63,594 nt of DNA from a virus. The notes below the pieces were generated by a model. That model saw only the letters and a program-made list of their open reading frames with translations. It had not been told where the DNA came from and searched no databases. The stretch is taken from IMG/VR virus record IMGVR_UViG_3300035212_000241, positions 1 through 63,594 of that record, one strand, 5' to 3'. Shown one piece after another: positions 1 to 63,594 of the stretch. The translations under genes and the position numbers were made by a program. Every line of letters starts with the position of its first letter. The stretch's first letter is position 1.

Positions 1-123
1 ATGGATTAACAAGTCAACTAATGAAATGAAAGATATAATAATTGATATTCAGTACACAAACTTCCCTAACCAATGGGCAACAGATAAAGAGAAAGCATCT
101 GAAGGCTATGGTTTACAAGTAGG
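1..123. repeat. Left copy of the circular-closure overlap
   Basis: Bases 1-123 recur at 63472-63594, and the genes at both edges read through the join (TerL stop overlapping portal start). The copies differ only at base 115 (A) versus 63586 (G), which is the third base of a Leu codon in the portal gene (TTA/TTG). This is what a closed circular assembly looks like. A real short terminal repeat is possible but less likely, because the repeat sits inside coding sequence. Confidence 0.93.
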
Positions 124-2461
124 GCAAGCTATACAGTATGAGTGGTTTAGAAAAGACGGAACCTCATGTAGGTACTACAGCCGTTGGAGAGACTTCCATA
201 AGCTCAAGCTTTATGCAAGAGGAGAGCAGTCAGTAGCAAAGTACAAAAATGAACTTGCTATTGATGGCGATTTGTCGTACCTGAATATTGACTGGACACC
301 AGTTCCTGTTATCCCAAAGTTCGTTGACATTGTTGTAAACGGTATGTCAGACAGACTCTTCAAGCCAAAGGCTTATGCGCAGGACGCAATGTCACTTGCC
401 AAGCGCAATAAGTACCAAGACATGATTGAGACGCAAATGGCAGGAAAAGAAATCTTTGCAAAAATCCAACAGTTTACCGGTGCCGATCCATTTATGATGG
501 ACCCTGAGAAGCTTCCTGAGAATGATGAAGAACTATCATTATATATGCAGATTAACTACAAGCCTGCAATTGAGATAGCAGAGGAGGTAGCCATCAGCAC
601 AATATTTGACGAGAACCACTACGATGACATCAGAAAGCGCCTTGACTATGACATGACCGTCTTAGGCATGGCCGTAGCAAAGCATGAGTTCTTGCTAGGA
701 GAAGGTGTCAAGGTGTCCTATGTTGACCCAGCTAATGTGGTCCATAATTATACCGAGGACCCATTCTTTAAAGATGTGTTCTATTGGGGTGAAATCAAGA
801 CCGTTCCGCTCACTGAGCTATACAAGATAAATCCAAAGCTGACAAGAGACGATCTAGAGCAAATCTCAGCGTACAGTCAGTCATGGTATGACTATTATAA
901 CGTAGCAAGATATTATGAGAATAGTTTATTTTTTAGAGATACTTGCACTCTGCTCTATTTTAATTATAAGACAACCAAAAAAATTGTCTATAAAAAGAAA
1001 ACATTAGAGCAAGGTGGTTTCAAGATGATTCCAAAGGACGATGAGTTCAATCCTCCACAAGAGATGATGGAAGAGGGTGGCTTTGAGAAAGTTGAGAAGA
1101 CTGTTGACGTATGGTACGAAGGCATCATGGTAATGGGCACCAATTACCTGCTCAAGTGGGAGATGGCCGAGAATATGGTCAGACCTAAGTCATCAGCACA
1201 ACACGCTATGCCAATGTTCGTAGCTTGCGCGCCAAGGATGTACAAAGGTGTTATCGAGAGCTTAGTTCGCAGGATGATACCATTTGCTGACCTAATCCAA
1301 ATCACCCATCTAAAGCTACAGCAGGTCATTAACCGCATTGTCCCTGATGGTGTGTTCATTGACGCTGACGGCCTCAATGAGGTTGACCTTGGAACTGGCA
1401 ATGCCTATAATCCTGAGGATGCATTAAGGCTCTACTTCCAAACAGGTAGTGTCATCGGGCGTAGCTTCACCCAAGATGGTGACTTCAATAATGCGAGGGT
1501 GCCAATTACTCAGCTCACGTCAAACTCAGGAGCGGCAAAGACACAGATGCTGTTGGCTAACTACCAGCACTATATGGACATGATACGGACCGTTACAGGG
1601 CTTAATGAGGCAAGGGATGGCTCAACACCTGACCCGAACTCATTGGTTGGCTTACAGAAGCTTGCAGCGCTCAACTCAAACACAGCAACAAGGCATATCC
1701 TGGAGAGTGGTCTATATATCTACCGCACTTTGGCAGAAGCCATCACTTATCGCGTAGCTGACATATTAGAGTACGCTGACTTCAAAGAAGACTTCGCCAC
1801 AAGAATAGGCAGGTACAACGTGTCAATACTTAACGAAATTAAAGACCTTTACCTATATGATTTTGGTATCTCTATTGAGATTGCACCGGACGAAGAGCAA
1901 AGAGCGCAACTCGAAGCGAATATCAACATGGCCTTATCGAAAGGCGACATTAACCTTGAGGATGCTATCGATATTCGAGAACTTAAAAACCTCAAACTCG
2001 CAAACCAACTGCTCAAAGTCAAGCGTATAAAGACTTCCGAGAAGATGGAGAAGATGCAAATGCAAAAGCAAGCAATGGTGTCGCAGCAGCAAATGCAGTC
2101 ACAGCAAATGGCAGCACAGATGGCAGTGCAAAAGATACAGTTGGAAGCGCAAGCAAAAGCCCAAGTCATACAGACAGAGATGGAGATGGCGATGAAGAAG
2201 ATGGAATTTGAGTCTCAAATCAAGTCAAGACTAATGGCAGAGGAGTTCCAGTATAGCGTGAAGCTGCATGAGATGCAATACGGTACACTTGCTATGCGTG
2301 AGAAAAACAAAGAGGATGAGAAGAACAAACGCATAAGCATTCAGAACACTCAGCAGTCAAAACTGATAAACCAAAGGAAGAACAACTTACCTCCGGTAAA
2401 CTTCGAGTCCAATGAAGATAGTTTAGATGGCTTTGATTTAGCAGAATTTAACCCAAGATAG
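26..2461 (+). CDS. Portal protein
   Basis: This 811-residue protein is the probable portal, the dodecameric ring at the capsid vertex through which DNA is packaged. The call rests on position (directly after TerL, before a scaffold-like gene and the capsid gene), on size, which fits portals of crAss-like and related podoviruses, and on architecture. The C-terminal part, about residues 668-735, is a Gln/Met/Lys-rich predicted coiled coil that could form the barrel or crown. The ATG at 26 overlaps the TerL stop by 4 nt (ATGA) once the circle is closed, which supports this start. It ends in TAG. Confidence 0.85.
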   Translation: MKDIIIDIQYTNFPNQWATDKEKASEGYGLQVGQAIQYEWFRKDGTSCRYYSRWRDFHKLKLYARGEQSVAKYKNELAIDGDLSYLNIDWTPVPVIPKFVDIVVNGMSDRLFKPKAYAQDAMSLAKRNKYQDMIETQMAGKEIFAKIQQFTGADPFMMDPEKLPENDEELSLYMQINYKPAIEIAEEVAISTIFDENHYDDIRKRLDYDMTVLGMAVAKHEFLLGEGVKVSYVDPANVVHNYTEDPFFKDVFYWGEIKTVPLTELYKINPKLTRDDLEQISAYSQSWYDYYNVARYYENSLFFRDTCTLLYFNYKTTKKIVYKKKTLEQGGFKMIPKDDEFNPPQEMMEEGGFEKVEKTVDVWYEGIMVMGTNYLLKWEMAENMVRPKSSAQHAMPMFVACAPRMYKGVIESLVRRMIPFADLIQITHLKLQQVINRIVPDGVFIDADGLNEVDLGTGNAYNPEDALRLYFQTGSVIGRSFTQDGDFNNARVPITQLTSNSGAAKTQMLLANYQHYMDMIRTVTGLNEARDGSTPDPNSLVGLQKLAALNSNTATRHILESGLYIYRTLAEAITYRVADILEYADFKEDFATRIGRYNVSILNEIKDLYLYDFGISIEIAPDEEQRAQLEANINMALSKGDINLEDAIDIRELKNLKLANQLLKVKRIKTSEKMEKMQMQKQAMVSQQQMQSQQMAAQMAVQKIQLEAQAKAQVIQTEMEMAMKKMEFESQIKSRLMAEEFQYSVKLHEMQYGTLAMREKNKEDEKNKRISIQNTQQSKLINQRKNNLPPVNFESNEDSLDGFDLAEFNPR

Positions 2462-2483
2462 TGTGAATCTAATTTTTATTTTA

Positions 2484-2491
2484 TATTTTTG
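2484..2491 (+). promoter_or_regulatory. Bacteroidota-type -7 box upstream of the scaffold-like gene
   Basis: TATTTTTG matches the TAnnTTTG consensus and lies 20 nt before the ATG at 2512, in a 50-nt A/T-rich gap. No clear TTG -33 element is visible. Confidence 0.45.
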
Positions 2492-2511
2492 CAACAAATA
2501 AATTTACTCAA

Positions 2512-3588
2512 ATGGAATTTAAATCAGTAAAATTAGTCGAAACCGGTGAACAAAAAAGTGTTCAAGAGGTAGAGAAAGAGCTTTTAGAGAAGCACGAACA
2601 ACAATTTCAAGATGCTCCACAGGATAGTTATATTCCTGAGCCGCAGCAAGAGATTGACCTAAGAGAAGAAGACGTTCTTTCATATATAGGAAAAAGATAC
2701 AACAAGCAGATTAACTCATTCGATGAGCTTATGTCTGAGCGCAAAGGCGCAGAGGATATGCCTGAGGATGTAGCTGCTTATATGAAATATAGAAAAGAAA
2801 CAGGCAGGGGCTTTGAGGACTTTCTCAAGTTGAATAAGGACTTTGAGTCCGTGCCGGAAGAACAGCTTTTAAAAGAGTATCTGATATCAACCCAAGAAGG
2901 TCTCGACGAAGATGATGTCGATATGATGATGGATGAGTACAGATACGATGAGGACCTTGACGATGAAAGCTATATCAAAAAGGCTAAAGTTGCAAGAAAG
3001 AAAGCTGTAAATGAAGCAAAGAAATTCTTCACCACACAGAAGGAGAAATATAAAATGCCCCTTGAGTCGAGTACGGCAGGTGTTTCTCAAGAAGAGAAGG
3101 AGGAGTTCAATGCATATCGTGAGTATATCAGAAATGCTAAAACTTACGAAGAGGAAAATAATCGCAAACGTCAATGGTTTGAGAATAAGACTAATGAAGT
3201 TTTTGACTCAGGATTCAAAGGTTTTGAGTTCAATGTCAATAACAGAAAGCTTCTTTTCAATCCTGGTGATGCTGCTGAGTTGAAGAGGTTACACTCTAAT
3301 CCCTCAAGCTTTATCGGGAAGTTTCTCGACGAAACAGGGATGATAAAAGACGCAGCAGGGTACCATAAAGCGCTAGCGGTTGCAATGAACCCTGAGCGCT
3401 TCGCCAAGCACTTTTATGAGCAAGGCGCAGCTGATGCAGCAGATGACTTTATGCGTAAGACTAAGAATATCAATATGTCTGAGCGTAAAGCAAATGAGGC
3501 AACTAAGGGTAATGATGGATTCCAGGTTAAAGAGGTGAACCCTGATTCTGGGAAAAGTCTAAAAATCAAGAGTGCAAAAAGATTGTAA
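2512..3588 (+). CDS. Probable scaffolding/head assembly protein
   Basis: This 358-residue protein is highly charged, with a very acidic N-terminal half and predicted helical, coiled-coil-rich sequence. Placement between portal and major capsid protein is the classical position for a scaffolding protein. I see no protease motif. The fold is inferred from composition and synteny, not from a recognised domain, so another head-morphogenesis role is possible. Confidence 0.6.
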   Translation: MEFKSVKLVETGEQKSVQEVEKELLEKHEQQFQDAPQDSYIPEPQQEIDLREEDVLSYIGKRYNKQINSFDELMSERKGAEDMPEDVAAYMKYRKETGRGFEDFLKLNKDFESVPEEQLLKEYLISTQEGLDEDDVDMMMDEYRYDEDLDDESYIKKAKVARKKAVNEAKKFFTTQKEKYKMPLESSTAGVSQEEKEEFNAYREYIRNAKTYEEENNRKRQWFENKTNEVFDSGFKGFEFNVNNRKLLFNPGDAAELKRLHSNPSSFIGKFLDETGMIKDAAGYHKALAVAMNPERFAKHFYEQGAADAADDFMRKTKNINMSERKANEATKGNDGFQVKEVNPDSGKSLKIKSAKRL

Positions 3589-3607
3589 AACATTAAATTC
3601 TTAAAAA

Positions 3608-5023
3608 ATGCCATTATTAAACACGCCAACATTCGCGCTGCAACCGGCAGCAGAGAGAGTGGCTCTTTCAACAAACTATATTACCAACTTTAACTTCTTG
3701 AACCAGTATCTTCCTGATACTTACGAGAAAGAATTTGAGCGTTATGGTAATCGTACTATTTCTTCATTCCTTCGCCTTGTAGGTGCTGAGATGCCTTCAA
3801 ACTCTGACCAAATTAGATGGGCTGAGCAAGGTCGTCTTCACATCAAATACACACAATGTACAGCTTCTGCTGTTGCTGGTGGTGTTGGAACATTTACCAT
3901 TGCTGATGCAGGTGCAACCACAGCTGCTATCCGTATTGGTCAAACTGTATTCATCCAAGTTAATGCAACTGGCGTAAGTAACAAAGCTATTGTTACTGCT
4001 GCTGCTGGTCTTGTAATAACTGTTGCTTTCTATGAGGCTACGGTAAATATTGTCAATACAAATGTTTGTACTATCTTTATTTACGGTTCTGAATTCAGAA
4101 AAGGCACAACCGGTATGGTTGGTTCACTTGAAGCTGAAGATGTATTCTTCACTAACAAGCCAATCATCCTAAAAGACAGATACAATATCAGTGGATCTGA
4201 TATGGCTCAAATTGGTTGGGTTGAAGTAACAACTGAGAATGGCGCTACTGGCTACCTTTGGTACCTAAAGTCCGAGCATGAGACTCGTCTTCGCTTTGAG
4301 GACTATATGGAGACTGCTATGATTGAAGCTGTTCCTGCTGAGGCTGGTTCTGGTGCATTAGTAACTGCTCAAGTAGATGGTTCTGAAGGAGTATTTTTTG
4401 CTGTAAACAATCGTGGTAACGTATGGGGTGCAGGTCTTCCTACAACTCTTGCTGATTGGGACACAATCGTACAACGTCTTGATAGACAAGGCGCTATTGA
4501 GGAAAACGTAGTGTTCTGTAACCGTGACCTTAGCTTTGCCATTGATGGTATGCTTGCAGGTCTTAATGGTGCTTCTACTGCTGCTGCTGCAACTCCTTCA
4601 TTTGGTGCTTCATACGGTCTATTTGACAATGACACTACTATGGCGTTGAACCTTGGTTTCTCAGGTTTCCGTCGTGGTTATGACTTCTACAAGTCAGACT
4701 GGAAATACTTGAACGATCCAACTATGCGTGGTGGTCTTTCAAATGCTGCTGCTACCGCTACTGGTACTGTAACAGGACTTTTGGTTCCTGCTGGTTCTAC
4801 TTCAGTTTATGACCAAATTATGGGCAAAAACGCTAAGCGTCCGTTCTTACACGTCCGCTACCGTGCAACTGAAACAGAAGACCGTCGTTACAAAACTTGG
4901 ATTACAGGTTCTGCCGGTGGTGCGCAAACTAGCGACTTGGATGCTATGGAAGTAAACTTCCTTTCTGAGCGTTGCGTATGTACCCTCGGTGCAAACAACT
5001 TTGTACTTTTCAGATTCGGTTAA
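3608..5023 (+). CDS. Major capsid protein
   Basis: This 471-residue protein follows portal and scaffold-like genes and has its own downstream terminator, as expected for the most highly expressed virion gene. The N-terminal segment (residues about 20-60, asparagine-rich then YEKEFERYGNRTISSFLRLV) and the Ala/Gly/Thr-rich beta-strand body look like HK97-fold capsid proteins of Bacteroidota podoviruses. The DNA uses many GCT/GGT/CGT codons compared with neighbouring genes, consistent with high expression. The family call is from pattern and synteny. Confidence 0.85.
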   Translation: MPLLNTPTFALQPAAERVALSTNYITNFNFLNQYLPDTYEKEFERYGNRTISSFLRLVGAEMPSNSDQIRWAEQGRLHIKYTQCTASAVAGGVGTFTIADAGATTAAIRIGQTVFIQVNATGVSNKAIVTAAAGLVITVAFYEATVNIVNTNVCTIFIYGSEFRKGTTGMVGSLEAEDVFFTNKPIILKDRYNISGSDMAQIGWVEVTTENGATGYLWYLKSEHETRLRFEDYMETAMIEAVPAEAGSGALVTAQVDGSEGVFFAVNNRGNVWGAGLPTTLADWDTIVQRLDRQGAIEENVVFCNRDLSFAIDGMLAGLNGASTAAAATPSFGASYGLFDNDTTMALNLGFSGFRRGYDFYKSDWKYLNDPTMRGGLSNAAATATGTVTGLLVPAGSTSVYDQIMGKNAKRPFLHVRYRATETEDRRYKTWITGSAGGAQTSDLDAMEVNFLSERCVCTLGANNFVLFRFG

Positions 5024-5038
5024 TACATTGCTGCTTTT

Positions 5039-5069
5039 GGGGGGCGTTGCCATAGCGCCCTCCTTTTTT
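5039..5069 (+). terminator. Rho-independent terminator after the capsid gene
   Basis: An 8-bp G/C stem (5039-5046 with 5056-5063, one G-T pair) with a 9-nt loop is followed by six T residues. It lies 15 nt after the capsid stop codon. Confidence 0.85.
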
Positions 5070-5092
5070 AAAATCTAATTAAATTGAACAAT

Positions 5093-5836
5093 ATGTCAGA
5101 GAAAAAGTATTCCGATAAGATATATCGGTTAAAAAGAGGGACACCATTATCATACACATTGGTATCGAGAAACAATCCAAAGTTTCCACTGATGTGGTTT
5201 GATGAAACCAAAAACGTAAATAGAGTACTAAGATACGCTTCTAACCAAAAGTCACCTTTTGAGGATGAGCAGGACTCAAATGTAATACTTGAGCCAATTG
5301 TATTTGAAGATGGATTTTTAACTGTTGCAAGAACAAATCCGGTGCTTCAAGAATTTCTGCATTACCATCCAATGAATGGTATTGTATTCGAGGAAGTTGA
5401 CAAAGAGAAAGAAGCTAAAGATGAAGTAGAGGATTTAAACCTAGAAGTTGACGCTTTGATTCAAGCTAGAAATCTTACAATTGAGCAGCTTGAGATGATG
5501 ACAAGGGTACTATTTGGTAAAGACCCTACCACCATTACAACAGCTGAGCTAAAGCGTGATATATTGGTATTTGCTAAAAACTATCCGCATGATTTCTTAC
5601 AGGCATACAATGACCCTGAGCTTAACTACCAAGCTAAAATCAGATCGTTCTTTGAATTGAAATTACTTGCCATTAGGAATAATGGTAGAGAAATATGGTT
5701 CAATACGCCAACCAACAAAAAGAAAATGTGTTCAGTGCCATATAATAATGACCCATACGATTTTGCCGGTCAGTTCCTGCAAAGCGATGAGGGCTTAGAT
5801 TCACTCAAGATGTTAGAAACATTTTCTGAATCGTAA
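5093..5836 (+). CDS. Virion-region protein of unknown function
   Basis: This encodes 247 residues from the ATG at 5093; a TTG nine bases upstream is a less likely start. The protein is charged and mainly soluble, begins MSEKKYSDKIYRL, and has an acidic stretch around residues 100-120. Terminators flank it on both sides (5039-5069 and 5849-5880), so it is a separate transcription segment. Its place between the capsid and neck genes suggests a head-completion or decoration role, but no domain is recognised. Confidence 0.7.
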   Translation: MSEKKYSDKIYRLKRGTPLSYTLVSRNNPKFPLMWFDETKNVNRVLRYASNQKSPFEDEQDSNVILEPIVFEDGFLTVARTNPVLQEFLHYHPMNGIVFEEVDKEKEAKDEVEDLNLEVDALIQARNLTIEQLEMMTRVLFGKDPTTITTAELKRDILVFAKNYPHDFLQAYNDPELNYQAKIRSFFELKLLAIRNNGREIWFNTPTNKKKMCSVPYNNDPYDFAGQFLQSDEGLDSLKMLETFSES

Positions 5837-5848
5837 AACAAAAAACAT

Positions 5849-5880
5849 AAAGAGGGTGTAAATATATACCCTCTTTTTTT
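5849..5880 (+). terminator. Terminator, possibly bidirectional
   Basis: A 12-bp stem (5849-5860 with 5865-5876, one G-T pair) runs into eight T residues. The 5' arm starts with A residues, so it could also work on the minus strand. The next promoter box begins at 5881, directly after the T-tract. Confidence 0.85.
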
Positions 5881-5888
5881 TATATTTG
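5881..5888 (+). promoter_or_regulatory. Promoter -7 box for the neck/tail genes
   Basis: TATATTTG fits TAnnTTTG exactly, 13 nt before the ATG at 5902 and immediately after a terminator. This suggests that transcription restarts here for the long neck, muzzle and internal-protein operon. Confidence 0.7.
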
Positions 5889-5901
5889 TAAAAAAATACG
5901 G

Positions 5902-6864
5902 ATGATAAACTCAGTAAGGAATACAGTACAGGGTGTCCTGAATAAGAACAACTACGGATACATCTCTCCGCAGGACTTTAATCTCTATGCCAAGCAGGCA
6001 CAGATGGAGATATTTGAGGAGTACTTCACCGCCTACAACAAGGTGATTAACATGGAGAATGGCCGTGTGGCAGGTACTGACTATGCTGATATTGAGCAGC
6101 CACTTGCTGAGGTTCTTGAGTATTTCCTTATCTCCAATTTTTTAGTTCCTGTTGTCACCCCATCAGGATTCACCGTCAATCAGTTCTTTGCTCCATCGCT
6201 TGTAACAGTAGGCAATGACTACTATATGATTAACAAGCTATTATGCTACAATACTAAGAAAATATCGGGGACTACTACAGGAACACCATCACTCAATCAG
6301 TTGATTGATGCTACTGCAAACTTTATAACAGCAGGAGTAGCTTATGGTGATATTGTCATTAACCTTACAACATTAGAGAGCGCAGAAGTAATGGTGGTGG
6401 CATCAGCAACGGTCCTTGACTTATCGAGTGATATTTTCCAAGGCATAAAAGAAAACTACGTTATATACTCATCAGTAGGAGTAGATGCCGAGAAGGTGTC
6501 AGTAGGCAAGATAACAATGCTCAACAACTCAATGCTTACTGCCCCATCGACAGTATTCCCTGTCTATACGCTTAATGAGGCAGGTATCATAACAACCTAT
6601 CCGAACAGCATAAAAGGGTATGGTGCTGTCAATGCAACGTACTTTAGATACCCATTGGACCCTAAGTGGACATATATCACCCTGGCAAGCGGTGAGCCTT
6701 TGTTTGACCAGTCACAACTTGACTACCAAGACTTTGAGCTGCCACTTGAAGAGGAATATAAACTCGCTCAGAAAATACTGCAATACTGTGGTATGACAAT
6801 CAGAGAAACTGAGGTGGTGCAATACGCACTAGGGCAAGAAGCAGGAAGAGACGCTAATACTTAA
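5902..6864 (+). CDS. Probable neck/ring protein 1
   Basis: This 320-residue protein begins MINSVRNTVQGVLNK and then reads as an alpha-helical segment that includes YISPQDFNLYAKQAQMEIFE. That pattern is common at the start of head-tail adaptor or ring proteins in Bacteroidota podoviruses. A beta-rich middle follows. It is the first gene of the operon after a fresh promoter and sits 11 nt before the second ring-like gene. Ring/adaptor identity is inferred from order and pattern. Confidence 0.6.
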   Translation: MINSVRNTVQGVLNKNNYGYISPQDFNLYAKQAQMEIFEEYFTAYNKVINMENGRVAGTDYADIEQPLAEVLEYFLISNFLVPVVTPSGFTVNQFFAPSLVTVGNDYYMINKLLCYNTKKISGTTTGTPSLNQLIDATANFITAGVAYGDIVINLTTLESAEVMVVASATVLDLSSDIFQGIKENYVIYSSVGVDAEKVSVGKITMLNNSMLTAPSTVFPVYTLNEAGIITTYPNSIKGYGAVNATYFRYPLDPKWTYITLASGEPLFDQSQLDYQDFELPLEEEYKLAQKILQYCGMTIRETEVVQYALGQEAGRDANT

Positions 6865-6875
6865 AATAATATACA

Positions 6876-7850
6876 ATGCCATATATATCACAGTATCAAT
6901 ACTATACCAATAATGGTAACGCTCCGACAGATGCTAATTGGGGGTCATATCAGTATGTGAGCCTATTTGACATTGTCAATAACTTTCAGCTGATGTACAC
7001 CGGAAACCACTCATTGGTAAATAATGAGGAGCGGTACAAGGTGTTGTTCCACGCCAAGCGAGCCATCCAAGAGCTGAACTATGACGCGTTCAAAGAGATT
7101 AAAGCTCTTGAGCTTAGCGTCTGCGATCAACTGCGCTATGTGCTACCATCGGACTATGTCAACTGGGTGCGCATCTCGCTATACCATAATGGTGTGCTTA
7201 TGCCGCTTAGTGAGAACATACAGACACTGTCAGCCAAGGCATACTTGCAGGACCATGAGTGCAATATCCTTTTTGACCAAAATGGTAATATCCTGGAGCC
7301 GCAGTACTCAAACATTGACTACGAGCGAATCAAAGGAACCAAGAAGAGTATTTACCTTAACCAAGGGCATCAGTTCCACGGACACGAGGGATACTGCTGT
7401 GATGGCAATTGGTACTTTGACTATGGCATAGGAGCTAGATTTGGACTCAATACCGAGACAGCTAACCGCAACCCTACGTTCAATATTGACAAGAAGGCAG
7501 GTGTCATAAACTTTGACAGCGCAATCTTGGGATACAACCACTACCATAACAATAATGACCCAAATCACCATCACAATCTCTCTGCAACAGTTATTCTTGA
7601 GTATGTGAGCGATGGCATGGAGAATGGCAATGAGGGTGCTATATCGGTCAATAAACTATTCGAGCAATATGTCTATGCCTATATCCGGTACGAGATACTG
7701 AACGCTAAATTTGGCGTACAAGAGTACATTGTGGCAAGAGCTAGGAAAGAGAAACAGTCGCTACTAAGAAATGCAAAAATAAGAATCAGTAACATCCACC
7801 CTGGCAGACTTCTAATGAATATGAGGGGTATGGACAAGATAATTAAATAA
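6876..7850 (+). CDS. Probable neck/ring protein 2 (tail-tube-A-like)
   Basis: This 324-residue protein has an N-terminal helical region around FHAKRAIQELNYDAFKEIK, followed by LPSDYVNWVRISLYHNGVL near residues 95-115. This arrangement resembles the T7 gp11-like adaptor/ring proteins of crAss-like phages. It has a His-rich loop around residues 220-235 (HYHNNNDPNHHH). Its stop codon overlaps the start of the muzzle gene. It likely forms a ring below the portal. Confidence 0.6.
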   Translation: MPYISQYQYYTNNGNAPTDANWGSYQYVSLFDIVNNFQLMYTGNHSLVNNEERYKVLFHAKRAIQELNYDAFKEIKALELSVCDQLRYVLPSDYVNWVRISLYHNGVLMPLSENIQTLSAKAYLQDHECNILFDQNGNILEPQYSNIDYERIKGTKKSIYLNQGHQFHGHEGYCCDGNWYFDYGIGARFGLNTETANRNPTFNIDKKAGVINFDSAILGYNHYHNNNDPNHHHNLSATVILEYVSDGMENGNEGAISVNKLFEQYVYAYIRYEILNAKFGVQEYIVARARKEKQSLLRNAKIRISNIHPGRLLMNMRGMDKIIK

Positions 7851-10800
7851 TGGCAAACTTTTCAAGGAATTTTGTCGCTGGTAGAATGAATAAGACATTC
7901 GATGAGCGAGTTGTGCCTGAGGGCGAATACATTGACGCAATGAATGTCCGTATGGGTTCTACTGAGAAGTCAGAGGCCGGTGTCATTGAGAACACCAATG
8001 GCAATCTTCCGCTGACAGCTCTTGAGTACACTGGAAAGCCTTTGAGTCCATTCGCAAGATGTATCGGTGCTATTGAGGACAGCGCAAGAGAGACTATTTA
8101 TTGGTTTGTCCATGACTCACAGTTTGGGTCAAATACCGGTAAGCTTGACCTAATAGTGTCATATAATGTTGTCACTCAAGTCATTATATATCATGTCATC
8201 AGCGTTGACAATGGGGGCGGTGTTGACACTACTTTGAATTTCAATGAGCAGTACTTAATTACAGGGGTCAATCTCATTGAGGACCTGCTGTATTGGACTG
8301 ACGACTATAATCCTCCGAGGTTCATAAATGTCAAGACCGGCTACGCTAATCCTGATGGTGCAGGGATTGACTACAATGGTCAGCCTGACCTGCTGTATGA
8401 GACAATACAGGTTATTAAGAAGCCACCTACCGCAGCGCCTACGATAACACTTGTTGAGCTTTCAGACCAATCAAACTTCTTACAGGATAGATTTATTTGC
8501 TTTGCGTATAGGTATCAATATGCAAATGGGCAATATAGCGTAACGTCACAATGGACAGAGATAGCATTCTTCCCAAATGACTTTCAATTTAGTCCTGACA
8601 GTTATTTGAATGAAGGGATGATAAATAGATACAATGGTGTAAATGTATTTTTCAATACAGGTGGGCCATTAGTAATTGGCATTGACTTGCTATTTAAGGA
8701 AGCGACAGCCAATGTCATAAAGGTCATTGAGAAGTATAACAAGCAAGATGTTGGATGGCTTGATAATGTCACTCAGTCATATTTATTCAGCAATAGCAAA
8801 ATCTATACAATCCTACCGGAGTCAGAGCTACTTAGGTTATATGACAATGTGCCAAGACTAGCTAAGGCTCAGACAATTATGGGAAATAGGCTAATGTATG
8901 GCAACTATGTTGACGGCTATGACTTGATTGATGCCAATGGCCACCCAACTAACTTTGACTATTCTACGCAATTAGTTGTAGAGGAAATAATTCCAGAGCT
9001 TATACCAACTGTTACATATAGTAATGGCAATTACACAATAAATGGGCCGGTAACTATAAATGACTGTGTCTTAAATATAGATTTATCTGGAGTTTCATTA
9101 AAACAAGGGAATACACTAATAATAGATGCAACTTTAGAGGGTGTTTATTCCACAAATCTCCCTCCCATAACACCACCGTATGGATTTGTTGACATTTCAT
9201 TTTCATTTGTATTGCCAGCTGATTATACATCTGTGTACCAAATGGCATCAAGTGCAGAGTTTCAAGATGCAATAGGAACTGTTTTAAATATTAAGCCTAT
9301 ATACAATCCTATTCCAGGAGGTGATACATCTTGCGATGGATATACAATGACAGATGCAGTTAATTGCGTTGTAAACAACACTTTTGGAGTATTGCAAAAG
9401 TATGAAGGAGGAATAAATGGTCCATTAGAGCCAATTGCTATAACTGCATCTCCTTCAAGTAATGTTATAAGTCTTCAATTTACTGCAACAAGATATACTC
9501 AATTATTTTCAAATCCAAGTTTTAACAATAATTATATATATTATAGAATAACCACTGCGGTAGTATCTGTTCAATCAGTAAATTCTAATATTAAAAAAAG
9601 CTTGCACAGTAATAGAGACTATGAGATTGGCATTGTGTACATGGACGAATATTTAAGAGCTAGCCCAGCAAATGTTAGCTTATTTAATAACGAACACGTT
9701 CCATGCAGAAATTCACAATACGCAAATTCAATTACTGTAACTATACCGCCATCTCAGGTTGCGCCATATTGGGCTAAATTTTATAAGTTTGTATGTAAGG
9801 CAGACCAACATAGATACGAAACCATCTACTCAAATATATTTTTTTTAGACCCATTAACACAAGAAACATATTTCTTGTTGCAAGGTGAAAATGCAAGAAA
9901 AGTAGAAGAGGGGGATAGATTTATTGTAAAAGCTGACTCAGAGGGTCCTATGCAACAATGTACCTATGCAACTGTATTAGAGAAAGAATCTAAAGCAAGT
10001 GGATTTATACCAACAGTAATGCCTGCTCCTCCTGCTGGAGTTTACATGAAAATAAAAGCAGATGACTTCTCTACTGAGGTAGATCCATTAGCAGTAATCG
10101 CACCAGGTACTCGTTCTGCTATGCAGACGGCAGGTAATACTTGTCCGAAATTAAGTTATCCTATGGGTATCCCTGATCCTGCAATACCAGGTCAATTTAT
10201 AGATTATGACGTTCCTGCCGGTTCTATTATAATCTTTGATATTAGTTTTATTAGAGATGGGTATGGGGATAATCCATGCGAAACAAGAAGATATTTATTC
10301 AAAAAGCAATATGTAGCAGCCAACAGCTATACAAATATGTATGATTGGTTTATAAATGATAATATTGCCGCTACATTAAATGATGGAATTGCCACAGTTG
10401 GGACAACAACAGGGTCAGGGGGGCCTGGACTTATAGACAATCAATTTATCCCTGGTATAACTTCTCCTTTAAGTTCTTGTAGCCTTGGTACAAATTATTG
10501 GAAATTTTATAGAATCCCTTCTTCCCAATTACTGACTTTACAAATGTCAGGAACGCTACCTTGCACCGGAGCAAATACAAAAAAGAGACAATCAAAAGTA
10601 ATTGCCAATATACAAGTGTTTAGAGCTGTTGAAAATATTATTTTTGAAACAGAGCCAACGGACACACTGCCCGATGTCTTTTTTGAGAACGAACTATCAT
10701 TCCCGATTGATGCCAATGGCAATCACTTGTCGAATGGATTACTAGGCGACCAATCGCAGGACATTGCATTAGGTGTCCCTGGCATCATCCAAACAGGATT

Positions 10801-12541
10801 CTTTAACTGCTTCTCCTTTGGCAATGGTGCTGAGAGCTACAAGATTAGAGACTCACTAGTGGGCAGAGACTTCAATCTAGGTAACCGTGTTACCACAGTA
10901 GCAGCGCAAGACTACAAAGAGTCAAGACGCTTTGCTGACATCACATACTCAGGTGTGTACAACCCTGAGACCAATGTAAATAAGCTCAATGAGTTCAACT
11001 ATGCCCTACTAAACTATAAGAACCTTGAGCTGTCATTTGGCGCTGTCTATATCTTAGATGGGCGTGAGACTGATGTATTGGTACTACAGGAGGACAGAGT
11101 TTCTTATGTCCTTGCCGGCAAGAACCTACTATCTGATGCCGCAGCAGGCGGTGCCATCACGTCAGTACCTGAGGTGCTTGGAACGCAGATAGCGAGAACA
11201 GAGAAGTATGGCATCAGCTTCAATCCTGAGAGCTACATCCAGTGGGGCTATGACCGATTCTTTACAGATGCTAAGCGTGGTGCTGTCCTACAGCTCAAAG
11301 GCAACTCATACTCAAATGAGCAGATAGTTGTCATCTCGGAGCAGAATATGCGCACATGGTTTAGAGATGAGTTCATCGAGACGTTCAACACACAGAAGCT
11401 CGGAGGCTTTGACCCATATATGAATGAGTATGTCCTGACAATGAACGACCGCAAGCTACCTCAGAAGATTGAGTGCAGTAAGTGTGGCATCACTCAGACG
11501 TTCACATTTGCGCAAGGCGCAGAGGTTAAGACAATAACTGACTACTGCGTAAATCTTGGCCTAGCAATAGGCGATGTAGTAGTGGAATGGAATGTAGTGA
11601 GCATTGACCCTGGAGCAGGCTTTGATGTTATCGCTACTTATGATGGAACGCCATATCCATCAGGCTCACAGACAAGTGCTGGCTCATTGTCATTCTTTAA
11701 GAATACACAGTCACCAAATAATGTTGACATATCTCTTGTAGTAAATGGTAATGCTGTCATCTCAATGACGGTAAAATGCCCTGAGGAGGAGCTAATGACA
11801 TTGATTGAGGTGGTATGGACAAACAATAGTGACGCAGGGCTTGCAACACTCAAGCAGTTTAACTATGTCAATGGTACATACACCTCACCACTACAGTCTA
11901 ACTTCTTCATCTTTGCGTCAGGCACTGCTAACCCATTGGTGTCGTACTACTTAGTAACAAATGGCTTTGAGGGACAAGGGCCGATACCGGTAGCAGGGTC
12001 AACAATGACACTGCGAATTAACGAGACATTCCCTTGGGCGACATTTGTATTTGACCCATTATCTGACAAGTTTAGATACGCTAGGACAAGTGTGCTATAT
12101 GGCAATAATGACATTGATATGCAGGCGTTATTAGCAGCGTCAACAGTTGCTACGCCAATCACTACACCATTAGCAGGTGTTTATGCTGCTGACTTTATAG
12201 TACCACCAAGCGCAAGCGGTCAGTACCTGTACATCATTTGGGACCTAAGACAGCAGTATGGCGCACAGTTATGCTATGGTGAGACTATTGAAGAGGTGTG
12301 CTGCGAATGCATACCATGTACAGAGGAGTGTTCGTCATATATGTTCTTAAATCCGGTGGAGGCAATAGGTAATGCAACGGTAGAGTTCCCATTAGGAACT
12401 TGCTTCTCGCCTGAGACATTCACTCAAGTAATAGAGCCAGGTGAAAGCTTTAGCTTCTGCCTACAGAATATAAAAGATAATTACATAATAATGGATGGCA
12501 ATCCTGTCGTGTACATGGAGAGCTGTTATTGCGGAGGATAA
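7850..12541 (+). CDS. Large tail-hub (muzzle/stabilisation-type) protein
   Basis: This 1563-residue beta-rich protein is the largest tail component. Its N-terminus (residues 1-50: NFVAGRMNKTFDERVVPEGE, then a segment with YIDAMNVRM) is the pattern of phage tail stabilisation and muzzle proteins in podoviruses of Bacteroidota. It probably closes the tail tube. A cysteine cluster (CCxCxxC type) lies near residues 1475-1492. The middle third (about 9000-10650) is visibly more A/T-rich than the flanks, consistent with a variable or exchanged receptor-facing segment. The start overlaps the preceding stop. Confidence 0.7.
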   Translation: MANFSRNFVAGRMNKTFDERVVPEGEYIDAMNVRMGSTEKSEAGVIENTNGNLPLTALEYTGKPLSPFARCIGAIEDSARETIYWFVHDSQFGSNTGKLDLIVSYNVVTQVIIYHVISVDNGGGVDTTLNFNEQYLITGVNLIEDLLYWTDDYNPPRFINVKTGYANPDGAGIDYNGQPDLLYETIQVIKKPPTAAPTITLVELSDQSNFLQDRFICFAYRYQYANGQYSVTSQWTEIAFFPNDFQFSPDSYLNEGMINRYNGVNVFFNTGGPLVIGIDLLFKEATANVIKVIEKYNKQDVGWLDNVTQSYLFSNSKIYTILPESELLRLYDNVPRLAKAQTIMGNRLMYGNYVDGYDLIDANGHPTNFDYSTQLVVEEIIPELIPTVTYSNGNYTINGPVTINDCVLNIDLSGVSLKQGNTLIIDATLEGVYSTNLPPITPPYGFVDISFSFVLPADYTSVYQMASSAEFQDAIGTVLNIKPIYNPIPGGDTSCDGYTMTDAVNCVVNNTFGVLQKYEGGINGPLEPIAITASPSSNVISLQFTATRYTQLFSNPSFNNNYIYYRITTAVVSVQSVNSNIKKSLHSNRDYEIGIVYMDEYLRASPANVSLFNNEHVPCRNSQYANSITVTIPPSQVAPYWAKFYKFVCKADQHRYETIYSNIFFLDPLTQETYFLLQGENARKVEEGDRFIVKADSEGPMQQCTYATVLEKESKASGFIPTVMPAPPAGVYMKIKADDFSTEVDPLAVIAPGTRSAMQTAGNTCPKLSYPMGIPDPAIPGQFIDYDVPAGSIIIFDISFIRDGYGDNPCETRRYLFKKQYVAANSYTNMYDWFINDNIAATLNDGIATVGTTTGSGGPGLIDNQFIPGITSPLSSCSLGTNYWKFYRIPSSQLLTLQMSGTLPCTGANTKKRQSKVIANIQVFRAVENIIFETEPTDTLPDVFFENELSFPIDANGNHLSNGLLGDQSQDIALGVPGIIQTGFFNCFSFGNGAESYKIRDSLVGRDFNLGNRVTTVAAQDYKESRRFADITYSGVYNPETNVNKLNEFNYALLNYKNLELSFGAVYILDGRETDVLVLQEDRVSYVLAGKNLLSDAAAGGAITSVPEVLGTQIARTEKYGISFNPESYIQWGYDRFFTDAKRGAVLQLKGNSYSNEQIVVISEQNMRTWFRDEFIETFNTQKLGGFDPYMNEYVLTMNDRKLPQKIECSKCGITQTFTFAQGAEVKTITDYCVNLGLAIGDVVVEWNVVSIDPGAGFDVIATYDGTPYPSGSQTSAGSLSFFKNTQSPNNVDISLVVNGNAVISMTVKCPEEELMTLIEVVWTNNSDAGLATLKQFNYVNGTYTSPLQSNFFIFASGTANPLVSYYLVTNGFEGQGPIPVAGSTMTLRINETFPWATFVFDPLSDKFRYARTSVLYGNNDIDMQALLAASTVATPITTPLAGVYAADFIVPPSASGQYLYIIWDLRQQYGAQLCYGETIEEVCCECIPCTEECSSYMFLNPVEAIGNATVEFPLGTCFSPETFTQVIEPGESFSFCLQNIKDNYIIMDGNPVVYMESCYCGG

Positions 12542-12544
12542 ACT

Positions 12545-13477
12545 ATGCCAACTCAACAGACATTTTTCTTAAACGGACCAACACTGTCATCTGCTACCAC
12601 AGTATTCTTGGATAGCGGTATGACCACCTGCGCACCTGATGGGTACTACTCAGACGGCACAGTGGCAAGACAACAATTCGGATGCGTACTACTACCGGCA
12701 GAGGCTTGCCCTACCTGCGGAACTGAATGTAAGGGAGCAGTAGAGGCTCCATCGCTACAAGGGATTTACACCATCACATTTGACGCTGGGGATACACCAG
12801 CGTCAGTAGGGGCTGTTATAATCACCATAGCTGTCAATAGCACGGTTAATGGCATAAAGGTTGACTATGACTCAATGAGCTATAATCAACTAAGCTCTCA
12901 AGCCTTCGGGCTACTTGCAGGTACACCAAGTACGGCATACACATACATAGGTGATATACCTAATGACTGTATTGTCGTTGGTACTCCTGTAACACTTAAC
13001 CTGTATGCTTGGGACGAGACTACCTATATCCCTGTTGGAACATCTAGCGTCACGGTATCTGCCGGTGAGATACAGTTGACAGCAGGCAACCCTGACCTAT
13101 GCGTAATGGTGATACCAAAGACAAATGCTGCCGAGCAATATGTCAACGTGACAATCGTAGGGATATGCCCTGACTCTGAGGCTATAGTTGGTATATCATG
13201 CCCACTGAAGCTTCCGGCATTCTTAGGCACTGTTGGTGTAGCTGAGGTGTTTCCTGAGTGGTTCTGCAACTTCCCCTATAATGTCACCTACTATGTCGTG
13301 CCGGTCAATGGTGATGGCATAACACTTGGTCTGTATGACTGGGTGTTCAGTGACATCAACGGAGCGAATGTGCTACCTGATGGCTACTACCGAGCATTAA
13401 ACGTACCGGCACCATACGACACCTTTGAGGTGCAGGACGGTATCATCATAGCATTCCATTCATATTGCGCAGCGTAA
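12545..13477 (+). CDS. Tail-hub-associated beta-rich protein
   Basis: This 310-residue protein is rich in Thr, Val, Gly and Pro with a small cysteine cluster (CPTCGTEC, near residues 55-62). It starts 3 nt after the large tail-hub gene, which itself ends in a cysteine-rich segment. It is probably part of the same tail assembly. No enzymatic motif is visible. Confidence 0.6.
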   Translation: MPTQQTFFLNGPTLSSATTVFLDSGMTTCAPDGYYSDGTVARQQFGCVLLPAEACPTCGTECKGAVEAPSLQGIYTITFDAGDTPASVGAVIITIAVNSTVNGIKVDYDSMSYNQLSSQAFGLLAGTPSTAYTYIGDIPNDCIVVGTPVTLNLYAWDETTYIPVGTSSVTVSAGEIQLTAGNPDLCVMVIPKTNAAEQYVNVTIVGICPDSEAIVGISCPLKLPAFLGTVGVAEVFPEWFCNFPYNVTYYVVPVNGDGITLGLYDWVFSDINGANVLPDGYYRALNVPAPYDTFEVQDGIIIAFHSYCAA

Positions 13478-13488
13478 AACAATAAATA

Positions 13489-14319
13489 ATGCCAGCAACA
13501 AACGGTGAGTTTAAGACACTAACATATAGCGAGGGGGTAGCAGGATGGCCTTCATTCTACTCCTATAATCCTGACTGGATGATAGGGATGAACCAATACT
13601 TCTATACCTTTAAAGGTGGCAACCTATACAGGCATAATGTCAACTCTTTGAAGAATACGTTCTATAATCAGTGGTGGGTATTAGTAGGAGACCCTAATAG
13701 CGCATTTACGCCAACAAAGATGCACAGCGTATTCAATACAGCACCGCTTGAGAATAAGCTCTTCAAGACGCTAAACCTTGAGGGTGACGCAGCATGGGAC
13801 GCTGAGCTATTGACAGATATACAGCAGAGCGGATTTATTGACGATAAATGGTTCGAGAAGAAGGAACAGTCGTTTTTCGCCTTTGTCAGAAACAACAGCA
13901 CTGGTGAGATTGCTATTCGAAGTACTAATGGTATAGGAGCTAGCTACCAGGTAAACTTGGCAGGTGACACCATTGACTTCTCAATAACACCACTTGTTGA
14001 CCTTGGCACAATAATGAGCATAGGCGACTATCTGTACTTTATGATACCACCATATCCATCGACATATTTACTAGCCGGAGAGATAACGCAAATCAACAGG
14101 AACTACAAGCTCGGCATAAACCAAATAGTGATAGATATTACAATCCCAGGGACTACGCCAATACCGATTCAAAACGCTTATTTCCTATATACAAAGAACT
14201 CAGTAGCTGAGTCGCATGGGGTGCTTGGGCACTATTGTGAGTTTATCCTTACAAATAGTTCAACGAGTAAGATAGAATTATTTGCTGTAGAATCTGAAGT
14301 TATGAAAAGTTTTCCCTAA
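13489..14319 (+). CDS. Tail-hub (muzzle C-terminal-like) protein
   Basis: This 276-residue protein contains, near residues 18-48, GWPSFYSYNPDWM followed by NQYFYTFKGGNLYRHN. That block resembles one I associate with the C-terminal part of muzzle/stabilisation proteins in crAss-like phages. Here it is a separate gene two genes after the main tail-hub protein, so the muzzle seems to be split over several polypeptides. The comparison is from memory of the family pattern and should be tested by structure prediction. Confidence 0.55.
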   Translation: MPATNGEFKTLTYSEGVAGWPSFYSYNPDWMIGMNQYFYTFKGGNLYRHNVNSLKNTFYNQWWVLVGDPNSAFTPTKMHSVFNTAPLENKLFKTLNLEGDAAWDAELLTDIQQSGFIDDKWFEKKEQSFFAFVRNNSTGEIAIRSTNGIGASYQVNLAGDTIDFSITPLVDLGTIMSIGDYLYFMIPPYPSTYLLAGEITQINRNYKLGINQIVIDITIPGTTPIPIQNAYFLYTKNSVAESHGVLGHYCEFILTNSSTSKIELFAVESEVMKSFP

Positions 14320-14327
14320 TTTTGTGA

Positions 14328-14735
14328 ATGCTTAATATAAGACCATTGACATATGAGGACTATGACGACACCCTAAAGGAGTGGTGGGCAGATTGGGGAT
14401 GGACAGCTCCGACAAGAGATTTCCTACCTGATGATGGTGAAGGTGGCTTAATGGTATTAGATGGGGACGTGCCGGTATGTGCAGGGTATATGTACGCAAC
14501 AAACTCAAGAGTGGCATGGGTTGACTGGATAATCTCAAACAAAGAGTATCGAAAAAAGCCACAGAGGAGCGAAGCAATAAGTATGCTGATAGCGACACTG
14601 ACCGAGATAAGCAAAAACACAGGATTTAAATATTGTTACGCATTGATTAAACACCAAAGTCTTATTGAGACATACAAAGAGCTAGGCTATACCAAAGGCG
14701 ATGAGTATGTCGGTGAGATGATAAAAATTATATAA
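14328..14735 (+). CDS. GNAT-like acetyltransferase
   Basis: This 135-residue protein starts LNIRPLTYEDYDDTL, the usual first strand and helix of GCN5-related N-acetyltransferases. It has a central VAWVDWIISNKEYRKKPQRS segment where the acetyl-CoA loop should be, and a C-terminal strand-helix-strand (residues about 95-135). The Q/RxxGxG/A loop is not canonical, so activity is uncertain. GNAT genes are common in podovirus virion clusters, where the target is unknown. Confidence 0.65.
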   Translation: MLNIRPLTYEDYDDTLKEWWADWGWTAPTRDFLPDDGEGGLMVLDGDVPVCAGYMYATNSRVAWVDWIISNKEYRKKPQRSEAISMLIATLTEISKNTGFKYCYALIKHQSLIETYKELGYTKGDEYVGEMIKII

Positions 14736-14737
14736 CT

Positions 14738-15649
14738 ATGGCAGCAGTAACAGGAGCAGCAATAGGGCTAGCAACGACAGGGATATCAACAGCCATGTCA
14801 TTCACGCAGGCCGCCAAACAACAACAGCTTTACAGACAAGCAAATGCCAAAGCCGAGCAAGCTATGCAAGAGGCTAGAAAGAAGCTTGAGGTGAACTATA
14901 TGGACCAGCTCAGCATCATGAAAGAGCCTTATGAGCTACAAAGACAAGCAATGCTTGTACAAGGCGCACAGTCATTAGAGGCAGCCAGAGAGGCTGACAG
15001 AGGTGCCGCTGCAACAGCAGGCAGGCTACAGGCTATGCAGAACGAGCAACAGCAAGGTATCAGAACAGCAATGGGTCAAGAGCTTATGGCCCTTGAGAAA
15101 TTGTCAGCTGACGAGGAGTCAAGGCTTAGAGACGTAAACGTGCAGCTTGACTTAGGTGAGGTGCAGGGCGCACAACTTGCAGCAGCTGACGCCCAAGAGG
15201 CAAGAGCAGCTGCAATGACTCAAGGCTTTCAGGGCATGGCAGGAATGGCAGGATATGCTGCTGAGATGGTGCCATTATATATGCAGACTAAAGCTAGCAA
15301 GGAATTCGGGGCACAACAAGCTGAGTATAGCAAGAGAGCTGCTGCTGGACAGTTGGGTGCTGAGTATATGATTGACGGTAAGCCAATGACCTATCAGCAG
15401 GCTATACAGAAAAAGTTTGGACTAGATGTAGGAAAGATGAAGCAGGCAGATTTTGAGTCATATATGACAGGCAAGGGTAGGAAATATGTCAAGCAATATG
15501 ACTTGTTTGGATCCACACCTGTTACCCAAACGCAAACTTCACAGCAAAGCATAAATCCTTTTGTCCCATTTTCTCAGATTCAAACTTATCCTGGGTCTGG
15601 TGTTTTGCTAGCACCAACATTTAATTATGGTAAATACGATAATGAATAA
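14738..15649 (+). CDS. Internal virion protein (helical, Ala/Gln-rich)
   Basis: This 303-residue protein has a hydrophobic Ala/Gly-rich N-terminus (residues 1-22) followed by long Ala/Gln/Glu-rich helices to about residue 165. The composition resembles internal core proteins ejected with DNA, such as those at the T7 gp14 position. It lies 2 nt after the GNAT gene and overlaps the next start (TAATG). Confidence 0.6.
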   Translation: MAAVTGAAIGLATTGISTAMSFTQAAKQQQLYRQANAKAEQAMQEARKKLEVNYMDQLSIMKEPYELQRQAMLVQGAQSLEAAREADRGAAATAGRLQAMQNEQQQGIRTAMGQELMALEKLSADEESRLRDVNVQLDLGEVQGAQLAAADAQEARAAAMTQGFQGMAGMAGYAAEMVPLYMQTKASKEFGAQQAEYSKRAAAGQLGAEYMIDGKPMTYQQAIQKKFGLDVGKMKQADFESYMTGKGRKYVKQYDLFGSTPVTQTQTSQQSINPFVPFSQIQTYPGSGVLLAPTFNYGKYDNE

Positions 15650-17112
15650 TGGACGAAGAGCTTATCGACTATCTATTTGAGACTTCAAGAAAGGAAGGAT
15701 TTAAAAAGAACAGAGAAGATTTTGTAAAATATCTTCAATCTGATGATGAGCTATTTGACTACTTATATGGTAAAGCGCAAAAAGAAGGATACAAAAAGGA
15801 CAAGTCTCACTTTGCAGGATTAGTTGGCAGAACATCGACAGCTGCTCCTGTAGCTACTACTGAGCCTGCTAAGACCGAGGTTGCAACTACTACACCTGTT
15901 GCTGAAACGAAGCCAACAGTTACTCCTGAGCCTGAGAAGATGCAGGTGAGAAGCGTAGAGCCTACACCTACTAAGGAGGAGCCAATGACTGCCGAGAAGA
16001 AAGAGATTGTTAAAAGTGACATTGAGAGCCAACTCCTTCCTGTTACTAAGAAGACTGAGGTGAAAGCTATCGAGACACCAAGTGACAAGATGGTCATCAA
16101 GTCAGAGACGAAAGCGGAGGCGAAGCCAACAGAGGTAGCAAAGATGGAAGTGAAGGAGATGAAGTCTGAGCAGCCTAAGATGAAAGTAAAAGGTAAGCTC
16201 AAGCCGGAGCCAATAAAGATAGAGACGATAAAAGTGGAGAGCGAGAAAGGTCCGACAACGGTAGAGGTGCCTAGTTTTGCTGTTCCTGAGCCAAGAAAGA
16301 AATATAAGCCTTATGGAGAAAAAGGTCCTGACGTGTACTACTCTGAAGAGTATGACCAATATATCATTAAGGAGGGAGACAACAGAACAGTAGCTAAAAA
16401 AGGCTCAGGCAAGTACGAAGAGATTGACAAAAAGATTGGTGAAACAGTAAAAAGCGTAAAAGAAGGAGAAGGTAAATGTGACCCAGAAAAAGGTGGGTCT
16501 TGCTCTGTAAATAACTTAGCGCTAGATAATTATTTGTATTATAATAAAGACGAGTCCGTAAATGGATTCAGAACAGCTTATGAATCATCTTTAATAGAAG
16601 AATTAGATAATAGAAAAAAGACCTTTGAAAAAAGAGGAGAGTCTTTATGGAGAATATATAACGATCAATACGAAAATAGTAATAGTAAAACTGACGGAAA
16701 TCTTTTATATGGAGGGGAAGGACCTCCAAAGTCTGATAGATTTATAACATATAAACCTTTTGGGAATGACAAGACTTTAATATATGACAAAGAATCAGGG
16801 ATTATATTTAAGCAATTAGATGACAAAGCTCCGATAGTTGATCTTAGTGGGACTAATCCAGTATATGACGAACAAGGAAATGTGGTAAGAGAGGGTAAAA
16901 ATAAAAAGAAGGTTTATCAAGATTATAAGAATAAAAACCAAAATGAGGGATTAAATGTTTGGCAAGGTTACGAGCTAGACCATCCTGAATACAAAGAACT
17001 GAAGTCAATAATAGAAGGTATAAATTATAAGAAAGAGAAGGGGGCGAAGAATACTTATGTAGCTCCTACTATAAGCACAGGAGTACCTGAATCTGAATGG
17101 CAAAAAAAATAA
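15649..17112 (+). CDS. Internal virion protein with tandem N-terminal motif and Pro/Lys/Glu linker
   Basis: This 487-residue protein begins with two copies of a ~30-residue motif (residues 1-60: DYLFETSRKEGFKK, then DYLYGKAQKEGYKK). A related motif opens the 3463-residue protein two genes downstream. Residues about 65-210 are a low-complexity Thr/Pro/Glu/Lys linker. The C-terminal half is hydrophilic, with a CDPEKGGSC segment near residue 280. It is probably a cargo protein packaged inside the capsid; no catalytic motif is recognised. Confidence 0.6.
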   Translation: MDEELIDYLFETSRKEGFKKNREDFVKYLQSDDELFDYLYGKAQKEGYKKDKSHFAGLVGRTSTAAPVATTEPAKTEVATTTPVAETKPTVTPEPEKMQVRSVEPTPTKEEPMTAEKKEIVKSDIESQLLPVTKKTEVKAIETPSDKMVIKSETKAEAKPTEVAKMEVKEMKSEQPKMKVKGKLKPEPIKIETIKVESEKGPTTVEVPSFAVPEPRKKYKPYGEKGPDVYYSEEYDQYIIKEGDNRTVAKKGSGKYEEIDKKIGETVKSVKEGEGKCDPEKGGSCSVNNLALDNYLYYNKDESVNGFRTAYESSLIEELDNRKKTFEKRGESLWRIYNDQYENSNSKTDGNLLYGGEGPPKSDRFITYKPFGNDKTLIYDKESGIIFKQLDDKAPIVDLSGTNPVYDEQGNVVREGKNKKKVYQDYKNKNQNEGLNVWQGYELDHPEYKELKSIIEGINYKKEKGAKNTYVAPTISTGVPESEWQKK

Positions 17113-17123
17113 AATAAAAGCAT

Positions 17124-18866
17124 ATGGCTACATATTTTGGTTACGTTGAAAGGGAAGCTGACAGTTATATAAACTGGGCTGATGTCGGCAGGAATATGTC
17201 TGCCACAATTGACAATATTCAAAGAGTAAGAGACGAAAAGAAAGCCCTCATCGAGAAAGCTTATCGCGAGGACCTTGACTATATTCAAGCAATACCATCA
17301 GGCGAGCATAAGACACTCCGTGATTGGAGCATAGGCTTTGGCAATGATGCTGCCGAGAACCTAAAGCTCAAGTATAATATGCTCAAGCAAGGCAAGTCAT
17401 CAGTAAGGGACTTCACCTCATTCCGTGAAAATATCACCAATGATACTGAGAGCTTATACACAACCATAAACAACATACAGACTGTCTATAAGGAAAAGAT
17501 GGACAGATTTAAAAATGACGAGAATATGGATTTAGAGCTTCTCGACATGGCACAGCTTGAGAGGTTTGGCAATCTATCAGATACTCAGTCATTTATAAAT
17601 GGACTAACAGGGGCAGTTGGTATTGGATTAACTGAAGAGACAACTGTAGATGGCAAGAAAGTAAGGTCGTTAAAAAAAGGTGACGATGCTTATCTTACAG
17701 TGCAACAGCTTGTTGCTGCTGTAAATAGAAAATATGACAACTATGATGTTATACCGGATATAGCTAAATGGGTTGAGGGATTTGGTGAAAAGATTAAATC
17801 ATTGAGACAATTTGGTTCTGAGATAAAAGCAGGGTCAATCATTGAGGTAATGGACATAACCAATGATGAGTTAATGAAACAAGCAACAGCTCTTGGATAT
17901 ACAGAAGACCAAATAGCCCAAATACAAAAGAGTATTGATGACTTTAAAAAGGCAGAGGATTTATATTTAAAAGGATTGATGGTTGATAACCCATACCATA
18001 CACTTGCAACACTAAACAAAAAACTTAACTACCAACCTACATTTAGCAAAGAAGAAGCTGACAAAGATCCTAATAAAGTTTACTGCGAAAGAGATGGCTC
18101 AGGTGCTGCTATTCCAAAGTTTACTAAGGATCAAGAGACGGCTGTATTTGACTACATGAAAGGTCAGGCAAGATTGATGTATGACGAAAAGGTAAAGCTG
18201 AATATGTACAATGAGCCAACGCCACCAAGACCTGGTACAGGAGGTAGATTTGATGAAGGAGCTAACAGATATGCAGGAGAGCAAAAGTCAAAGGCAGAAG
18301 TAGCTGATAAGATATTAAATTTAAAAGTAGGTGATGAAAGTGAAAAAGAATCCTCTATCAATTACATAACAGGCTTAAAAGGAGTAAACCAAAATAAAAC
18401 AAAGTATGACCCATTGACTGGTACTTTGGAAGTTTATTCATCTGATCCAGATAAACCAGCGCCTTTTGTGTATCAATTTGAAGATTTATATGATAAAAAC
18501 AATAAATTGATAAGAAAGAAAACTAATATGTCTAATGAAGATTTTGTTTTCCAATTATTAAGTATTGCTTATCCTGACTTAGAAGAAGAGTATTCAGATT
18601 ACTTATCTACAGTTAATAAAGAAAAACAAGAAAATCCAAATATACCAACAAGCAAAGATATAAGGGATGTAGAAAAAAAGATAGCAGAATTAAAAAAGAA
18701 AAATGATGAGACGATTCCACAAGGGATGTATGATTATGATATAGAAGCAGAAGAAGATAGGTTAGAAAAGTTAAGAGAAAAACAAGCAGCTCAAGTTAAA
18801 AGACAAGGGCAAGGCGGTACACAAGGCGGTCTTAATGCTACTCAAAAGAAAAAAGATAAAAAATAA
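17124..18866 (+). CDS. Helical internal virion protein
   Basis: This 580-residue, mostly alpha-helical charged protein (MATYFGYVEREADSYINWAD) has a Lys/Glu coiled-coil segment near the C-terminus (about residues 510-560). Position between two other internal-protein genes suggests a core or ejection protein. No enzyme motif is visible. Confidence 0.6.
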   Translation: MATYFGYVEREADSYINWADVGRNMSATIDNIQRVRDEKKALIEKAYREDLDYIQAIPSGEHKTLRDWSIGFGNDAAENLKLKYNMLKQGKSSVRDFTSFRENITNDTESLYTTINNIQTVYKEKMDRFKNDENMDLELLDMAQLERFGNLSDTQSFINGLTGAVGIGLTEETTVDGKKVRSLKKGDDAYLTVQQLVAAVNRKYDNYDVIPDIAKWVEGFGEKIKSLRQFGSEIKAGSIIEVMDITNDELMKQATALGYTEDQIAQIQKSIDDFKKAEDLYLKGLMVDNPYHTLATLNKKLNYQPTFSKEEADKDPNKVYCERDGSGAAIPKFTKDQETAVFDYMKGQARLMYDEKVKLNMYNEPTPPRPGTGGRFDEGANRYAGEQKSKAEVADKILNLKVGDESEKESSINYITGLKGVNQNKTKYDPLTGTLEVYSSDPDKPAPFVYQFEDLYDKNNKLIRKKTNMSNEDFVFQLLSIAYPDLEEEYSDYLSTVNKEKQENPNIPTSKDIRDVEKKIAELKKKNDETIPQGMYDYDIEAEEDRLEKLREKQAAQVKRQGQGGTQGGLNATQKKKDKK

Positions 18867-18869
18867 ATT

Positions 18870-21800
18870 ATGGACGAACAATATATCTTAGACCTATTTA
18901 ATCAATTAGGCGGAGAGTCAAAATTTGGAAAATTTGATGACTTTAAAGAATTGATTACAACTGATAATTCTTATCAGCAAGATTTTTATAATGCTTTTGG
19001 TGCTAATACATTAGGTGAATTTAATGATTTCAAGTCATTAGTATCCGCTACTCAACAGCCCGAGCAACAACCTGTCGTGCAGCCTACTGTTAAAAAAAAA
19101 GACGATATGGATTCGGATTGGTTATTCGGGGATGGTTCATCGGAATCGGAGCCTTCGAAGACTGAGTCAGAGGCTGGCCTATTTGGTAGATTAGCACAAA
19201 AGGCATTTAGCACAAAGCAGCCGCAGCAGGAGCAAGTTGAACCAATAAAAAGGCCTGAAACCGTAGAAGAGGCATCAGGAACATGGGGGAACAGGGCAAA
19301 GAAAGAACAGCCGTTTTCTGAGCCGTTGTCTGACTATATGCAGGTATATGGTCCAAAAAAAGGAGAAGGAGTACTTGCTCCTACAAAGCCACTTGACTTT
19401 GTGGGTAGGATGACTCCTGAGTTAGTGAAAGAGCGAACACCTAAGTTCCTCGAAGATGGATTAAATGCTTTGACACCAAAGCAATTGGCATCATATGGAG
19501 CTAAAGGAGCGAAGGAAACATTTGACTACTATTTCAAGGATGCAGGATTTAAATTTGAGACCGATAGAGAATATGTAAGGGCCATATCGCCTGATGGTAA
19601 AGTATATACATACAACACAATTCTTCCTTCAAGAGAATCGCTTGACGAGTTTAAAAACTTTGTCAGAGAAAGTGCATTTAATAATCCTGAGATAGCTGAC
19701 AAGGCATACCTCTACGAGAAGGAGAATAAGAAATTCAAAACCAAGGAAGAGATTAACAACGAGGTAAAAACCATCAATGCTCAAGAAGAGGGATTTATGG
19801 GTGACTATAAAAAATTCCTCAACCTTCAAAGGGATATTAACGAGATAGAGGCTGACTTAAAAAGATTTAGAGATTCTGGTGAGCAGAATACACCAAAGTA
19901 TATTCAGACTGAGGCATACTTAAATGAGAGAAAGAAAGAACTTCAGGATTATGCCGGTACAATGGACAGTAAGCTAGTTGACTTGAAAGCCCAACGAACT
20001 CAGCTCGACAAAGCTGTTGGTAAGTACACTGAGTTCCAGGCTACCCAAGGTGACTTTGGTGGTAATATATACAGGACAATTGCTAATACTACATCAGGTA
20101 TATTCTCTAATTATTTGCGATTGGCTGTAACCAAAAGCGTTGACTTTATGCCCTTGAGTAGCGTCATGGGGGAAGAAGCTTACCAAGCCGCGCTAGACAA
20201 AAAGCTAAAAGAAAAAGGATATGAAGGTAATGTAGTACCTATAGATGTATTAAAAGAAGCAAAGGCAGAAATAGAGGCAGAAATTGGATCTAAAGCAAGA
20301 GATGATTTCAAAAAGGCAGCAATAACAGGTAAATATCAAGGGGAACAACTTAATAATGTACTTACGGTAAATGGTGTCAGAGAGTCGTTATCAGAGTTTA
20401 TGAATAAACCAATAACAAGCACTAAAGAATATTTACAAGAAAGACAAGAAAAAGGCAGTTTCATTGAAAGAGGACTATTGGGTTTTGCTGGATCATTACC
20501 TGCTATGGTAGGAGGTCCAGCATTGAGGTATATGAATATGTTCATGATGACAACCGATGGTGCCTTGCAAGAGATGGACAATAACCCTAACTTTGCAGAC
20601 GTAAGCGAGAATGAGAAGGAACTAGTAGCGTTACCAATTGGTGTCGTAGGCGCTGTATTGGAAGAGTTTGGTTTGAAAAATCTAAAGCTAGGTAAATCAA
20701 TTACGTCAAGTATATTAAAAACAGTACTTGGCAGAGTACCAGCAAATGCTACAGCATCAACCATAAGGAAGACTACATTTGATGTATTGGCAGAGAGGGG
20801 AATAAGGGCAGGTACTGCTTATGCAGGTGGTATTCTTTCAGAGATGGAGACAGGTCTTTTACAGCAAGCAAACGATTATGCTGTAAAGGATATCTATAGT
20901 GCTATGAGAGGAAAGAAGATGTTTGATAATCCTGCTTTTCTTACTGGTCAATATTTATATGATTTGTGGGATGCATCAAGGACTGAGGGAGTTGGTGCAG
21001 GTGTCATGAGTGTTCCGTATTCAATAGCAGCTGCATATCAAAAAGATGGCTTTCAAGCATTGGACGATGCGACATTTAAAATATTTGAGGACTTAGCCAA
21101 GGACAATGACAGCAGAAAGTTCTTTGTCACAAGTCTAAAGAATAAAATAAATCTTGGTGAGGTTACGCCTACGCAAGGTAAGCAGATGCTTGAGGCATAT
21201 GACCAAGCGTCCGGTATGATAGGCATGGTCCCTGATGAGATTACTGACCCTGAGAGCAGGAAGGTAGCGATGGACTTAATGAGCGAAAGAATAAGACTTG
21301 AGAAGCAGAAATACGGTAAAGATGAGGCATTGGCTAAGCCAATCCAGGATAAGATAAATCAGATTAACGAACAACTTACACAACTCACACAAGATGCCAT
21401 TCAAAAGCAAGCAGCAAGTCAAGTATCTCTACAGCCAGAAGCCGGAGCTGGCCAAGAAGTGGAGGTCGGAGGCCCCGAAGCAGGACCTCAAGCAGCTCCC
21501 AAGCAAGGTGTCCTCAGCCCCGAAGAAGAAGAAAAGTTAAGGAATAATAGAAGAGTTGATTTATTCCCTGAAGAATCTGAATTTGCAGATGTAATTGGAG
21601 GGTCAGGAAGAAATTCTTCCTTGTCAAATTACAGTGAGGTAAATGGTGTTGGTGTTGCATCATATACCAATCCTGACAATGGTCTTGTTGATGTTATCAT
21701 GTCCGGAACATCTGACAATGACTATGTCGGATATGTAAGGGTATATGAGAATGGGAAGCCAACTAATAGATGGACTTCAAAGATGTCCAATGAATCTGGC

Positions 21801-24800
21801 AATAAAGAGAACTTTAAAACGATGATTTCAGAGGTTCAATCAAGACTTCCTGAGAATCACGAATACACTGAAAGTACAAACATATCTATTGATGGCGTTA
21901 GAGTTTATTCTAATCAGCTAAATAGAGGTTATGAGGTACTTACAGATGCAAATGGAAATCCTGTAACAAATACAGTTACGCTTAACGCAGCTAGCGTAGA
22001 AGGTCTTCAGCAGGCAGCAACACAAGAGGAGAAGCAATCTCTTTATGATAACATGACTGTCACTACGAGAGAGCAATTTAATGCGCTTAGAGACAAGATA
22101 ACAGCTTTAATGCCAAATGCTAGGGTGCTTTGGAATCAAGCAAATAACACTGTACAGATACAACTACCTGTTCTTGTTCAATCAAAAAAAGCTACTGCTG
22201 CTGAGACAACGCCTGCGCAAAAAACATTTGAGCAGAGAAAATCAGAAATTGAAAAGATAACTGACCCTGAGCAAAGAAAAGTTGCTGAGATAGAATTTAT
22301 AATGTCGAATCTTATGTCAGGAGTAGGTGAGGCATCTGCTAATAAAATAAGAGAATATGCTGACAGGATAATATCAGGCAAAGAAACAAGAGATCAAGTA
22401 ATTCAAGGTCTTCCAAAATCATTTGTGGATGGCATAGACCAATTACTTGCTGCACAGCAAGCTCCTACCGAGACTACTGCTACTGCTACTCCAACTGCTA
22501 CTGAGGCAACTCCTGTCGAGCAGTTTACTGAGCAGGACAGAGCGAGAAAGGCTGAGCTGGAGGAGGCAATGAGAAAGGCTGACAAGAGGAGAAAGAATAT
22601 CACAGTAGGCGAGACGACAATGCCAAAGGCAGAGGCTAAGGCTGAGCTTGATGCACTCAATCAGAAGGAGCAGGCAGTTATTGAGGCAGAGGTACAAGCT
22701 ATTGAAAAACTAATATCAGCTCCTGAACAAAAAGATAAAGGTAAGATAAAGCAGGCAGTTACAAATGCAGCAAAAGCAATTGCTAAGATACTTCCTAAAA
22801 CAAAAATTGTCATCCATGAAACAAATGATGACTATGTAAATGCTACCGGAGATACTGATGGTGCCTCTGGAATTTATATACCAAGTGCAGAAGGTGGTAC
22901 TATTCATGTAAACCTATCTAATGCCAATACAAGGACAGTAGGGCATGAGGTCTTCCATGCTATATTACTCAGAGGTATCAAGACAGATGCTGAGGCACAG
23001 AGGTTAGCAAAGGCAATGATAGGAGCTGTAGCTAAGTCATTAAAACAATCAGGAGCAAATCAAGAGTTACTAAATGAGCTTGAAGATTTCTTGTCTAACT
23101 ACGAGGAGAATATTCAAAATGAGGAATACTTAGCCGAGGTGTTTGGATATCTTGCTGATGGATATCCACAGTTAGATGTTCCTGCACAAAGTATTATCAA
23201 TAGATTCATTGAGAGGATAATGAAACTGTTTGGTTTAAAACCAATGACAGACAAAGAGGTTATTGACTTTATGAATACCCTATCAAGGAAGGTAGCTGCC
23301 GGTGAGGAGATAACTGAGAAAGAAGTAGGCATTACAAAAAAGACTAAAGGCATATCATCAAGGCAACAAAAAGATAATAATACCGTTAATAAAGAAGTAT
23401 CTAACACCGAAAAGAAACAATCTACTATAGATAAGTTTTTAAGTTGGTTTAAAAAGGATAACAAAGATACAAAAACTGAATTATTACCTAAAAATAAAGA
23501 CGAAAATGAAGGACTACTTAACAGACTATCACAAGAAGAAGAACGAGGAAGGGAGTCTTCTTCTTCAGCAAATGTTAGCGCAACCATTGTCGCAGAAGGA
23601 GTGCATAGAGCAAATTCAAGAAAGAGCGCTAAGGAGATTAAAAAACAAGAAGAAATAGAATTAGAGGCTCACGCTAAAGAGAGTGGCTTTTGGATAGACC
23701 CTAGTGAATTTGAAAATAAGGAGCCTCATGGCCAAGGTGCGGAATCTGATGTATTCGTAAGTAATGATGGAACTTATGTAACAAAAATAAAAGCAAACGA
23801 TTTACACTATTCAAGTTGGTTGGACTTTCTTGACAGCATCGCGCTGCACAATAGCTTCGAACATAATGCAAGGTATATACTAAAGGGGTTTACTAAGTAT
23901 AAAAATAAATTTAGAGCTGTTTTAGAACAGCCATTCATAAGAAATTCTAGAGAGGCTACTCGTAAAGAAATTGATGAAGATCTATTAAAAAAAGGATTTA
24001 AGTCAAGGGGATTGGGTGTTTATATAAATGATAACACAGGTGTATTTGTAGGCGACTTATTACAAGAGACTGGGAATGCATTGATTGTAGATGATGTTAT
24101 TTTTTACATAGACCCGATAATAAAGCCAAATACTTACTCTTTAGGATTTAATGGAAAGAGAAAAGTATCTCTATCATCTCGTCAGCAGAAAGTAAATAAA
24201 GAGGTTCAAGATATTGAACAGTTACCGGCTGCAAGGAAGCAGATTATAGGTGAAAATGCTAAATTAGCTCAAGAAGTGCGTGACAACTTGCAAGTTGCAA
24301 GAAACATGGAAACGGCAGGTAAAGACGCTAAGACTATTCGTATCACTACTGGATGGGAAAAAGGCAAGGATAACAAGTGGAGGTATGAGATAGATGATGC
24401 GGATGTCGATGAAGTTGAATTAGCCGATATGTGGGAAGATGGGGTAGAAAGTAATTTAGAAAATCTATTATTAGATTCTGAATTATTAAAATTATATCCT
24501 CAGCTTAAAGATATAAAAATTAAATATACAGAATATGGAAAAGTAGCAAATTATGATGACAATAAAAATAAAATAAGCATACCAAGGGATTATGGATATG
24601 ATACACGATTTAAATCAGTATTACTTCACGAAATCCAACACGCTATACAAGTTATAGAGGGGTTTGCTCTAGGAGGAAGCCCTGAGCAAATGATAACGCC
24701 TAATGATGTTTTAGCACAACTTGTTAGAGAATTACCTAACACAGATAGGGAGCAAAGAAGAAAAATAAAAGAAGCTTATCAACAAGAAGGGCTAACTAGA

Positions 24801-27800
24801 TTTCCTATTTTCCCTACAGTTTTTGATATTCAGTCGGATAGTCCTGACAAATTAGACGACTTTATTGAAAAACTTGAAATTTTAACTAAACTTTTCCCAA
24901 ATGTAGATTCTTATAAAAAACTACAAGAAGGTTTAGAAATCCGGTTAATGGAAATGGGGGGAGGAGATATTTCTTTTGAAAAATATCAAAAAATAGCAGG
25001 AGAAGTAGAAGCTCGTAACGTACAAACCAGAATGGATATGACTCCTGAGCAAAGGAGACAAACTACACTACAAGAGACTGAAGATGTTGCAAGAGAAGAT
25101 CAAGTAATATTTTTTGATACTAATTTATCACCTCGTCAGCAGAAATCTAAGAATAACCAAGAAATTATAAAACAAGCAAGGGCTAATGGTAAATCAGAAG
25201 CAGGTATAAGAGCATACTTTAAGAAGAATGGCTTGTCTGATATTGAAATAGATATACTGTTTGACGAAGAAAAAGGAGCAGGCAAAAAAATTAGTCTTAC
25301 CGAAGAGACTCTTCCTGGATACACCAAGTTAATGAACAGAATAAATGACATCATCGCAAGGGGCAGAAGGAAGGGTAAGACTGATGATGATATAATGAAA
25401 GGAGTAATTGCCAATGTTGAGTCAAGGTCTCCTGAGTATGCAAATGCTACTGACCAGCAGCGTGAGCAGATAATCCGTGATATTAGAAAACTGTTTGGCA
25501 AAAAGGAGAAAGCAGCGCCATCTGCCGCTAAAATAACCGGTAAGCCTAAACCAAAGAAGGTTACTGTAGATGAGATGACAGCGCTCAAGGACCAACTAAG
25601 ACTTGAGGCAAGAGCAGCAAGAGAAGCTAAGGGTGACCTCAACGCTAAGCGCAAGATGCTTGCTGCTGCAATCAAGGAGATGAAGAAGAAAGGCAGCATC
25701 TCAGTACGCCAGGCTAAAGCACTTATTAACCGAATAAATGCTGTCAACCTTGACAATCCTGTAATGGTTGAGAGACTACTTACTTATGCTGAGAATATAT
25801 TCAATGATGCTGACTATGACACAAGAGTACAAGAAGTAAGAAAGCTGCAAGAGCAGGTTAAAAAGGTAAACCATGTCTCAATGAGAGATACGGTAAGGGA
25901 ATTTGCGTCGATAAACCCTGAGAGAATACCTGCTGATAAATTGCTTGACTACATCCAGGCATTGGATGACATGAACACAAGGGCACCGTTCTATGAAAAG
26001 ATGAACGATATGTTCGATGAGGTAATGTCATACAGGTCTGAGTCAAAAGAATTTGATGCCATTAAAACATTCCAAGCCCTTATCGACAAGCTTGAGAGTA
26101 TAGCCATCAACCAAGTAAAGAGCGTTGAGGACTATGTCGCTCTTGTCAGAGACATCAACTCATTCAAAAGAAAAGCCTATCAGCTACTGCAAAATGGTGA
26201 CATCACTCAAGACCAATACGACCAAGCCATTGAGAATGTAGGTAAGGACCAAGCTGCTGTCGAGAAGAAATACGAGAAGGAGCTAACTGCGCTAAAGAAG
26301 GGTCTAGTGCAAGAGATAATGGGACTAAGGCCTGAAGTACACCCTGACTTTACACCTGAGGAGGCAGCACTTATCAATAAATATCTTGAGCTTAGTGAGA
26401 GTGATTTAGAGTCACTATCTCCGGAGGACTTATATATCCTCAATGACTTGCTCAATAATATCAAAGAAGATGTTCAGCTTGACTATTACAGGCTAAGCGA
26501 AATCGTGTCAAAAGCATACACTAATGCAGGCGGTCAAAAGCTTGCTGAGCAGTTAAATGAATCTAAATTTAACAAGTCATCAGATGAGGGTAAAAAGTTA
26601 TTACTTGAGCAAGAGTCAGCTTTTTGGGAGGGCCTATTAGGACTTGGCAGAGCCACATCAGGTGCGCTGCAAAAGTTTATAGTGTCACCGTTCAACAGAG
26701 CCATTGCATCTTTTGAGAATTTCATGAAAGATGGGTATAGTGAGTTTTCAAAGCTCAAGAAAAAGTATAGAATGAAAGACTATAATATGCACCGCTTGGG
26801 CGTATTTACCACCTACCTTCAAGAGTATATGGCGCAATTTGACCCTGCAAATAAAAATGTTAAAGACATTGGCAAGAGAGATTGGTTTGGAGAGATTCTA
26901 GGAAATGAGGGCATGAGAGATGGGTATAAGTCAGCTAAGCCATCAGCGAAAAGACTTATCGGCATGGGCGATACTGAGCTAAAAACAATTGAGAAAATTT
27001 ATAAGAGTCTTCCCAAAGACGCAAACGGAAAGGTCGACCCAAAAGCTGTTTATGATAGTTTTATGGCCAATGATGGTAAGTTCTTTACCAAGCAAGAGAA
27101 AGCCTTCTTCGATAAGGTTATGGAATGGAAGCAAAAGAACTTGACCACAAAGCAAAAGGCTGCAAATGAAATGAGTGGTATGCCATTCAAGGAAATACCT
27201 TTCCACATGATGAGGGTAAGACTTGATAGAGGCGCAAAGCAAATAAGTCCTAAAGCAGAAGGAGGTGCAGGAAAAGTAAGAATAGAAGCAGGGACCGGTA
27301 AAGAGAGGGCAAAACAAACGGTTGGTCCTATTATGACAAACTTTGAGCAATTATTTACAGAGAACCTTGAGCAGACTGCAAGAAATTACTATCTGCGAGA
27401 GGCCATCAATGATATCAATAACACACTGTCTGTTGCAAAGAAAGGTTTGGATAAAAATAAAACAGGTCTGTTTAATACCATACCAGGGACTATCTCAGAT
27501 GCATTGAACTTTGAATTTGACAAGACAGATAGTCAAGTGATATTCAAAAGTCTATTAGCAGCAAGGGCAGCAGAGACGCTATTTAACCCTATCAGAACAG
27601 CAGTTGAATTGACATCTGCATTTTTATCATATCCATTTAGAGCCAAAACTCCTAAGGGATATAGAGAATTATTTGGAAAGCAGGGTAAAATGAAAAAACT
27701 ACTTGACTTTACAGATAGCCCAATAAGACTTAGAGATAATATCAATAAGGCTATTGACATCAGCGATGGAAGAATAAAGCCTTTGGGTAAATTTGAGAAA

Positions 27801-29261
27801 GCCGTGAACTACTTGTCAGGATTGCCAGAGCGTACAATGCTTATTACCTCATGGATGCCGACATTCAATAATGAGTTCAAGGATATTACAAACGAGAAGT
27901 TTGATATGGATAAGTTCAACTCAAGCGCTGAGTATAGGCAGAAGTATGGCAAGGCAATTAAAGAGGCTGCTGCTGTTGCTGACGCTCAGACTGAGAAGAT
28001 TATCGGATCAACAACAAAGGCAGGAGGAAGACGCGAAATAAGGATAGCTCCAAAGATACTTGCCAATGTAATTGGACTTGAGGGAACTGTTAAGAAAAAC
28101 TCAAGTGCTGGACAGATACTTGGCTTCTTTAGCAACTACCCATACAGAGAGGTCACTGAGTTCCTAAATGGTTTCAGAGAGGCTGCTGAGGTGTATAAAC
28201 AAGGAGGAAAGATAAAGTCAATTAGCCAATTACAAAAACCACTTGGTGTTGTAATAAACTTAGCTGCTTATGGCTTCTTATCGTCAGTTGTTTATGCTAT
28301 GAAACTTATGCTACTCGGTGATGATGAGGACGAGGAGAAAGGAGAAGCTATGCTAAAAGAGCTGATGACACCAAAGGGATTTATGGATGAGTTACAGGGG
28401 AACGCAATATCATTAGGTGCAAGCAAGTATGCTGCCGGTGGTAAAGCTATGTTGCAAATGTTCGCTACCATTGCTTACAACTCAACGAGCGATAAAGAGC
28501 AGAAAGCAAGAATCAAAAAGATTTTAAAGAATAGCGTATTCGTTGAGCCAATAGATGCTGAGAAAGTTCAAGGCTATGGTGGCAAAAATGAGCTGCTCGG
28601 TGCAATATCATCATATGTTCCTCAGGTTGTTTTATTCGCAAAAAGGATTGAGGAAACTATACAGACAGCTGGTGAGCTTAATTACATCTACAAGAAATTC
28701 CAAGATGGTGGCTTGAAGGCTTTGTCTGAGGATGAAGGCTTGGCAATATTAGCCATTGATGGTTTATTAAAAACAACACAAACTGTATTCAATTTTACCG
28801 GAACATCTCTACCAATGTACAACGACATAAAGATGTACATGAAAGGTGCCAAGAAAGAGGCAGGTGTTGGTAATATAAAACTTTCAGCCACTGAGAATCA
28901 GCACAAGAAAGCATTGCAGAATTATAAAAACGAGAAAGAGTTCAAGGAGAATGACCCTGAAGGATACCTTAAAGCTATTGACGAAGGTGGTTCACTTTAT
29001 GAGTATAAATTAGAGCAGAGCAAAAAAGAAGAAGAGGCAAATAAGGACAAGCCATTCAGAGGTATGAGCGAAGAAGCTTTCAAGAAAAAGTATCCAGAAG
29101 AATACATAGAGAAATATGGCCCAGATACTGAGTACTATGAAGAACAAAGAACTCCTGAGGCTATTGAGAAAAGAGCCGAAATGAGAGCGTTGCAGAAAAA
29201 AGAAAATGCAATAAAAGCAAAGAATAAAAAGAAACGTAATGAAAGAGATAAAGAGGAGTAA
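18870..29261 (+). CDS. Giant polyvalent virion protein with zincin and kinase-like domains
   Basis: This 3463-residue protein fills 16% of the genome and is probably packaged and ejected into the host. Visible parts: an N-terminal tandem motif (residues 1-60, GKFDDFKELI / GEFNDFKSLV); a first zincin-like domain with HEVFH at 1359-1363 and a possible third ligand Glu1423; a kinase-like PolyVal domain about 1590-1755 (GQGAESDVFVSN loop at 1621, D1748 in FYIDPI); a second zincin resembling LPD23 about 1825-2060 (HEIQH 1920-1924, GEVEARN at 2044); long helical regions; and a C-terminal hydrophobic segment (VVINLAAYGFLSSVVYAMKL) suited to membrane insertion. S(S/P)RQQK occurs at 1496, 1769 and 2087, exactly between domains. 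Confidence 0.75.
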   Translation: MDEQYILDLFNQLGGESKFGKFDDFKELITTDNSYQQDFYNAFGANTLGEFNDFKSLVSATQQPEQQPVVQPTVKKKDDMDSDWLFGDGSSESEPSKTESEAGLFGRLAQKAFSTKQPQQEQVEPIKRPETVEEASGTWGNRAKKEQPFSEPLSDYMQVYGPKKGEGVLAPTKPLDFVGRMTPELVKERTPKFLEDGLNALTPKQLASYGAKGAKETFDYYFKDAGFKFETDREYVRAISPDGKVYTYNTILPSRESLDEFKNFVRESAFNNPEIADKAYLYEKENKKFKTKEEINNEVKTINAQEEGFMGDYKKFLNLQRDINEIEADLKRFRDSGEQNTPKYIQTEAYLNERKKELQDYAGTMDSKLVDLKAQRTQLDKAVGKYTEFQATQGDFGGNIYRTIANTTSGIFSNYLRLAVTKSVDFMPLSSVMGEEAYQAALDKKLKEKGYEGNVVPIDVLKEAKAEIEAEIGSKARDDFKKAAITGKYQGEQLNNVLTVNGVRESLSEFMNKPITSTKEYLQERQEKGSFIERGLLGFAGSLPAMVGGPALRYMNMFMMTTDGALQEMDNNPNFADVSENEKELVALPIGVVGAVLEEFGLKNLKLGKSITSSILKTVLGRVPANATASTIRKTTFDVLAERGIRAGTAYAGGILSEMETGLLQQANDYAVKDIYSAMRGKKMFDNPAFLTGQYLYDLWDASRTEGVGAGVMSVPYSIAAAYQKDGFQALDDATFKIFEDLAKDNDSRKFFVTSLKNKINLGEVTPTQGKQMLEAYDQASGMIGMVPDEITDPESRKVAMDLMSERIRLEKQKYGKDEALAKPIQDKINQINEQLTQLTQDAIQKQAASQVSLQPEAGAGQEVEVGGPEAGPQAAPKQGVLSPEEEEKLRNNRRVDLFPEESEFADVIGGSGRNSSLSNYSEVNGVGVASYTNPDNGLVDVIMSGTSDNDYVGYVRVYENGKPTNRWTSKMSNESGNKENFKTMISEVQSRLPENHEYTESTNISIDGVRVYSNQLNRGYEVLTDANGNPVTNTVTLNAASVEGLQQAATQEEKQSLYDNMTVTTREQFNALRDKITALMPNARVLWNQANNTVQIQLPVLVQSKKATAAETTPAQKTFEQRKSEIEKITDPEQRKVAEIEFIMSNLMSGVGEASANKIREYADRIISGKETRDQVIQGLPKSFVDGIDQLLAAQQAPTETTATATPTATEATPVEQFTEQDRARKAELEEAMRKADKRRKNITVGETTMPKAEAKAELDALNQKEQAVIEAEVQAIEKLISAPEQKDKGKIKQAVTNAAKAIAKILPKTKIVIHETNDDYVNATGDTDGASGIYIPSAEGGTIHVNLSNANTRTVGHEVFHAILLRGIKTDAEAQRLAKAMIGAVAKSLKQSGANQELLNELEDFLSNYEENIQNEEYLAEVFGYLADGYPQLDVPAQSIINRFIERIMKLFGLKPMTDKEVIDFMNTLSRKVAAGEEITEKEVGITKKTKGISSRQQKDNNTVNKEVSNTEKKQSTIDKFLSWFKKDNKDTKTELLPKNKDENEGLLNRLSQEEERGRESSSSANVSATIVAEGVHRANSRKSAKEIKKQEEIELEAHAKESGFWIDPSEFENKEPHGQGAESDVFVSNDGTYVTKIKANDLHYSSWLDFLDSIALHNSFEHNARYILKGFTKYKNKFRAVLEQPFIRNSREATRKEIDEDLLKKGFKSRGLGVYINDNTGVFVGDLLQETGNALIVDDVIFYIDPIIKPNTYSLGFNGKRKVSLSSRQQKVNKEVQDIEQLPAARKQIIGENAKLAQEVRDNLQVARNMETAGKDAKTIRITTGWEKGKDNKWRYEIDDADVDEVELADMWEDGVESNLENLLLDSELLKLYPQLKDIKIKYTEYGKVANYDDNKNKISIPRDYGYDTRFKSVLLHEIQHAIQVIEGFALGGSPEQMITPNDVLAQLVRELPNTDREQRRKIKEAYQQEGLTRFPIFPTVFDIQSDSPDKLDDFIEKLEILTKLFPNVDSYKKLQEGLEIRLMEMGGGDISFEKYQKIAGEVEARNVQTRMDMTPEQRRQTTLQETEDVAREDQVIFFDTNLSPRQQKSKNNQEIIKQARANGKSEAGIRAYFKKNGLSDIEIDILFDEEKGAGKKISLTEETLPGYTKLMNRINDIIARGRRKGKTDDDIMKGVIANVESRSPEYANATDQQREQIIRDIRKLFGKKEKAAPSAAKITGKPKPKKVTVDEMTALKDQLRLEARAAREAKGDLNAKRKMLAAAIKEMKKKGSISVRQAKALINRINAVNLDNPVMVERLLTYAENIFNDADYDTRVQEVRKLQEQVKKVNHVSMRDTVREFASINPERIPADKLLDYIQALDDMNTRAPFYEKMNDMFDEVMSYRSESKEFDAIKTFQALIDKLESIAINQVKSVEDYVALVRDINSFKRKAYQLLQNGDITQDQYDQAIENVGKDQAAVEKKYEKELTALKKGLVQEIMGLRPEVHPDFTPEEAALINKYLELSESDLESLSPEDLYILNDLLNNIKEDVQLDYYRLSEIVSKAYTNAGGQKLAEQLNESKFNKSSDEGKKLLLEQESAFWEGLLGLGRATSGALQKFIVSPFNRAIASFENFMKDGYSEFSKLKKKYRMKDYNMHRLGVFTTYLQEYMAQFDPANKNVKDIGKRDWFGEILGNEGMRDGYKSAKPSAKRLIGMGDTELKTIEKIYKSLPKDANGKVDPKAVYDSFMANDGKFFTKQEKAFFDKVMEWKQKNLTTKQKAANEMSGMPFKEIPFHMMRVRLDRGAKQISPKAEGGAGKVRIEAGTGKERAKQTVGPIMTNFEQLFTENLEQTARNYYLREAINDINNTLSVAKKGLDKNKTGLFNTIPGTISDALNFEFDKTDSQVIFKSLLAARAAETLFNPIRTAVELTSAFLSYPFRAKTPKGYRELFGKQGKMKKLLDFTDSPIRLRDNINKAIDISDGRIKPLGKFEKAVNYLSGLPERTMLITSWMPTFNNEFKDITNEKFDMDKFNSSAEYRQKYGKAIKEAAAVADAQTEKIIGSTTKAGGRREIRIAPKILANVIGLEGTVKKNSSAGQILGFFSNYPYREVTEFLNGFREAAEVYKQGGKIKSISQLQKPLGVVINLAAYGFLSSVVYAMKLMLLGDDEDEEKGEAMLKELMTPKGFMDELQGNAISLGASKYAAGGKAMLQMFATIAYNSTSDKEQKARIKKILKNSVFVEPIDAEKVQGYGGKNELLGAISSYVPQVVLFAKRIEETIQTAGELNYIYKKFQDGGLKALSEDEGLAILAIDGLLKTTQTVFNFTGTSLPMYNDIKMYMKGAKKEAGVGNIKLSATENQHKKALQNYKNEKEFKENDPEGYLKAIDEGGSLYEYKLEQSKKEEEANKDKPFRGMSEEAFKKKYPEEYIEKYGPDTEYYEEQRTPEAIEKRAEMRALQKKENAIKAKNKKKRNERDKEE

Positions 29262-29631
29262 TTATACGCTGCTACTAAGCAAAAACCCATGCGAAATCTT
29301 CATCCACTTTGCAGAGGAGGAGATGCATGGGTTGAGCTTCAGAGAATGTGTGATACACACGAACAATGCAAAGCAGGCATATATTGCCGGATTCTCAAAC
29401 TATGTCCCGAAGGATAGTGGTGACTACAAGCATGGCGATCCGTTCTTTGTGTTCATCAATCTAACAAGATGCACCTCACCTATTGAGACAATGCTTACGA
29501 TCAACCATGAGATGATACATAGAGCATTTGAGCTGTATGATTGGGACATTGACAAAGAGGAAGAGATTGTAACCTGGGCAGAGAATGAGACGCGCGAGGT
29601 ATATAACCTATTGAAGCGGATACTCAAGTAG
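29239..29631 (+). CDS. Small HExxH metallopeptidase-like protein
   Basis: This 130-residue protein carries NHEMIHRAFELYDW (HExxH near residues 90-94) followed by a glutamate-rich helix (EEEIVTWAENE) that could supply the third zinc ligand. The fold resembles minimal zincins. It overlaps the end of the giant gene by 23 nt and is the last gene of the rightward virion operon. It could process virion proteins or act in the host. Its 3' end overlaps the convergent 29608-29790 gene by 24 nt. Confidence 0.65.
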   Translation: MKEIKRSNYTLLLSKNPCEIFIHFAEEEMHGLSFRECVIHTNNAKQAYIAGFSNYVPKDSGDYKHGDPFFVFINLTRCTSPIETMLTINHEMIHRAFELYDWDIDKEEEIVTWAENETREVYNLLKRILK

Positions 29632-29790
29632 CTCAAGCTGACTCTCTGAGAAGATGTGCAGCATACCGTTGTCAATCAGCTCAGCTACTATTCTTACCTC
29701 ACCTACCGTGTTATGAAATACGGCAACTACAATGCCGTCAAACTTGTAGCCTTTGGGTTTTTGGACTTTATCTCCTATTTTGAATTTCAT
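29608..29790 (-). CDS. Small SH3/KOW-like protein
   Basis: This 60-residue protein begins MKFKIGDKVQKPKGYKFDG and ends in short beta strands, as in small SH3-like beta-barrels that bind nucleic acid or partner proteins. It is the last gene of the leftward block and converges on the HExxH gene. Function is unknown. Confidence 0.65.
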   Translation of the reverse strand: MKFKIGDKVQKPKGYKFDGIVVAVFHNTVGEVRIVAELIDNGMLHIFSESQLELLEYPLQ

Positions 29791-29816
29791 AATGCTGTTT
29801 TAAAGTGATTAAAAAA

Positions 29817-29932
29817 TAGTCAGGACAGGATTCGAACCTGTATCTTTCGGCAAGACTTAACGTATATTCTTAGGTCATGACTCCTTACCTTTTACCGCTC
29901 ACCGAATGCTTTACCAATTTCACCACCTGACT
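29817..29932 (-). tRNA. tRNA-like RNA with a 51-nt anticodon-loop region
   Basis: Read on the minus strand, a 7-bp acceptor stem (AGTCAGG with CCTGACT), a D-arm whose loop contains TTGGTAAA, a perfect 5-bp anticodon stem (TTCGG with CCGAA, 29902-29906 and 29846-29850) and a perfect 5-bp T-arm with loop TTCGAAT are all present. Between the anticodon-stem strands are 51 nt (29851-29901) where 7 are normal, so the anticodon cannot be assigned. The insert contains AGGT...ACCT and GTCATGAC inverted repeats. No 3' CCA is encoded. It may be an intron-bearing tRNA, a disrupted tRNA, or a tRNA mimic. Confidence 0.6.
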
Positions 29933-29940
29933 TTTAAAAT

Positions 29941-30107
29941 GACTGTTCTCAGTCAGCGAGGTAGATTGTTTTTGTTCAGCGGCCTGCCTTTCTGGAACTA
30001 CCAAAACCAAGTATTGTAATGCGTTTTTAAATTATCCCCTGAACGCTAACAGTGCCAACATACGATTTGGAATACTTAGTAGTATTATCTTCGGTCCATA
30101 CTCAGCG
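29941..30107. other. Gene-free segment with inverted repeats
   Basis: No ORF is supported here. It holds a 6-bp hairpin AATACT-TAGT-AGTATT (around 30071-30086) and a long-range pairing GTTCAG with CTGAAC (about 29974-30045). I looked for a further tRNA but found no T-arm. It may belong to the untranslated RNA carrying the tRNA-like element. Confidence 0.4.
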
Positions 30108-30323
30108 CTAAGCAGAGGGCTTGTAGGTTTCGGAATAGTATTGTTCTGCTTGTTTGCTTGCTTCCATTTCTAAAGGATAAATTAATCCTAAAAGATGCGC
30201 ATCAATTATCTGCTGCTTTTCCATTTCAAGAGCTTGCTCAATTAAATCATTCCAAGTTTCGCCTTCTTCTAATCCATACCATCTTTTATGTATTTTATCA
30301 ATTAAAAATTCTACTGCTGTCAT
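30108..30323 (-). CDS. Conserved small protein of unknown function
   Basis: This 71-residue helical protein (MTAVEFLIDKIHKRW, then IEQALEMEKQQIIDAHLLG) has a pattern seen often in phages of Bacteroidota. Function is unknown. The start overlaps the stop of the upstream 92-residue gene by 4 nt, so they are translationally coupled. Confidence 0.75.
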   Translation of the reverse strand: MTAVEFLIDKIHKRWYGLEEGETWNDLIEQALEMEKQQIIDAHLLGLIYPLEMEASKQAEQYYSETYKPSA

Positions 30324-30598
30324 ATCTTTTTAGTTTTAGGGGAACAGCCCAGCCAAAAGCTGAACGAAAATTGATTTCTTCGATGTCCTTTGATTTTATG
30401 CTTATTTAAAACCTCGTCAAGGATATGCTGCATGACAGCCTCCTCACACTGATAGTCCATAAACTTAATAACCTTCTGACCTTCTCTGTTTGTCTCAGCA
30501 TTGGCCATCAACTCGTCAAAGTCAGCCGGTGGCTCTGAGACTGCGTACACTTTTCGATATATCTCCAAGAGTATATCATCATTTTTTGGTTTGCTCAT
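30320..30598 (-). CDS. Small hypothetical protein
   Basis: This 92-residue soluble helical protein has a basic C-terminus and no recognised domain. It lies between the second tRNA-like RNA and the 71-residue gene and overlaps the latter by 4 nt. Confidence 0.65.
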   Translation of the reverse strand: MSKPKNDDILLEIYRKVYAVSEPPADFDELMANAETNREGQKVIKFMDYQCEEAVMQHILDEVLNKHKIKGHRRNQFSFSFWLGCSPKTKKI

Positions 30599-30614
30599 AA
30601 TTAGTTTAAAGTTT

Positions 30615-30713
30615 ACCCTGCGGCATCGGATTGAACGACACTTAAAGCTGAAGAAATTAAATGATATCTATGCTAAACTTAGCTTTGTTTTTCGCCACAT
30701 AAACTACGCAGGG
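30615..30713 (-). tRNA. Second tRNA-like RNA with a 31-nt anticodon-loop region
   Basis: On the minus strand there is a perfect 7-bp acceptor stem (CCCTGCG at 30707-30713 with CGCAGGG at 30616-30622), a D-arm (GTTT/AAAC with loop ATGTGGCGAA), a perfect 6-bp anticodon stem (AAAGCT/AGCTTT, 30681-30686 and 30644-30649) and a T-arm with loop TTCAATC whose stem has two wobble pairs and one extra C. The anticodon loop region is 31 nt (30650-30680) instead of 7. The discriminator would be U, which is unusual. The architecture repeats that of 29817-29932. Confidence 0.5.
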
Positions 30714-30716
30714 CTA

Positions 30717-31100
30717 TTAGGTGAATCTAATGTATTTAAATGATTTTTGTTTGTCGAAGTACATCATAAACTCGTCGTCAACCCATTGCACGGTACCAGC
30801 AAGCCCCTGAATCTTAGCATAAATAATGCCATCCTCGCAAGACCATATCACTACCGGATTGAGCCGCTTGTCGGTAAGCTTCACCATCTTCTTTGCTGTC
30901 ATCCCAAGGGGATAGGCATCGCGCATTGTCTTGACCCTGCTACCAACCTCAGCATAGGCGATGAGCTGACCGGAGGCATCAAAGACTTTGTAGTCGATGT
31001 CATTCTGATCGAGCTTCTGATAGGAGCCACCGAACATATTAACGAATAGGTCAATGGCTCTCTTCTCCCTTCTCTGTTCCTCACTCGGCTGCAACTGCAT
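30717..31100 (-). CDS. PD-(D/E)xK-like nuclease-fold protein (degenerate)
   Basis: This 127-residue protein has a helix-strand core (IDYKVFDASGQLIAYAEVGSR, residues about 35-55) arranged like PD-(D/E)xK nucleases, but the lysine expected after the glutamate is glycine. A catalytic role is therefore uncertain. It overlaps the upstream gene by 20 nt. Confidence 0.6.
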   Translation of the reverse strand: MQLQPSEEQRREKRAIDLFVNMFGGSYQKLDQNDIDYKVFDASGQLIAYAEVGSRVKTMRDAYPLGMTAKKMVKLTDKRLNPVVIWSCEDGIIYAKIQGLAGTVQWVDDEFMMYFDKQKSFKYIRFT

Positions 31101-31428
31101 CTTTGACTACTTCAAATACCAGTTCATTGACCTTAGTAAGAAACTCCTCTTGTTTATTGATAGGCACATGAGCGAGTAGTGACATGGTCTCAGCCATTAC
31201 AGCTACATTCTCAAAGTTCATAGCAGCAAGCGTCTGTCGCTCCTTGGTCTGCATCTTTGTCTGGGCAGCTATTAAAAAGTTCTCAATATTGTTTTTGAGA
31301 TTTTTAAATTGCATCTTGGTGTGAGACTGCATAGTCTCGGGGTTAATCTCAACGATTGCGTAGCGTACTGTGTTAAGCGCGCTGATGAGTAGCCATAGGT
31401 CAGCCAACCTTTTGTTTTGTGAATCCAT
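31081..31428 (-). CDS. Helical hypothetical protein
   Basis: This 115-residue, mainly alpha-helical protein has no recognised motif. It is co-directional and overlapping with the 30717-31100 gene, within the nuclease/helicase/methyltransferase block. Confidence 0.65.
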   Translation of the reverse strand: MDSQNKRLADLWLLISALNTVRYAIVEINPETMQSHTKMQFKNLKNNIENFLIAAQTKMQTKERQTLAAMNFENVAVMAETMSLLAHVPINKQEEFLTKVNELVFEVVKDAVAAE

Positions 31429-31441
31429 TGATTTGATTAAA

Positions 31442-31684
31442 TTAAATTGGTTTAAAAATTTCTACTTTAATTCCTTTGTCTGCCAGCTCTTGGTGCCTGA
31501 ACTCCTGAAGCTTTGATACCTTTCCATTAGGACCTTTCACCTCGATGAACAGCACGTCAGAGTTGGGCGGTATAGCTATGAGGTCAGGAATTCCCGATTT
31601 ATTGGTTACGGTCAACTTAATGACATAGTAGCCCTGAGCCTCAAGCTCCTTAATCTTCTTGGCCTGTATCTGTTGCTCCTTCAC
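31442..31684 (-). CDS. VRR-NUC domain nuclease
   Basis: This 80-residue minimal VRR-NUC protein shows the PD-(D/E)xK core clearly: GIPDLIAI (Asp34), FIEVK (Glu48, Lys50) and KLQ (Gln60). Stand-alone phage VRR-NUC proteins are structure-selective or nicking nucleases, often near an SNF2-type helicase as here. The start is GTG at 31684, overlapping the upstream stop (GTGA). Likely roles are recombination or resolution of replication intermediates. Confidence 0.85.
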   Translation of the reverse strand: MKEQQIQAKKIKELEAQGYYVIKLTVTNKSGIPDLIAIPPNSDVLFIEVKGPNGKVSKLQEFRHQELADKGIKVEIFKPI

Positions 31685-31971
31685 GATGTTGTGACAAAGT
31701 TAAAGAATTTATTAGCATCTGCGCAGTCCATTACAAGACGCTCAAGCTTTTTCTTATCCCTTGCGTCAATGACAAAGCGATTGCCGGCAAAGTATTGGTA
31801 TGGGTAGCAGCTCTCGTCAAGGTCAATCTCCTCCAATTGGAAAGCGATGATGCCTTGGGGTAGTACTACCTGGGCGAAGTTGATATGGTATGCTTCACCA
31901 TCTTTTACCCACTTGCTGAGTGGGAAGTCTGCTGGACGGTCCCTATCGTCAATGCAAATACATCTTATCAT
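31681..31971 (-). CDS. Conserved phage hypothetical protein
   Basis: This 96-residue protein begins MIRCICIDDRDRPADFP and contains AFQLEEIDLDESCYPYQYF, a pattern recurrent in Bacteroidota phages and prophages. It has a small beta-rich fold. Function is unknown. Confidence 0.75.
   Translation of the reverse strand: MIRCICIDDRDRPADFPLSKWVKDGEAYHINFAQVVLPQGIIAFQLEEIDLDESCYPYQYFAGNRFVIDARDKKKLERLVMDCADANKFFNFVTTS
31695..31702 (-). promoter_or_regulatory. Possible internal -7 box before the VRR-NUC gene
   Basis: Minus-strand TAACTTTG fits TAnnTTTG and lies 11 nt before the GTG start, inside the 3' end of the preceding gene. It has no -33 element and may be coincidental. Confidence 0.3.
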
Positions 31972-32240
31972 TTTTTTGTTGATTTTTTGTTTTGACCATT
32001 TCTTGCCCTGTTAGTACCTTTGGCCTCAGGGACAAGCTTTCCTGACTTTGTATGGCTCATATCTTTGCCATCACCGTTACCGTAGGTGCCAGCCTCACGG
32101 TTCTTCTTATTTAGCTCGGCTCGGTACTTCTTGCGCTCCTCAGTCTGATGGTACGCCTTGTCATAGGCAATCTTCTTGGCTCTGCGCTCCTCTGACATAT
32201 TGCCGTAGCTTGGATGCTTTCCTGCGAGTTTATTCTTCAT
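31968..32240 (-). CDS. Basic conserved phage protein
   Basis: This 90-residue, Lys/Arg/Asn-rich protein contains TYGNGDGKDMSHTKSGKLV and NRARNG near the C-terminus, a pattern shared by many small phage proteins of unknown role. The charge suggests nucleic-acid binding. It overlaps the next gene by 4 nt. Confidence 0.7.
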   Translation of the reverse strand: MKNKLAGKHPSYGNMSEERRAKKIAYDKAYHQTEERKKYRAELNKKNREAGTYGNGDGKDMSHTKSGKLVPEAKGTNRARNGQNKKSTKK

Positions 32241-32249
32241 ATCAATAGT

Positions 32250-32996
32250 TTAATCTATATTACAAAAACATTCAATGTCATTATCGAACAAATTTAATTG
32301 TTCTTTTGACATTTTTAGTAATTCACTTACTGAATAGTTTTTATTAAAAGTTGAACCTATAAAATCTTCCATTTTAATCCACCAATCTGCAATTTGTGGC
32401 ATTTCTTTTAAAATATTTTGTTTTTTACTAATTTTTTTATGAAAACACAAATCACAGTTACCTAAATGTGTATGTATATTTAAATCAAAAGGATGCTGTT
32501 TCCAAAATTCTTTAATATGATTTTCCGTTATATTGTCCTTGTATAATGGCATTACATTTTCCCATTTATTCCTATTAGAACTTTTTAATTTAAAATATCT
32601 TTTAGGCTCATCTTTTCGGATTCCTAACATCATATCAACATCATCTAAATTTACACTCTTAGATTTTAAATACCTTTGAATTGTTTTTATTTTTAATTGC
32701 AAAGTACAAGTTCGTGTCATTTCATTAGGTATAAACTTAGACTTTTTAATAAGCTGCTCAAATGGTTTGCCATCTCTATTTGCTGTTTCAAAATTTACAA
32801 CTTTAAATTTTTCTTTGTTATCAGTTGTATATTCAAGCCAGACAATTTCCTTGTCAAAGTATTCGCCACACTTACGAATAAAATCTAAAGTTCCATCTGC
32901 TTCTTTTCCTGTGTTGCAAAATATAGCTAAGTCAAATTCATAATTAGCAAGCATATATGCAGATGTCCTACCACCGCTAAATGATAATACTTTCAT
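32250..32996 (-). CDS. PAPS-reductase-like PP-loop protein
   Basis: This 248-residue protein begins with the PP-loop SGGRTSAYM (residues 7-15), which binds ATP pyrophosphate, and has TRTCTLQLKI (Cys97) and CDLC (181-184), typical of phosphoadenosine-phosphosulfate-reductase-like proteins including those in nucleic-acid thiolation and defence systems. Its DNA is clearly more A/T-rich than the neighbouring helicase and methyltransferase genes, which suggests recent acquisition. It overlaps the helicase stop. A nucleotide or tRNA modification role is possible; sulfate reduction in a phage is less likely. Confidence 0.8.
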   Translation of the reverse strand: MKVLSFSGGRTSAYMLANYEFDLAIFCNTGKEADGTLDFIRKCGEYFDKEIVWLEYTTDNKEKFKVVNFETANRDGKPFEQLIKKSKFIPNEMTRTCTLQLKIKTIQRYLKSKSVNLDDVDMMLGIRKDEPKRYFKLKSSNRNKWENVMPLYKDNITENHIKEFWKQHPFDLNIHTHLGNCDLCFHKKISKKQNILKEMPQIADWWIKMEDFIGSTFNKNYSVSELLKMSKEQLNLFDNDIECFCNID

Positions 32997-34447
32997 ATCA
33001 ATAGTTTTTTGAAGTGTTGCAAAGTATAGTCCATCTTTTTTGTCACTGCATTGTACACGTCATACTCAATGCCTCCCTCTGTAAATATCCAGTACACGTC
33101 ATTGACAAGTCGGTCCTTGGTAGTCATCCTATCCTTGGCTTGCCAATAGCTCGTGGCGCTGAAGTCAATGTTATAAAACACCAGGCAGTCAGCCTCCTTG
33201 AGGGAGATGCCCTCACGTCCGGAGACAATTTGCAGCGCAATGTTTTTATCGGTCTCATTGAACTCGTCTAGCTCTGTAGTAAGACTATCATCAAAGACTT
33301 GTTTGAGGGCATTAAGCTCCTCCTTAAACTTGTAGAAGATGCCAATCTTCTTATCTTTGAAGCAATACTTTATGTACTCAGCCTTGCTTGTGTCAATGAC
33401 CATTGAATTTCCGCTCTCAAATTTAATGGTTCCTGAGCAAAGTTGGTGAACTTTTGACAATAATTTTACTGGAGTATCTGCTAAAATTATTTCTTTCTCA
33501 CCTTGGATGACTAAGTCCTTCTTGAGCTTGTCAATCAACCTATGCGTTGATGGCTTCATAGCCACAGTAAGTATCGTCTCATTCACAGTGCTTGTGAACC
33601 CTGCCTCCTGCTGCGTGAAGTTGATGGTGTATGGGCGCATCTCGTCAAGTATTGTCTCCTTACCTCCAGAATAGTCCTTGATCATCAGTCCGTTTATCTT
33701 GCGCTCAGCGACCTTGACATAGTCATCGCAGAAGCGGTAGAAGTTTTTGTACTGATAAAATGGATTTGTTGGTATGGCATATACCTGGTGGTACATCTGC
33801 GAGTAGCTCTCCGGTGTTGGCGTGCCTGACAGCAGGATGACCTTCGGGTTGCATTTCCTGATGAGGTCTTTAACCTGCTCTGCTCGCTTGCTTGGCTTTG
33901 GAAAAGCTCCCATGCTATGTGCCTCATCGCAGATGATTAAGTCCCATTTGAATAAGTCCATCACGGTATGCAGGCTCTCGTAGTTGATGACCTTGAGCAG
34001 ATATCTCGGCTTGAGCTTTTTGTAGTCATCCTCAATTGAGGTCATTGCCTTTTTCTTGGTGATGAAGAGAACTTTACCGGAGGTGACTTTGTCAGCTATG
34101 CCGAGTGAGGTGAGGGTCTTACCGGTGCGCACCTCCATTGCGAGGTAGATGAACCCATGCCTCTTTAGCTTCTCAGTACCCTCGCTGATGATGTCGAGTT
34201 GGTAGGGCCTGAATTGTACTTGTTCCATTGTGTTTTCCATGAATAGTTTTTTGTAGTGTGTTACGCTATTGATAATCTTGTTGTATTGGATCGGATGTGT
34301 GTCGTACTTATTGACCTGCTCGGTAATGATTGCCTTACCTCTTCCGACTGTACGACTAACCTTGGTATCGACAATCTTTTTTAGCAGCTCGCATCGCTCC
34401 CACATATCAATATCCGATAGGCCTGGCACTCGCTCGATGATACTCAC
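32993..34447 (-). CDS. SNF2/DEAD-like helicase
   Basis: This 484-residue superfamily 2 helicase has Walker A (EVRTGKT, 105-111), DEAH (174-177) and SGTPTP (207-212). The C-terminal domain ends with a motif VI-like region containing YWQAKDRMTTKDR. It is probably a DNA translocase acting in replication or recombination. The GTG start at 34447 overlaps the methyltransferase stop (GTGA), so the pair is coupled. Confidence 0.88.
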   Translation of the reverse strand: MSIIERVPGLSDIDMWERCELLKKIVDTKVSRTVGRGKAIITEQVNKYDTHPIQYNKIINSVTHYKKLFMENTMEQVQFRPYQLDIISEGTEKLKRHGFIYLAMEVRTGKTLTSLGIADKVTSGKVLFITKKKAMTSIEDDYKKLKPRYLLKVINYESLHTVMDLFKWDLIICDEAHSMGAFPKPSKRAEQVKDLIRKCNPKVILLSGTPTPESYSQMYHQVYAIPTNPFYQYKNFYRFCDDYVKVAERKINGLMIKDYSGGKETILDEMRPYTINFTQQEAGFTSTVNETILTVAMKPSTHRLIDKLKKDLVIQGEKEIILADTPVKLLSKVHQLCSGTIKFESGNSMVIDTSKAEYIKYCFKDKKIGIFYKFKEELNALKQVFDDSLTTELDEFNETDKNIALQIVSGREGISLKEADCLVFYNIDFSATSYWQAKDRMTTKDRLVNDVYWIFTEGGIEYDVYNAVTKKMDYTLQHFKKLLI

Positions 34448-35754
34448 AGATTAAGGTTTTTAAGAATCTTATAAAGTACGTTTACGACTATACTATTCCC
34501 TGCTTGTTTATATGCTTGTGAGTCGCTTACAGGCCAAATAAAAGTATCTGGAAAGTCCATAAGGCGAAAGCATTCACGAGGAGTTAGTCTGCGGATTTTA
34601 TAGTCTATACACACTCCATTAGGTTGAGCCGCTCTTATGCAAAATGCTTCTTGATCTTCTTTCCCTAATATAGTTCCATTTTGATAAGCAAAAGTTTTTT
34701 CGCTTTGTCCTATTTGCAATGGCTTTACTATTACATTGTCTTTTTGTACAGTTGTTATTGAATTTGTGTATTCCTCTGAATTTAATTCAAGTGTTTGCTC
34801 ATTGTTTTCTCCTCTACCTCTTATCGCTCCGCAGATAACCCCCTGATTGCATACTGTGTCCAATGTCTGAGCAACTCCTTTGCCGACTCTGCCTCGCCTT
34901 GTTTTGCTTTCGGGAAATTCTAAATTGATGCTGTCCCCTTCCGTTGCTTCCTCGTACCCTTTGGAATTTGCGGATGTGATTTTGATATAATTGTCTTGCA
35001 TAGACCTTTGCATCTTTTTTATCTCGCAAGTGATTGCATTGGCTACCTCTCTGTTGACTACTAAGTTTTCATTACCTTGCCTATCCTTTGAGATGTAACT
35101 AATCATCTTGTCACTCAAGAAAAACTTTTCATCTACCTCACTTTCTAAAACATCTTTGAGCCTTTTTGTCAATACCTCTTCAGTTGGAAAGCGGAAATTA
35201 TTATCTGCATCATCACGGATACCAATTAAAAATACTCGTTCTCGATTTTGTGGTACTCCGTGATGCTTTGCGTTTAGCACTTGCCAGTATAAGTGATAAT
35301 TAACTGAATCATCATAAGGGAACAAAACAGGCGAACCATTAACTGATTTCCCGCCTAACAAATTGACCCACTCCGAAAAAGTTTTACCGCCATTATCAGA
35401 AAGCAATCCTTTGACATTCTCAAAGATAAAAAAACGAGGTTGGTTTACTTGAATAAACTCTAAGCTATTAAAAAATAAAATACCTCTTTTGTCCTCTTTA
35501 CCTAATCTCTTTCCGGCTAAACTGAAAGCTTGGCAAGGCGGTGAGGTCATATAAATGTCAAGACTTTCTGTTGGTATCTCTCGCTCGTAAACATTTGTCG
35601 GATAATAGTCCGGCTCTCCGTAGTTGTGTATAAATGTCTGCCTTGCATACTTGTCCATATCGCAGGCAAAGACTTCCTTGTATTGAATGCCAAGTCTGTT
35701 CAGAGCCTGATTAAAAGCTCCTACTCCGCTAAAATCTGATCCTACTTTTATCAT
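34444..35754 (-). CDS. DNA cytosine-5 methyltransferase
   Basis: This 436-residue enzyme has the C5-methyltransferase motifs in order: SAM-binding DFSGVGAF (residues 7-14), catalytic PPCQ with Cys74, ENV (112-114), a variable target-recognition segment (about 220-370) and C-terminal QAGNSIVVNVL (about 417-427). It probably protects phage DNA from host restriction. No cognate restriction endonuclease is visible beside it, apart from the small VRR-NUC protein. Confidence 0.92.
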   Translation of the reverse strand: MIKVGSDFSGVGAFNQALNRLGIQYKEVFACDMDKYARQTFIHNYGEPDYYPTNVYEREIPTESLDIYMTSPPCQAFSLAGKRLGKEDKRGILFFNSLEFIQVNQPRFFIFENVKGLLSDNGGKTFSEWVNLLGGKSVNGSPVLFPYDDSVNYHLYWQVLNAKHHGVPQNRERVFLIGIRDDADNNFRFPTEEVLTKRLKDVLESEVDEKFFLSDKMISYISKDRQGNENLVVNREVANAITCEIKKMQRSMQDNYIKITSANSKGYEEATEGDSINLEFPESKTRRGRVGKGVAQTLDTVCNQGVICGAIRGRGENNEQTLELNSEEYTNSITTVQKDNVIVKPLQIGQSEKTFAYQNGTILGKEDQEAFCIRAAQPNGVCIDYKIRRLTPRECFRLMDFPDTFIWPVSDSQAYKQAGNSIVVNVLYKILKNLNL

Positions 35755-36377
35755 TTTTTATCAAAATTTGTGATGTAATTGTAATCGGTTTCATAGCCAC
35801 CCTTCTGCTCTACTGAGTAGATGTTCATGTCAATCTTGAACCCAGGGTTCTTGTCAATACGGTTGTACGTCCAAGCATTGTCCATCCATATGATGCGGTT
35901 GTTTGGGTAGATAAAGAAGTTGCCATTGTCCATCTTGAAGACATGACCGCACTTATGCTCAGGAGTCTCGCTGAAATTGGTATCAAGCATCGATCGATTC
36001 TCATGCGACCAATCAAGTGTGAATAGGTAGTTGCCTTGTCGCTTCACTCCGGTGATGGAGATGAGGTCAGCCCTTAGCCCATATAGTCTTGACCTTGTCT
36101 GCACAGAGACATAGTTACTGAAGCAGTCCCAATAGATATGCTCCGATAGTGGCAGCGTCTCAGCGTCCTTACGCCAGCAGAAAGCGTGTATCGGTCGCCT
36201 TGTCCAATTGACACCGTTCTCCAAGAAAGCCTCGAACAGTGGTGTCCGCTTCTCAATGGATGCGACGCAGTGTACGTCGCATAGGGTATGTGCGCCATAT
36301 CCTTTCTCATGATTGAACATGAACTCGTTACGGATATAGCAGGTTATTGTCGGTATGTCGTGATTTAAGTAAGCCAT
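35751..36377 (-). CDS. Conserved phage protein of unknown function
   Basis: This is 208 residues from the ATG at 36377 (MAYLNHDIPTITCYIRNEF). The sequence NGVNWTRRPIHAFCW lies near residue 60. Closely similar patterns occur in many marine and freshwater phages, but I know of no function. The start overlaps the first copy of a 21-bp direct repeat by nothing and lies 1 nt from it. The stop overlaps the methyltransferase start (ATGA). Confidence 0.75.
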   Translation of the reverse strand: MAYLNHDIPTITCYIRNEFMFNHEKGYGAHTLCDVHCVASIEKRTPLFEAFLENGVNWTRRPIHAFCWRKDAETLPLSEHIYWDCFSNYVSVQTRSRLYGLRADLISITGVKRQGNYLFTLDWSHENRSMLDTNFSETPEHKCGHVFKMDNGNFFIYPNNRIIWMDNAWTYNRIDKNPGFKIDMNIYSVEQKGGYETDYNYITNFDKK

Positions 36378-36506
36378 GTTATTGTTTTTTAATGATGATA
36401 TAAGCAATAGCAGGTGGGGCTTGGTTATACCAACAAGTCAATGCACATTTGAAATGCTAGCCTTCCCTCTTATGTGCTGTGCTACTCACTCTGCTACTGC
36501 CGTATC
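36378..36506. other. 129-bp gap bounded by a direct repeat
   Basis: No start-to-stop gene is supported. On the minus strand a short open stretch ends in the same IIIKKQ-stop as the upstream gene. This looks like the remains of a duplicated or exchanged gene end. Confidence 0.5.
36379..36399. repeat. 21-bp direct repeat, copy 1
   Basis: An exact 21-bp match to 36507-36527. On the minus strand it reads IIIKKQ-stop in frame with a short orphan reading frame, as at the end of the primase-helicase gene. Confidence 0.9.
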
Positions 36507-36527
36507 TTATTGTTTTTTAATGATGAT
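36507..36527. repeat. 21-bp direct repeat, copy 2
   Basis: An exact match to 36379-36399; this copy encodes the last six residues and stop of the primase-helicase. Confidence 0.9.
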
Positions 36528-38888
36528 CCATCTACCCATTTGGTCTCTGCCCTCCTCAGGCATAACGCCCTCCTTGAATTGAGCATAGGCAATGAGCCAT
36601 TTATAAAACTTGGTCCGGCTGATAGCCATCTTTGCCTTAGGCCCATAGTCAGGGTACTCATCGACAAATATGTTGTACAGCTCATTTTTGTATAGCCTCT
36701 TATCAGTGGCAACATTAGGCTCAGAGTCATTGATAAGGCCACACCACTCAATGAACTCGTGGCAGGTCTCAGCAGATAGCTTACGGACATTGAGGTTGAC
36801 ATGGCTCGTCTTGATAAGTCCTGCATCCAAATAGTTCTGCAAGCATCCGATCATATAGTTGTCGAACTCGCACCAGTCAACATCGTCCCAATCCCCGAAC
36901 ATCAGCTTGCCAAACTCATCTTGTGGCGTGTAGCTCTTGGAGTAGTGCTGATGTAGCTCCAGCTCCCACTTACGTCGCTCAAAGCTATTGCCTGCACCCT
37001 TGATGGCATAGTTGGTGGTGATGGCTATCTTGGGTGACTTGCTTAACGGTATCTTGATAGCGTCCTTGTTCTTCTTCTCAAGCGTCAGTCCCTCAGTGAT
37101 GAGTGAAAAGAGTCGCTCGAACTCAAAGTGCTTCTTGACATCGTCAAAGACAAGTATCTGTGTATCGGCAGATACCAATTGATAAGCGAATGACTTTTGG
37201 AAGTCGAAGAGCTTGCCATCAATCGTCACCACCTTTTTCATCTTACCTAAGGCGTTGATGATGATGCCCTTGCCTGTACCACCCTCAGGGTTATCGGAGA
37301 TTACCTCATCGTTAAAGATGACAGCCGGACAGAACGATAGGTTCTTAAAGCCATGCAGCAGGAATCCGATGGTACTCTCCATCGACGTGATGCGGCTCTC
37401 ATCATTCTTGTTGATGTTATAGATGAATGTCCTAAAGTCGCACTGGTTGGTGACACCACAGATAGAGAAGTTCCGGTCAATGACGTGGTCTTTCCAAACG
37501 TAACCACCAAGGTCAATGTAGTCAATGGTGCGTATCTCATCCTTGGTAATCTTGACAGCGCAGTTCTTATAGTAGAGGTAGCTGCTGTGCTTGGTATCCT
37601 CAATGAAGTATATCTCGATGGTGGCTAGTAGCGACAAGAACTCCTCTTTAAAGAATCGTGTCTGGTCAGCGAAGTAGTTATAGACTGACACGTCATCCAT
37701 CTGTAGCAGGTAGTTTAGCACATAGTCCTTGATCTCCTTCTCCGAGGTATGGTCAATGAGGTTGTTGGTTACCCTGATGAAGATGTAGTTCTTGCTACCC
37801 TCAGGGAAGTATTTGTAGAAGCCACTGTCCTCTAAGAAGTTCTTGAAGAGCAGATGGTCAATCTTTATAGACCCCTTGTCTGACTTAGTCCAGAAGGTTA
37901 TCTTTGAGTTCTCCTCCTCAACCCTCTGTAGTACTGCGTCAATCACATCGCCATCAAGGCTGGAGTCTTGAACAAGCTGATAGCGAATCTCTTTTTTTGG
38001 CACACCCCTCCGGACCTTAGCTCTGATGGTGTTGACCTGCTCCTCATCCTCGTAGTACTTTGTCCCAAAGTTGCCTACGTTCTTGTATGCGCTGTCAATG
38101 GTTGCTTGTATCTCGCTAAGCGTAAAGTCAGCGGTAGCGTATTGGTTTAAGACGTATGAGGCTAGTGACTTGTTAACACCAAAGTCATTCAATGCCATTG
38201 CTAAGATATAGGTGTTATGGTTGCGCTGTCCCTCAGCCATCGGGTACTTTTTCGTCCACCATTTGACCAGGATGTCCACTATCTTATTCTCGTCAGAGAT
38301 TGGTATAGTAGGCTTGTCCTTGTACTTATACACCTCAGTGTACTCAGGCTCTTCAATTAAGTCCCAGATTGAGGACTTCTCATTGACATAGATATGTGGG
38401 TCGTATGACTCGTAGCATACGCGCGATAAGTTCTTGCTCGTCTTGTCAAAGTATTGCGAGGCGAAGTACTTCTCTAAGGAGTTGAAGTAGTGCGTATGGC
38501 TGTCCGGATCAGCAGGAATCTTTACCAATACCTTGAGGCCATTGCCTGATGGAGAGATGAAAACAGAGTAAACGTATTTGTTTTTCGACAAGGTCTCCTT
38601 GTCATGGAGTAAATCTTTTTGTTTCTCGTAGCCATCAAAGTCAAGACAGATGATACCACTATGCTCAAGCAGCGCGTTGTCATTTCGCTTCTTAAAAGTT
38701 CCGGAGAAGCATATTGCAGGGAGCAATTTTTTAATCTCATTTCGCTCCGATTTATTCTTTTCATTCCTGATTTGCTTGACAAGGTCCTTCGAAGCACCAT
38801 CCCTAATTCGGAGAATAATAGCATTTATGTCTCTATGGAAGGGGGTATCAACTTCTTTTATATTTTGAAATATTGTTATTATCGGCAT
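36507..38888 (-). CDS. Primase-helicase (BT4734/VirE-N type with SF3-like helicase)
   Basis: This 793-residue replication protein has an N-terminal archaeo-eukaryotic primase-like domain of the BT4734/VirE-N type: CLDFDG (Asp83, Asp85), SPSGNGLKV (112-120) and SRVCYES (155-161). A PriCT-like helical region follows (about 210-290). The C-terminal helicase has Walker A EGGTGKG near residue 537 and an FDD Walker B. It should prime and unwind phage DNA, with the host polymerase doing synthesis since no phage DNA polymerase was found. It is monocistronic, with a repeat module upstream. Confidence 0.85.
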   Translation of the reverse strand: MPIITIFQNIKEVDTPFHRDINAIILRIRDGASKDLVKQIRNEKNKSERNEIKKLLPAICFSGTFKKRNDNALLEHSGIICLDFDGYEKQKDLLHDKETLSKNKYVYSVFISPSGNGLKVLVKIPADPDSHTHYFNSLEKYFASQYFDKTSKNLSRVCYESYDPHIYVNEKSSIWDLIEEPEYTEVYKYKDKPTIPISDENKIVDILVKWWTKKYPMAEGQRNHNTYILAMALNDFGVNKSLASYVLNQYATADFTLSEIQATIDSAYKNVGNFGTKYYEDEEQVNTIRAKVRRGVPKKEIRYQLVQDSSLDGDVIDAVLQRVEEENSKITFWTKSDKGSIKIDHLLFKNFLEDSGFYKYFPEGSKNYIFIRVTNNLIDHTSEKEIKDYVLNYLLQMDDVSVYNYFADQTRFFKEEFLSLLATIEIYFIEDTKHSSYLYYKNCAVKITKDEIRTIDYIDLGGYVWKDHVIDRNFSICGVTNQCDFRTFIYNINKNDESRITSMESTIGFLLHGFKNLSFCPAVIFNDEVISDNPEGGTGKGIIINALGKMKKVVTIDGKLFDFQKSFAYQLVSADTQILVFDDVKKHFEFERLFSLITEGLTLEKKNKDAIKIPLSKSPKIAITTNYAIKGAGNSFERRKWELELHQHYSKSYTPQDEFGKLMFGDWDDVDWCEFDNYMIGCLQNYLDAGLIKTSHVNLNVRKLSAETCHEFIEWCGLINDSEPNVATDKRLYKNELYNIFVDEYPDYGPKAKMAISRTKFYKWLIAYAQFKEGVMPEEGRDQMGRWIIIKKQ

Positions 38889-38911
38889 AATTTAACTATT
38901 TTATGTACTTT

Positions 38912-39078
38912 TAATGTCAATTTAATGTCGATTTTAAAACTATAATTAGTTAATAATTAACTATTTAGAATTAAAATGTCGAAAATGTCGAAAAGTCTAT
39001 ATGTATGTATAAAAAAAAATAAAGAAGAGTAAATTTATGAATAGAGAAATAGGGAAATAAAAAATCATTGCGACATGG
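38912..39078. repeat. AATGTCRA repeat module A
   Basis: This gene-free, A/T-rich stretch carries AATGTCAA (38913), AATGTCGA (38924) and a tandem pair AATGTCGAAAATGTCGAAAA (38975-38994), then GAGAAATAGGGAAAT (about 39044) and CATTGCGACATG. The same elements occur in the same order and strand at 48856-49030. Candidate iterons or operators next to the primase gene. Confidence 0.7.
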
Positions 39079-39081
39079 GTC

Positions 39082-39110
39082 AAAAAAGAGGGGAGCGATT
39101 CTCTCCCCTC
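39082..39110 (-). terminator. Terminator of the recombination operon
   Basis: A perfect 8-bp stem (39088-39095 with 39103-39110) with 7-nt loop is followed on the minus strand by six T residues. It lies about 60 nt after the SSB-like gene. Confidence 0.88.
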
Positions 39111-39170
39111 AACACATGGAAACACACAACAAAAAATCATTACCACCATTCCGTTGGTCTCAACGAAATG

Positions 39171-39491
39171 CTAAAATGGAAGCTCATCATCCACATCTTC
39201 GTCCGTCATCTGCAATTGCGACTTGGATTTATTTGGAGACTGTGCCTTATTCGTTACAGATTTGGCTTCTGCGACACTTTCTCTATCCTTTGGGGTGTAT
39301 GTATCCAACTCGATATAAAAGTTCCCTGTGCGGGCTTTTTTTACATCCAAGTTAATCCACCCATTCTTTTGGTGCTGTTTGATGAACTCAATAGCTGCAT
39401 CAATCTTCAGCGATAAGCGGCCTACAACGAACTCCGGAGCATTCTCAGAGCGTTTGAACGTGAAGCCATCAGCGAAAACTTTCTCTTCCAT
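39171..39491 (-). CDS. Single-stranded DNA-binding protein (SSB-like)
   Basis: This is 106 residues from the ATG at 39491. The N-terminal part looks like a small beta-barrel; a Lys/Ser/Gln linker follows; and the C-terminus is DEDVDDELPF, the acidic tip typical of bacterial SSBs that recruits replication and repair proteins. It shares an operon with exonuclease and annealing-protein genes. The OB-fold itself is inferred rather than read from clear motifs. Confidence 0.75.
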   Translation of the reverse strand: MEEKVFADGFTFKRSENAPEFVVGRLSLKIDAAIEFIKQHQKNGWINLDVKKARTGNFYIELDTYTPKDRESVAEAKSVTNKAQSPNKSKSQLQMTDEDVDDELPF

Positions 39492-39502
39492 TTGATTTGA
39501 AT

Positions 39503-39946
39503 TTATAAAATACACAATATTGTTTGCATCAATTTGTTTTCCTTGCCTATGCCTAGCATCTCAATATCCATACCATTACCTCGCATCTTAATCCTTGCGA
39601 CCGGTACTCTTGTCATGATCTCTAGGTACTCATATGGAAAAAAAACTTTTATCTCGATAACGTGCTGGCCAACAGCATCACTGTAAATCGTCTTGCCACT
39701 CTCGGCAAATACACCTCTAACAATAGTGCTGTCAGTTAGGATTACCTCAAAGGCATTATTCATGTCGAATGCTACTCTTTTTGATAGGAACATATACATC
39801 TCAAGATACTTGAAGTCACCATCTTTTTTGGGTGTAGCCATTACACCAGATAGGTCACGGTTGTAAGCCAATATCTGCTTTGTGTTGCAGTCTTGCGCCT
39901 TGGCACTTAGCGCAAACAAAAATAATAAAAAGATTGTCGTTCTCAT
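39503..39946 (-). CDS. Exported protein of unknown function
   Basis: This 147-residue protein has a clear signal peptide (MRTTIFLLFLFALSAKAQ) with the AQ cleavage site usual in Bacteroidota. The rest is a beta-rich soluble domain with no known motif. It sits inside the DNA recombination operon, overlapping the exonuclease stop by 4 nt, which is an odd place for a periplasmic protein. Host-envelope modification or superinfection exclusion are possible roles. Confidence 0.7.
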   Translation of the reverse strand: MRTTIFLLFLFALSAKAQDCNTKQILAYNRDLSGVMATPKKDGDFKYLEMYMFLSKRVAFDMNNAFEVILTDSTIVRGVFAESGKTIYSDAVGQHVIEIKVFFPYEYLEIMTRVPVARIKMRGNGMDIEMLGIGKENKLMQTILCIL

Positions 39947-40674
39947 AGAATTTCATTGATAAAGTGATTGACAATATTGTCCTCAGGACTAGCTCCAAAA
40001 TACTTGCGGTACACCTTGATCGCCTGAGCGACCTTGTACTCACCACCCTTGATAAACTCGTCAGAAGGTCTAAAGATGCCCAGCTGCGCAGTGACCTTGT
40101 CAATAACAAAAAAGACAAGTGGCTTACCGAACAGCTCTTGGTAGATGTAGCATTGGCTGTCATAGTTGTAGCTTCGTGCAGACCATTTGAACTTGTTGAT
40201 GTCGCTCGTGGTCTTCAGGTCAATCAAACTATCATCGGTTACAATGTCAGCCTTTCCTTTCCACATCTCCCCTTGAATCTTACCGACAGCAGCCTGCTCG
40301 AACACATTGCCATCTCTGTAGATCTCATCGTAGAACGTGATGTTACGCTTCATCGTATCGACAAGCTTCTGCACCTCAACCATCTCCTTCCAGAGCAAGA
40401 CGTACTCAAGGTTGTTATCCTCGCAGAAGTTTTTATAGATGTTGGTTGTCCTTGTTGATGCATCAACAAAGGGTGTCGCTGCTGCCTTCTCAGGCTCAAG
40501 TATCAGCTGATGGAAGTATCTGCCCTCAGCAAATGACTTGTTGTCCCCTCTCGATTTCCCATAGTCCTGAGGGTTACTCAGGAGCGTTCCAATGTCAGAG
40601 TTCGACAGATAGTTCTTACCTACACCAGAGTAGTACTCACGGTCATTCTTCAGTAGCTCTAAGATATTATCCAT
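39943..40674 (-). CDS. PD-(D/E)xK exonuclease (RecE/Cas4-like)
   Basis: This 243-residue nuclease has the RecB-type core: His55 in EGRYFHQLIL, Asp143 in WKGKADIV, Asp152-x-Lys154 in LIDLKTT, and the downstream QxxxY-like motif (Gln174). It belongs with phage-type RecE/Cas4-like exonucleases that generate single strands for annealing. The annealing protein gene directly upstream overlaps it, forming a typical two-gene recombination pair. Confidence 0.85.
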   Translation of the reverse strand: MDNILELLKNDREYYSGVGKNYLSNSDIGTLLSNPQDYGKSRGDNKSFAEGRYFHQLILEPEKAAATPFVDASTRTTNIYKNFCEDNNLEYVLLWKEMVEVQKLVDTMKRNITFYDEIYRDGNVFEQAAVGKIQGEMWKGKADIVTDDSLIDLKTTSDINKFKWSARSYNYDSQCYIYQELFGKPLVFFVIDKVTAQLGIFRPSDEFIKGGEYKVAQAIKVYRKYFGASPEDNIVNHFINEIL

Positions 40675-41308
40675 TGGTCACGATTTTTGATAGCTCCTTT
40701 TTAGCAGCTGCGTTAATGGAATATTTTCTACCTAGCTGTTGCAAGATGGCGTCAATGCCAAGGTTTTTATTGTCAGCGACATACTTTGTCACCTTCTCCC
40801 AATTGTCATCGCCCTTTACAAGCTCATTCGAGCTAGGCTTCTGCACTATTGGCTGCTGCACCTCACCCTCTGGCAAATCCTCACCAGCAAAGATGTAGAT
40901 GCCGAGACCAAACATAGCAATGTTCTTCACAAGGCATCGCATGATCGTCTTGTTGATGTCGAACATAGTAGCAGCCTCAACGGTCTTGTCACCGTATCTT
41001 GTTGCATAGGTATACTCAGTTAGCTTCATCGCTTTGTTAGCTCCATCCATCACCGGTAACCACATCATCCTTGTCTGACCCTCGATTGTCACCTTGGTGA
41101 ATACCATATACCCAGTAGAGGGGTCATAGACATAGGGATAGCCATCGAAGAACATCACCTCGTACGATGCGTCAGGGTAGTGCTTCTGCACCTCAGACCA
41201 TGCATAGGTCCAAGACAGATAGGTTAAGTCTTTTTTCTTCTCAACCTTGTCATTGAGGTTGATCGCTGATAGCGTAGCGAATACGCTGTTGTTTTTTGGT
41301 TGTGCCAT
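40667..41308 (-). CDS. Single-strand annealing protein (DUF1071-type)
   Basis: This 213-residue protein matches the DUF1071 pattern of Rad52-like annealing proteins: DLTYLSWTYAWSEVQKHYPD near residue 27, then VMDGANKAMK, a segment with MFDINKTIMRCLVKNIAMFG, and GLGIYIFAGEDLPE. It should anneal ends made by the adjacent exonuclease, acting in repair and recombination-dependent replication. The C-terminal 60 residues look like a separate small helical domain. Confidence 0.85.
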   Translation of the reverse strand: MAQPKNNSVFATLSAINLNDKVEKKKDLTYLSWTYAWSEVQKHYPDASYEVMFFDGYPYVYDPSTGYMVFTKVTIEGQTRMMWLPVMDGANKAMKLTEYTYATRYGDKTVEAATMFDINKTIMRCLVKNIAMFGLGIYIFAGEDLPEGEVQQPIVQKPSSNELVKGDDNWEKVTKYVADNKNLGIDAILQQLGRKYSINAAAKKELSKIVTNG

Positions 41309-41325
41309 GATTAGATTAGATTTGA

Positions 41326-41628
41326 TTAAATAAAAATTGAATTAGCAATACGCTCAGTAATTGTTTTGTAGTCCTGGTCAGTGTCTACCTTCTTAGTAGT
41401 ACGTCTGATCCCTTGGATGATTGGCGGTGACTTTGGGTCATAGCCCTGCTCAGTCATAAATCGCTGTATCTGACAGATTTTGATCTGTCTCTGATAGCAT
41501 AAGTAGTACAGCATCTGCCTTCCCTCAATTGCGTCAGGCTTCTTACAACCCGACAATAAATCTTCCCTGGCTACACCGTACAATTTTAGTACAGCCTCAA
41601 GATATTGGATGAAAATTTCTTTCTTCAT
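41326..41628 (-). CDS. DnaA C-terminal-like HTH protein
   Basis: This 100-residue protein has a helical pattern close to the DnaA DNA-binding domain: an RQMLYYLCYQRQ segment (like the ARQ...YL helix) followed by a second HTH around IQRFMTEQGYDPKSPPIIQGI (in place of the DHSTV loop). Such short DnaA-like proteins occur in Bacteroidota phages. It could bind the phage origin. It is the first gene after the promoter at 41655-41662. Confidence 0.6.
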   Translation of the reverse strand: MKKEIFIQYLEAVLKLYGVAREDLLSGCKKPDAIEGRQMLYYLCYQRQIKICQIQRFMTEQGYDPKSPPIIQGIRRTTKKVDTDQDYKTITERIANSIFI

Positions 41629-41654
41629 TTTAATTTGATTTTAATTTGATACTA

Positions 41655-41662
41655 CAAAGATA
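41655..41662 (-). promoter_or_regulatory. Promoter -7 box for the recombination operon
   Basis: Minus-strand TATCTTTG fits TAnnTTTG exactly and lies 26 nt before the ATG at 41628, in an A/T-rich leader. It should drive the DnaA-like, annealing, exonuclease, exported-protein and SSB genes to the terminator at 39082-39110. Confidence 0.7.
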
Positions 41663-41673
41663 GTAAAATATAA

Positions 41674-41880
41674 TTACTCTGTATCTCTATCTGTAATTAT
41701 TTTTACACAAAAATATCCAGACAAGGCAGTAACCAATATAATGATGGCTGATGTAAGGATGAACTGAATGCCAGACATAAAGTCTCCAACCTTACCCAAT
41801 GCATGGATTAAAAAGGATATTGTAAAGTAGCAGACAATTGCATAGGTAGCTAGTGTAGCCAGATTAATTAGTAGTTTCAT
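41674..41880 (-). CDS. Small two-helix membrane protein
   Basis: This is 68 residues from the ATG at 41880. Two predicted transmembrane helices (about 5-27 and 38-62) are followed by a charged tail. The longer reading frame upstream overlaps the 41864-42145 gene, so the short start is preferred. It may be a holin-like or host-membrane-targeting protein; it lies far from the other lysis genes. Confidence 0.6.
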   Translation of the reverse strand: MKLLINLATLATYAIVCYFTISFLIHALGKVGDFMSGIQFILTSAIIILVTALSGYFCVKIITDRDTE

Positions 41881-42145
41881 TTTGTTCAATGTTTGATGCG
41901 TTAATAAAATCAGATAGGTATAGCTTATGCCCTCTATCCATATACTTTCTAAACAGATACTCAACAGCGCTCTCCTTCTCATCTTGCGTACAATCCGACA
42001 TAGGTCGGTAGAACTCAAGACCATTGTATCTTAGCTTCAGAGCTTCCCCGATCACGTCTAAGACCAAGCACTCAACACCCTTGTAGTAGTCACCCTCAAA
42101 GACTATATTTGTTCGGACTATGTCCCCGATTTTAATCCCTCTCAT
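41864..42145 (-). CDS. Small hypothetical protein, SH3-like start
   Basis: These 93 residues begin MRGIKIGDIVRTNIVFEGDY, a short beta-barrel-like pattern, then an acidic helical part. Function is unknown. It is part of the small-gene run 41.7-46.2 kb. Confidence 0.6.
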   Translation of the reverse strand: MRGIKIGDIVRTNIVFEGDYYKGVECLVLDVIGEALKLRYNGLEFYRPMSDCTQDEKESAVEYLFRKYMDRGHKLYLSDFINASNIEQNETTN

Positions 42146-42326
42146 GTCTGATACGATTTAATGTGTAATAGAATGTTTGTTTCCCTGGGCAGTGCAGCAA
42201 TGCCCTCTGATGTTTGCTCTGCATTCGGTAGTATGCGATGAAGAGACATTCAAGTCCCTCCACCCATACACCATTCACCGTGGTGTCAATGTACACCTTT
42301 TGCATGAACTCAAAATTTTTGCTCAT
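42132..42326 (-). CDS. Small hypothetical protein
   Basis: These 64 residues (MSKNFEFMQKVYIDT) overlap neighbours on both sides by 14-17 nt. The start and end (VYIDTTVNGVWVEGLECLF) resemble the first part of the adjacent 93-residue protein, whose residues 9-29 also read as a short beta pattern ending in GVECLVLD. They may be distant paralogues. Confidence 0.55.
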   Translation of the reverse strand: MSKNFEFMQKVYIDTTVNGVWVEGLECLFIAYYRMQSKHQRALLHCPGKQTFYYTLNRIRHERD

Positions 42327-42792
42327 AGTAGTATTGTTTTTGATGTTCGGTTAATTCCACCGGAGTCAGATCGTCAATGAATATCAAATCCTCTGTCCGG
42401 TAGCTGATTGCTTCTTTATCTTCAATCTCGCAGATGTCAGCAGGTATGAAGGGTGACTGATTGAATAAGTCCACCACTCTAAAGGTTGCTTTTCCACTAT
42501 CTCTTAGTAGGTCATAGACTTTTACGCCAAGCATTGAGTAGTCCTCTGCATCTCTGATATACCATTCAAGGAACTCTGATGCTCTCACTTTGTTGAGTGC
42601 TAACTTTTCCTCGTGTACAATGTTTGTTGCTGTACTGAAGACATCTTCAGTTTCTTTTCTGACTCTGACAAAGTTGTGTGTTTTGCTCACCTCAATTGCA
42701 AATGAATTGCAGTAGTGAAAGCTGTCTTCCCTGGTGGTCAGATTGATGCTGTACTCAGCACCATCGTATGTGAAACTTACGTTCTTATTCAT
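42310..42792 (-). CDS. Hypothetical acidic protein
   Basis: This 160-residue acidic soluble protein has no recognised motif. It overlaps the 92-residue gene upstream by 8 nt. Confidence 0.6.
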   Translation of the reverse strand: MNKNVSFTYDGAEYSINLTTREDSFHYCNSFAIEVSKTHNFVRVRKETEDVFSTATNIVHEEKLALNKVRASEFLEWYIRDAEDYSMLGVKVYDLLRDSGKATFRVVDLFNQSPFIPADICEIEDKEAISYRTEDLIFIDDLTPVELTEHQKQYYYEQKF

Positions 42793-43063
42793 AGAATTTT
42801 TCGATTATTTTGTTTTCTAATACGTCCCAATCATAGCCCAGAAGGGCCTCAGTTGCCTTCTCGTCAAGGTATACACCATTGAATAGCATATTGACCACCT
42901 CAAGCCATTCGTCTTCGTCAGGCTCAAGCTGACCGCCAGATCTATCTCTGTCTCCCTTTCGGAAACCGTGATGGTAGGCATAAGCCGTGATCAATACGTC
43001 ATTGCCTTGTGTATCCTCCTCCCAAAATTCAATTTTGTGCTGATAATTAGATTGCTGTCTCAT
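42785..43063 (-). CDS. Hypothetical acidic protein
   Basis: This 92-residue protein (MRQQSNYQHKIEFWEE) has an acidic, Trp-containing C-terminal half. No domain is recognised. The 54-residue gene upstream overlaps its start by 17 nt. Confidence 0.6.
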   Translation of the reverse strand: MRQQSNYQHKIEFWEEDTQGNDVLITAYAYHHGFRKGDRDRSGGQLEPDEDEWLEVVNMLFNGVYLDEKATEALLGYDWDVLENKIIEKFYE

Positions 43064-43211
43064 AGATTTTCAGTTTTGTTTGATGCTCTGTTGAGAGCTG
43101 TTTGATTAAATTTAATTGTTGATCTTTTTTAATCCTCCCACATTGGATGGTGGTATACACCACCACCCCAGTAGGATTCTTGAATTCATATTTATACCAC
43201 TTTGCTCTCAT
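43047..43211 (-). CDS. 54-residue small basic protein
   Basis: An ATG at 43211 opens a 54-residue frame beginning MRAKWYKYEFKNPTGVVVYT and ending KLKIYETAI. It fills the gap between two genes and overlaps both by 17-20 nt, the same packing as its neighbours. This supports it as a real gene. Function is unknown. Confidence 0.55.
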   Translation of the reverse strand: MRAKWYKYEFKNPTGVVVYTTIQCGRIKKDQQLNLIKQLSTEHQTKLKIYETAI

Positions 43212-43629
43212 CTTGATTTGTGATTAAGTATTTACCATCGTCATACACCACAAAGTTATAAGCAATATCTTTTAATTCGTCACCGTCTCCATTGTTTTTT
43301 ATCCAGTCACGGACATAGTCCCCGAACTCTTGTCTTAAATTGCTGTGAGGATTTGGGAACTCTCCGGTATAGATGCCAACAAATAACTCAACTGCATTAT
43401 TTCTTAGCTCCTCAATGTAGTACTCAAAGGCCTCTTTGACCTCGTCGGCATAGCGTTTAAGGCTTGTACACCATTTACTATCTCTTGCCTTGTATAGGTC
43501 AATGGCCAACAGATTAAGATTGATCTCAACGGTATCTTCGTCCTCGTCTCTGACGATGCCATTGACAATTGGATAAAGTTCTGGATTGCTTTTGAATGCT
43601 GCCTTTGCAGCGTCTTGAATTTCAAACAT
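43192..43629 (-). CDS. Hypothetical acidic protein
   Basis: This 145-residue, strongly acidic helical protein (MFEIQDAAKAAFKSNPEL) has no known motif. Acidic proteins of this size in phages are often DNA mimics or host-protein inhibitors, but nothing here proves that. Confidence 0.6.
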   Translation of the reverse strand: MFEIQDAAKAAFKSNPELYPIVNGIVRDEDEDTVEINLNLLAIDLYKARDSKWCTSLKRYADEVKEAFEYYIEELRNNAVELFVGIYTGEFPNPHSNLRQEFGDYVRDWIKNNGDGDELKDIAYNFVVYDDGKYLITNQDESKVV

Positions 43630-43650
43630 GATGTTAAGTTTTTAAAGTTA

Positions 43651-44136
43651 TTAAAAGTTTTTTTCTTTCCAATTCGGATATTCAGTCTCAATTAGTTCCA
43701 TCTCACTATCCCAATATTCACCCTCGTAGACATACATATCTCTCTCAATATCGTACCCTATCAAGTCAAGGAACTCTTCCTCAATCTGATTAACTGAATA
43801 GCAGCCATTCTCATCAGACATTGCAGTGCCATAGATCTGGCAGCCTGGCTCACTATACTCATGATCTGCGCTGACTTTAAACTCTTTGCATAGCTGCGCT
43901 ACATCGTCAATATTCGGAGACCATCTTGTCTCATATTGAAAATATATTTCATTCTCTAGCCTTTCGTAGTAGATGCTGAAGAAATACCCCTCGACCACCT
44001 CGCCAAGACCGTGTATTATTTGAGACTCTCTTGTCTCATCCTCAAGTTTTTTTGCTGCGTTCAATGCAGATGTCAACTTGTCTAAGTTCTCTTTGTCACC
44101 ACTGAATATGACCGTGTTGTTGCACCAATTTGGCAT
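43651..44136 (-). CDS. DUF1281-like (api-type ferredoxin-like) protein
   Basis: This 161-residue protein starts MPNWCNNTVIFSGDKENLDK, the signature of a family found on plasmids and phages (DUF1281 / api-like ferredoxin-fold). It contains YFQYETRWSPN, typical of the same family. The function of the family is unclear. It is acidic and conserved, in a run of small genes. Confidence 0.75.
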   Translation of the reverse strand: MPNWCNNTVIFSGDKENLDKLTSALNAAKKLEDETRESQIIHGLGEVVEGYFFSIYYERLENEIYFQYETRWSPNIDDVAQLCKEFKVSADHEYSEPGCQIYGTAMSDENGCYSVNQIEEEFLDLIGYDIERDMYVYEGEYWDSEMELIETEYPNWKEKNF

Positions 44137-44148
44137 AGTTGTATTAGT

Positions 44149-44322
44149 TTAATTGTTAGTAAAATGTAAGTCTTCATTGTACCGGAATTCACCAGTTTTG
44201 ATTGCCTGTTCGATCTCTTCTCTGTAGGCATATTCAAAAACCTTTCCATCTGGAGTGAAGAATGCATAGAGATCGTCGCCTTGTGGCTTGACTAAGCCAA
44301 TTAGAATTAGTAAGTAGAACAT
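44149..44322 (-). CDS. 57-residue small protein
   Basis: The ATG at 44322 gives MFYLLILIGLVKPQGDDLYAF..., 57 residues to TAA at 44149. The hydrophobic start is too short to be a clear signal peptide. The frame fills the gap between two genes. The domain DLYAFFTPDGKVFEYAYREE looks like a small folded unit of unknown function. Confidence 0.55.
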   Translation of the reverse strand: MFYLLILIGLVKPQGDDLYAFFTPDGKVFEYAYREEIEQAIKTGEFRYNEDLHFTNN

Positions 44323-44348
44323 AGTTATAAATTTATTTAAATTGTTAT

Positions 44349-44645
44349 TTAATCTATTATTCCATTGCCATAGTATAAATTAAATGATTTCTTTTTATAG
44401 TCATCTGACTTTAACCATGTATTGTATTTTACTTCCAATTGCTTTTCTTGGAACTTGTAATAACTTCCATTGCAATATCTTAGGCTGTTGTTTAGTGTAT
44501 AGAATTGCTCAAACAAACCTATCTCGGTTAAGGATGTTATTTCTTTAGTTGACTTAACAACTGAATCTTTATTAAGGTAACGAAACCCTGATTCGGTTAC
44601 AACTGATTCATTTTTAGGACTCCAATAATTTAATGTTGCTTTCAT
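44349..44645 (-). CDS. Small hypothetical protein
   Basis: This 98-residue soluble protein (MKATLNYWSPKNESVV) has many Tyr and Asn residues and no recognised domain. Confidence 0.55.
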   Translation of the reverse strand: MKATLNYWSPKNESVVTESGFRYLNKDSVVKSTKEITSLTEIGLFEQFYTLNNSLRYCNGSYYKFQEKQLEVKYNTWLKSDDYKKKSFNLYYGNGIID

Positions 44646-44704
44646 TGTATTAAGTTTTAATTTTTAATATTTGCAGTTGGATCGGATGCTGCTCCCCGAT
44701 TGGA

Positions 44705-45232
44705 TTATAGTACTCTTTTTCTTAGTGTATCTTTGAACTCATCAGTCGAGACCAACTCTTCTATTGTGCTGTACTCTTCTTTACCGTAGTTTAATTTGTA
44801 GTAAAAATTAGTGTATTCAGTTCTGTACTTATAGCTGTATTCGTCCCAATTACTTTTCTCTTTTAGATATACATTGATTGTTACGCAGCTGTCGTGAAAG
44901 TCTGATATATACATCTGTCCGCTGTTCAAGAATCTAATTTTACAGATTTGTAATTGGCTGCCGTAGAAATTTGGCTGAACTGTTATGCTTTCTTGTGGCA
45001 AGTCCTCTTGGAATAGTGCGACAATTCTCTTTATCTCATGCTCTTGGGCATCTGTCCACATTTTTTTGCTTATCTTTTCCTCCTCATCAAGCTGTCTTAT
45101 TCGCTCTGATTTGTCTTGCAGGGGCTTGATGTCCACAAGGTTGAATTTTTTATTCGGCTGTGTTGAACCGTTTAGTTTTTCGAATTGCTCAGTTAAAAAC
45201 TGAATTGTCTGTTGCTGATTTTGTGTTAACAT
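44705..45232 (-). CDS. Hypothetical protein with coiled-coil N-terminus
   Basis: This 175-residue protein has a Gln-rich helical N-terminal third (MLTQNQQQTIQFLTEQFEKL) and a beta-rich C-terminal part. No known family is recognised. Confidence 0.6.
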   Translation of the reverse strand: MLTQNQQQTIQFLTEQFEKLNGSTQPNKKFNLVDIKPLQDKSERIRQLDEEEKISKKMWTDAQEHEIKRIVALFQEDLPQESITVQPNFYGSQLQICKIRFLNSGQMYISDFHDSCVTINVYLKEKSNWDEYSYKYRTEYTNFYYKLNYGKEEYSTIEELVSTDEFKDTLRKRVL

Positions 45233-45244
45233 GGTGTTGTAAAT

Positions 45245-45370
45245 TTAAAAAGGTAGATCAATATTGTTTAACTCTGTTGTTTGTTCGGTCTCTGACTCTG
45301 ATATGTCGGTCTCATCGTCCCAATAGGGTAAGTAGTCTATTCCGAGGTCTAAATTTGTGTAGTTGTCCAT
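45245..45370 (-). CDS. 41-residue acidic peptide with SSB-like tail
   Basis: The ATG at 45370 opens a 41-residue frame (MDNYTNLDLGIDYLPYWDDE...) that ends NNIDLPF. The last residues resemble the acidic SSB tip (the phage SSB here ends DDELPF). It fits the gap between two genes. It may compete for SSB-tip-binding host proteins, but this is inference from six residues. Confidence 0.5.
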   Translation of the reverse strand: MDNYTNLDLGIDYLPYWDDETDISESETEQTTELNNIDLPF

Positions 45371-45378
45371 TGTAATTT

Positions 45379-45600
45379 TTATTTAATGATGTATTTTAAG
45401 AATGCTTTTGCTGCTATTACATAGTAGTCGGCATATAGGTCAGAGTTTTTAAGGCTGTATTTTAGCTGTCTTATATAGCTCTGTCTTATGCTGTCGTTGC
45501 TTTGTTCGTATTGAGTTAATGTCCTATTGAATAGGTCAATTGCCTGGGCTGTCAATACTGGACAATCTGTATTCTTTTTGATCCAATTTTCTGGTCTCAT
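45379..45600 (-). CDS. Small helical hypothetical protein
   Basis: This 73-residue helical protein (MRPENWIKKNTDCPVLTAQA) ends in a basic, Tyr-rich helix. Function unknown. Confidence 0.6.
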   Translation of the reverse strand: MRPENWIKKNTDCPVLTAQAIDLFNRTLTQYEQSNDSIRQSYIRQLKYSLKNSDLYADYYVIAAKAFLKYIIK

Positions 45601-45604
45601 GTGA

Positions 45605-45817
45605 TTAGTAGTTAAAGGTTGGATAATTTTTGTCTAAGTATTTTTGTAGTTGTCGCTCACTTTTGAAGCGTTTAATATCTAGTCTATCACACCATTCATT
45701 ATAGTAGCTATGAATTTTTAAGATAGCTATGTAACCACCTTTGAAAACTTTACCCTCAGTAGGTAGTAATAATTCATCGTCAGATAAGGCATTTTGTTTT
45801 AGCGTGTACGTTTGCAT
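45605..45817 (-). CDS. Small hypothetical protein
   Basis: This 70-residue protein (MQTYTLKQNALSDDELLLPT) has a beta-like first half and a charged helix. Function unknown; same spacing and strand as its neighbours. Confidence 0.6.
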   Translation of the reverse strand: MQTYTLKQNALSDDELLLPTEGKVFKGGYIAILKIHSYYNEWCDRLDIKRFKSERQLQKYLDKNYPTFNY

Positions 45818-45821
45818 AGTT

Positions 45822-45998
45822 TTAAGATTGATATTCGTTAATTAAATTTGTTGCTGTCTCTAAAATATATTCGTGTTCGTCGGGCGTTACGTCGTCCCAA
45901 TTGCCGTTACCGTTGTCAAGACTTTTGCAGATTGCCACAAGGTCATTGAGAGATAATGTTTTCAGCTCTGCTGCTGTGATTTTCTTAATGTTAATCAT
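45822..45998 (-). CDS. 58-residue small acidic protein
   Basis: The ATG at 45998 gives MINIKKITAAELKTLSLNDL... to TAA at 45822. The sequence contains a regular helix and NGNWDDVTPDEHEYI. Its leader (AAACTAATCCAATGA) is the same as that of the next gene upstream, supporting translation. Confidence 0.6.
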   Translation of the reverse strand: MINIKKITAAELKTLSLNDLVAICKSLDNGNGNWDDVTPDEHEYILETATNLINEYQS

Positions 45999-46002
45999 TG
46001 GA

Positions 46003-46170
46003 TTAGTTTTTTGATGCGAGTAAATAATATATTTGTGTCTCAGTTAGCTCTTTAAATGCATCGGGTTTACCCCAATGTACTTGCTTTCCGTACTTGTTTA
46101 TAAAGTGCTGTTTGACCTTTATTTTCTGGTCAATTGTTAGCATATGCCATGCATTTTTTTGATTTCTCAT
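46003..46170 (-). CDS. 55-residue small basic protein
   Basis: The ATG at 46170 opens MRNQKNAWHMLTIDQKIKVK..., 55 residues ending LLASKN. It shares the AAACTAATCCAATGA leader with the 45822-45998 gene, 4 nt downstream. The pattern is of a small helical protein of unknown role. Confidence 0.6.
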   Translation of the reverse strand: MRNQKNAWHMLTIDQKIKVKQHFINKYGKQVHWGKPDAFKELTETQIYYLLASKN

Positions 46171-46204
46171 TGGATTAGTTTATATTGTTTTGGCGTCTCA
46201 TCAG

Positions 46205-46245
46205 TTATAATTTGCCAGATTATAAGACGTGAGTTTAACTCACGT
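46205..46245. repeat. Two adjacent perfect hairpins
   Basis: TTATAAT-TTGCCAG-ATTATAA (46205-46225) and ACGTGAGTT-T-AACTCACGT (46227-46245) lie just after the stop of the 234-residue minus-strand gene. There is no T-tract on the minus strand; eight T residues follow on the plus strand. They may be an attenuator, an mRNA-stabilising structure, or a protein-binding site. Confidence 0.7.
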
Positions 46246-46258
46246 TTCGACGTTTTTT

Positions 46259-46963
46259 TTAGTGGTTAAAGATGTATACTGATTTTTTGCCTTTGCCCTC
46301 AGTACCCGAACAGAGACCGCACTTTGAGCAAGTTGAAATATAGTTAGCTTCTTTCGATGCGGGACAATTTACCGCCCCTTTAATTGCTTCATCAGTCGCA
46401 ATAAACGAGCGAAATCCTAAAAATTTTGCTTCTTTTTCCTCAGCATCGGTGTGCGTTGATGCCATAAAAAAGGGGCTTAAATCAATTTTCTTTTTATATT
46501 GGTGGGTATAGCCCGTCCAGTTGTCAGCAATTTTTACAATGTCGTTTATCAGTTCATATGGATGCAATGACGGTTCACCATACGTTCCAAATCTGACATA
46601 TGTATTTTTACATATGTTTAAAATTTGGTGGTGTGCGATCTCATCGAAAAACGGTATATCGTCAAAAGTTTCGTATTTTCTTAGCGTACTCCTTAACATG
46701 GATCGAAAGCCCATATATTGACCGAATTTGTGCGTATAACATTTGCCAAATTCATTGTATGGACAATCTAAACAATTTGAGTCTGCAATATTGAAAAAAT
46801 CTTGCATCCCTTGTTTTTTTTCCCTTATAAACTCAAGTTGTTTTCTAGAAAAAGTATAAGATTGTACTATTTTACGTTTTTTGTCGCTTTCGATTTTGTC
46901 ATTGGTAGTAGTTCCATATCTAAAAATATGGATTGCGTCTAAAGTTTTGAATATTACTTTCAT
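46259..46963 (-). CDS. Cysteine-rich conserved phage protein
   Basis: This 234-residue protein has CLDCPYNEFGKC near residues 64-75 and CSKCGLC near residue 213, plus Cys199 in NCPASKEA. These could bind zinc or an iron-sulfur cluster. The middle (YVRFGTYGEPSLHPYELIND) recalls a radical-SAM-like barrel pattern without the CxxxCxxC motif. Similar proteins occur in other phages without a known role. Confidence 0.65.
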   Translation of the reverse strand: MKVIFKTLDAIHIFRYGTTTNDKIESDKKRKIVQSYTFSRKQLEFIREKKQGMQDFFNIADSNCLDCPYNEFGKCYTHKFGQYMGFRSMLRSTLRKYETFDDIPFFDEIAHHQILNICKNTYVRFGTYGEPSLHPYELINDIVKIADNWTGYTHQYKKKIDLSPFFMASTHTDAEEKEAKFLGFRSFIATDEAIKGAVNCPASKEANYISTCSKCGLCSGTEGKGKKSVYIFNH

Positions 46964-46982
46964 TGGTGTGTGTGTTTTAAAG

Positions 46983-47084
46983 TTAAAAATTGTTTTCGTG
47001 TGTGTGTGTTACATCTTTCAGATTACTATTAAAAAATAGGTAACCAAAAAAGAAAATAACTAAAATAATAATAATTGTTTCCAT
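46983..47084 (-). CDS. 33-residue single-helix membrane peptide
   Basis: The ATG at 47084 opens METIIIILVIFFFGYLFF followed by a short polar tail (33 residues, TAA at 46983). One strong transmembrane helix is evident. It is the first frame of the leftward block. Such peptides are common in phages; the coding evidence is only the clean hydrophobic frame and position. Confidence 0.45.
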   Translation of the reverse strand: METIIIILVIFFFGYLFFNSNLKDVTHTHENNF

Positions 47085-48236
47085 GTGATAAAATGTTAAA
47101 AAAGTGAATTAAAATAAATTTGAGACCGCCCACTTATTGAAAAGTGAAAAGATGTAACCGATTATTTTACAATTACTTTGCATCCGTGCAAAACTTTAAA
47201 ACCTTTGCAGTCTATGAATATACCTTTCAATATCAGTTTTTCCACGTTCCCCACTGATACGGTAATTAACTTACTATTTTAATTACCCAACAAAATACGG
47301 TCGGCCGTATTTGTCGCGCTCGTTTTTCCCATTATAGTCAGATACGCCGCGCTAATGTATATTACCCAACAAAATCAAAGAACTTTTAAACTTTATATAT
47401 ATATGCTTTTGTTGGCTGTAGTTTTACGCGACTACTCACAGATATATATAACTAACTTGTTTCTGTATACTAATTGCTAGTGATTTGCTATTCATTTGCT
47501 ATTAGGATGTCTCAAAGGTCGGAATAGTTTTGATATTAAAAAACTTTTCAGCAATTATTTTTCAAAATTTATTAAAATATTTTTTCCAAACGTTTTGAAA
47601 CTAATCCAATTTTATAGCTCAAATGTAATGTGCATCGGGTTTTGAGGTGAATTTAGGCAAGTGGGGCAAAATTAGATCTTTTTTGAAAAAAAGACTGAAG
47701 TTATATCTTATTGTAAAAAGTACAATAAGTATTTTGGGCCAAAAAATAGGATCAATTTTGAATCAATTTTGAGTTAAAAAAATCAAATATTACACGCCAG
47801 GAAAGCGATAGTAATACTATTACGGGATGAAAGTATTACTATTAAATAAACTATATTTACCGGAATAGTTACTAATTGTAAAAAGTACAATAAGGTTAGT
47901 TTATATTATAAGCAAAGGTAGTTCGTGTCAATATGACACTAAGTAACTATTATAAACAATATAGTTTTATTTCATATACGACAGCAGCGGATGGACGTGG
48001 GACGCATACGAAGAACGTGTGACGTGGGACGTATACGACAAACGAGAGCACTGCTACAGGACAGCAGCAGCAGGACGTAAACGACGTTAACGACGTCTAC
48101 AAAAACGCCAAAAAATCGGGCAACGGCAGCCCAAACGACACCCCCACCCCCTCGAAAAAAAAGCGTTTCCGGATCGGGCTATAGCTCGCAGGCTCGCTAT
48201 AGTACCCAAATACTACACTCATTTCACAATTTTTCT
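47085..48236. other. 1.15-kb gene-free divergence region with hairpins and repeats
   Basis: No gene longer than about 30 codons is supported. The segment separates leftward from rightward genes and should hold early promoters; it may hold an origin. It contains ATTACCCAACAAAAT twice (about 47280 and 47360), an ATACGG/CCGTAT hairpin (about 47294), ATCAATTTTGA twice (about 47750), two copies of a TTGTA-AAAAG-TACAA hairpin (47707-47729 and 47875-47894), several ATAGTAAT/ATTACTAT inverted motifs, the dyad GTGTCAATATGACAC (47925-47939), and a GC-richer repeat patch (47976-48100). Confidence 0.7.
47976..48080 (+). repeat. ATACGA/GACGTGGGACG short repeats
   Basis: ATACGA occurs at 47976, 48006 and 48033; GACGTGGGACG precedes the second and third. 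ACGACGTTAACGACGT-like palindromic sequence follows. On the plus strand the frame from ATG 47991 reads DVGRIR twice and stops at 48080 (29 codons), so a peptide is possible but weakly supported. Confidence 0.55.
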
Positions 48237-48244
48237 TACCTTTG
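48237..48244 (+). promoter_or_regulatory. Promoter -7 box of the rightward block
   Basis: TACCTTTG fits TAnnTTTG, 19 nt before the ATG at 48264. Confidence 0.65.
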
Positions 48245-48263
48245 TGGTTCACCTTTTAAAAAT

Positions 48264-48533
48264 ATGATTATGATTGGAAGAAAATTAGGAATTGGCAACA
48301 GTATCTACCAGGGCGGATACGCAGGTGGAGAAGGCTTGACTGTGAAGAATGGTCGTTTGATTAACAACAGGGCTGATGGCTGCACTGGCATTGCGCAGTT
48401 AGCGAAGCTCCGGAAGGAGGCGAAGCGCGAGGAGAAGATTAGTATGATTGCTGAGGGGTATTCTCGTGGTGAGATGATGTCTGAGGCTAGGGAGATGATG
48501 ATGGATGCTATGGCTAAACCATTTAAGTTATGA
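48264..48533 (+). CDS. Small protein upstream of a holin
   Basis: This 89-residue protein (MIMIGRKLGIGNSIYQGGYA) has a Gly-rich N-terminus and Met/Glu-rich helical C-terminus. It is the first gene of the rightward block, 19 nt after a promoter box, and overlaps the holin start (ATGA). Function unknown. Confidence 0.65.
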   Translation: MIMIGRKLGIGNSIYQGGYAGGEGLTVKNGRLINNRADGCTGIAQLAKLRKEAKREEKISMIAEGYSRGEMMSEAREMMMDAMAKPFKL

Positions 48534-48694
48534 GCAGGGCTGTGGTACTTGGTGTCATACGCCACTCATTGACATTTGCCGGAGGCATTTTGGTTGCTAA
48601 GGGGATACTTGAGCAGGGACTGCTTACTGAGATAGTAGGTGGACTAATGACTGCAATTGGTGGAATATGGTCTGTGATTTCTAAGACCAAATAG
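48530..48694 (+). CDS. Pam3-gp28-like putative holin
   Basis: This is 54 residues from ATG 48530 (MSRAVVLGVIRHSLTFAGGI). Two hydrophobic helices are separated by KGILEQGLLTE, and the C-terminus ends in a basic tail after a Trp (GGIWSVISKTK). This is the pattern of small two-helix putative holins of the Pam3 gp28 type. It overlaps the preceding gene by 4 nt and is followed by a terminator. Confidence 0.75.
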   Translation: MSRAVVLGVIRHSLTFAGGILVAKGILEQGLLTEIVGGLMTAIGGIWSVISKTK

Positions 48695-48709
48695 GGTCAA
48701 TTACACCAC

Positions 48710-48730
48710 ACCATCAAATAAATTGATGGT
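48710..48730. repeat. 8-bp perfect hairpin
   Basis: ACCATCAA-ATAAA-TTGATGGT, directly downstream of the holin gene and 27 nt before the terminator; no T-tract follows it. Confidence 0.7.
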
Positions 48731-48756
48731 AAGTTTAACGACGATTTCTGAAAATT

Positions 48757-48785
48757 AGGGACTCTATTTTGGGTCCCTTCTTTTT
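48757..48785 (+). terminator. Terminator after the holin pair
   Basis: An 8-bp stem AGGGACTC/GGGTCCCT with loop TATTTT is followed by TCTTTTT. Confidence 0.88.
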
Positions 48786-48855
48786 AGCAAAATAGTAAAT
48801 CCTTAGTGGATGTCGTGTACCTTTTCTTATACTTTTATTATTATTCTTTTATTTT

Positions 48856-49049
48856 ATGTCAATAATCGACATTAAAATGTCAATATAATGTCAATTATAT
48901 TGATATAAGTAATTGATAATAAAGAGTAATGTCGAAAATGTCGAAAATAGAAACGATTTGATATTTAAAAAAATAGTTGCGCATGATAAATATATATAGA
49001 GAGAATAGGGAAATGACATTGTCACATCGACACAGCTTGCTGTGTTGAT
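48856..49049. repeat. AATGTCRA repeat module B
   Basis: Same elements and order as 38912-39078: a dyad ATGTCAATAATCGACAT (48856-48872), ATGTCAAT twice (about 48876 and 48887), the 20-bp tandem AATGTCGAAAATGTCGAAAA (48928-48947, exact), GAGAATAGGGAAAT (about 49001) and CATTGTCACATCGACA. A TCGACACAGC-TT-GCTGTGTTGA hairpin ends it (49028-49049). It lies between the holin terminator and the GroEL promoter. Confidence 0.7.
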
Positions 49050-49101
49050 AGGGTAGTCCTCAATCAGCACTCAACCCACTAACTATATAAATCCAAGAAT
49101 A

Positions 49102-49132
49102 TTTGGAGTTATAAAATTTAGCTTTATCTTTG
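49102..49132 (+). promoter_or_regulatory. Bacteroidota promoter of the GroEL gene
   Basis: TTTG (49102-49105), 19 nt spacing, then TATCTTTG (49125-49132): a full match to the -33/-7 consensus, 33 nt before the GroEL ATG. Confidence 0.85.
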
Positions 49133-49165
49133 TGGTATCATTTTAAAACTTAAATCTAATTTACA

Positions 49166-50809
49166 ATGTTTGACAATTCAGGTTACACTCCAAAGGACTT
49201 AGTCTTTGGGGACGAGGGACGCAAGCGATTGATAGATGGCATCAGAAAGATTGCCGCTGCTGTTAAGTCCACTTTAGGCCCAGGGGGCAACACGGTGTTA
49301 ATTGAGTCACCGCATCACACGCATAGCATTACGGTTACCAAGGATGGTGTCACTGTCGCAAAGGCGGTTGACCTGTTTGATCCGGTTGAGAACCTTGCGG
49401 TCAGGATGATGAAAGAGGCAGCTGAGCGTACCGCTACCAATGCAGGGGATGGGACGACCACCTCAATCATTTTGACAGAGGCTATGGTCCTTGAGGGGAC
49501 TAGGCTATTGACACCTGAGGTGAACCGTACTGAGGTGTTGAGACACTTGAGTGTTATGTGCAACGAGGTGGTTAGGCAATTGGCCTCAAAGGCTAAGAAG
49601 GTGACGAACGCAATGCTTGTTGACGTAGCGACAATATCAGCGAATAATGACAGGGAGCTGGGTAAGATTATTGCTGAGCTGTACAGAGAGGTAGGGCGTA
49701 CTGGTATTGTCACTGTTGAGAAGTCGCAGACGAGTGAGACATACTCTGAGACGACTAAGGGTCTCAAGGTAGCAAGGGGCTATCTGTCAAATTTGTTCGT
49801 CAATGACCATAAGAAGGACGAGTGCGTCTTTGAGGATGTGATGGTATTGGTTGCTGACACTGAGATAAGTAATATCTTGCAGATTGAGGCGGTGTTAAAG
49901 CCAATTATATCTGAGAATAAGAAGCTGTTGATCATTGCGCCATGTGGCACCAATGTGGTGAATACGCTTGCGGCTAATGTGGTGAAGGGTAATGTCAAGA
50001 TCTGCGCGGTGCCGCCACCCAATTTTGGGTATAAGCAGCATGAGCTGATGCAGGACATTGCGCTGAGCGTTGGCGCGACATACTTCAGCGAGAAGACCGG
50101 TGACGACTTGTCGCTTATCAACTACGGTGACTTGGGCCATGCTGCCAAGGTCATTGTCTCGGTTGACCAGACAATAATCCTAAAGTCAAATGCGAGGGTT
50201 AAGACTGACGCGGTGGAGGAGAGGGTCAAGCAGCTATGGTCTGCTCATGCCATTGCTAAGCGAAAAGCTGACAAGGACTTCTTGTTGGAGCGCATTGCGT
50301 CACTGACAGGGGGCATTGGTGTCATCTATGTCGGTGGTAATACTGACCTGGAGCAGAAGGAGCTGTATGACCGTGTTGACGATGCTGTCTGTGCGGTGCG
50401 CTCTGCTTTGGAGGAGGGGATATTGCCAGGGGCCGGCAAGGCTATCTACGAGATTGACCATACGAGGTTGTTAGGTGATGGCAATAACCATGACCAGAAT
50501 GTAGCATGGCATATCATGGACGCAGCGCTTGAGGCTCCAATCAGGCAGATACTCACCAATGTGGGGCTTGACTTTGACGCAGTGTATTGCAGGTATGTCC
50601 CTGAGGGTGAGGATATGGTGCCTGATGGGCATGGCTATAATGTCAAGACCGGTGAGTTTGGGGACCTCATCAAGATGGGTGTCGTTGACCCATTGAAAGT
50701 GACTCGAAGTGCGCTGCAAAATGCAGTCAGTGTGGCATCAACTATTTTAAGCACCAATGCTATTATCACGATGGGTCGTAGCTTTGAGATAGCAAATGTA
50801 ACCAAATAA
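49166..50809 (+). CDS. groL: Chaperonin GroEL (Cpn60)
   Basis: This 547-residue protein is a full-length group I chaperonin. The N-terminal equatorial domain has KSTLGPGG (residues 34-41) and GDGTTT (94-99, ATP hydrolysis). The apical and second equatorial domains follow, with RVDDAVCAVRSALEEGILPGAG (Asp406 equals the catalytic aspartate of E. coli GroEL). The Gly/Met C-terminal repeat of bacterial GroEL is absent, as in other phage chaperonins. It probably folds large virion proteins, with the phage GroES gene nearby (52270). It is co-transcribed with the aaRS-like gene. Confidence 0.95.
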   Translation: MFDNSGYTPKDLVFGDEGRKRLIDGIRKIAAAVKSTLGPGGNTVLIESPHHTHSITVTKDGVTVAKAVDLFDPVENLAVRMMKEAAERTATNAGDGTTTSIILTEAMVLEGTRLLTPEVNRTEVLRHLSVMCNEVVRQLASKAKKVTNAMLVDVATISANNDRELGKIIAELYREVGRTGIVTVEKSQTSETYSETTKGLKVARGYLSNLFVNDHKKDECVFEDVMVLVADTEISNILQIEAVLKPIISENKKLLIIAPCGTNVVNTLAANVVKGNVKICAVPPPNFGYKQHELMQDIALSVGATYFSEKTGDDLSLINYGDLGHAAKVIVSVDQTIILKSNARVKTDAVEERVKQLWSAHAIAKRKADKDFLLERIASLTGGIGVIYVGGNTDLEQKELYDRVDDAVCAVRSALEEGILPGAGKAIYEIDHTRLLGDGNNHDQNVAWHIMDAALEAPIRQILTNVGLDFDAVYCRYVPEGEDMVPDGHGYNVKTGEFGDLIKMGVVDPLKVTRSALQNAVSVASTILSTNAIITMGRSFEIANVTK

Positions 50810-50823
50810 ATTTTACTATATCA

Positions 50824-51672
50824 ATGAAACATTCTTTGCATTCGTCTTTCTATCCGCACATTGACGCTAAAAAGTTCACAAAGGTTGTAAAGCTGCTCAG
50901 ACAATTTTTTGACAGCAAGGGTCTCCTTGAGGTGCATACGCAGAACAGGTTGTCAATACTTGCGGCTTGCGAGAATCCGCATAGCATTGCTCAATTCACC
51001 TACAACCACAACATCTATCCGCTACCGCAGACTGGGCAGATGTGGTTAGAGCATGAACTGCTGACACAGCCGGAGGAGAGAGGGTTCTACTGCTTGTCAA
51101 CAAGCTACCGCAATGAGGAGGCACCAATTGAGGGCCGTCACTGTATGATATTCCCGATGTTTGAGTTTGAGTTCCATGGGACGATGACCGAGCTGGCGAT
51201 AGTAGAGACTGAGCTGCTTGAGTTTCTTGGTTTCAAATCTCCTGCTGTCAGAAATTACGAGGACGTATGCGATGAGTATGGTGTCAGCATCATTGAGAAT
51301 GACACAGAGACAAAGCTATACCAAGACGTATCTGACGCAGTATTACTTTGTAACTTTCCGGAGCGCACCAATCCATTTTGGAATATGGAGAGGCATAATG
51401 ACGGAACAGCGAAGAAGATTGACGTAATCCTCTGTGGTCAGGAGACCATCGGTTCTGCTGAGCGCAGCTGCAATCCTGAGCAGATGAAAACGAACTTTTT
51501 CACCATCGAGGGTGGCAAATACGCTGAGAAATTATTTGAGCTATTTGGGTACAGCAGAGTAATATCAGAGCTTGAAGAGTTCTTACAAAATAAATTTATC
51601 CCACGCGTAGGAGCTGGTATTGGCATAACCAGACTTATCAGAGCGATGGAGATAAACAAACTTCTCGATTAG
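50824..51672 (+). CDS. Class II aminoacyl-tRNA-synthetase-like catalytic core
   Basis: This 282-residue protein has class II aaRS motif 2 (TSYRNEEAPIEGRH, Arg96 and Glu98, with F-x-F-E strand at 113-117), an ATP/amino-acid region (CGQETIGSAERS, Glu207) and motif 3 (GAGIGITR, Arg270; the usual Asp/Glu before Arg is Thr). The pattern is closest to the Asp/Asn/Lys branch. There is no N-terminal OB anticodon-binding domain, so it is like EpmA, archaeal AsnA-type or other paralogues that modify proteins or small molecules. It starts 14 nt after GroEL and ends at a terminator. Substrate unknown. Confidence 0.8.
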   Translation: MKHSLHSSFYPHIDAKKFTKVVKLLRQFFDSKGLLEVHTQNRLSILAACENPHSIAQFTYNHNIYPLPQTGQMWLEHELLTQPEERGFYCLSTSYRNEEAPIEGRHCMIFPMFEFEFHGTMTELAIVETELLEFLGFKSPAVRNYEDVCDEYGVSIIENDTETKLYQDVSDAVLLCNFPERTNPFWNMERHNDGTAKKIDVILCGQETIGSAERSCNPEQMKTNFFTIEGGKYAEKLFELFGYSRVISELEEFLQNKFIPRVGAGIGITRLIRAMEINKLLD

Positions 51673-51690
51673 TTTTTTGGTTTTAAAGTG

Positions 51691-51724
51691 AAGGGGGTTG
51701 GGTCAATGCCCAGCCCTTTTTTTT
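51691..51724 (+). terminator. Terminator after the GroEL-aaRS operon
   Basis: GGG-TCAATG-CCC core extended by about five more pairs (51691-51717) followed by eight T residues. Confidence 0.88.
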
Positions 51725-51743
51725 CTAACTTAAATTTAATCTA

Positions 51744-52259
51744 ATGCAAAATGCACTATTATTCCTGCTGCTTATTGCGGCATCATCTCTATCCAATTCA
51801 AGGCCGGCTCCGGCTGTTTTTATAAAAGTAGAGAAACCTACTTTTAAGAATTGGTCCATCAACAATAAGCCAAAAGCACAATGGGATGACGTTGACTGGC
51901 TCGCGAAGATGCTTATGTCAGAGACCCCCGACTCAACAGATACAGAGGGGCTGCGCCTAAGAGCAATAACAGCAGCGGTCCACGCTGAGATGTATGGCAT
52001 CAGTATCACAAAGGCAATACTAATACCAAATGCATACTCCGGCATAAACAAAGAGAACTACATCTGGTGGAGAGCTGAGCCTACAGTAACACACAAAAAG
52101 ATAGCCATTGACATGGTGAGCAATGGTATCAGAGAAGGTGAGCCAAGGATATATGCCTTCTGCAATATGAGCCTAATATCAGCAAAAGCTAAAGCGTGGT
52201 TCAACACGCTAAAGTTCTACAAAAAAATCGGTGACGAAACATTTTTCTTATTACCATAA
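51744..52259 (+). CDS. Exported SleB-like cell-wall hydrolase
   Basis: This 171-residue protein has a signal peptide (MQNALLFLLLIAASSL). The domain at about 50-170 resembles SleB-type hydrolases: DWLAKMLMSET (catalytic-type Glu60), LRLRAITAAVHAEM, and NAYSGIN. It would act on peptidoglycan in the periplasm, for lysis or release. It starts after the aaRS terminator in a short gap without a clear promoter and lies 10 nt before GroES. Confidence 0.65.
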   Translation: MQNALLFLLLIAASSLSNSRPAPAVFIKVEKPTFKNWSINNKPKAQWDDVDWLAKMLMSETPDSTDTEGLRLRAITAAVHAEMYGISITKAILIPNAYSGINKENYIWWRAEPTVTHKKIAIDMVSNGIREGEPRIYAFCNMSLISAKAKAWFNTLKFYKKIGDETFFLLP

Positions 52260-52269
52260 ATCTAATCAA

Positions 52270-52527
52270 ATGCAACCAATAGGCAAATACATAGTGGTCT
52301 CTTCAATTGACGAGGAGATAAAGACAGACTCAGGCATCATCCTCTCAGGAGAAGATGCTAATCAGTTCAGATACCGCAAGGGTAAAGTTGTCAAGCCAGG
52401 TACTGACGTGACTGTAATCAAAGAGGGTGACGTAGTCTATTACGACAAAGGCTATTCGTTCACGATGATCATATCAGGCGAGCAACATACCATCATTCGT
52501 GAAGACCACGTCGTTCTTGTTGAATAG
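52270..52527 (+). CDS. groS: Co-chaperonin GroES (Cpn10)
   Basis: This is 85 residues from the ATG at 52270 (MQPIGKYIVVSSIDEEIKT). It has the GroES beta-barrel order: a mobile-loop segment TDSGIILSGEDANQF (about 19-33), GKVVKPGTD, EGDVVYYDKG and a terminal strand TIIREDHVVLVE. It should cap the phage GroEL ring. Its 3' end overlaps the opposing winged-helix gene by 35 nt, so the two transcripts are antisense there. Confidence 0.88.
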   Translation: MQPIGKYIVVSSIDEEIKTDSGIILSGEDANQFRYRKGKVVKPGTDVTVIKEGDVVYYDKGYSFTMIISGEQHTIIREDHVVLVE

Positions 52528-52936
52528 ACTTGTTCATTTCGATAATCATATTCTTGTAAACCTTATCGGTATATTTTACCTTTCGCTTGAACATTGGGTT
52601 GTTGCAAGCTGTCATTGGTATTTCATCTCCGTTCAGCTTTCGGTAAATGTCCTTAACGACATTTATGCCCTTGTCACTCATCTTGTAGACAGTCCTTTTC
52701 TTACCCTCCTTAGGTCTGAACACCTCAAACCAACCGTCTTTTAGCAGTTTGTCAAAGCGCCACCGGTCCCATGTGAGGATTTTGTCAAATTTTTTAAAGC
52801 GCTCTCTCGTAAAATAGCGTTCAGAGAACATAAAAAGCAGTACGTCAAGGTCAGCTTGTAAGAGTCCAAACTTGGTCTTGTAATACTGGCGTATGACCTT
52901 CCAGTATTTTAGGTAGTTGCGAGGAGTTTTTTGCAT
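52493..52936 (-). CDS. Winged-helix (MarR-like) protein
   Basis: This 147-residue protein has a winged-helix pattern: helical N-terminus, LDVLLFMFSERYFTRERF (helix-turn-helix region), then KLLKDGWFEVFRPKEGKKRT (wing) and a helical tail. It is the only minus-strand gene in the right block, with its own promoter back-to-back with the 53015 gene promoter. It may regulate the divergent promoters. A basic C-terminus ends QQERRGLHE. Confidence 0.7.
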   Translation of the reverse strand: MQKTPRNYLKYWKVIRQYYKTKFGLLQADLDVLLFMFSERYFTRERFKKFDKILTWDRWRFDKLLKDGWFEVFRPKEGKKRTVYKMSDKGINVVKDIYRKLNGDEIPMTACNNPMFKRKVKYTDKVYKNMIIEMNKSIQQERRGLHE

Positions 52937-52962
52937 TAGATTAAATTTTATAAAAATATTTA

Positions 52963-52970
52963 CAAAGATA
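52963..52970 (-). promoter_or_regulatory. Promoter -7 box for the winged-helix gene
   Basis: Minus-strand TATCTTTG, 26 nt before the ATG at 52936, in an A/T-rich leader. Confidence 0.65.
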
Positions 52971-52985
52971 ATCAGAAAAACTTAT

Positions 52986-52993
52986 TATATTTG
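52986..52993 (+). promoter_or_regulatory. Promoter -7 box for the 53015 gene
   Basis: TATATTTG, 21 nt before the ATG at 53015; divergent from the winged-helix promoter, with 15 nt between the boxes. Confidence 0.65.
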
Positions 52994-53014
52994 ACCCCAA
53001 TAAACAAATATATT

Positions 53015-53278
53015 ATGCCAAAGCCAAAAGAAAATACTAAAGAGGCTGCAAAGGCTGAGCCTAAGAGCTACGAATATCAGAAAATTGACCTGAAGACAGG
53101 TCTTAATGACATTACTTTCAAGAATAAGCAGGTAGAAATGATCAGAAATCTGCAAGAAGAGAACTTAAAGCTAAAGCAGGGTGCAGGCAGGCAGAAAAGA
53201 CAGGCAGGGATGCCGGACATCAAGGGGCTTCGTGGCTTAGAGGGGAACCTCGGTATGCAGTTTCGTAAAAAAGGGTAA
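53015..53278 (+). CDS. Basic coiled-coil protein
   Basis: This is 87 residues from ATG 53015 (MPKPKENTKEAAKAEPKSYE). Residues about 38-58 form a Leu/Asn coiled coil and the C-terminus is Gly/Arg/Lys-rich, suiting DNA or RNA binding. Position ahead of a cluster of small basic genes suggests virion or packaging-associated proteins. Confidence 0.6.
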   Translation: MPKPKENTKEAAKAEPKSYEYQKIDLKTGLNDITFKNKQVEMIRNLQEENLKLKQGAGRQKRQAGMPDIKGLRGLEGNLGMQFRKKG

Positions 53279-53283
53279 TTTTG
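53276..53283 (+). promoter_or_regulatory. Possible promoter -7 box for the small basic cluster
   Basis: TAATTTTG fits TAnnTTTG and overlaps the preceding stop codon, 22 nt before ATG 53306. No -33 element. Confidence 0.45.
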
Positions 53284-53305
53284 CTAACAATAAATAAGTT
53301 TTTTC

Positions 53306-53461
53306 ATGAAAAAGTCAACTCCAAATCTCCCAATGGCATCTCGTTTGCAAGCCCCAGGTGGTGCAAAGGAAATGCCGAAGGCTATGCCTAAAAAAGGCGC
53401 TACCAAAAAGGTAATGTCTGGTGCAGCCAAGAAAGCAATGCCTTCTAAAAAGGGATACTAA
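53306..53461 (+). CDS. 51-residue Lys/Met/Pro-rich protein
   Basis: ATG 53306 opens MKKSTPNLPMASRLQAPGGA..., 51 residues ending KKAMPSKKGY, with repeated (K)AMPKK-type motifs. The high lysine content resembles histone-H1-like or DNA-condensing peptides. The stop overlaps the next ATG (TAATG), which supports translation. Confidence 0.65.
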   Translation: MKKSTPNLPMASRLQAPGGAKEMPKAMPKKGATKKVMSGAAKKAMPSKKGY

Positions 53462-53724
53462 TGAAAATCGACAGCCAAAAGTATATGGGCGAGAACCAAT
53501 TAGTCCATAGATTGGCATCGCAGGTAGGATCCATGAAATTGGCTGTCGATATTTTAAAAAAGAGAGGCGACATGAACCAAAACGGAACGCTCACAGCAAA
53601 AGGTCAAAAGCGAAATGCAATGACAGCAGAGGAAAGGGCAATAGATAGGGCATCGAAGAAAACAAAGCATGACCTATCAGAATATCGATACAATCCATTA
53701 ACAAATAGAGCAACACTAAAATAA
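53461..53724 (+). CDS. Conserved phage protein (ENQLVHRLASQVGS family)
   Basis: This 87-residue protein has YMGENQLVHRLASQVGSMKL, ILKKRGDMNQNGTLTAKGQ and MTAEERAIDRASKKTKHD, a pattern found repeatedly in Bacteroidota phages next to DUF5872-like proteins. Basic; probably nucleic-acid- or virion-associated. Function unknown. Confidence 0.75.
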   Translation: MKIDSQKYMGENQLVHRLASQVGSMKLAVDILKKRGDMNQNGTLTAKGQKRNAMTAEERAIDRASKKTKHDLSEYRYNPLTNRATLK

Positions 53725-53729
53725 ATATC

Positions 53730-53885
53730 ATGGCAAAGACTAAAAAAATTGAAGAAGCCGTAGAGGAGACAGTACAAGTTAAGGAGACTGTACAAGAAAC
53801 TGTGGTTGAGGAGACTCCAAAGGTGCCACAGAACGAAGATGGCATCACAGACAGAGCATATACAAGCCTAAAATACAAGAAGTAA
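53730..53885 (+). CDS. 51-residue Glu/Val/Thr-repeat protein
   Basis: ATG 53730 gives MAKTKKIEEAVEETVQVKET..., with EETVQ/KETVQETVVEET repeats and a C-terminus TDRAYTSLKYKK. The stop overlaps the next ATG (TAATG). Unknown function; low complexity. Confidence 0.65.
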   Translation: MAKTKKIEEAVEETVQVKETVQETVVEETPKVPQNEDGITDRAYTSLKYKK

Positions 53886-54175
53886 TGGCCAACAAGTCCA
53901 AGATGAGCTGCAACAAGCCGGTGTCCTCAGACAGACCTGGTAAAAAGATGATGGTCAAGGCTTGTGCCAATGGCCAGGAGAAGCTGCTACATTTTGGAGC
54001 AAAAGGCTATGGCCATAACTACTCAGCGGCAGCACGAAAGAGCTTCAAAGCTAGACATGGATGCGATGAGGCTGACAATAAGCTAACGCCAAAATATTGG
54101 GCCTGCAAAAAGCTATGGGCAGGACCAGGTGGAAGCACAGCAAGTAACCCTAAAGGACGACAAGGCAAATACTAA
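53885..54175 (+). CDS. DUF5872-like conserved phage protein
   Basis: This 96-residue protein contains KACANGQEKLLHFGAKGYG, then SAAARKSFKARHGCDEADN and LTPKYWACKKLWAG. Cysteines and basic residues recur in this family of small phage proteins. Role unknown. Its stop overlaps the next start. Confidence 0.75.
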   Translation: MANKSKMSCNKPVSSDRPGKKMMVKACANGQEKLLHFGAKGYGHNYSAAARKSFKARHGCDEADNKLTPKYWACKKLWAGPGGSTASNPKGRQGKY

Positions 54176-54510
54176 TGAAAGACTCCTGCTACAAAAAAGT
54201 CAAAGCACAGTACGATGTTTTCCCATCGGCAAGAGCGTCACAGGCAATAGCCAAGTGCCGCAAAGCAAGTGGCAATGTGGTGAAGTCAGAGAAGGGCACA
54301 AGCCTAAAGCGTTGGGATAAGGAGAACTGGGTGGACACAAAGACAAATAAACCTTGCGGTGCAGGAGGGAAGAATGAATACTGCCGACCAACGAAGAAGA
54401 TTTCATCACAGACACCAAAGACCAAAAGCGAGATGACAGCATCAGAGCTAAGAGCGAAGAAAGCTGAGAAGTCAAGAGTTGGTATGGGTAACAAAATATC
54501 AAAAGCATGA
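54175..54510 (+). CDS. DUF5872-like conserved phage protein
   Basis: This 111-residue basic protein begins MKDSCYKKVKAQYDVFPSAR and contains LKRWDKENWVD, KPCGAGGKNEYCRPTKKISS and TPKTKSEMTASELRAKKAEK. This is the pattern of a family widely found on phage genomes next to the preceding gene. It probably binds zinc or DNA, but this is not shown. The stop overlaps the next ATG by 4 nt. Confidence 0.75.
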   Translation: MKDSCYKKVKAQYDVFPSARASQAIAKCRKASGNVVKSEKGTSLKRWDKENWVDTKTNKPCGAGGKNEYCRPTKKISSQTPKTKSEMTASELRAKKAEKSRVGMGNKISKA

Positions 54511-54671
54511 GCAAAAGTAAAGGACTCGGTGACACTGTAGAGAAAATACTAAGAGCTACAGGCGTAAAAACAGTAGTCAAGACAGTAATAAATGGAATTG
54601 GTGTAGAGGACTGCGGATGCGACGAGCGAAGAGATACATTAAACAGAATCTTTCCATACGATAAAAAATAA
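54507..54671 (+). CDS. 54-residue conserved small protein
   Basis: ATG 54507 opens MSKSKGLGDTVEKILRATGV..., ending with GVEDCGCDERRDTLNRIFPY. The GLGDT...ATG...EDCGCDER...FPY pattern recurs in Bacteroidota phages. Overlap with the preceding stop (ATGA). Function unknown. Confidence 0.75.
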   Translation: MSKSKGLGDTVEKILRATGVKTVVKTVINGIGVEDCGCDERRDTLNRIFPYDKK

Positions 54672-54674
54672 AAA

Positions 54675-55163
54675 ATGGCAAACGTAAGAATACAACCAAG
54701 CAGAGCGCTTGCGGTATATAAATCAGATAATGCTGACATCCCATATCCGGCAGTAGCTACATCTGGAACAACAACAGCGAATGGAGCCAGTCAATTGATT
54801 GATGCAGGTAAAAATTTTCCTGCGCTGCAAATTTATCCTGGCAATATTGTCTATAACACAGCAACAGGAGCCTCTGCCACAATTACAGATGTATCTCCGG
54901 CTACACCAACAATCCTTACGCTGAATGCTAATATATTTGCAGCTTCTCCAGAGGCTTATATTATCTATCAGTCAAGTCCAATGGCCGGTGGTCAAAACAC
55001 AGGCTGTGTGCTTTATGTAGGTACAGGTGGTGATGTTGAGGTAACAACAGCAGGCAACGATAAGGTGATTTTTGTTGACGTACAAAATGGGTCATTCTTA
55101 CCTGTTCAGGTAGTAAAAGTATGGAATACAGGAACATCTGCTGACATATTAGCTCTTTGGTAA
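54675..55163 (+). CDS. Probable virion decoration/head-fibre protein
   Basis: This 162-residue, beta-rich Ala/Gly/Thr protein has a C-terminus GSFLPVQVVKVWNTGTSADI followed by LALW, which recurs in small structural proteins of Bacteroidota phages. It lies directly before the receptor-binding protein gene. Virion location is inferred. Confidence 0.6.
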   Translation: MANVRIQPSRALAVYKSDNADIPYPAVATSGTTTANGASQLIDAGKNFPALQIYPGNIVYNTATGASATITDVSPATPTILTLNANIFAASPEAYIIYQSSPMAGGQNTGCVLYVGTGGDVEVTTAGNDKVIFVDVQNGSFLPVQVVKVWNTGTSADILALW

Positions 55164-57038
55164 ATGCTAACAGTAACAATTACAAATACAATAATGTCAA
55201 AGACAAGGAACGCAGGAGGCGGTGGAGGAATACCACCGTCAAATACTGTAGCTCCTGTCATCTCAGGAACAGCCGTAGTAGGTCAAACATTGTCAAGTAC
55301 CACTGGTACATGGACAGGTGCCCCAACTCCAACATATGCTTATCAATGGAAAAGAAATGGGAGCAACATAGCAAGTGCTACCTCATCAACATATACTCTT
55401 GTCCAAGCTGATGCAACATTTGCAATAACCTGCGCTGTAACAGCAACAAATATAGCAGGCTCAGCGGAAGCAACAAGCAACTCACTTACAATAACAGATG
55501 CTGATGCACAAGCATTTTTCACAGCAAGTGGGCTTACAGGTGCGACAAATTTAACAGCCATAAACAATTTAGTTGTGGCGCTTAAAGGCTTCGGTATTTG
55601 GACAAAGATGAAAGCTATTTATCCGATGGTTGGTGGAACTGCTGCTTTGCATAAATGGAATTTGAAAGACCCGAGAGATTTAGATGCGGCTTTTAGGTTG
55701 GTGTTTAATGGTGGTTGGACACATTCTGCAACAGGTGCTTTACCAAACGGAACAAATGCCTATGCAAATACTTTTTTAAGCCCTTCGACATCACTAACAA
55801 ATAATAATACTCACATGAGCTATTATTCAAGAACAAATACATCCGCTGCAAGTGCTGGTTTAATAGGTTCTGCGGTTGGTGGTAGTTTTATCCCTTTATT
55901 TACAATTTACGGAAGGTCAACAGCTGGTAATTTAGTTCAAGCAGATAGTTATAATTATAATACAAATAGAATAAATTATACTGAACCAACAGGACAAGCA
56001 TTTTATACTAATAATAGAACTACATCAGCTTCTTTTAGGCTATTTAGAAATGGTTTAATAGTAGGAACAAATAGTAATGCAAACGCAAATAATGTAACTG
56101 CTATAAACTTTCCAATTTATATAGGTAGTATAAATATTGCCAATACTAGTAATAATTTTGGTGTTTTTCAATGCGCTTTTGCATCTATCGGTGACGGCTT
56201 AACTGATACTGAAGCCGCTAATTTTTACACAGCAGTACAAAATTTCAACACAACTTTAGGAAGGTCAGTAGGGCCACAGACAGTTAGTGACCCTGATGCT
56301 CAAGCATTTGTTACTGCTGCTGACATTCAAGACCAAGTTCAAGCGCAAGCTATCAATACCTTAGTTTTAGATATGAAAGGCTATGGTATTTGGACTAAGA
56401 TGAAAGCCATTTATCCTTTTGTTGGTGGTACTGCATCAAGCCACAAATGGAATTTAAAAAATCCTTTGGATACAAATGCAGCTTTTCGCTTAGTATTTTT
56501 TGGTGGTATGACTCATAGTGCAAATGGTATTCAAGGCAATGGAACTAATTCATATGCAAATACTTTTTTAAATCCTTCTGCAATAACTAATAATAATCAT
56601 ATGTCAATTTATGTTAGAACAAATATTGATGAAGTAAAAGAAGACATAGGAAATTATAATGGCTCTGTAGCAGGATTTGGTATTGATTCAAGAATTTCAA
56701 ATGTTGCTTATTATACGAATCATTCATCTTTTGGAGGTCAATATGTAAGTTTTGCAAATACTGATTCAAGAGGTTTTCATATTAACACAAGAAATTCATC
56801 ATCAAATCATAAAGGGTTTTTAAACGGTATTTTAAAAGGAACAAACACAGCTGCTGGAACAACATCTGTAAATTTTGATATTTATGTTGGTGCAAGAAAT
56901 AATAGTGGTGCAGCACAAATATTTTCATCAAAACAATTTGCTTTCGCCTCTATCGGTGATGGCTTAACAGATACAGATGTAGGCAACTTTTATACTGCGG
57001 TGCAGGCATTTAACACAACTTTAGGCAGACAAATATGA
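55164..57038 (+). CDS. Receptor-binding/tail-fibre protein with Ig-like domain and internal duplication
   Basis: This 624-residue protein has a Gly-rich start, an Ig-like (PKD/Big-type) domain at about 24-110 (ISGTAVVGQTLSSTTGTW ... YQWKRNG), and two homologous ~250-residue units, 112-367 and 376-622. Each unit starts D-x-DAQAF, contains GIWTKMKAIYP and HKWNLK, and ends FNTTLGR. The units look like lectin-type jelly rolls. DNA of the two units has diverged strongly, so the duplication is old or under selection. It overlaps the next gene by 4 nt. Confidence 0.7.
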   Translation: MLTVTITNTIMSKTRNAGGGGGIPPSNTVAPVISGTAVVGQTLSSTTGTWTGAPTPTYAYQWKRNGSNIASATSSTYTLVQADATFAITCAVTATNIAGSAEATSNSLTITDADAQAFFTASGLTGATNLTAINNLVVALKGFGIWTKMKAIYPMVGGTAALHKWNLKDPRDLDAAFRLVFNGGWTHSATGALPNGTNAYANTFLSPSTSLTNNNTHMSYYSRTNTSAASAGLIGSAVGGSFIPLFTIYGRSTAGNLVQADSYNYNTNRINYTEPTGQAFYTNNRTTSASFRLFRNGLIVGTNSNANANNVTAINFPIYIGSINIANTSNNFGVFQCAFASIGDGLTDTEAANFYTAVQNFNTTLGRSVGPQTVSDPDAQAFVTAADIQDQVQAQAINTLVLDMKGYGIWTKMKAIYPFVGGTASSHKWNLKNPLDTNAAFRLVFFGGMTHSANGIQGNGTNSYANTFLNPSAITNNNHMSIYVRTNIDEVKEDIGNYNGSVAGFGIDSRISNVAYYTNHSSFGGQYVSFANTDSRGFHINTRNSSSNHKGFLNGILKGTNTAAGTTSVNFDIYVGARNNSGAAQIFSSKQFAFASIGDGLTDTDVGNFYTAVQAFNTTLGRQI

Positions 57039-57259
57039 TACAAGTAGGACTATTAACAGAAACACAAAAAGATAGCTTAATAGGTCAGCTTTATGATGAA
57101 GACAGCTATTTTAACCCGATACAGGATGACTTCGATAATTGGATAATTTCTATTGAAGAGATGGAATTTTGCGTCAATCCTGAGTTTCAATGGGTAAAAG
57201 ATTTGCCGCTCATCGACTATAAACCGAAACCATCACCGCCATTCCCTCCAATAGAGTAA
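57035..57259 (+). CDS. Small acidic protein, paralogue 1
   Basis: This 74-residue protein shares its framework with the next gene: L-x-E...L-x-G..YDED.YF.P..D..(D/E)NWI...EE, then WV..LP.IDYK. The start overlaps the tail-fibre stop (ATGA). Perhaps a fibre-associated or accessory virion protein. Confidence 0.65.
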   Translation: MIQVGLLTETQKDSLIGQLYDEDSYFNPIQDDFDNWIISIEEMEFCVNPEFQWVKDLPLIDYKPKPSPPFPPIE

Positions 57260-57260
57260 A

Positions 57261-57452
57261 ATGCTGGGTGGAATACTTGATGAGGATGAAAGAAAGTATT
57301 TACATGGCAAGCACTACGATGAGTTCAAGCTATTTACACCATTGTTAGACGCAGAAAAGAATTGGATTTTACCACTGTACCAAATATTTGAAAACAAAAA
57401 TTTAGACTGTTGGTGGGTAAGATACTTACCGATAGTTGAATACAAACACTAG
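57261..57452 (+). CDS. Small acidic protein, paralogue 2
   Basis: This 63-residue protein (MLGGILDEDERKYLHGKHYD) is a diverged tandem copy of the preceding gene and ends WWVRYLPIVEYKH. One base separates the two genes. Role as above. Confidence 0.65.
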   Translation: MLGGILDEDERKYLHGKHYDEFKLFTPLLDAEKNWILPLYQIFENKNLDCWWVRYLPIVEYKH

Positions 57453-57456
57453 ACCC

Positions 57457-57744
57457 ATGTTTTTGCAAGTACCCCAAGACATAAGCTATCTTACAAATTA
57501 CGGAATCTTAGGACTATTCGCCATACTGATGATCGGCATCATCTACTTCATGGGCAAGCAGTTCTTTATATGGCACCGAAAGAACGAGACAAGAATAGTT
57601 GACCTAGAGAAAAGGCTTGAGAATTATCTCGTTGAAGACAGAACAACCTTGATGGAAACACTTAGCTCGAATAACCATGTTATCGAGAACAATACAGCAC
57701 TAATGAAAAAGCTATTGAATCTAGTCGAAAAATTAGAAAAATGA
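57457..57744 (+). CDS. Membrane protein with coiled coil (lysis-linked)
   Basis: This is 95 residues from ATG 57457. One transmembrane helix (about residues 16-38, YGILGLFAILMIGIIYFMG) is followed by a charged coiled coil (DLEKRLENYL, then LMKKLLNLVEKLEK). It overlaps the endolysin gene by 4 nt, so it is probably a lysis accessory such as an antiholin, spanin-like or XhlA-like protein. Confidence 0.65.
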   Translation: MFLQVPQDISYLTNYGILGLFAILMIGIIYFMGKQFFIWHRKNETRIVDLEKRLENYLVEDRTTLMETLSSNNHVIENNTALMKKLLNLVEKLEK

Positions 57745-58367
57745 AAGGATTCCAACAGATACTCAAAGATAGAGGATACTACCAAGGCAATATCGATGGC
57801 ATAGTAGGACCATTGACACTCGGAGGAGCAAAGCAATGGATTGATGCAGAGATGGATCAAAGAGGATGGGTGAAGCCTGTAACTGATTTTGTTTGGATTA
57901 GAACAGACCAGAGCTTCGATAATAAGTTTGCAGACTACGTTGTGAGATTCAATAACCGCGTAGCCGATATGATTATGTCATGCTCAACTACTCCTGGAGA
58001 TTACATCGTGTTCAATCCGCTAACAGTTGGTGGCATAACAGGTAGTGCGGTTGCCTGCGAGCAGCAAGTAATCGGAAGTCATAAGTTTGTTACTGCTCCT
58101 GATTGGAAACATCTGTGGTTGAATGCTCCGTACTTTTTTCAAGCTGGTGCAATTGAAATTTGGAGGGATGCCAACAAAGACCGAAAGCTTGATAAAAATG
58201 TTAAAACCAAAGGTTGGTACGGCATCAACTTTCACCGTGGCGGCATAGGCCATGCAGTAGATACCTGGTCAGCAGGATGTCTAGTTGTTCCCGACAAGAT
58301 TTGGTACCAAGCTATCAAGATATTCAAACCTAATCAACTCATCAACTTTACCCTAATTGAACTATGA
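57741..58367 (+). CDS. Endolysin: PG-binding plus L,D-transpeptidase-like domain
   Basis: This 208-residue protein has an N-terminal peptidoglycan-binding repeat (FQQILKDRGYYQGNIDGIVG, residues 4-23) and a C-terminal domain with NFHRGG (His165) and WSAGC (Ser177, Cys180), the H...S-x-G-C pattern of YkuD-type L,D-transpeptidases. No signal peptide. It could cleave or alter cross-links. It overlaps the flanking membrane-protein and holin genes by 4 nt. Confidence 0.75.
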   Translation: MKGFQQILKDRGYYQGNIDGIVGPLTLGGAKQWIDAEMDQRGWVKPVTDFVWIRTDQSFDNKFADYVVRFNNRVADMIMSCSTTPGDYIVFNPLTVGGITGSAVACEQQVIGSHKFVTAPDWKHLWLNAPYFFQAGAIEIWRDANKDRKLDKNVKTKGWYGINFHRGGIGHAVDTWSAGCLVVPDKIWYQAIKIFKPNQLINFTLIEL

Positions 58368-58816
58368 GAAAAAAATTCAAAGACACAAAAGTCGGTAAGT
58401 TCTTAGCCGAGAAAGCTCCAAAGATTTTACAGACAGTAGGCGACATACTGCCTGACAGGGGCGCATTAGGCATTGTAAAGAACTTAATCAATTTAGCCGA
58501 TGACATATCCCCTGAGGATAAAGAAATGCTCTCACAAGAGATTTTAAAGCTTGAGGAGCTTGAGCTGAAGGATAGAGACTCTGCAAGAAACAGAGAGATA
58601 GAGATAGCAAAAATTCATAAGTATGACTTTCTGTTCTACCTTACAGGACTAACAGGGCTTGCTGCATTCTGCTTTATGATTTATGCAATAGTGTACTTAT
58701 CAATACCGGTTGACAACAAAGAGGTATGGATTCACCTAATCGGCATTACAGAGGGTATTGTAATTTCAATATTTGGCTATTACTTTGGCAGCTCAATAAG
58801 AAGAAATCAAAATTAA
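58364..58816 (+). CDS. Putative holin (GTA-holin/3TM-like)
   Basis: This 150-residue protein has a long charged N-terminal region (1-85), two strong hydrophobic helices (about 88-112 and 121-143), and the FGYYFGSS motif near the C-terminus typical of holins found with gene-transfer agents and Bacteroidota phages. It overlaps the endolysin by 4 nt. Confidence 0.7.
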   Translation: MRKKFKDTKVGKFLAEKAPKILQTVGDILPDRGALGIVKNLINLADDISPEDKEMLSQEILKLEELELKDRDSARNREIEIAKIHKYDFLFYLTGLTGLAAFCFMIYAIVYLSIPVDNKEVWIHLIGITEGIVISIFGYYFGSSIRRNQN

Positions 58817-58821
58817 ATGTT

Positions 58822-58829
58822 TATATTTG
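58822..58829 (+). promoter_or_regulatory. Promoter -7 box before the 58855 gene
   Basis: TATATTTG, 25 nt before the ATG, followed by the recurrent leader AAATCTAATCAATTATG. Confidence 0.65.
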
Positions 58830-58854
58830 CTACTTAAATTAAATCTAATCAATT

Positions 58855-59082
58855 ATGACTTACGTTTCAAAAGAAGAACTAGAAAAAATCCAAGGCATGA
58901 ATGCCGAATTTTCAAAAGCGAAAATGGCACTCGGAGAATTAGAACTCAACAAGCAGGGAATCCTAAATCAGATAAATGCAATGCGTCAAGAGTTTTTTGA
59001 GTACGAGAAAATGCTGATAGGAAAATACGGTCAAGACTCAGTAATAAATTTACAAACAGGAGAAGTAACACAAAAACAATAA
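58855..59082 (+). CDS. Conserved coiled-coil protein
   Basis: This 75-residue protein (MTYVSKEELEKIQGMNAEFS, then LGELELNKQGI and KYGQDSVINLQTGEV) recurs in Bacteroidota phages. Mostly coiled coil; it could be a chaperone or adaptor for the following fibre. Function unknown. Confidence 0.7.
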   Translation: MTYVSKEELEKIQGMNAEFSKAKMALGELELNKQGILNQINAMRQEFFEYEKMLIGKYGQDSVINLQTGEVTQKQ

Positions 59083-59083
59083 A

Positions 59084-60205
59084 ATGGCTAAAATAAGTAC
59101 ATACCCATTCCCTTCGTCACCGACATTGTCAGATAAACTTATCGGCACTGACCTTAACGATATGCTTATGACTAAAAACTTTACCATAAGTGACATTATA
59201 TCTGTCGCTGGGTCAAGTACTTATGTGCCATATACCGGAGCTACAACTCAATTAAACTTAGGGCCACATGATTTAATAGCTGCAAATATCGTTAGAGCAG
59301 GTGGCTTATCTACTGAGTTCCTAAAAGCTGATGGGTCTGTAGATAATAATACTTATATTACAACAGGTGCATTAACAGCATATGTTCCATATATAGGAGC
59401 AACAGGTCCTGTTGACTTAGGCATACATAAACTAACGTCACAGTCACTTGAAGTTACTACAGATGATGTTATCATGGAGGGCATACAAGCATACTCAGGC
59501 AACTTCTTCCAAATTGGAGACAATGGATGGTTGATGTCAGGCTTTATTGTTGACTTTGCTAATAATGAATATTCACTTGGAGACTGGGGCAATGCTGTTA
59601 ACGGAACTTATATCAAAGTTGACGATGCCAACAGCAGAGTAGAGATAAGCAAAGCTATCTACACCAATGGTAGTGAAGGAGCTATTGGCGATGTATTAGT
59701 TAGTCAAGGCGCAGGATTCCCTGCACAGTGGACATCTCCAGCAGCCCCTGCATACGGCTCATTCTACGACATGAATAGCTATTCTACTTTAGGGTCAGTT
59801 GAGGAATTTATGGAGTTTGGATTATCAGCAGGTTCTTCAGATGTAAGTATTGTGAACAATGGCTTAGGTAATCCAACACAGATAACTGTAGCTCAAACAG
59901 GAGTTTATAATATTCAGTTCTCTGCACAGCTTACTAAAACAGGTGGGTCAGTAGGAGATGTAAATATATACTTTAAGAAGAACGGAGTTAATGTAGGTGG
60001 GTCAAATACAATAGTGACATTAGCGAATAATAATCACTATGTTGTCGCAGCCTGGAATATATTTATCCAACTCAATGCAGGGCAGTATGTAGAGATTGTT
60101 TGGTACACAACAAATGCCAATGTACAGCTTGTATCTGTTCCAGTGGCAGTACCTCCAGTAGATACTGTACCGTCAGTAATATTAACAGTCAATAAAGTAG
60201 GTTAA
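59084..60205 (+). CDS. Tail fibre with C1q/TNF-like C-terminal domain
   Basis: This 373-residue protein has N-terminal repeats of YVPYTGAT / YVPYIGAT followed by LNLG or VDLG (about 45-110), a beta-rich middle, and a C-terminal jelly roll (about 230-373: TVAQTGVYNIQFSAQLTKTG and NIYFKKNGVNVGGS) resembling C1q/TNF-fold trimers. A trimeric adhesin is likely. It overlaps the next start. Confidence 0.7.
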   Translation: MAKISTYPFPSSPTLSDKLIGTDLNDMLMTKNFTISDIISVAGSSTYVPYTGATTQLNLGPHDLIAANIVRAGGLSTEFLKADGSVDNNTYITTGALTAYVPYIGATGPVDLGIHKLTSQSLEVTTDDVIMEGIQAYSGNFFQIGDNGWLMSGFIVDFANNEYSLGDWGNAVNGTYIKVDDANSRVEISKAIYTNGSEGAIGDVLVSQGAGFPAQWTSPAAPAYGSFYDMNSYSTLGSVEEFMEFGLSAGSSDVSIVNNGLGNPTQITVAQTGVYNIQFSAQLTKTGGSVGDVNIYFKKNGVNVGGSNTIVTLANNNHYVVAAWNIFIQLNAGQYVEIVWYTTNANVQLVSVPVAVPPVDTVPSVILTVNKVG

Positions 60206-60432
60206 TGGACATAAGGAAGATATCGATAGGTCCCGATTACAAATCTGGTGCAATCCATTATATCGTTGGGCAGAAAGTGCTTGGCGATAGTAATGAGATT
60301 CATCTTATTAAGAGGGACCATATCAGCTCTTCTATCAAGATATACATAATCAACAAGAAGGGCGAGATAGTCCTTTGGAAAGAATTTAATCAAACGATTC
60401 CAACTTCAATCGAATTTAATATAGATTTTTAA
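60205..60432 (+). CDS. Conserved packaging-region protein (MDIRKISIGPDY family)
   Basis: This 75-residue protein begins MDIRKISIGPDYKSGAIHYI and is beta-rich with SIEFNIDF at the end. The pattern is conserved beside terminase genes in phages of this group. Function unknown. The start overlaps the fibre stop and its stop overlaps the next start. Confidence 0.7.
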   Translation: MDIRKISIGPDYKSGAIHYIVGQKVLGDSNEIHLIKRDHISSSIKIYIINKKGEIVLWKEFNQTIPTSIEFNIDF

Positions 60433-60995
60433 TGAAATCACCGACTCAATTTATAGTGAAACCTGTAAATGGAAGTCGATATAACAACACAAAGCTAATA
60501 GCCGGTATAGAGTTCATTGTAAATACCTCTGAAGAGGATTACAGGTTCTCAAACCGCCATGCTGAAGTTATAGAGACACCATTAAATTACAAGGGGCCAA
60601 TTAAGAATGGGGATACTTTAATAGTTCACCACAACGTCTTCAAGTTCTATAACGATGTAAAAGGAAGACGTAAAAGCGGCAAGAGCTTCTTTAAAGACGA
60701 CCTGTTCTTCATTGATGAGGAGCAGTTTTTTTTATACAAAAGTGAAGGCAAGTGGAATGCCTATGACAAGTATTGCTTCGTCAAGCCACTGCCTGCAACT
60801 GAGAGCTATATAAAGAAACCGTTCAGTTTAGAGCCATTGATGGGGACGATGATGTACCCTAATGAATATTTAAGAAGTAAGGGTGTCAACGAAGGTGACA
60901 TAGTCTGCTTCGCTCCAAATGGGGAGTACGAATTTGACATTGATGGTGAAAAGCTATATAGGATGTTCGATCATTTCGTAACAATGAAGCTATGA
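60432..60995 (+). CDS. GroES-fold-like packaging-region protein
   Basis: In this 187-residue protein the C-terminal segment (about 150-187: GVNEGDIVCFAPNGEYEFD, then EKLYRMFDHFVTM) follows the GroES pattern GD-x-V-x-F...E...idGe...l...dI. The middle has NGDTLIVHHNVFKFYND, also like the barrel strands. It is larger than GroES and lacks an obvious mobile loop. It could be a co-chaperonin-like (T4 gp31-type) protein or a beta-barrel virion protein. Overlaps both neighbours by 1-4 nt. Confidence 0.55.
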   Translation: MKSPTQFIVKPVNGSRYNNTKLIAGIEFIVNTSEEDYRFSNRHAEVIETPLNYKGPIKNGDTLIVHHNVFKFYNDVKGRRKSGKSFFKDDLFFIDEEQFFLYKSEGKWNAYDKYCFVKPLPATESYIKKPFSLEPLMGTMMYPNEYLRSKGVNEGDIVCFAPNGEYEFDIDGEKLYRMFDHFVTMKL

Positions 60996-61273
60996 GCAAC
61001 AGGGAAATAAAACTGAAAATAATAGCAGCCGGTCATCGAGCCATTGAGGAGTTGGTAAAGATTGCTCAAGAGCCTATCTTGGGAAGCGGAGATGATGGTG
61101 ACATCGCAGCAGATAAGCTAAAGAACGCTGCCGCAACCAAGCGACTCGCAATATTTGACGCATTTGAGATACTCAACAAGATTGAGTCAGAAAGGGAAGC
61201 CCTTGACTTTGCAGACAGGGGGATTACTAAAGCAGAATCAAAACAAGGCTTTGCGGAAAGGAGAAGTAAATAA
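60992..61273 (+). CDS. Probable small terminase subunit-like protein
   Basis: This 93-residue helical protein (MSNREIKLKIIAAGHRAIEE) has KLKNAAATKRLAIFDAFEIL and lies directly before TerL, the normal place for a small terminase. It has a Gly/Asp loop at residues 31-38. No clear HTH is visible. Its 3' end overlaps the TerL frame. Confidence 0.5.
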   Translation: MSNREIKLKIIAAGHRAIEELVKIAQEPILGSGDDGDIAADKLKNAAATKRLAIFDAFEILNKIESEREALDFADRGITKAESKQGFAERRSK

Positions 61274-63500
61274 AGACCTCTACTATGTAGTTGAGGACTT
61301 AATACCAAAGCAATCTATCAGCAATAAGAGTAGAGTGCGCTCATGGGCATACGGCTATAATGAGCAGTATGACGTAGTAGTCATATCAAAATCTGGGCAG
61401 ATAGGACAAATTATAAACATCGCAGGCGTAAACATCGCGCTACCTCCAGTACCCGACAAGGCGTACAAGAGAAGCGATACCAAGGCTGAGCAATATTGGG
61501 AGCGAGTACCGGTACCAAAAGAACTTGAGAAGATACCCTCAATATTTACCTGGAACGAGAAGCCTTTAGAGTTCAAAAACAAATGGGTTGACTATATTGA
61601 AAATGAGTTCGACTATAGAGAACAAGGCTTTTGGTTCTACAATAATGGCAAGCCATGTTACATCACAGGGTCTCATTATATGTACCTACAATGGTCAAGC
61701 ATTGACGTAGGCTATCCTGACTTCCGTGAAGCAAACAGAATCTTCTTCCTCTTTTGGGAAGCTTGCAAGGCAGACCCAAGATGCTTTGGGATGATATACC
61801 TAAAGATAAGACGCTCAGGTTTCTCATTTATGTCATCCGCAGAATGTGTCAACATAGGAACACTTGCAAAGGATGCGCGTCTCGGAATCTTGTCAAAGAC
61901 CGGTTCCGATGCCAAGAAGATGTTCACAGATAAAGTAGTGCCTATTAACAGTAAGTTGCCGTTCTTCTTCAAGCCTATTATGGATGGTATGGACAAGCCA
62001 AAGACAGAGCTTGGATTCCGCGTACCAGCATCAAAGATTACCAAGAAGAATATGCATGAGATTGGTGAAAACGACATAGTAGGATTGGACACAAGTATTG
62101 ACTGGAAGAATACTGAGGACAACTCTTATGATGGTGAGAAGCTGCTATTCCTGGCGCATGATGAGAGTGGCAAATGGATTAAGCCAAATAACATTCTCAA
62201 CAATTGGCGCGTAACAAAAACCTGCTTGCGATTAGGTAGTAAGATTATCGGTAAATGCATGATGGGGTCAACCTCAAATGCACTTAATAAAGGTGGGGAG
62301 AATTTCAAAACGCTATACTACGACTCAGATGCAACAGTAAGAAACGCTAACGGACAGACAAAGAGTGGGATGTACGGACTATTTATTCCTATGGAGTGGA
62401 ACATGGAGGGCTTTATTGACCGATATGGGTATCCAGTATTCAGAAAGCCGGAGGAGCCAATAGAAGGAGTAGATGGTGGTATCATCAAAAATGGAGCGAT
62501 TGACTATTGGGAGAATGAGGTAGACTCGCTAAAAAATGATGCAGATGCACTCAATGAGTTCTACAGACAGTTTCCAAGAACAGAGTCACACGCATTCAGA
62601 GACGAGAGTAAGCAGGCGCTATTCAACCTTACAAAGATATATCAGCAAATTGATTACAATGAGTCATTGGTAATAGGGCAGCACATAACAAGAGGCTCCT
62701 TCTCATGGAAAGATGGGATAAAGGACACAAAAGTTATATGGACACCAAATAGAAGTGGCAGATTTGCCATCAGTTGGTTTCCTCCTGCGCACTACATAAA
62801 TAATGTGTATGTCAAGAATGGCATCAATTTTCCAGGGAATGAGCATCTTGGCTCCTTCGGATGTGACCCATACGACATATCAGCAGTAGTAGGAGGCAGA
62901 GGGTCCTGTGGATCGCTTCACGGAATGACAAAGTTTCACATGGATGATGCACCAACCAATGAGTTCTTTTTAGAATATGTAGCAAGACCACAAACCGCAG
63001 AGATATTTTTTGAAGAAATACTAATGGCTTGTGTTTTCTATGGTATGCCAATACTTATAGAGAATAACAAACCACGATTACTATACCATTTTAAAAACAG
63101 GGGATATAGAGGATTTTGTATGAATCGACCCGACAAACAATTTAATAAGCTCACTAAAACTGAGCGTGAACTTGGTGGCATACCTAACTCATCAGAGGAT
63201 GTCAAGCAGTCACACGCAGCAGCTATTGAGTCATATATTGAGAAGTATGTCGGATTTGACCTTACAGGAACATATAGAGACCCTGACGTGATTGGCAGTA
63301 TGCCTTTCATCAGAACACTTGAGGATTGGGCAAAGTTTGATATAAATGACAGAACGAGATTTGACGCAACGATTAGTTCCGGACTGGCTATAATGGCAAA
63401 TCAAAAGCACCTTTATATGCCTGAAAAGAAAGAATCAAAAATTATTATTAACTTTGCTAAATATTCAAACGATGGATTAACAAGTCAACTAATGAAATGA
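61251..63500 (+). CDS. terL: Terminase large subunit (TerL)
   Basis: This packaging ATPase and nuclease is about 749 residues if started at TTG 61251. The ATPase has a Walker-A-like KIRRSGFSFMSS (61803-61838; the classical GKT/S is replaced by GFSF, as in terminases of this phage group) and Walker B LLFLAHDE (62141-62164). The nuclease has GCDPYD (62859) and later acidic motifs (LIENNK). No in-frame ATG exists for about 170 codons; candidate starts are TTG 61155, 61203 or 61251, or a +1 frameshift from the upstream gene. It ends at 63500, overlapping the portal start. Confidence 0.85.
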   Translation: MRKGEVNKDLYYVVEDLIPKQSISNKSRVRSWAYGYNEQYDVVVISKSGQIGQIINIAGVNIALPPVPDKAYKRSDTKAEQYWERVPVPKELEKIPSIFTWNEKPLEFKNKWVDYIENEFDYREQGFWFYNNGKPCYITGSHYMYLQWSSIDVGYPDFREANRIFFLFWEACKADPRCFGMIYLKIRRSGFSFMSSAECVNIGTLAKDARLGILSKTGSDAKKMFTDKVVPINSKLPFFFKPIMDGMDKPKTELGFRVPASKITKKNMHEIGENDIVGLDTSIDWKNTEDNSYDGEKLLFLAHDESGKWIKPNNILNNWRVTKTCLRLGSKIIGKCMMGSTSNALNKGGENFKTLYYDSDATVRNANGQTKSGMYGLFIPMEWNMEGFIDRYGYPVFRKPEEPIEGVDGGIIKNGAIDYWENEVDSLKNDADALNEFYRQFPRTESHAFRDESKQALFNLTKIYQQIDYNESLVIGQHITRGSFSWKDGIKDTKVIWTPNRSGRFAISWFPPAHYINNVYVKNGINFPGNEHLGSFGCDPYDISAVVGGRGSCGSLHGMTKFHMDDAPTNEFFLEYVARPQTAEIFFEEILMACVFYGMPILIENNKPRLLYHFKNRGYRGFCMNRPDKQFNKLTKTERELGGIPNSSEDVKQSHAAAIESYIEKYVGFDLTGTYRDPDVIGSMPFIRTLEDWAKFDINDRTRFDATISSGLAIMANQKHLYMPEKKESKIIINFAKYSNDGLTSQLMK

Positions 63501-63594
63501 AAGATATAATAATTGATATTCAGTACACAAACTTCCCTAACCAATGGGCAACAGATAAAGAGAAAGCATCTGAAGGCTATGGTTTGCAAGTAGG
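63472..63594. repeat. Right copy of the circular-closure overlap
   Basis: It repeats bases 1-123 and contains the first residues of the portal gene (ATG at 63497). It should be trimmed to obtain the unit genome. Confidence 0.93.

What the first reader, a model, noticed from the sequence alone, without database searches (positions are those of the whole stretch)
29817..29932. tRNA-like RNA with a 51-nt anticodon-loop region
Acceptor, anticodon and T stems are perfect and the T-loop is canonical, but 51 nt lie between the anticodon-stem strands. This is too short for a group I intron and unlike a class II variable arm. It could be an unusual intron, a disrupted tRNA, or a tRNA mimic acting on host translation, tRNA-cleaving defence nucleases or aaRS-like enzymes.
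Basis: partly seen in the sequence, partly recalled or inferred. Interest (0 to 1): 0.72.

Follow-up and report, generated by a model that had tools for sequence, protein, structure and literature searches.

The report
Phage tRNA-like RNA lacking an anticodon
This virus carries one member of a large, apparently undescribed family of phage RNAs that keep the top half of a transfer RNA but replace the codon-reading arm with interchangeable folded domains, so they look like tRNAs that cannot decode and probably act by mimicking tRNA to some protein.

Summary
On the minus strand (29932->29817) lies a 116-nt RNA with perfect acceptor and T arms, and 51 nt between 5-bp strands where the anticodon stem should be. 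It is not an intron or a broken tRNA. The 5-bp stem extends to 9 bp, and the 51-nt domain recurs on four other viral contigs with compensatory changes in that stem.

The RNA belongs to a phage-restricted family: 364 distinct RNAs here share the acceptor AGTCAGG/CCTGACTA (or close variants), T arm and elbow. Their central region (median total 104 nt) falls into 226 unrelated sequence clusters and carries no more anticodon signal than shuffled sequence. The exact T-arm/acceptor 22-mer exceeds 120 loci in IMG/VR but occurs in only 6 contigs of 257 Gb of prokaryotic genomes.

The central domains are often structured and swap at conserved sites. In cultivated Flavobacterium phages, a short candidate relative replaces a canonical tRNA-Met gene between 99%-identical flanks.

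Best explanation: an RNA matured like a tRNA that does not decode and mimics tRNA to a protein, with the swapped domain giving specificity. Maturation and target are inferred. Rfam 15 sees only 'tRNA', and the open-literature search found no description. T4 'species 1' RNA is the nearest known thing.

The parts
29817..29932 (-). whole tRNA-like RNA, 116 nt
   Evidence: Rfam tRNA 44.8 bits; model R1 63.4 bits, E 1.8e-17; relatives L280, L442, L443, L312
29926..29932 (-). acceptor 5' strand AGTCAGG
   Evidence: 7/7 pairs with 29818-29824; same sequence in 58 of 100 distinct RNAs found by a D-arm-only scan
29908..29923 (-). D arm GTGAAATTGGTAAAGC, 2-bp stem, G18G19 in the loop (U8 G9 precede it at 29925-29924)
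29898..29906 (-). 5' strand of P2, TTCGGTGAG, replaces the anticodon stem
   Evidence: pairs with 29846-29854; compensatory changes at pairs 1 and 3 in relatives
29855..29897 (-). 43-nt loop domain; contains a small hairpin RGG/CCY (29883-29885 with 29872-29874) and the palindrome GTCATGAC
   Evidence: conserved on L280/L443, L442, L312; RNAalifold
29846..29854 (-). 3' strand of P2, CTTGCCGAA
29842..29845 (-). 4-nt variable region AGAT
   Evidence: sequence
29825..29841 (-). T arm ACAGG-TTCGAAT-CCTGT
   Evidence: 5/5 pairs; two pairs compensatory in L312
29817..29824 (-). acceptor 3' strand CCTGACT and discriminator A73
29811..29816 (-). U6 run directly after A73 (most relatives have an encoded C74 here); possible 3' end or terminator
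   Evidence: sequence; the terminator scan did not flag it; C74 encoded in 270 of 283 relatives

Best explanation
It is an anticodon-less tRNA-like RNA (here 'TLS'), one of a large phage-restricted family. The acceptor stem, T arm, D-loop/T-loop elbow and A73 of a tRNA are kept under strong constraint, with a Leu-type D arm in many members. The anticodon arm is replaced by one of many exchangeable, often structured central domains; in this member a 9-bp helix carrying a 43-nt loop. Shown: the structure, covariation, family, near-restriction to viral contigs, lack of anticodon signal, and exchange of domains. Inferred: the RNA is transcribed, processed by host RNase P and tRNA 3' processing, and completed to CCA. 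Inferred and less certain (about 0.4): it acts as a mimic or decoy that binds a protein recognising the acceptor/elbow (for example LeuRS, EF-Tu, a tRNA-modifying enzyme or a tRNA-targeting defence toxin), with the central domain tuning what is bound.
For: Not chance: R1 63.4 bits, E 1.8e-17, window not in training. Acceptor paired in 77/77 cells with 8 double-change cells in 5 pairs in a central-domain subfamily of 11 sequences (0 of 2000 shuffles). Window and its three distinct domain relatives: 97.1% of cells paired, 5 pairs with double changes, all slides far lower. No anticodon signal. Acceptor AGTCAGG/CCTGACT dominant even when only the D arm was used as bait (58/100, other acceptors mostly compensated). 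T-loop and G53 invariant in 364 RNAs, A73 91% (T-loop and acceptor were part of the finder). Viral restriction. 311 central regions in 226 clusters, and one D-loop module found with three different central domains. Same site, flanks conserved, unrelated centres in L373/L379/L391. elemo phages: canonical tRNA-Met and a short TLS are alternatives between 99% identical flanks. C74 encoded in 270/283 TLS and 338/340 canonical tRNAs of the same loci, suggesting shared 3' processing.
Against: No expression, processing, CCA or aminoacylation data exist here. This member lacks the encoded C74 and has a U run instead. Its D stem is only 2 bp. The target protein is unknown and no gene partner was identified. 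Central-region folding beats shuffles only modestly (mean z -0.77 over 223 clusters). Some helices were chosen by eye, and the suspected pseudoknots are not proven by covariation.
Confidence: 0.72

Rival explanations
1. Scaffolded regulatory RNA: the tRNA top half serves only for 5'/3' processing and stability, and the central domain is the working part (antisense or protein-binding sRNA).
For: Central domains are discrete modules conserved between unrelated contigs and are exchanged independently of the D-loop module.
Against: A bare scaffold would not need one particular acceptor sequence, yet AGTCAGG/CCTGACT is dominant. No match of the RNA to the rest of its own genome longer than 11-12 nt was found.
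Confidence: 0.25
2. Aminoacylated RNA (most likely by LeuRS) used for something other than decoding, such as amino-acid donation or draining charged tRNA.
For: Common D arm TGGCGGAATTGGTAGACGC is identical to host tRNA-Leu D arms, and A73 is kept. LeuRS does not depend on the anticodon (own knowledge).
Against: The acceptor differs from the host tRNA-Leu genes seen (A1-U72 instead of G1-C72), many members have other D arms, and this member's D stem is 2 bp.
Confidence: 0.15
3. Recombination cassette or selfish spread: the conserved top half is kept mainly as a site for homologous exchange between phages, and the RNAs themselves do little.
For: Same-site replacement with conserved flanks; one shared D-loop module.
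Against: Compensatory changes in acceptor, D, T and P2 helices need selection on RNA structure, not DNA identity.
Confidence: 0.08
4. Intron-containing tRNA: the 44 or so extra nucleotides are spliced out to give tRNA-Leu(AAG) or similar.
For: ARAGORN with introns builds a Leu(AAG) tRNA with a 38-nt intron.
Against: Real central regions give hardly more such calls than shuffled ones. No group I intron match in the TLS-bearing loci scanned with Rfam. No RtcB or RNA_ligase match. The extended 9-bp helix would have to be broken.
Confidence: 0.04
5. Decaying tRNA gene.
For: Weak D stem; no second tRNA-like gene in the window.
Against: Perfect acceptor and T stems, a central domain 91-93% identical on other contigs, and covariation.
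Confidence: 0.03

Closest known systems
T4 rnaC, 'species 1' stable RNA (NC_000866 70908-71046)
   Same: Phage RNA in a tRNA cluster, about 140 nt, T arm CCGGG-TTCGAAT-CCCGG and an acceptor-like 3' end, no anticodon arm evident; annotated 'small, stable RNA' without a function.
   Different: By eye the acceptor is imperfect (CGATTCG/CGTTTCG) and no D arm was recognised; Rfam at E<=5 gave only a sub-threshold tRNA-Sec match. No sequence relation to the TLS family shown; model R1 hits in T4 lie elsewhere, in tRNA genes.
Canonical (class II) tRNA-Leu
   Same: The family's common D arm TGGCGGAATTGGTAGACGC is identical to the D arm of host tRNA-Leu genes; A73, U8, G18G19, T loop.
   Different: No anticodon arm, no Leu-type variable arm, different acceptor.
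tmRNA
   Same: tRNA-like domain joined to a non-tRNA domain in place of the anticodon arm (own knowledge).
   Different: TLS have a D arm and are far shorter; ARAGORN reports no tmRNA in the window and Rfam calls only tRNA.
Plant-virus tRNA-like structures
   Same: RNA mimics of tRNA made by a virus (PMC5723415 reviews them).
   Different: Those are part of viral RNA genomes, as the abstract of that review says; these are stand-alone genes of DNA phages.
HDV-like theta ribozymes beside phage tRNAs (PMC10879173)
   Same: Phage RNA elements tied to tRNA genes.
   Different: Self-cleaving ribozymes beside tRNAs, not a replaced anticodon arm; no ribozyme family matched in Rfam scans.

Membership tests
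Canonical tRNA (RF00005) | 7-bp acceptor, T arm with TTCRANN loop, A/G73 | tested here: met
Canonical tRNA (RF00005) | 5-bp anticodon stem with 7-nt loop, U33 and an anticodon | tested here: not met
   9-bp P2 with 43-nt loop; family-wide anticodon signal about equals shuffles
Canonical tRNA (RF00005) | 3-4 bp D stem | tested here: not met
   only two pairs in the window member
tRNA with anticodon-loop intron | removal of a segment leaves a sound anticodon arm, more often than by chance | tested here: not met
   a model exists but family calls do not clearly exceed shuffles (95 vs mean 85.6, range 74-94)
tRNA with anticodon-loop intron | spliced product seen | not testable with these tools
   needs RNA-seq
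Group I intron in tRNA | match to the group I covariance model | tested here: not met
   cmscan of window and of 11 loci reports tRNA only
Class II tRNA-Leu | long variable arm | tested here: not met
   variable region is 4 nt (AGAT)
tmRNA | tRNA-like domain without D stem, tag reading frame | tested here: not met
Phage anticodon-less TLS family (defined here) | acceptor AGTCAGG/CCTGACT or compensated equivalent, A73, T arm, D arm with GG, no canonical anticodon arm | tested here: met
   R1 63.4 bits, E 1.8e-17 with window left out of training
Phage anticodon-less TLS family (defined here) | matured at A1 and A73 with CCA added | not testable with these tools
   needs RNA from infected cells
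T4 species 1 RNA | sequence or model similarity to rnaC | tested here: not met
   R1 search of the T4 record gives three hits at 72.1-72.5 kb, at tRNA genes, none at rnaC 70908-71046

The most novel reading that the evidence does not exclude
A hitherto unnamed class of phage RNA, phage-restricted and found in phages from about 60 kb up to a 735-kb genome, in which a fixed tRNA top half presents exchangeable central domains. It may be a diversifying arsenal of tRNA decoys against tRNA-targeting defences or host factors.
Probability: 0.4. Interest if true: 0.92.

Novelty: new variant of a known kind. Interest (0 to 1): 0.76.

Why it matters
Phage tRNAs are usually explained as codon supplements or as replacements for cleaved tRNAs. 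This family cannot decode, yet keeps every element of the tRNA elbow and a specific acceptor, so phages must gain something from tRNA shape alone. Annotation tools call such RNAs 'tRNA-Undet' or a random isotype, or miss them, so codon-supply and recoding studies may be miscounting. Cultivated elemo phages that differ at this locus (tRNA-Met or a TLS-like RNA, same host strain) would make the question testable at once.

Tried and rejected
Intron. Pseudogene: contradicted. Terminator: scan found none. An exact 18-mer of the insert missed the relatives because of substitutions; a local BLAST of the central region found them and a degenerate pattern confirmed three contigs. Relatives through the C-terminus of the 3463-aa protein: none. 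Terminase and primase-like protein worked. Matches to the own genome: nothing above 11-12 nt. H-type pseudoknots in several central domains (for example L101, L067, L111) look convincing by eye, but the per-sequence test was weak (6 of 108 at p<0.05) and no double changes were found, so not claimed. L257, an isolate-derived contig, turned out to be an ordinary tRNA-Leu. The early counts (138 RNAs) were biased by fixing the T arm and acceptor 3' strand; a D-arm-only scan was added to remove that bias. MAFFT misplaced one column in subfamily A, so helices were set by hand. Structure prediction tools for proteins were not relevant.

Full report
Observation. The RNA is on the minus strand, 29932 to 29817, 116 nt: AGTCAGG-TG-GTGAAATTGGTAAAGC-A-TTCGGTGAG-(43 nt)-CTTGCCGAA-AGAT-ACAGG-TTCGAAT-CCTGT-CCTGACT-A, then U6. 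Rfam 15 scores it 44.8 bits as tRNA with the anticodon arm skipped. ARAGORN finds nothing unless introns are allowed. The D stem is weak, and the supposed anticodon stem continues to 9 bp, among the strongest such helices when the insert is shuffled (p about 0.01).

Where it sits. The window is an IMG/VR virus record. By terminase it is nearest to the metagenomic podovirus MW202828 (75.5%), then Flavobacterium elemo phages and Cellulophaga phages. The RNA lies in a variable stretch at the convergent junction between the minus-strand genes and the end of the 3463-aa gene. In the nearest relative by primase-like protein (L335, 89%) the corresponding stretch is 466 nt instead of 1558 and has no such RNA. 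MW202828 carries a different tRNA-like RNA beside the end of its giant gene, acceptor AGTGCAG/CTGCACT, with another central domain.

The family. The 22-mer of T arm plus 3' acceptor is found in more than 120 viral contigs (scan stopped at its limit), mostly preceded 70-180 nt upstream by AGTCAGG and usually a Leu-like D arm, with the centre differing from one to the next. In genome contigs (257 Gb) it occurs on 6 contigs, all from metagenome-assembled genomes; among 150 Flavobacterium-genus genomes only the bait genome has it. To avoid having fixed the acceptor by the bait, a scan with the D arm alone was run. 115 of 125 D-arm matches have a downstream T arm with at least 6 of 7 acceptor pairs. 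Of 100 distinct bodies 58 use AGTCAGG/CCTGACT and most of the rest use other, compensated acceptors; some of that rest are ordinary tRNA-Leu. Across the 364 distinct AGTCAGG-type RNAs G53, TTC and A58 are invariant (partly required by the finder), C61 is 99.7%, A73 91%, U8 93% and GG in the D loop 94%. C74 is encoded in 270 of 283 non-canonical and 338 of 340 canonical RNAs of the same loci, so both probably share 3' processing. The window member is one of the few exceptions.

No anticodon. For 138 members ARAGORN without introns and 95 with introns up to 300 nt. With only the central region shuffled the means are 24.9 (20-35) and 85.6 (74-94). The anticodons called are scattered. The central regions are therefore not hidden anticodon arms in general, though a few members may be true tRNAs.

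The central domains are real. 311 central regions form 226 clusters, 181 of them singletons. In the largest subfamily (11 distinct sequences), with helices set by hand: acceptor 77/77 paired with 8 double-change cells (0/2000 shuffles reach this), D stem 33/33 (p 0.012), inner hairpin 44/44 (p 0.002), basal helix 84/88 (p 0.06). Four further groups show compensated basal helices. Over 223 clusters the centre folds slightly better than dinucleotide shuffles (mean z -0.77, t -11.8).

The window's own domain. A local BLAST found the 51-nt domain at 91-93% identity in L280, L443 (identical RNA to L280) and L442 (128-, 103- and 40-kb contigs), and at 83% in L312. On the alignment of four distinct sequences 97.1% of cells pair, five pairs have double changes (acceptor 1, P2 2, T arm 2), shuffles rarely reach this (0-3 of 500) and slid structures fall to 32-47%. 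RNAalifold independently predicts acceptor, P2, T arm and the small RGG/CCY hairpin. In the loop an 8-nt palindrome GTCATGAC becomes GTCGCGAC in L312, still palindromic: possibly a self-pairing loop, but this is a single event. The domain thus moves between phages of different sizes.

Exchange. In relatives of this phage 25 of 80 loci carry such RNAs or tRNAs, and the family model hits 18 of 30 whole records (weaker hits may be ordinary tRNAs). Near the primase-like gene, L373, L379 and L391 share almost identical immediate flanks but have unrelated centres (15-47% identity; 117, 108 and 70 nt). One D-loop insertion (GTGTGCCCTGTT..) occurs with three central domains, two of which also occur with a plain D loop. 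In large phages the RNAs lie among canonical tRNAs on the same strand. In the cultivated elemo phages, elemoA_7-9A and elemoC_14-1A have a 76-nt RNA annotated tRNA-Ala whose central arm folds as an 8-bp stem closed by GCAA. Sibling genomes with about 99% identical flanks have a canonical tRNA-Met(CAU) there. That RNA has a different acceptor (TCCAAAG/CTTTGGA) and scores only 38 bits with R1, so its membership is likely by architecture, not by sequence. Similar non-canonical RNAs with other acceptors occur in crAss-like cr4_1 and in a 735-kb phage.

Mechanism. The pattern (elbow and acceptor held fixed, anticodon arm free to be replaced) says that whatever recognises these RNAs reads the tRNA top half. 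The likely route is transcription with neighbours, RNase P and 3' processing, CCA completion, then binding to a protein that normally handles tRNA; this is inference. The Leu-type D arm equals that of host tRNA-Leu, which makes LeuRS one candidate, but the acceptor is not that of the host tRNA-Leu genes seen. A decoy for acceptor- or elbow-directed toxins would explain diversification, but nothing here tests it.

Known or new. Rfam has no family for it beyond tRNA. Ten literature searches in the open library found no description (an eleventh was rejected by the tool), but that library lacks subscription journals and most preprints. T4 species 1 RNA is the nearest precedent, without demonstrated relation.

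Limits. Collection scans were truncated; several counts depend on finders that require pairing; subfamily helices were partly set by hand; no transcript data exist; novelty is judged on limited sources.

Noticed in passing
NC_055852.1 (L438) 10495-10570 minus; MT497076.1 (L439) 20944-21017: In nearly identical cultivated Flavobacterium elemo phages a canonical tRNA-Met(CAU) and a short RNA with a GCAA-capped arm (annotated tRNA-Ala) are alternatives at one locus.
   Followed up: yes
L131 (cr4_1, NC_055893 67844-67923) and L130 (LR756501 204050-204160): tRNA-like RNAs without a recognised anticodon arm, with other acceptors, in a crAss-like phage and a 735-kb phage.
   Followed up: partly
L110, L324, L392: A D-loop insertion GTGTGCCCTGTTATTACGGGAAGTACAT (one variant base in L324) is combined with three different central domains; D-loop and central modules swap independently.
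   Followed up: partly
window 29872-29885 minus; L312: Loop palindrome GTCATGAC changes to GTCGCGAC in L312, keeping self-complementarity; possible dimerisation.
   Followed up: no
L101, L051, L067, L111, L013: Central domains that look like H-type pseudoknots; not proven.
   Followed up: partly
L334 1409-1547 minus (T4 rnaC): T4 species 1 RNA has a sound T arm and an acceptor with apparent U-U mismatches; worth comparing in other T-even phages.
   Followed up: no
window 29239-29631 +: 130-aa frame with an HExxH motif (HEMIH), no Pfam or PHROG match, overlapping the end of the giant gene.
   Followed up: no
window 49166-50809 + and 32250-32996 -: Phage-encoded GroEL-like chaperonin and PAPS-reductase-like protein.
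   Followed up: no

Follow-up and report, generated by a model that had tools for sequence, protein, structure and literature searches.

The usual teaching is that pyrimidines are made de novo by six steps, almost universally, beginning with carbamoyl phosphate. In this route the three enzymes CarAB, PyrB and PyrC, none of them homologous to the protein described here, supply the dihydroorotate that feeds PyrD. Asparaginyl-tRNA synthetase (AsnRS), a class IIb aminoacyl-tRNA synthetase (aaRS), joins its catalytic domain to an OB-fold anticodon-binding domain. Archaeal asparagine synthetase A (AS-AR; structures 3p8t, 3reu and 1nnh) is an AsnRS-derived metabolic ligase of ~290 aa that has the AsnRS-like core without the anticodon domain, and EpmA/GenX is a class II core standing alone that is Lys-specific and acts on EF-P. 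Dethiobiotin synthetase (BioD) carries out an ATP-driven ring closure through an N-carboxylate mixed anhydride. Here we describe a phage-encoded protein built on the catalytic core of AsnRS, whose family is probably an unrecognised, AsnRS-derived enzyme of de novo pyrimidine synthesis acting upstream of PyrD.

The window, that is, the whole stretch of DNA that was analysed, is a 63.6-kb virus record. The features around and within the gene for the aaRS-core enzyme are as follows.

49166..50809, + strand, phage GroEL gene (NF009487, 480 bits)
50824..51672, + strand, aaRS-core enzyme gene (PHROG_29758), 282 aa, ATG start (ORF list, profile matches and predicted structure)
51028..51051, + strand, residues 69-76, QTGQMWLE, AsnRS-type amino-acid loop (profile alignments, 79 sequences)
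51085..51171, + strand, motif 2, residues 88-116 (R96, E98, R105, H106, E114 and E116 invariant)
51436..51465, + strand, residues 205-214, GQETIGSAER, counterpart of the AsnRS/AspRS G-E-I-x-G-G-S-x-R segment (R214 invariant)
51610..51633, + strand, motif 3, residues 263-270, GAGIGITR (Thr269 in place of the usual Asp/Glu)
51690..51721, + strand, intrinsic-terminator-like hairpin of 14 bp with a U-rich tail (U8; -20.7 kcal/mol, z -3.6)
52270..52527, + strand, phage GroES gene, its ORF listed from 52231 (PF00166, 7.7e-11)

The enzyme gene lies on the same strand as groEL and begins after a gap of 14 nt, and groES follows ~600 nt downstream. This spacing, together with the strong terminator behind the enzyme gene, makes a joint transcript with groEL likely, as judged from the DNA sequence. 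Elsewhere in the window, a single 3463-aa ORF, the largest of the genome, occupies 18870-29261 (+), and a PAPS-reductase-like gene, a SNF2/ResIII helicase and a C5-cytosine methylase stand in tandem at 32250-35754 (-), a row that is possibly a DNA-modification module.

A sequence-only reading had described the protein encoded at 50824-51672 as a class II aaRS catalytic core that lacks the OB domain and carries Thr in place of the acidic residue of motif 3, and each of these points holds. The Pfam family tRNA-synt_2 (PF00152; the D, K and N class) covers residues 17-275 with an E-value of 4.5e-15, motifs 2 and 3 are present, and the unnamed PHROG_29758 profile, of unknown function, matches residues 13-276 of 282 at 8.4e-100. 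The NCBIfam matches are all sub-threshold: LysRS, AsnRS (TIGR00457, 20.4 bits against a curated cut-off of 342.6), EpmA (TIGR00462, 24.4 bits against 286.9) and asparagine synthetase A (NF005054, 23.4 bits against 309). An AlphaFold2 model made from a 79-sequence alignment (pLDDT 93.6, pTM 0.91) has human AsnRS with Asn-AMP as its top structural match (8h53; Z 27.4, rmsd 2.5, 252 residues, 21% identity), followed by AspRS and then by AS-AR (Z 24 to 3rex, 3rl6 and 3p8t over 244-249 residues) and EpmA/GenX (Z 24). Model residues 1-279 align to residues 227-530 of 8h53, the catalytic domain alone, and the OB-fold anticodon-binding domain is absent. An ordinary tRNA ligase is unlikely, in agreement with the sequence-only reading.

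The active site was compared by HMM alignment of 79 sequences from phages, bacteria and archaea. The window protein shares with AsnRS the catalytic-domain fold, motifs 2 and 3, a Q-S/T-x-Q-x-x-L-E loop and the Arg for the side chain. The loop QTGQMWLE aligns opposite QSSQLYLE in solved AsnRS, whereas AspRS has QSPQLYKQ, and GQETIGSAER aligns opposite the AsnRS segment G-E-I-V-G-G-S-M-R. Residues Q69, T70, G71, Q72, L75, E76 and R214 are invariant among the 79 sequences, as are R96, E98, H106, E114, E116 and R270; motif 2 of the window protein reads TSYRNE...GRH..IFPMFEFE. Unlike AsnRS, the protein has Ile109 in motif 2 where AsnRS carries Glu, and Thr269 in motif 3; this Thr is shared by 74 of 79 homologs and is therefore a family trait rather than a mutation. 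Since the catalytic residues are unchanged in all these phage, bacterial and archaeal sequences, the protein does not correspond to a complete aaRS that has lost them, and an inactive remnant was rejected. The fold and the invariant AsnRS-type residues, kept from phages to archaea, make it very likely that the window protein is an active, Asn-binding, ATP-using enzyme without an anticodon-reading domain; from the identity of the pocket residues we infer that asparagine is the substrate.

The family is widespread. A first IMG/VR scan returned 496 relatives, and the alignment, used as query, picked out 130 loci in genomes of bacteria and archaea, numbers that exclude a chance occurrence. Cellular carriers include Bacteroidota, many CPR phyla, DPANN archaea, Chlamydiota, Dependentiae, Midichloriaceae (Rickettsiales), Gammaproteobacteria, Myxococcota, Coatesbacteria and Pasteurella atlantica; the gene is also native to Aureispira. 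Among phages the gene occurs in Prochlorococcus phages P-SSM2, P-SSM5 and P-SSM7 (52-55% identity, annotated 'tRNA ligase'), in huge phages and in hundreds of IMG/VR contigs. No plasmid-borne relatives were found. Phages and cells are intermingled in the tree of the enzyme, the well-supported branches of which force at least five changes between phage and cell.

GroEL is a neighbour of the aaRS-core enzyme and is not a functional requirement. The sequence-only reading had paired the two; the adjacency in the window stands, but it is a trait of the clade to which the window belongs (10 of 76 phage loci), and GroEL is absent from the neighbour clusters of the cellular loci. GroEL as a functional partner was rejected, there being no link outside the clade and GroEL-GroES occurring without the enzyme in MW202828. 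That genome, a podovirus (MW202828.1; L177, L178), has a window-like layout, with a P22-like portal, a giant structural gene, GroEL-GroES with no enzyme between them, and a tRNA-like RNA placed much as in the window. In 11 loci of other phage groups (L413-L471) the enzyme is preceded, at a distance of one or two genes, by a gene for full-length Hsp70/DnaK, and nine loci have an FKBP-like isomerase in the vicinity. The same adjacency to groEL in the window clade, and the place of EpmA/GenX among the structural neighbours, could be read as signs of an EpmA-like ligase that modifies proteins or lipids, perhaps GroEL or virion proteins. We consider this reading, which for proteins had also been put forward from the sequence, highly improbable: against the EpmA model the protein reaches 24 bits where 287 are required, the pocket is Asn-type and not Lys-type, and the groEL linkage has the narrow distribution just described.

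The genomic context of the family, unlike that of AsnRS, is pyrimidine synthesis. When the neighbours at 77 cellular loci were clustered and identified with NCBIfam and Pfam, pyrimidine genes were the dominant association of the enzyme, with PyrF or a PyrE/F fusion nearby in 24 loci and PyrD in 17. In Rickettsiales (Midichloriaceae) the operon reads enzyme-PyrF-PyrE-PyrD-PRPP synthetase-transketolase, in Gammaproteobacteria enzyme-PyrE-PyrF, in Parcubacteria PyrD-PyrE-PyrF-lyase-enzyme and in Myxococcota enzyme-PyrEF-PyrD. Bacteroidota (Saprospiraceae) have the arrangement PyrEF/PyrD/enzyme, and on the complete chromosome of Pasteurella atlantica pyrD faces enzyme-PyrF-PRTase. Linkage with pyrD, pyrE or pyrF in several phyla supports a role of the family in the pyrimidine pathway, and the variation of gene order between phyla speaks for a functional link and against inheritance as a single block. 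Counting against a pyrimidine role, most CPR and DPANN carriers have no pyr gene beside the enzyme.

The carriers also lack the enzymes that normally make dihydroorotate. In 30 carrier genomes, each with a single detected copy of the aaRS-core enzyme, the carbamoyl-phosphate synthase large subunit CarB was over cut-off in two and aspartate carbamoyltransferase (PyrB) likewise in two, while both were found in 14 of 14 control genomes. Dihydroorotase was surveyed with the class I model PyrC_multi, which was over cut-off in 2 of 30 carriers, compared with 14 of 14 controls matched and 11 of 14 over cut-off. AspRS/AsnRS-class matches were found in all 30 carriers, so the assemblies are not empty. 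Three genomes are exceptions: G085 (Coatesbacteria) has the enzyme together with PyrB and PyrC and no CarB; in G099, a MAG, PyrB and CarB lie on different contigs and the PyrC frame is interrupted by one stop; and CarB alone is present in G102. Because reduced genomes lose pathways, the survey of such genomes would by itself be weak evidence; genomes without CarAB, PyrB and PyrC could be pyrimidine scavengers. The carriers are not phylogenetically independent. The stronger evidence is the complete P. atlantica chromosome and a comparison within one bacterial order of 199 genomes, where PyrB was absent in 8 of 8 carriers and present in 172 of 191 non-carriers (Fisher p = 4.2e-8, uncorrected for kinship; 19 of 191 non-carriers lack PyrB). 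PyrD was found at E<=1e-15 in 14 of 30 carriers, which counts against the pyrimidine role; divergent PyrDs (E 1e-15 to 1e-22) account for part of the gap, perhaps not all of it.

Asparagine metabolism in the same 30 genomes bears on two further explanations. Asparagine synthetase B (AsnB) was over cut-off in 16 carriers; about half are without it, and some of these must therefore take up Asn or work with Asp. In G087, G089, G091, G101, G104, G105 and G106 AsnB is kept and AsnRS is not over cut-off, and other carriers have neither over cut-off. Small genomes with AsnB and no AsnRS over cut-off suggest that free Asn serves a purpose outside translation, which fits the need for Asn in the proposed pathway. 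The idea that the enzyme takes the place of AsnRS in hosts without one was rejected: canonical AsnRS was over cut-off in 15 of 30 carriers, and there is thus no anticorrelation with the aaRS-core enzyme. The carriers without AsnB would be accommodated by an asparagine synthetase of the AS-AR/AsnA type, which makes asparagine from aspartate, NH3 and ATP, and the protein resembles AS-AR in its size and in the missing OB domain (Z 24, 21% identity). However, the sequence match to AS-AR is weak (22.8 bits), the AsnA-related NCBIfam model gives 23 bits where 309 are required, the loop is AsnRS-type (L75 and E76) without the AspRS-type Lys, and the genomic context is different. An asparagine synthetase would moreover be added to genomes that in 16 of 30 cases already have AsnB, and would leave both the clustering with pyrD, pyrE and pyrF and the loss of CarAB, PyrB and PyrC unexplained, and we regard it as very unlikely. 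The sequence-only reading had offered an AsnA-like maker of an amino-acid derivative as one of three guesses; it came nearest to the evidence, though not as AsnA itself.

Taken together, the AsnRS-type core, the Asn-type pocket, the pyrimidine gene context, the absence of CarB, PyrB and PyrC and the presence of pyrE in carrier phages, described below, leave the pathway role well supported by genomic evidence; the substrates, the product and a one-step chemistry we infer. In cells the enzyme would stand in for CarAB, PyrB and PyrC. Nearly all carriers are without carbamoyl phosphate synthase and PyrB, and the enzyme would therefore have to combine a source of nitrogen, one carbon and an amino acid of four carbons. 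Asparagine brings both nitrogens of the ring as well as the chain of four carbons and wants the carbonyl alone, for which reason adenylation of an N-carboxylate is proposed. The AsnRS-like pocket would bind L-asparagine, the alpha-amine of which would combine with CO2 to form a carbamate; ATP would adenylate the carboxylate of this carbamate, and not that of the amino acid itself; and ring closure by the amide nitrogen of the side chain would give L-dihydroorotate, AMP and PPi. The mass balance agrees (Asn, C4H8N2O3, plus CO2 minus H2O equals dihydroorotic acid, C5H6N2O4), and BioD is a precedent for ring closure via an activated carbamate, although its fold is unrelated, its intermediate is a phosphate and not an AMP derivative, and its substrate is another. 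That a single AsnRS-derived enzyme converts Asn, CO2 and ATP to dihydroorotate in one step is a tentative proposal, to which we give somewhat less than an even chance; at that same strength it would be a route independent of CarAB, PyrB and PyrC in CPR, DPANN, intracellular symbionts, Bacteroidota and many phages. Searches of the literature outside subscription papers and preprints found nothing relevant on such a pathway, on an AsnRS paralog with orotate or on a 'dihydroorotate synthetase'.

The same pyrimidine role could be filled by other chemistry, either an ATP-dependent cyclisation of carbamoyl-aspartate or a multi-step conversion with an ArgH-like lyase and an amidohydrolase. Two lineages have operons in which these latter genes adjoin the enzyme, namely CPR (L335/L478: pyrE, PRK06886 amidohydrolase, ArgH-like lyase, enzyme) and Bacteroidota (L345: purQ/purL-like genes, amidohydrolase, ArgH-like lyase, enzyme), and both genes would be superfluous for a one-step reaction. 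They are absent from most of the pyr-linked operons, however, and cyclisation needs a source of N-carbamoyl-aspartate, of which we know none where CarB and PyrB are both missing. Other chemistry is therefore possible and, in our estimate, rather unlikely.

The pyrimidine role leaves one observation unaccounted for. In marine phages a tRNA-Asn(GUU) of class-II shape, with a long variable arm, follows the enzyme gene, starting 4-9 nt beyond its stop codon (loci L047-L083 and L358; for example, L082 6793-6879). It is 82-107 nt long, with U1-A72, G73 and often an encoded CCA. A tRNA stands directly behind the enzyme in 26 of the 31 marine loci with enough sequence; for one of the 26 it was the neighbouring tRNA-Cys that was picked up, and in L351 a tRNA-Asn lies at a greater distance. 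These tRNAs are the main support for a different reading, in which the enzyme is a miniature AsnRS, blind to the anticodon, that charges a dedicated tRNA as an orthogonal pair and protects or boosts Asn decoding during infection; the AsnRS-like fold and pocket are in keeping with this. Against it, freshwater phages, that of the window among them, have no tRNA behind the enzyme, and neither have the cellular relatives, which are placed in pyr operons; the window genome has no tRNA-Asn. Several of the marine copies have U37, whereas decoding tRNAs typically carry a purine at position 37. Charging of a tRNA predicts neither the loss of CarB, PyrB and PyrC nor the co-occurrence with pyrE, and we judge this reading improbable. 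On cyanophage tRNA-Asn with an aaRS, searches of the literature outside subscription papers and preprints again found nothing relevant.

The window does encode a tRNA-like RNA of 116 nt at 29817-29932 (-), which matches the Rfam tRNA model with 44.8 bits; its acceptor, D and T arms are intact, and a canonical anticodon arm is lacking. RNAs of its class are very abundant in phages, with at least 120 stretches in IMG/VR and several copies in some genomes. The class has fixed ends (AGTCAGG...CCTGACTA / AGTCAGG...CAGGTTCGANTCCTGTCCTGACT, usually A73 then C) around a hypervariable middle of 35-65 nt. Charging of tRNA-like RNAs was another of the three earlier guesses; it keeps a low probability for the marine relatives with their long-arm tRNA-Asn, and for the window's RNA it was rejected: none of 50 phage records of the class carries the enzyme, as searched with a model that recovered 30 of 30 known carriers. 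Shorter elements were also seen. At L021 6843-6895, a tRNA-like element of ~50 nt with an acceptor stem, one short hairpin and a T arm overlaps the stop codon of the enzyme gene, and in MW202828 (L092 637-697) a similar short element follows a 108-nt tRNA-like RNA.

The proposed pyrimidine enzyme keeps company with nucleotide genes in phages as well. The Prochlorococcus phages that carry it are exactly P-SSM2, P-SSM5 and P-SSM7 (six records), and against a background of ~440 T4-like records with a capsid >=60% identical to that of P-SSM7, the cyanophage-type PyrE was found in the same six records, in six marine single-cell virus fragments and in one huge phage. In P-SSM2, mazG, purH and a cytidylyltransferase lie within 6 kb upstream of the enzyme gene and purN lies near pyrE; in relatives of the window a MazG-like pyrophosphatase stands between groEL and the enzyme. 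This neighbourhood fits a nucleotide-supply gene. A 2023 survey placed pyrE among the cyanophage nucleotide genes that rise with depth, and the term 'tRNA ligase' is absent from it (PMC9983427). In phages, that of the window included, the enzyme would be an auxiliary metabolic gene feeding host or phage PyrD, PyrE and PyrF.

If this role is correct, hundreds of phages and many little-studied bacteria and archaea that are scored as pyrimidine auxotrophs would be able to make UMP, and the phages would gain a bypass of the host's feedback-inhibited first steps of pyrimidine synthesis. The family would then illustrate clearly how an enzyme of translation can be co-opted for nucleotide metabolism.
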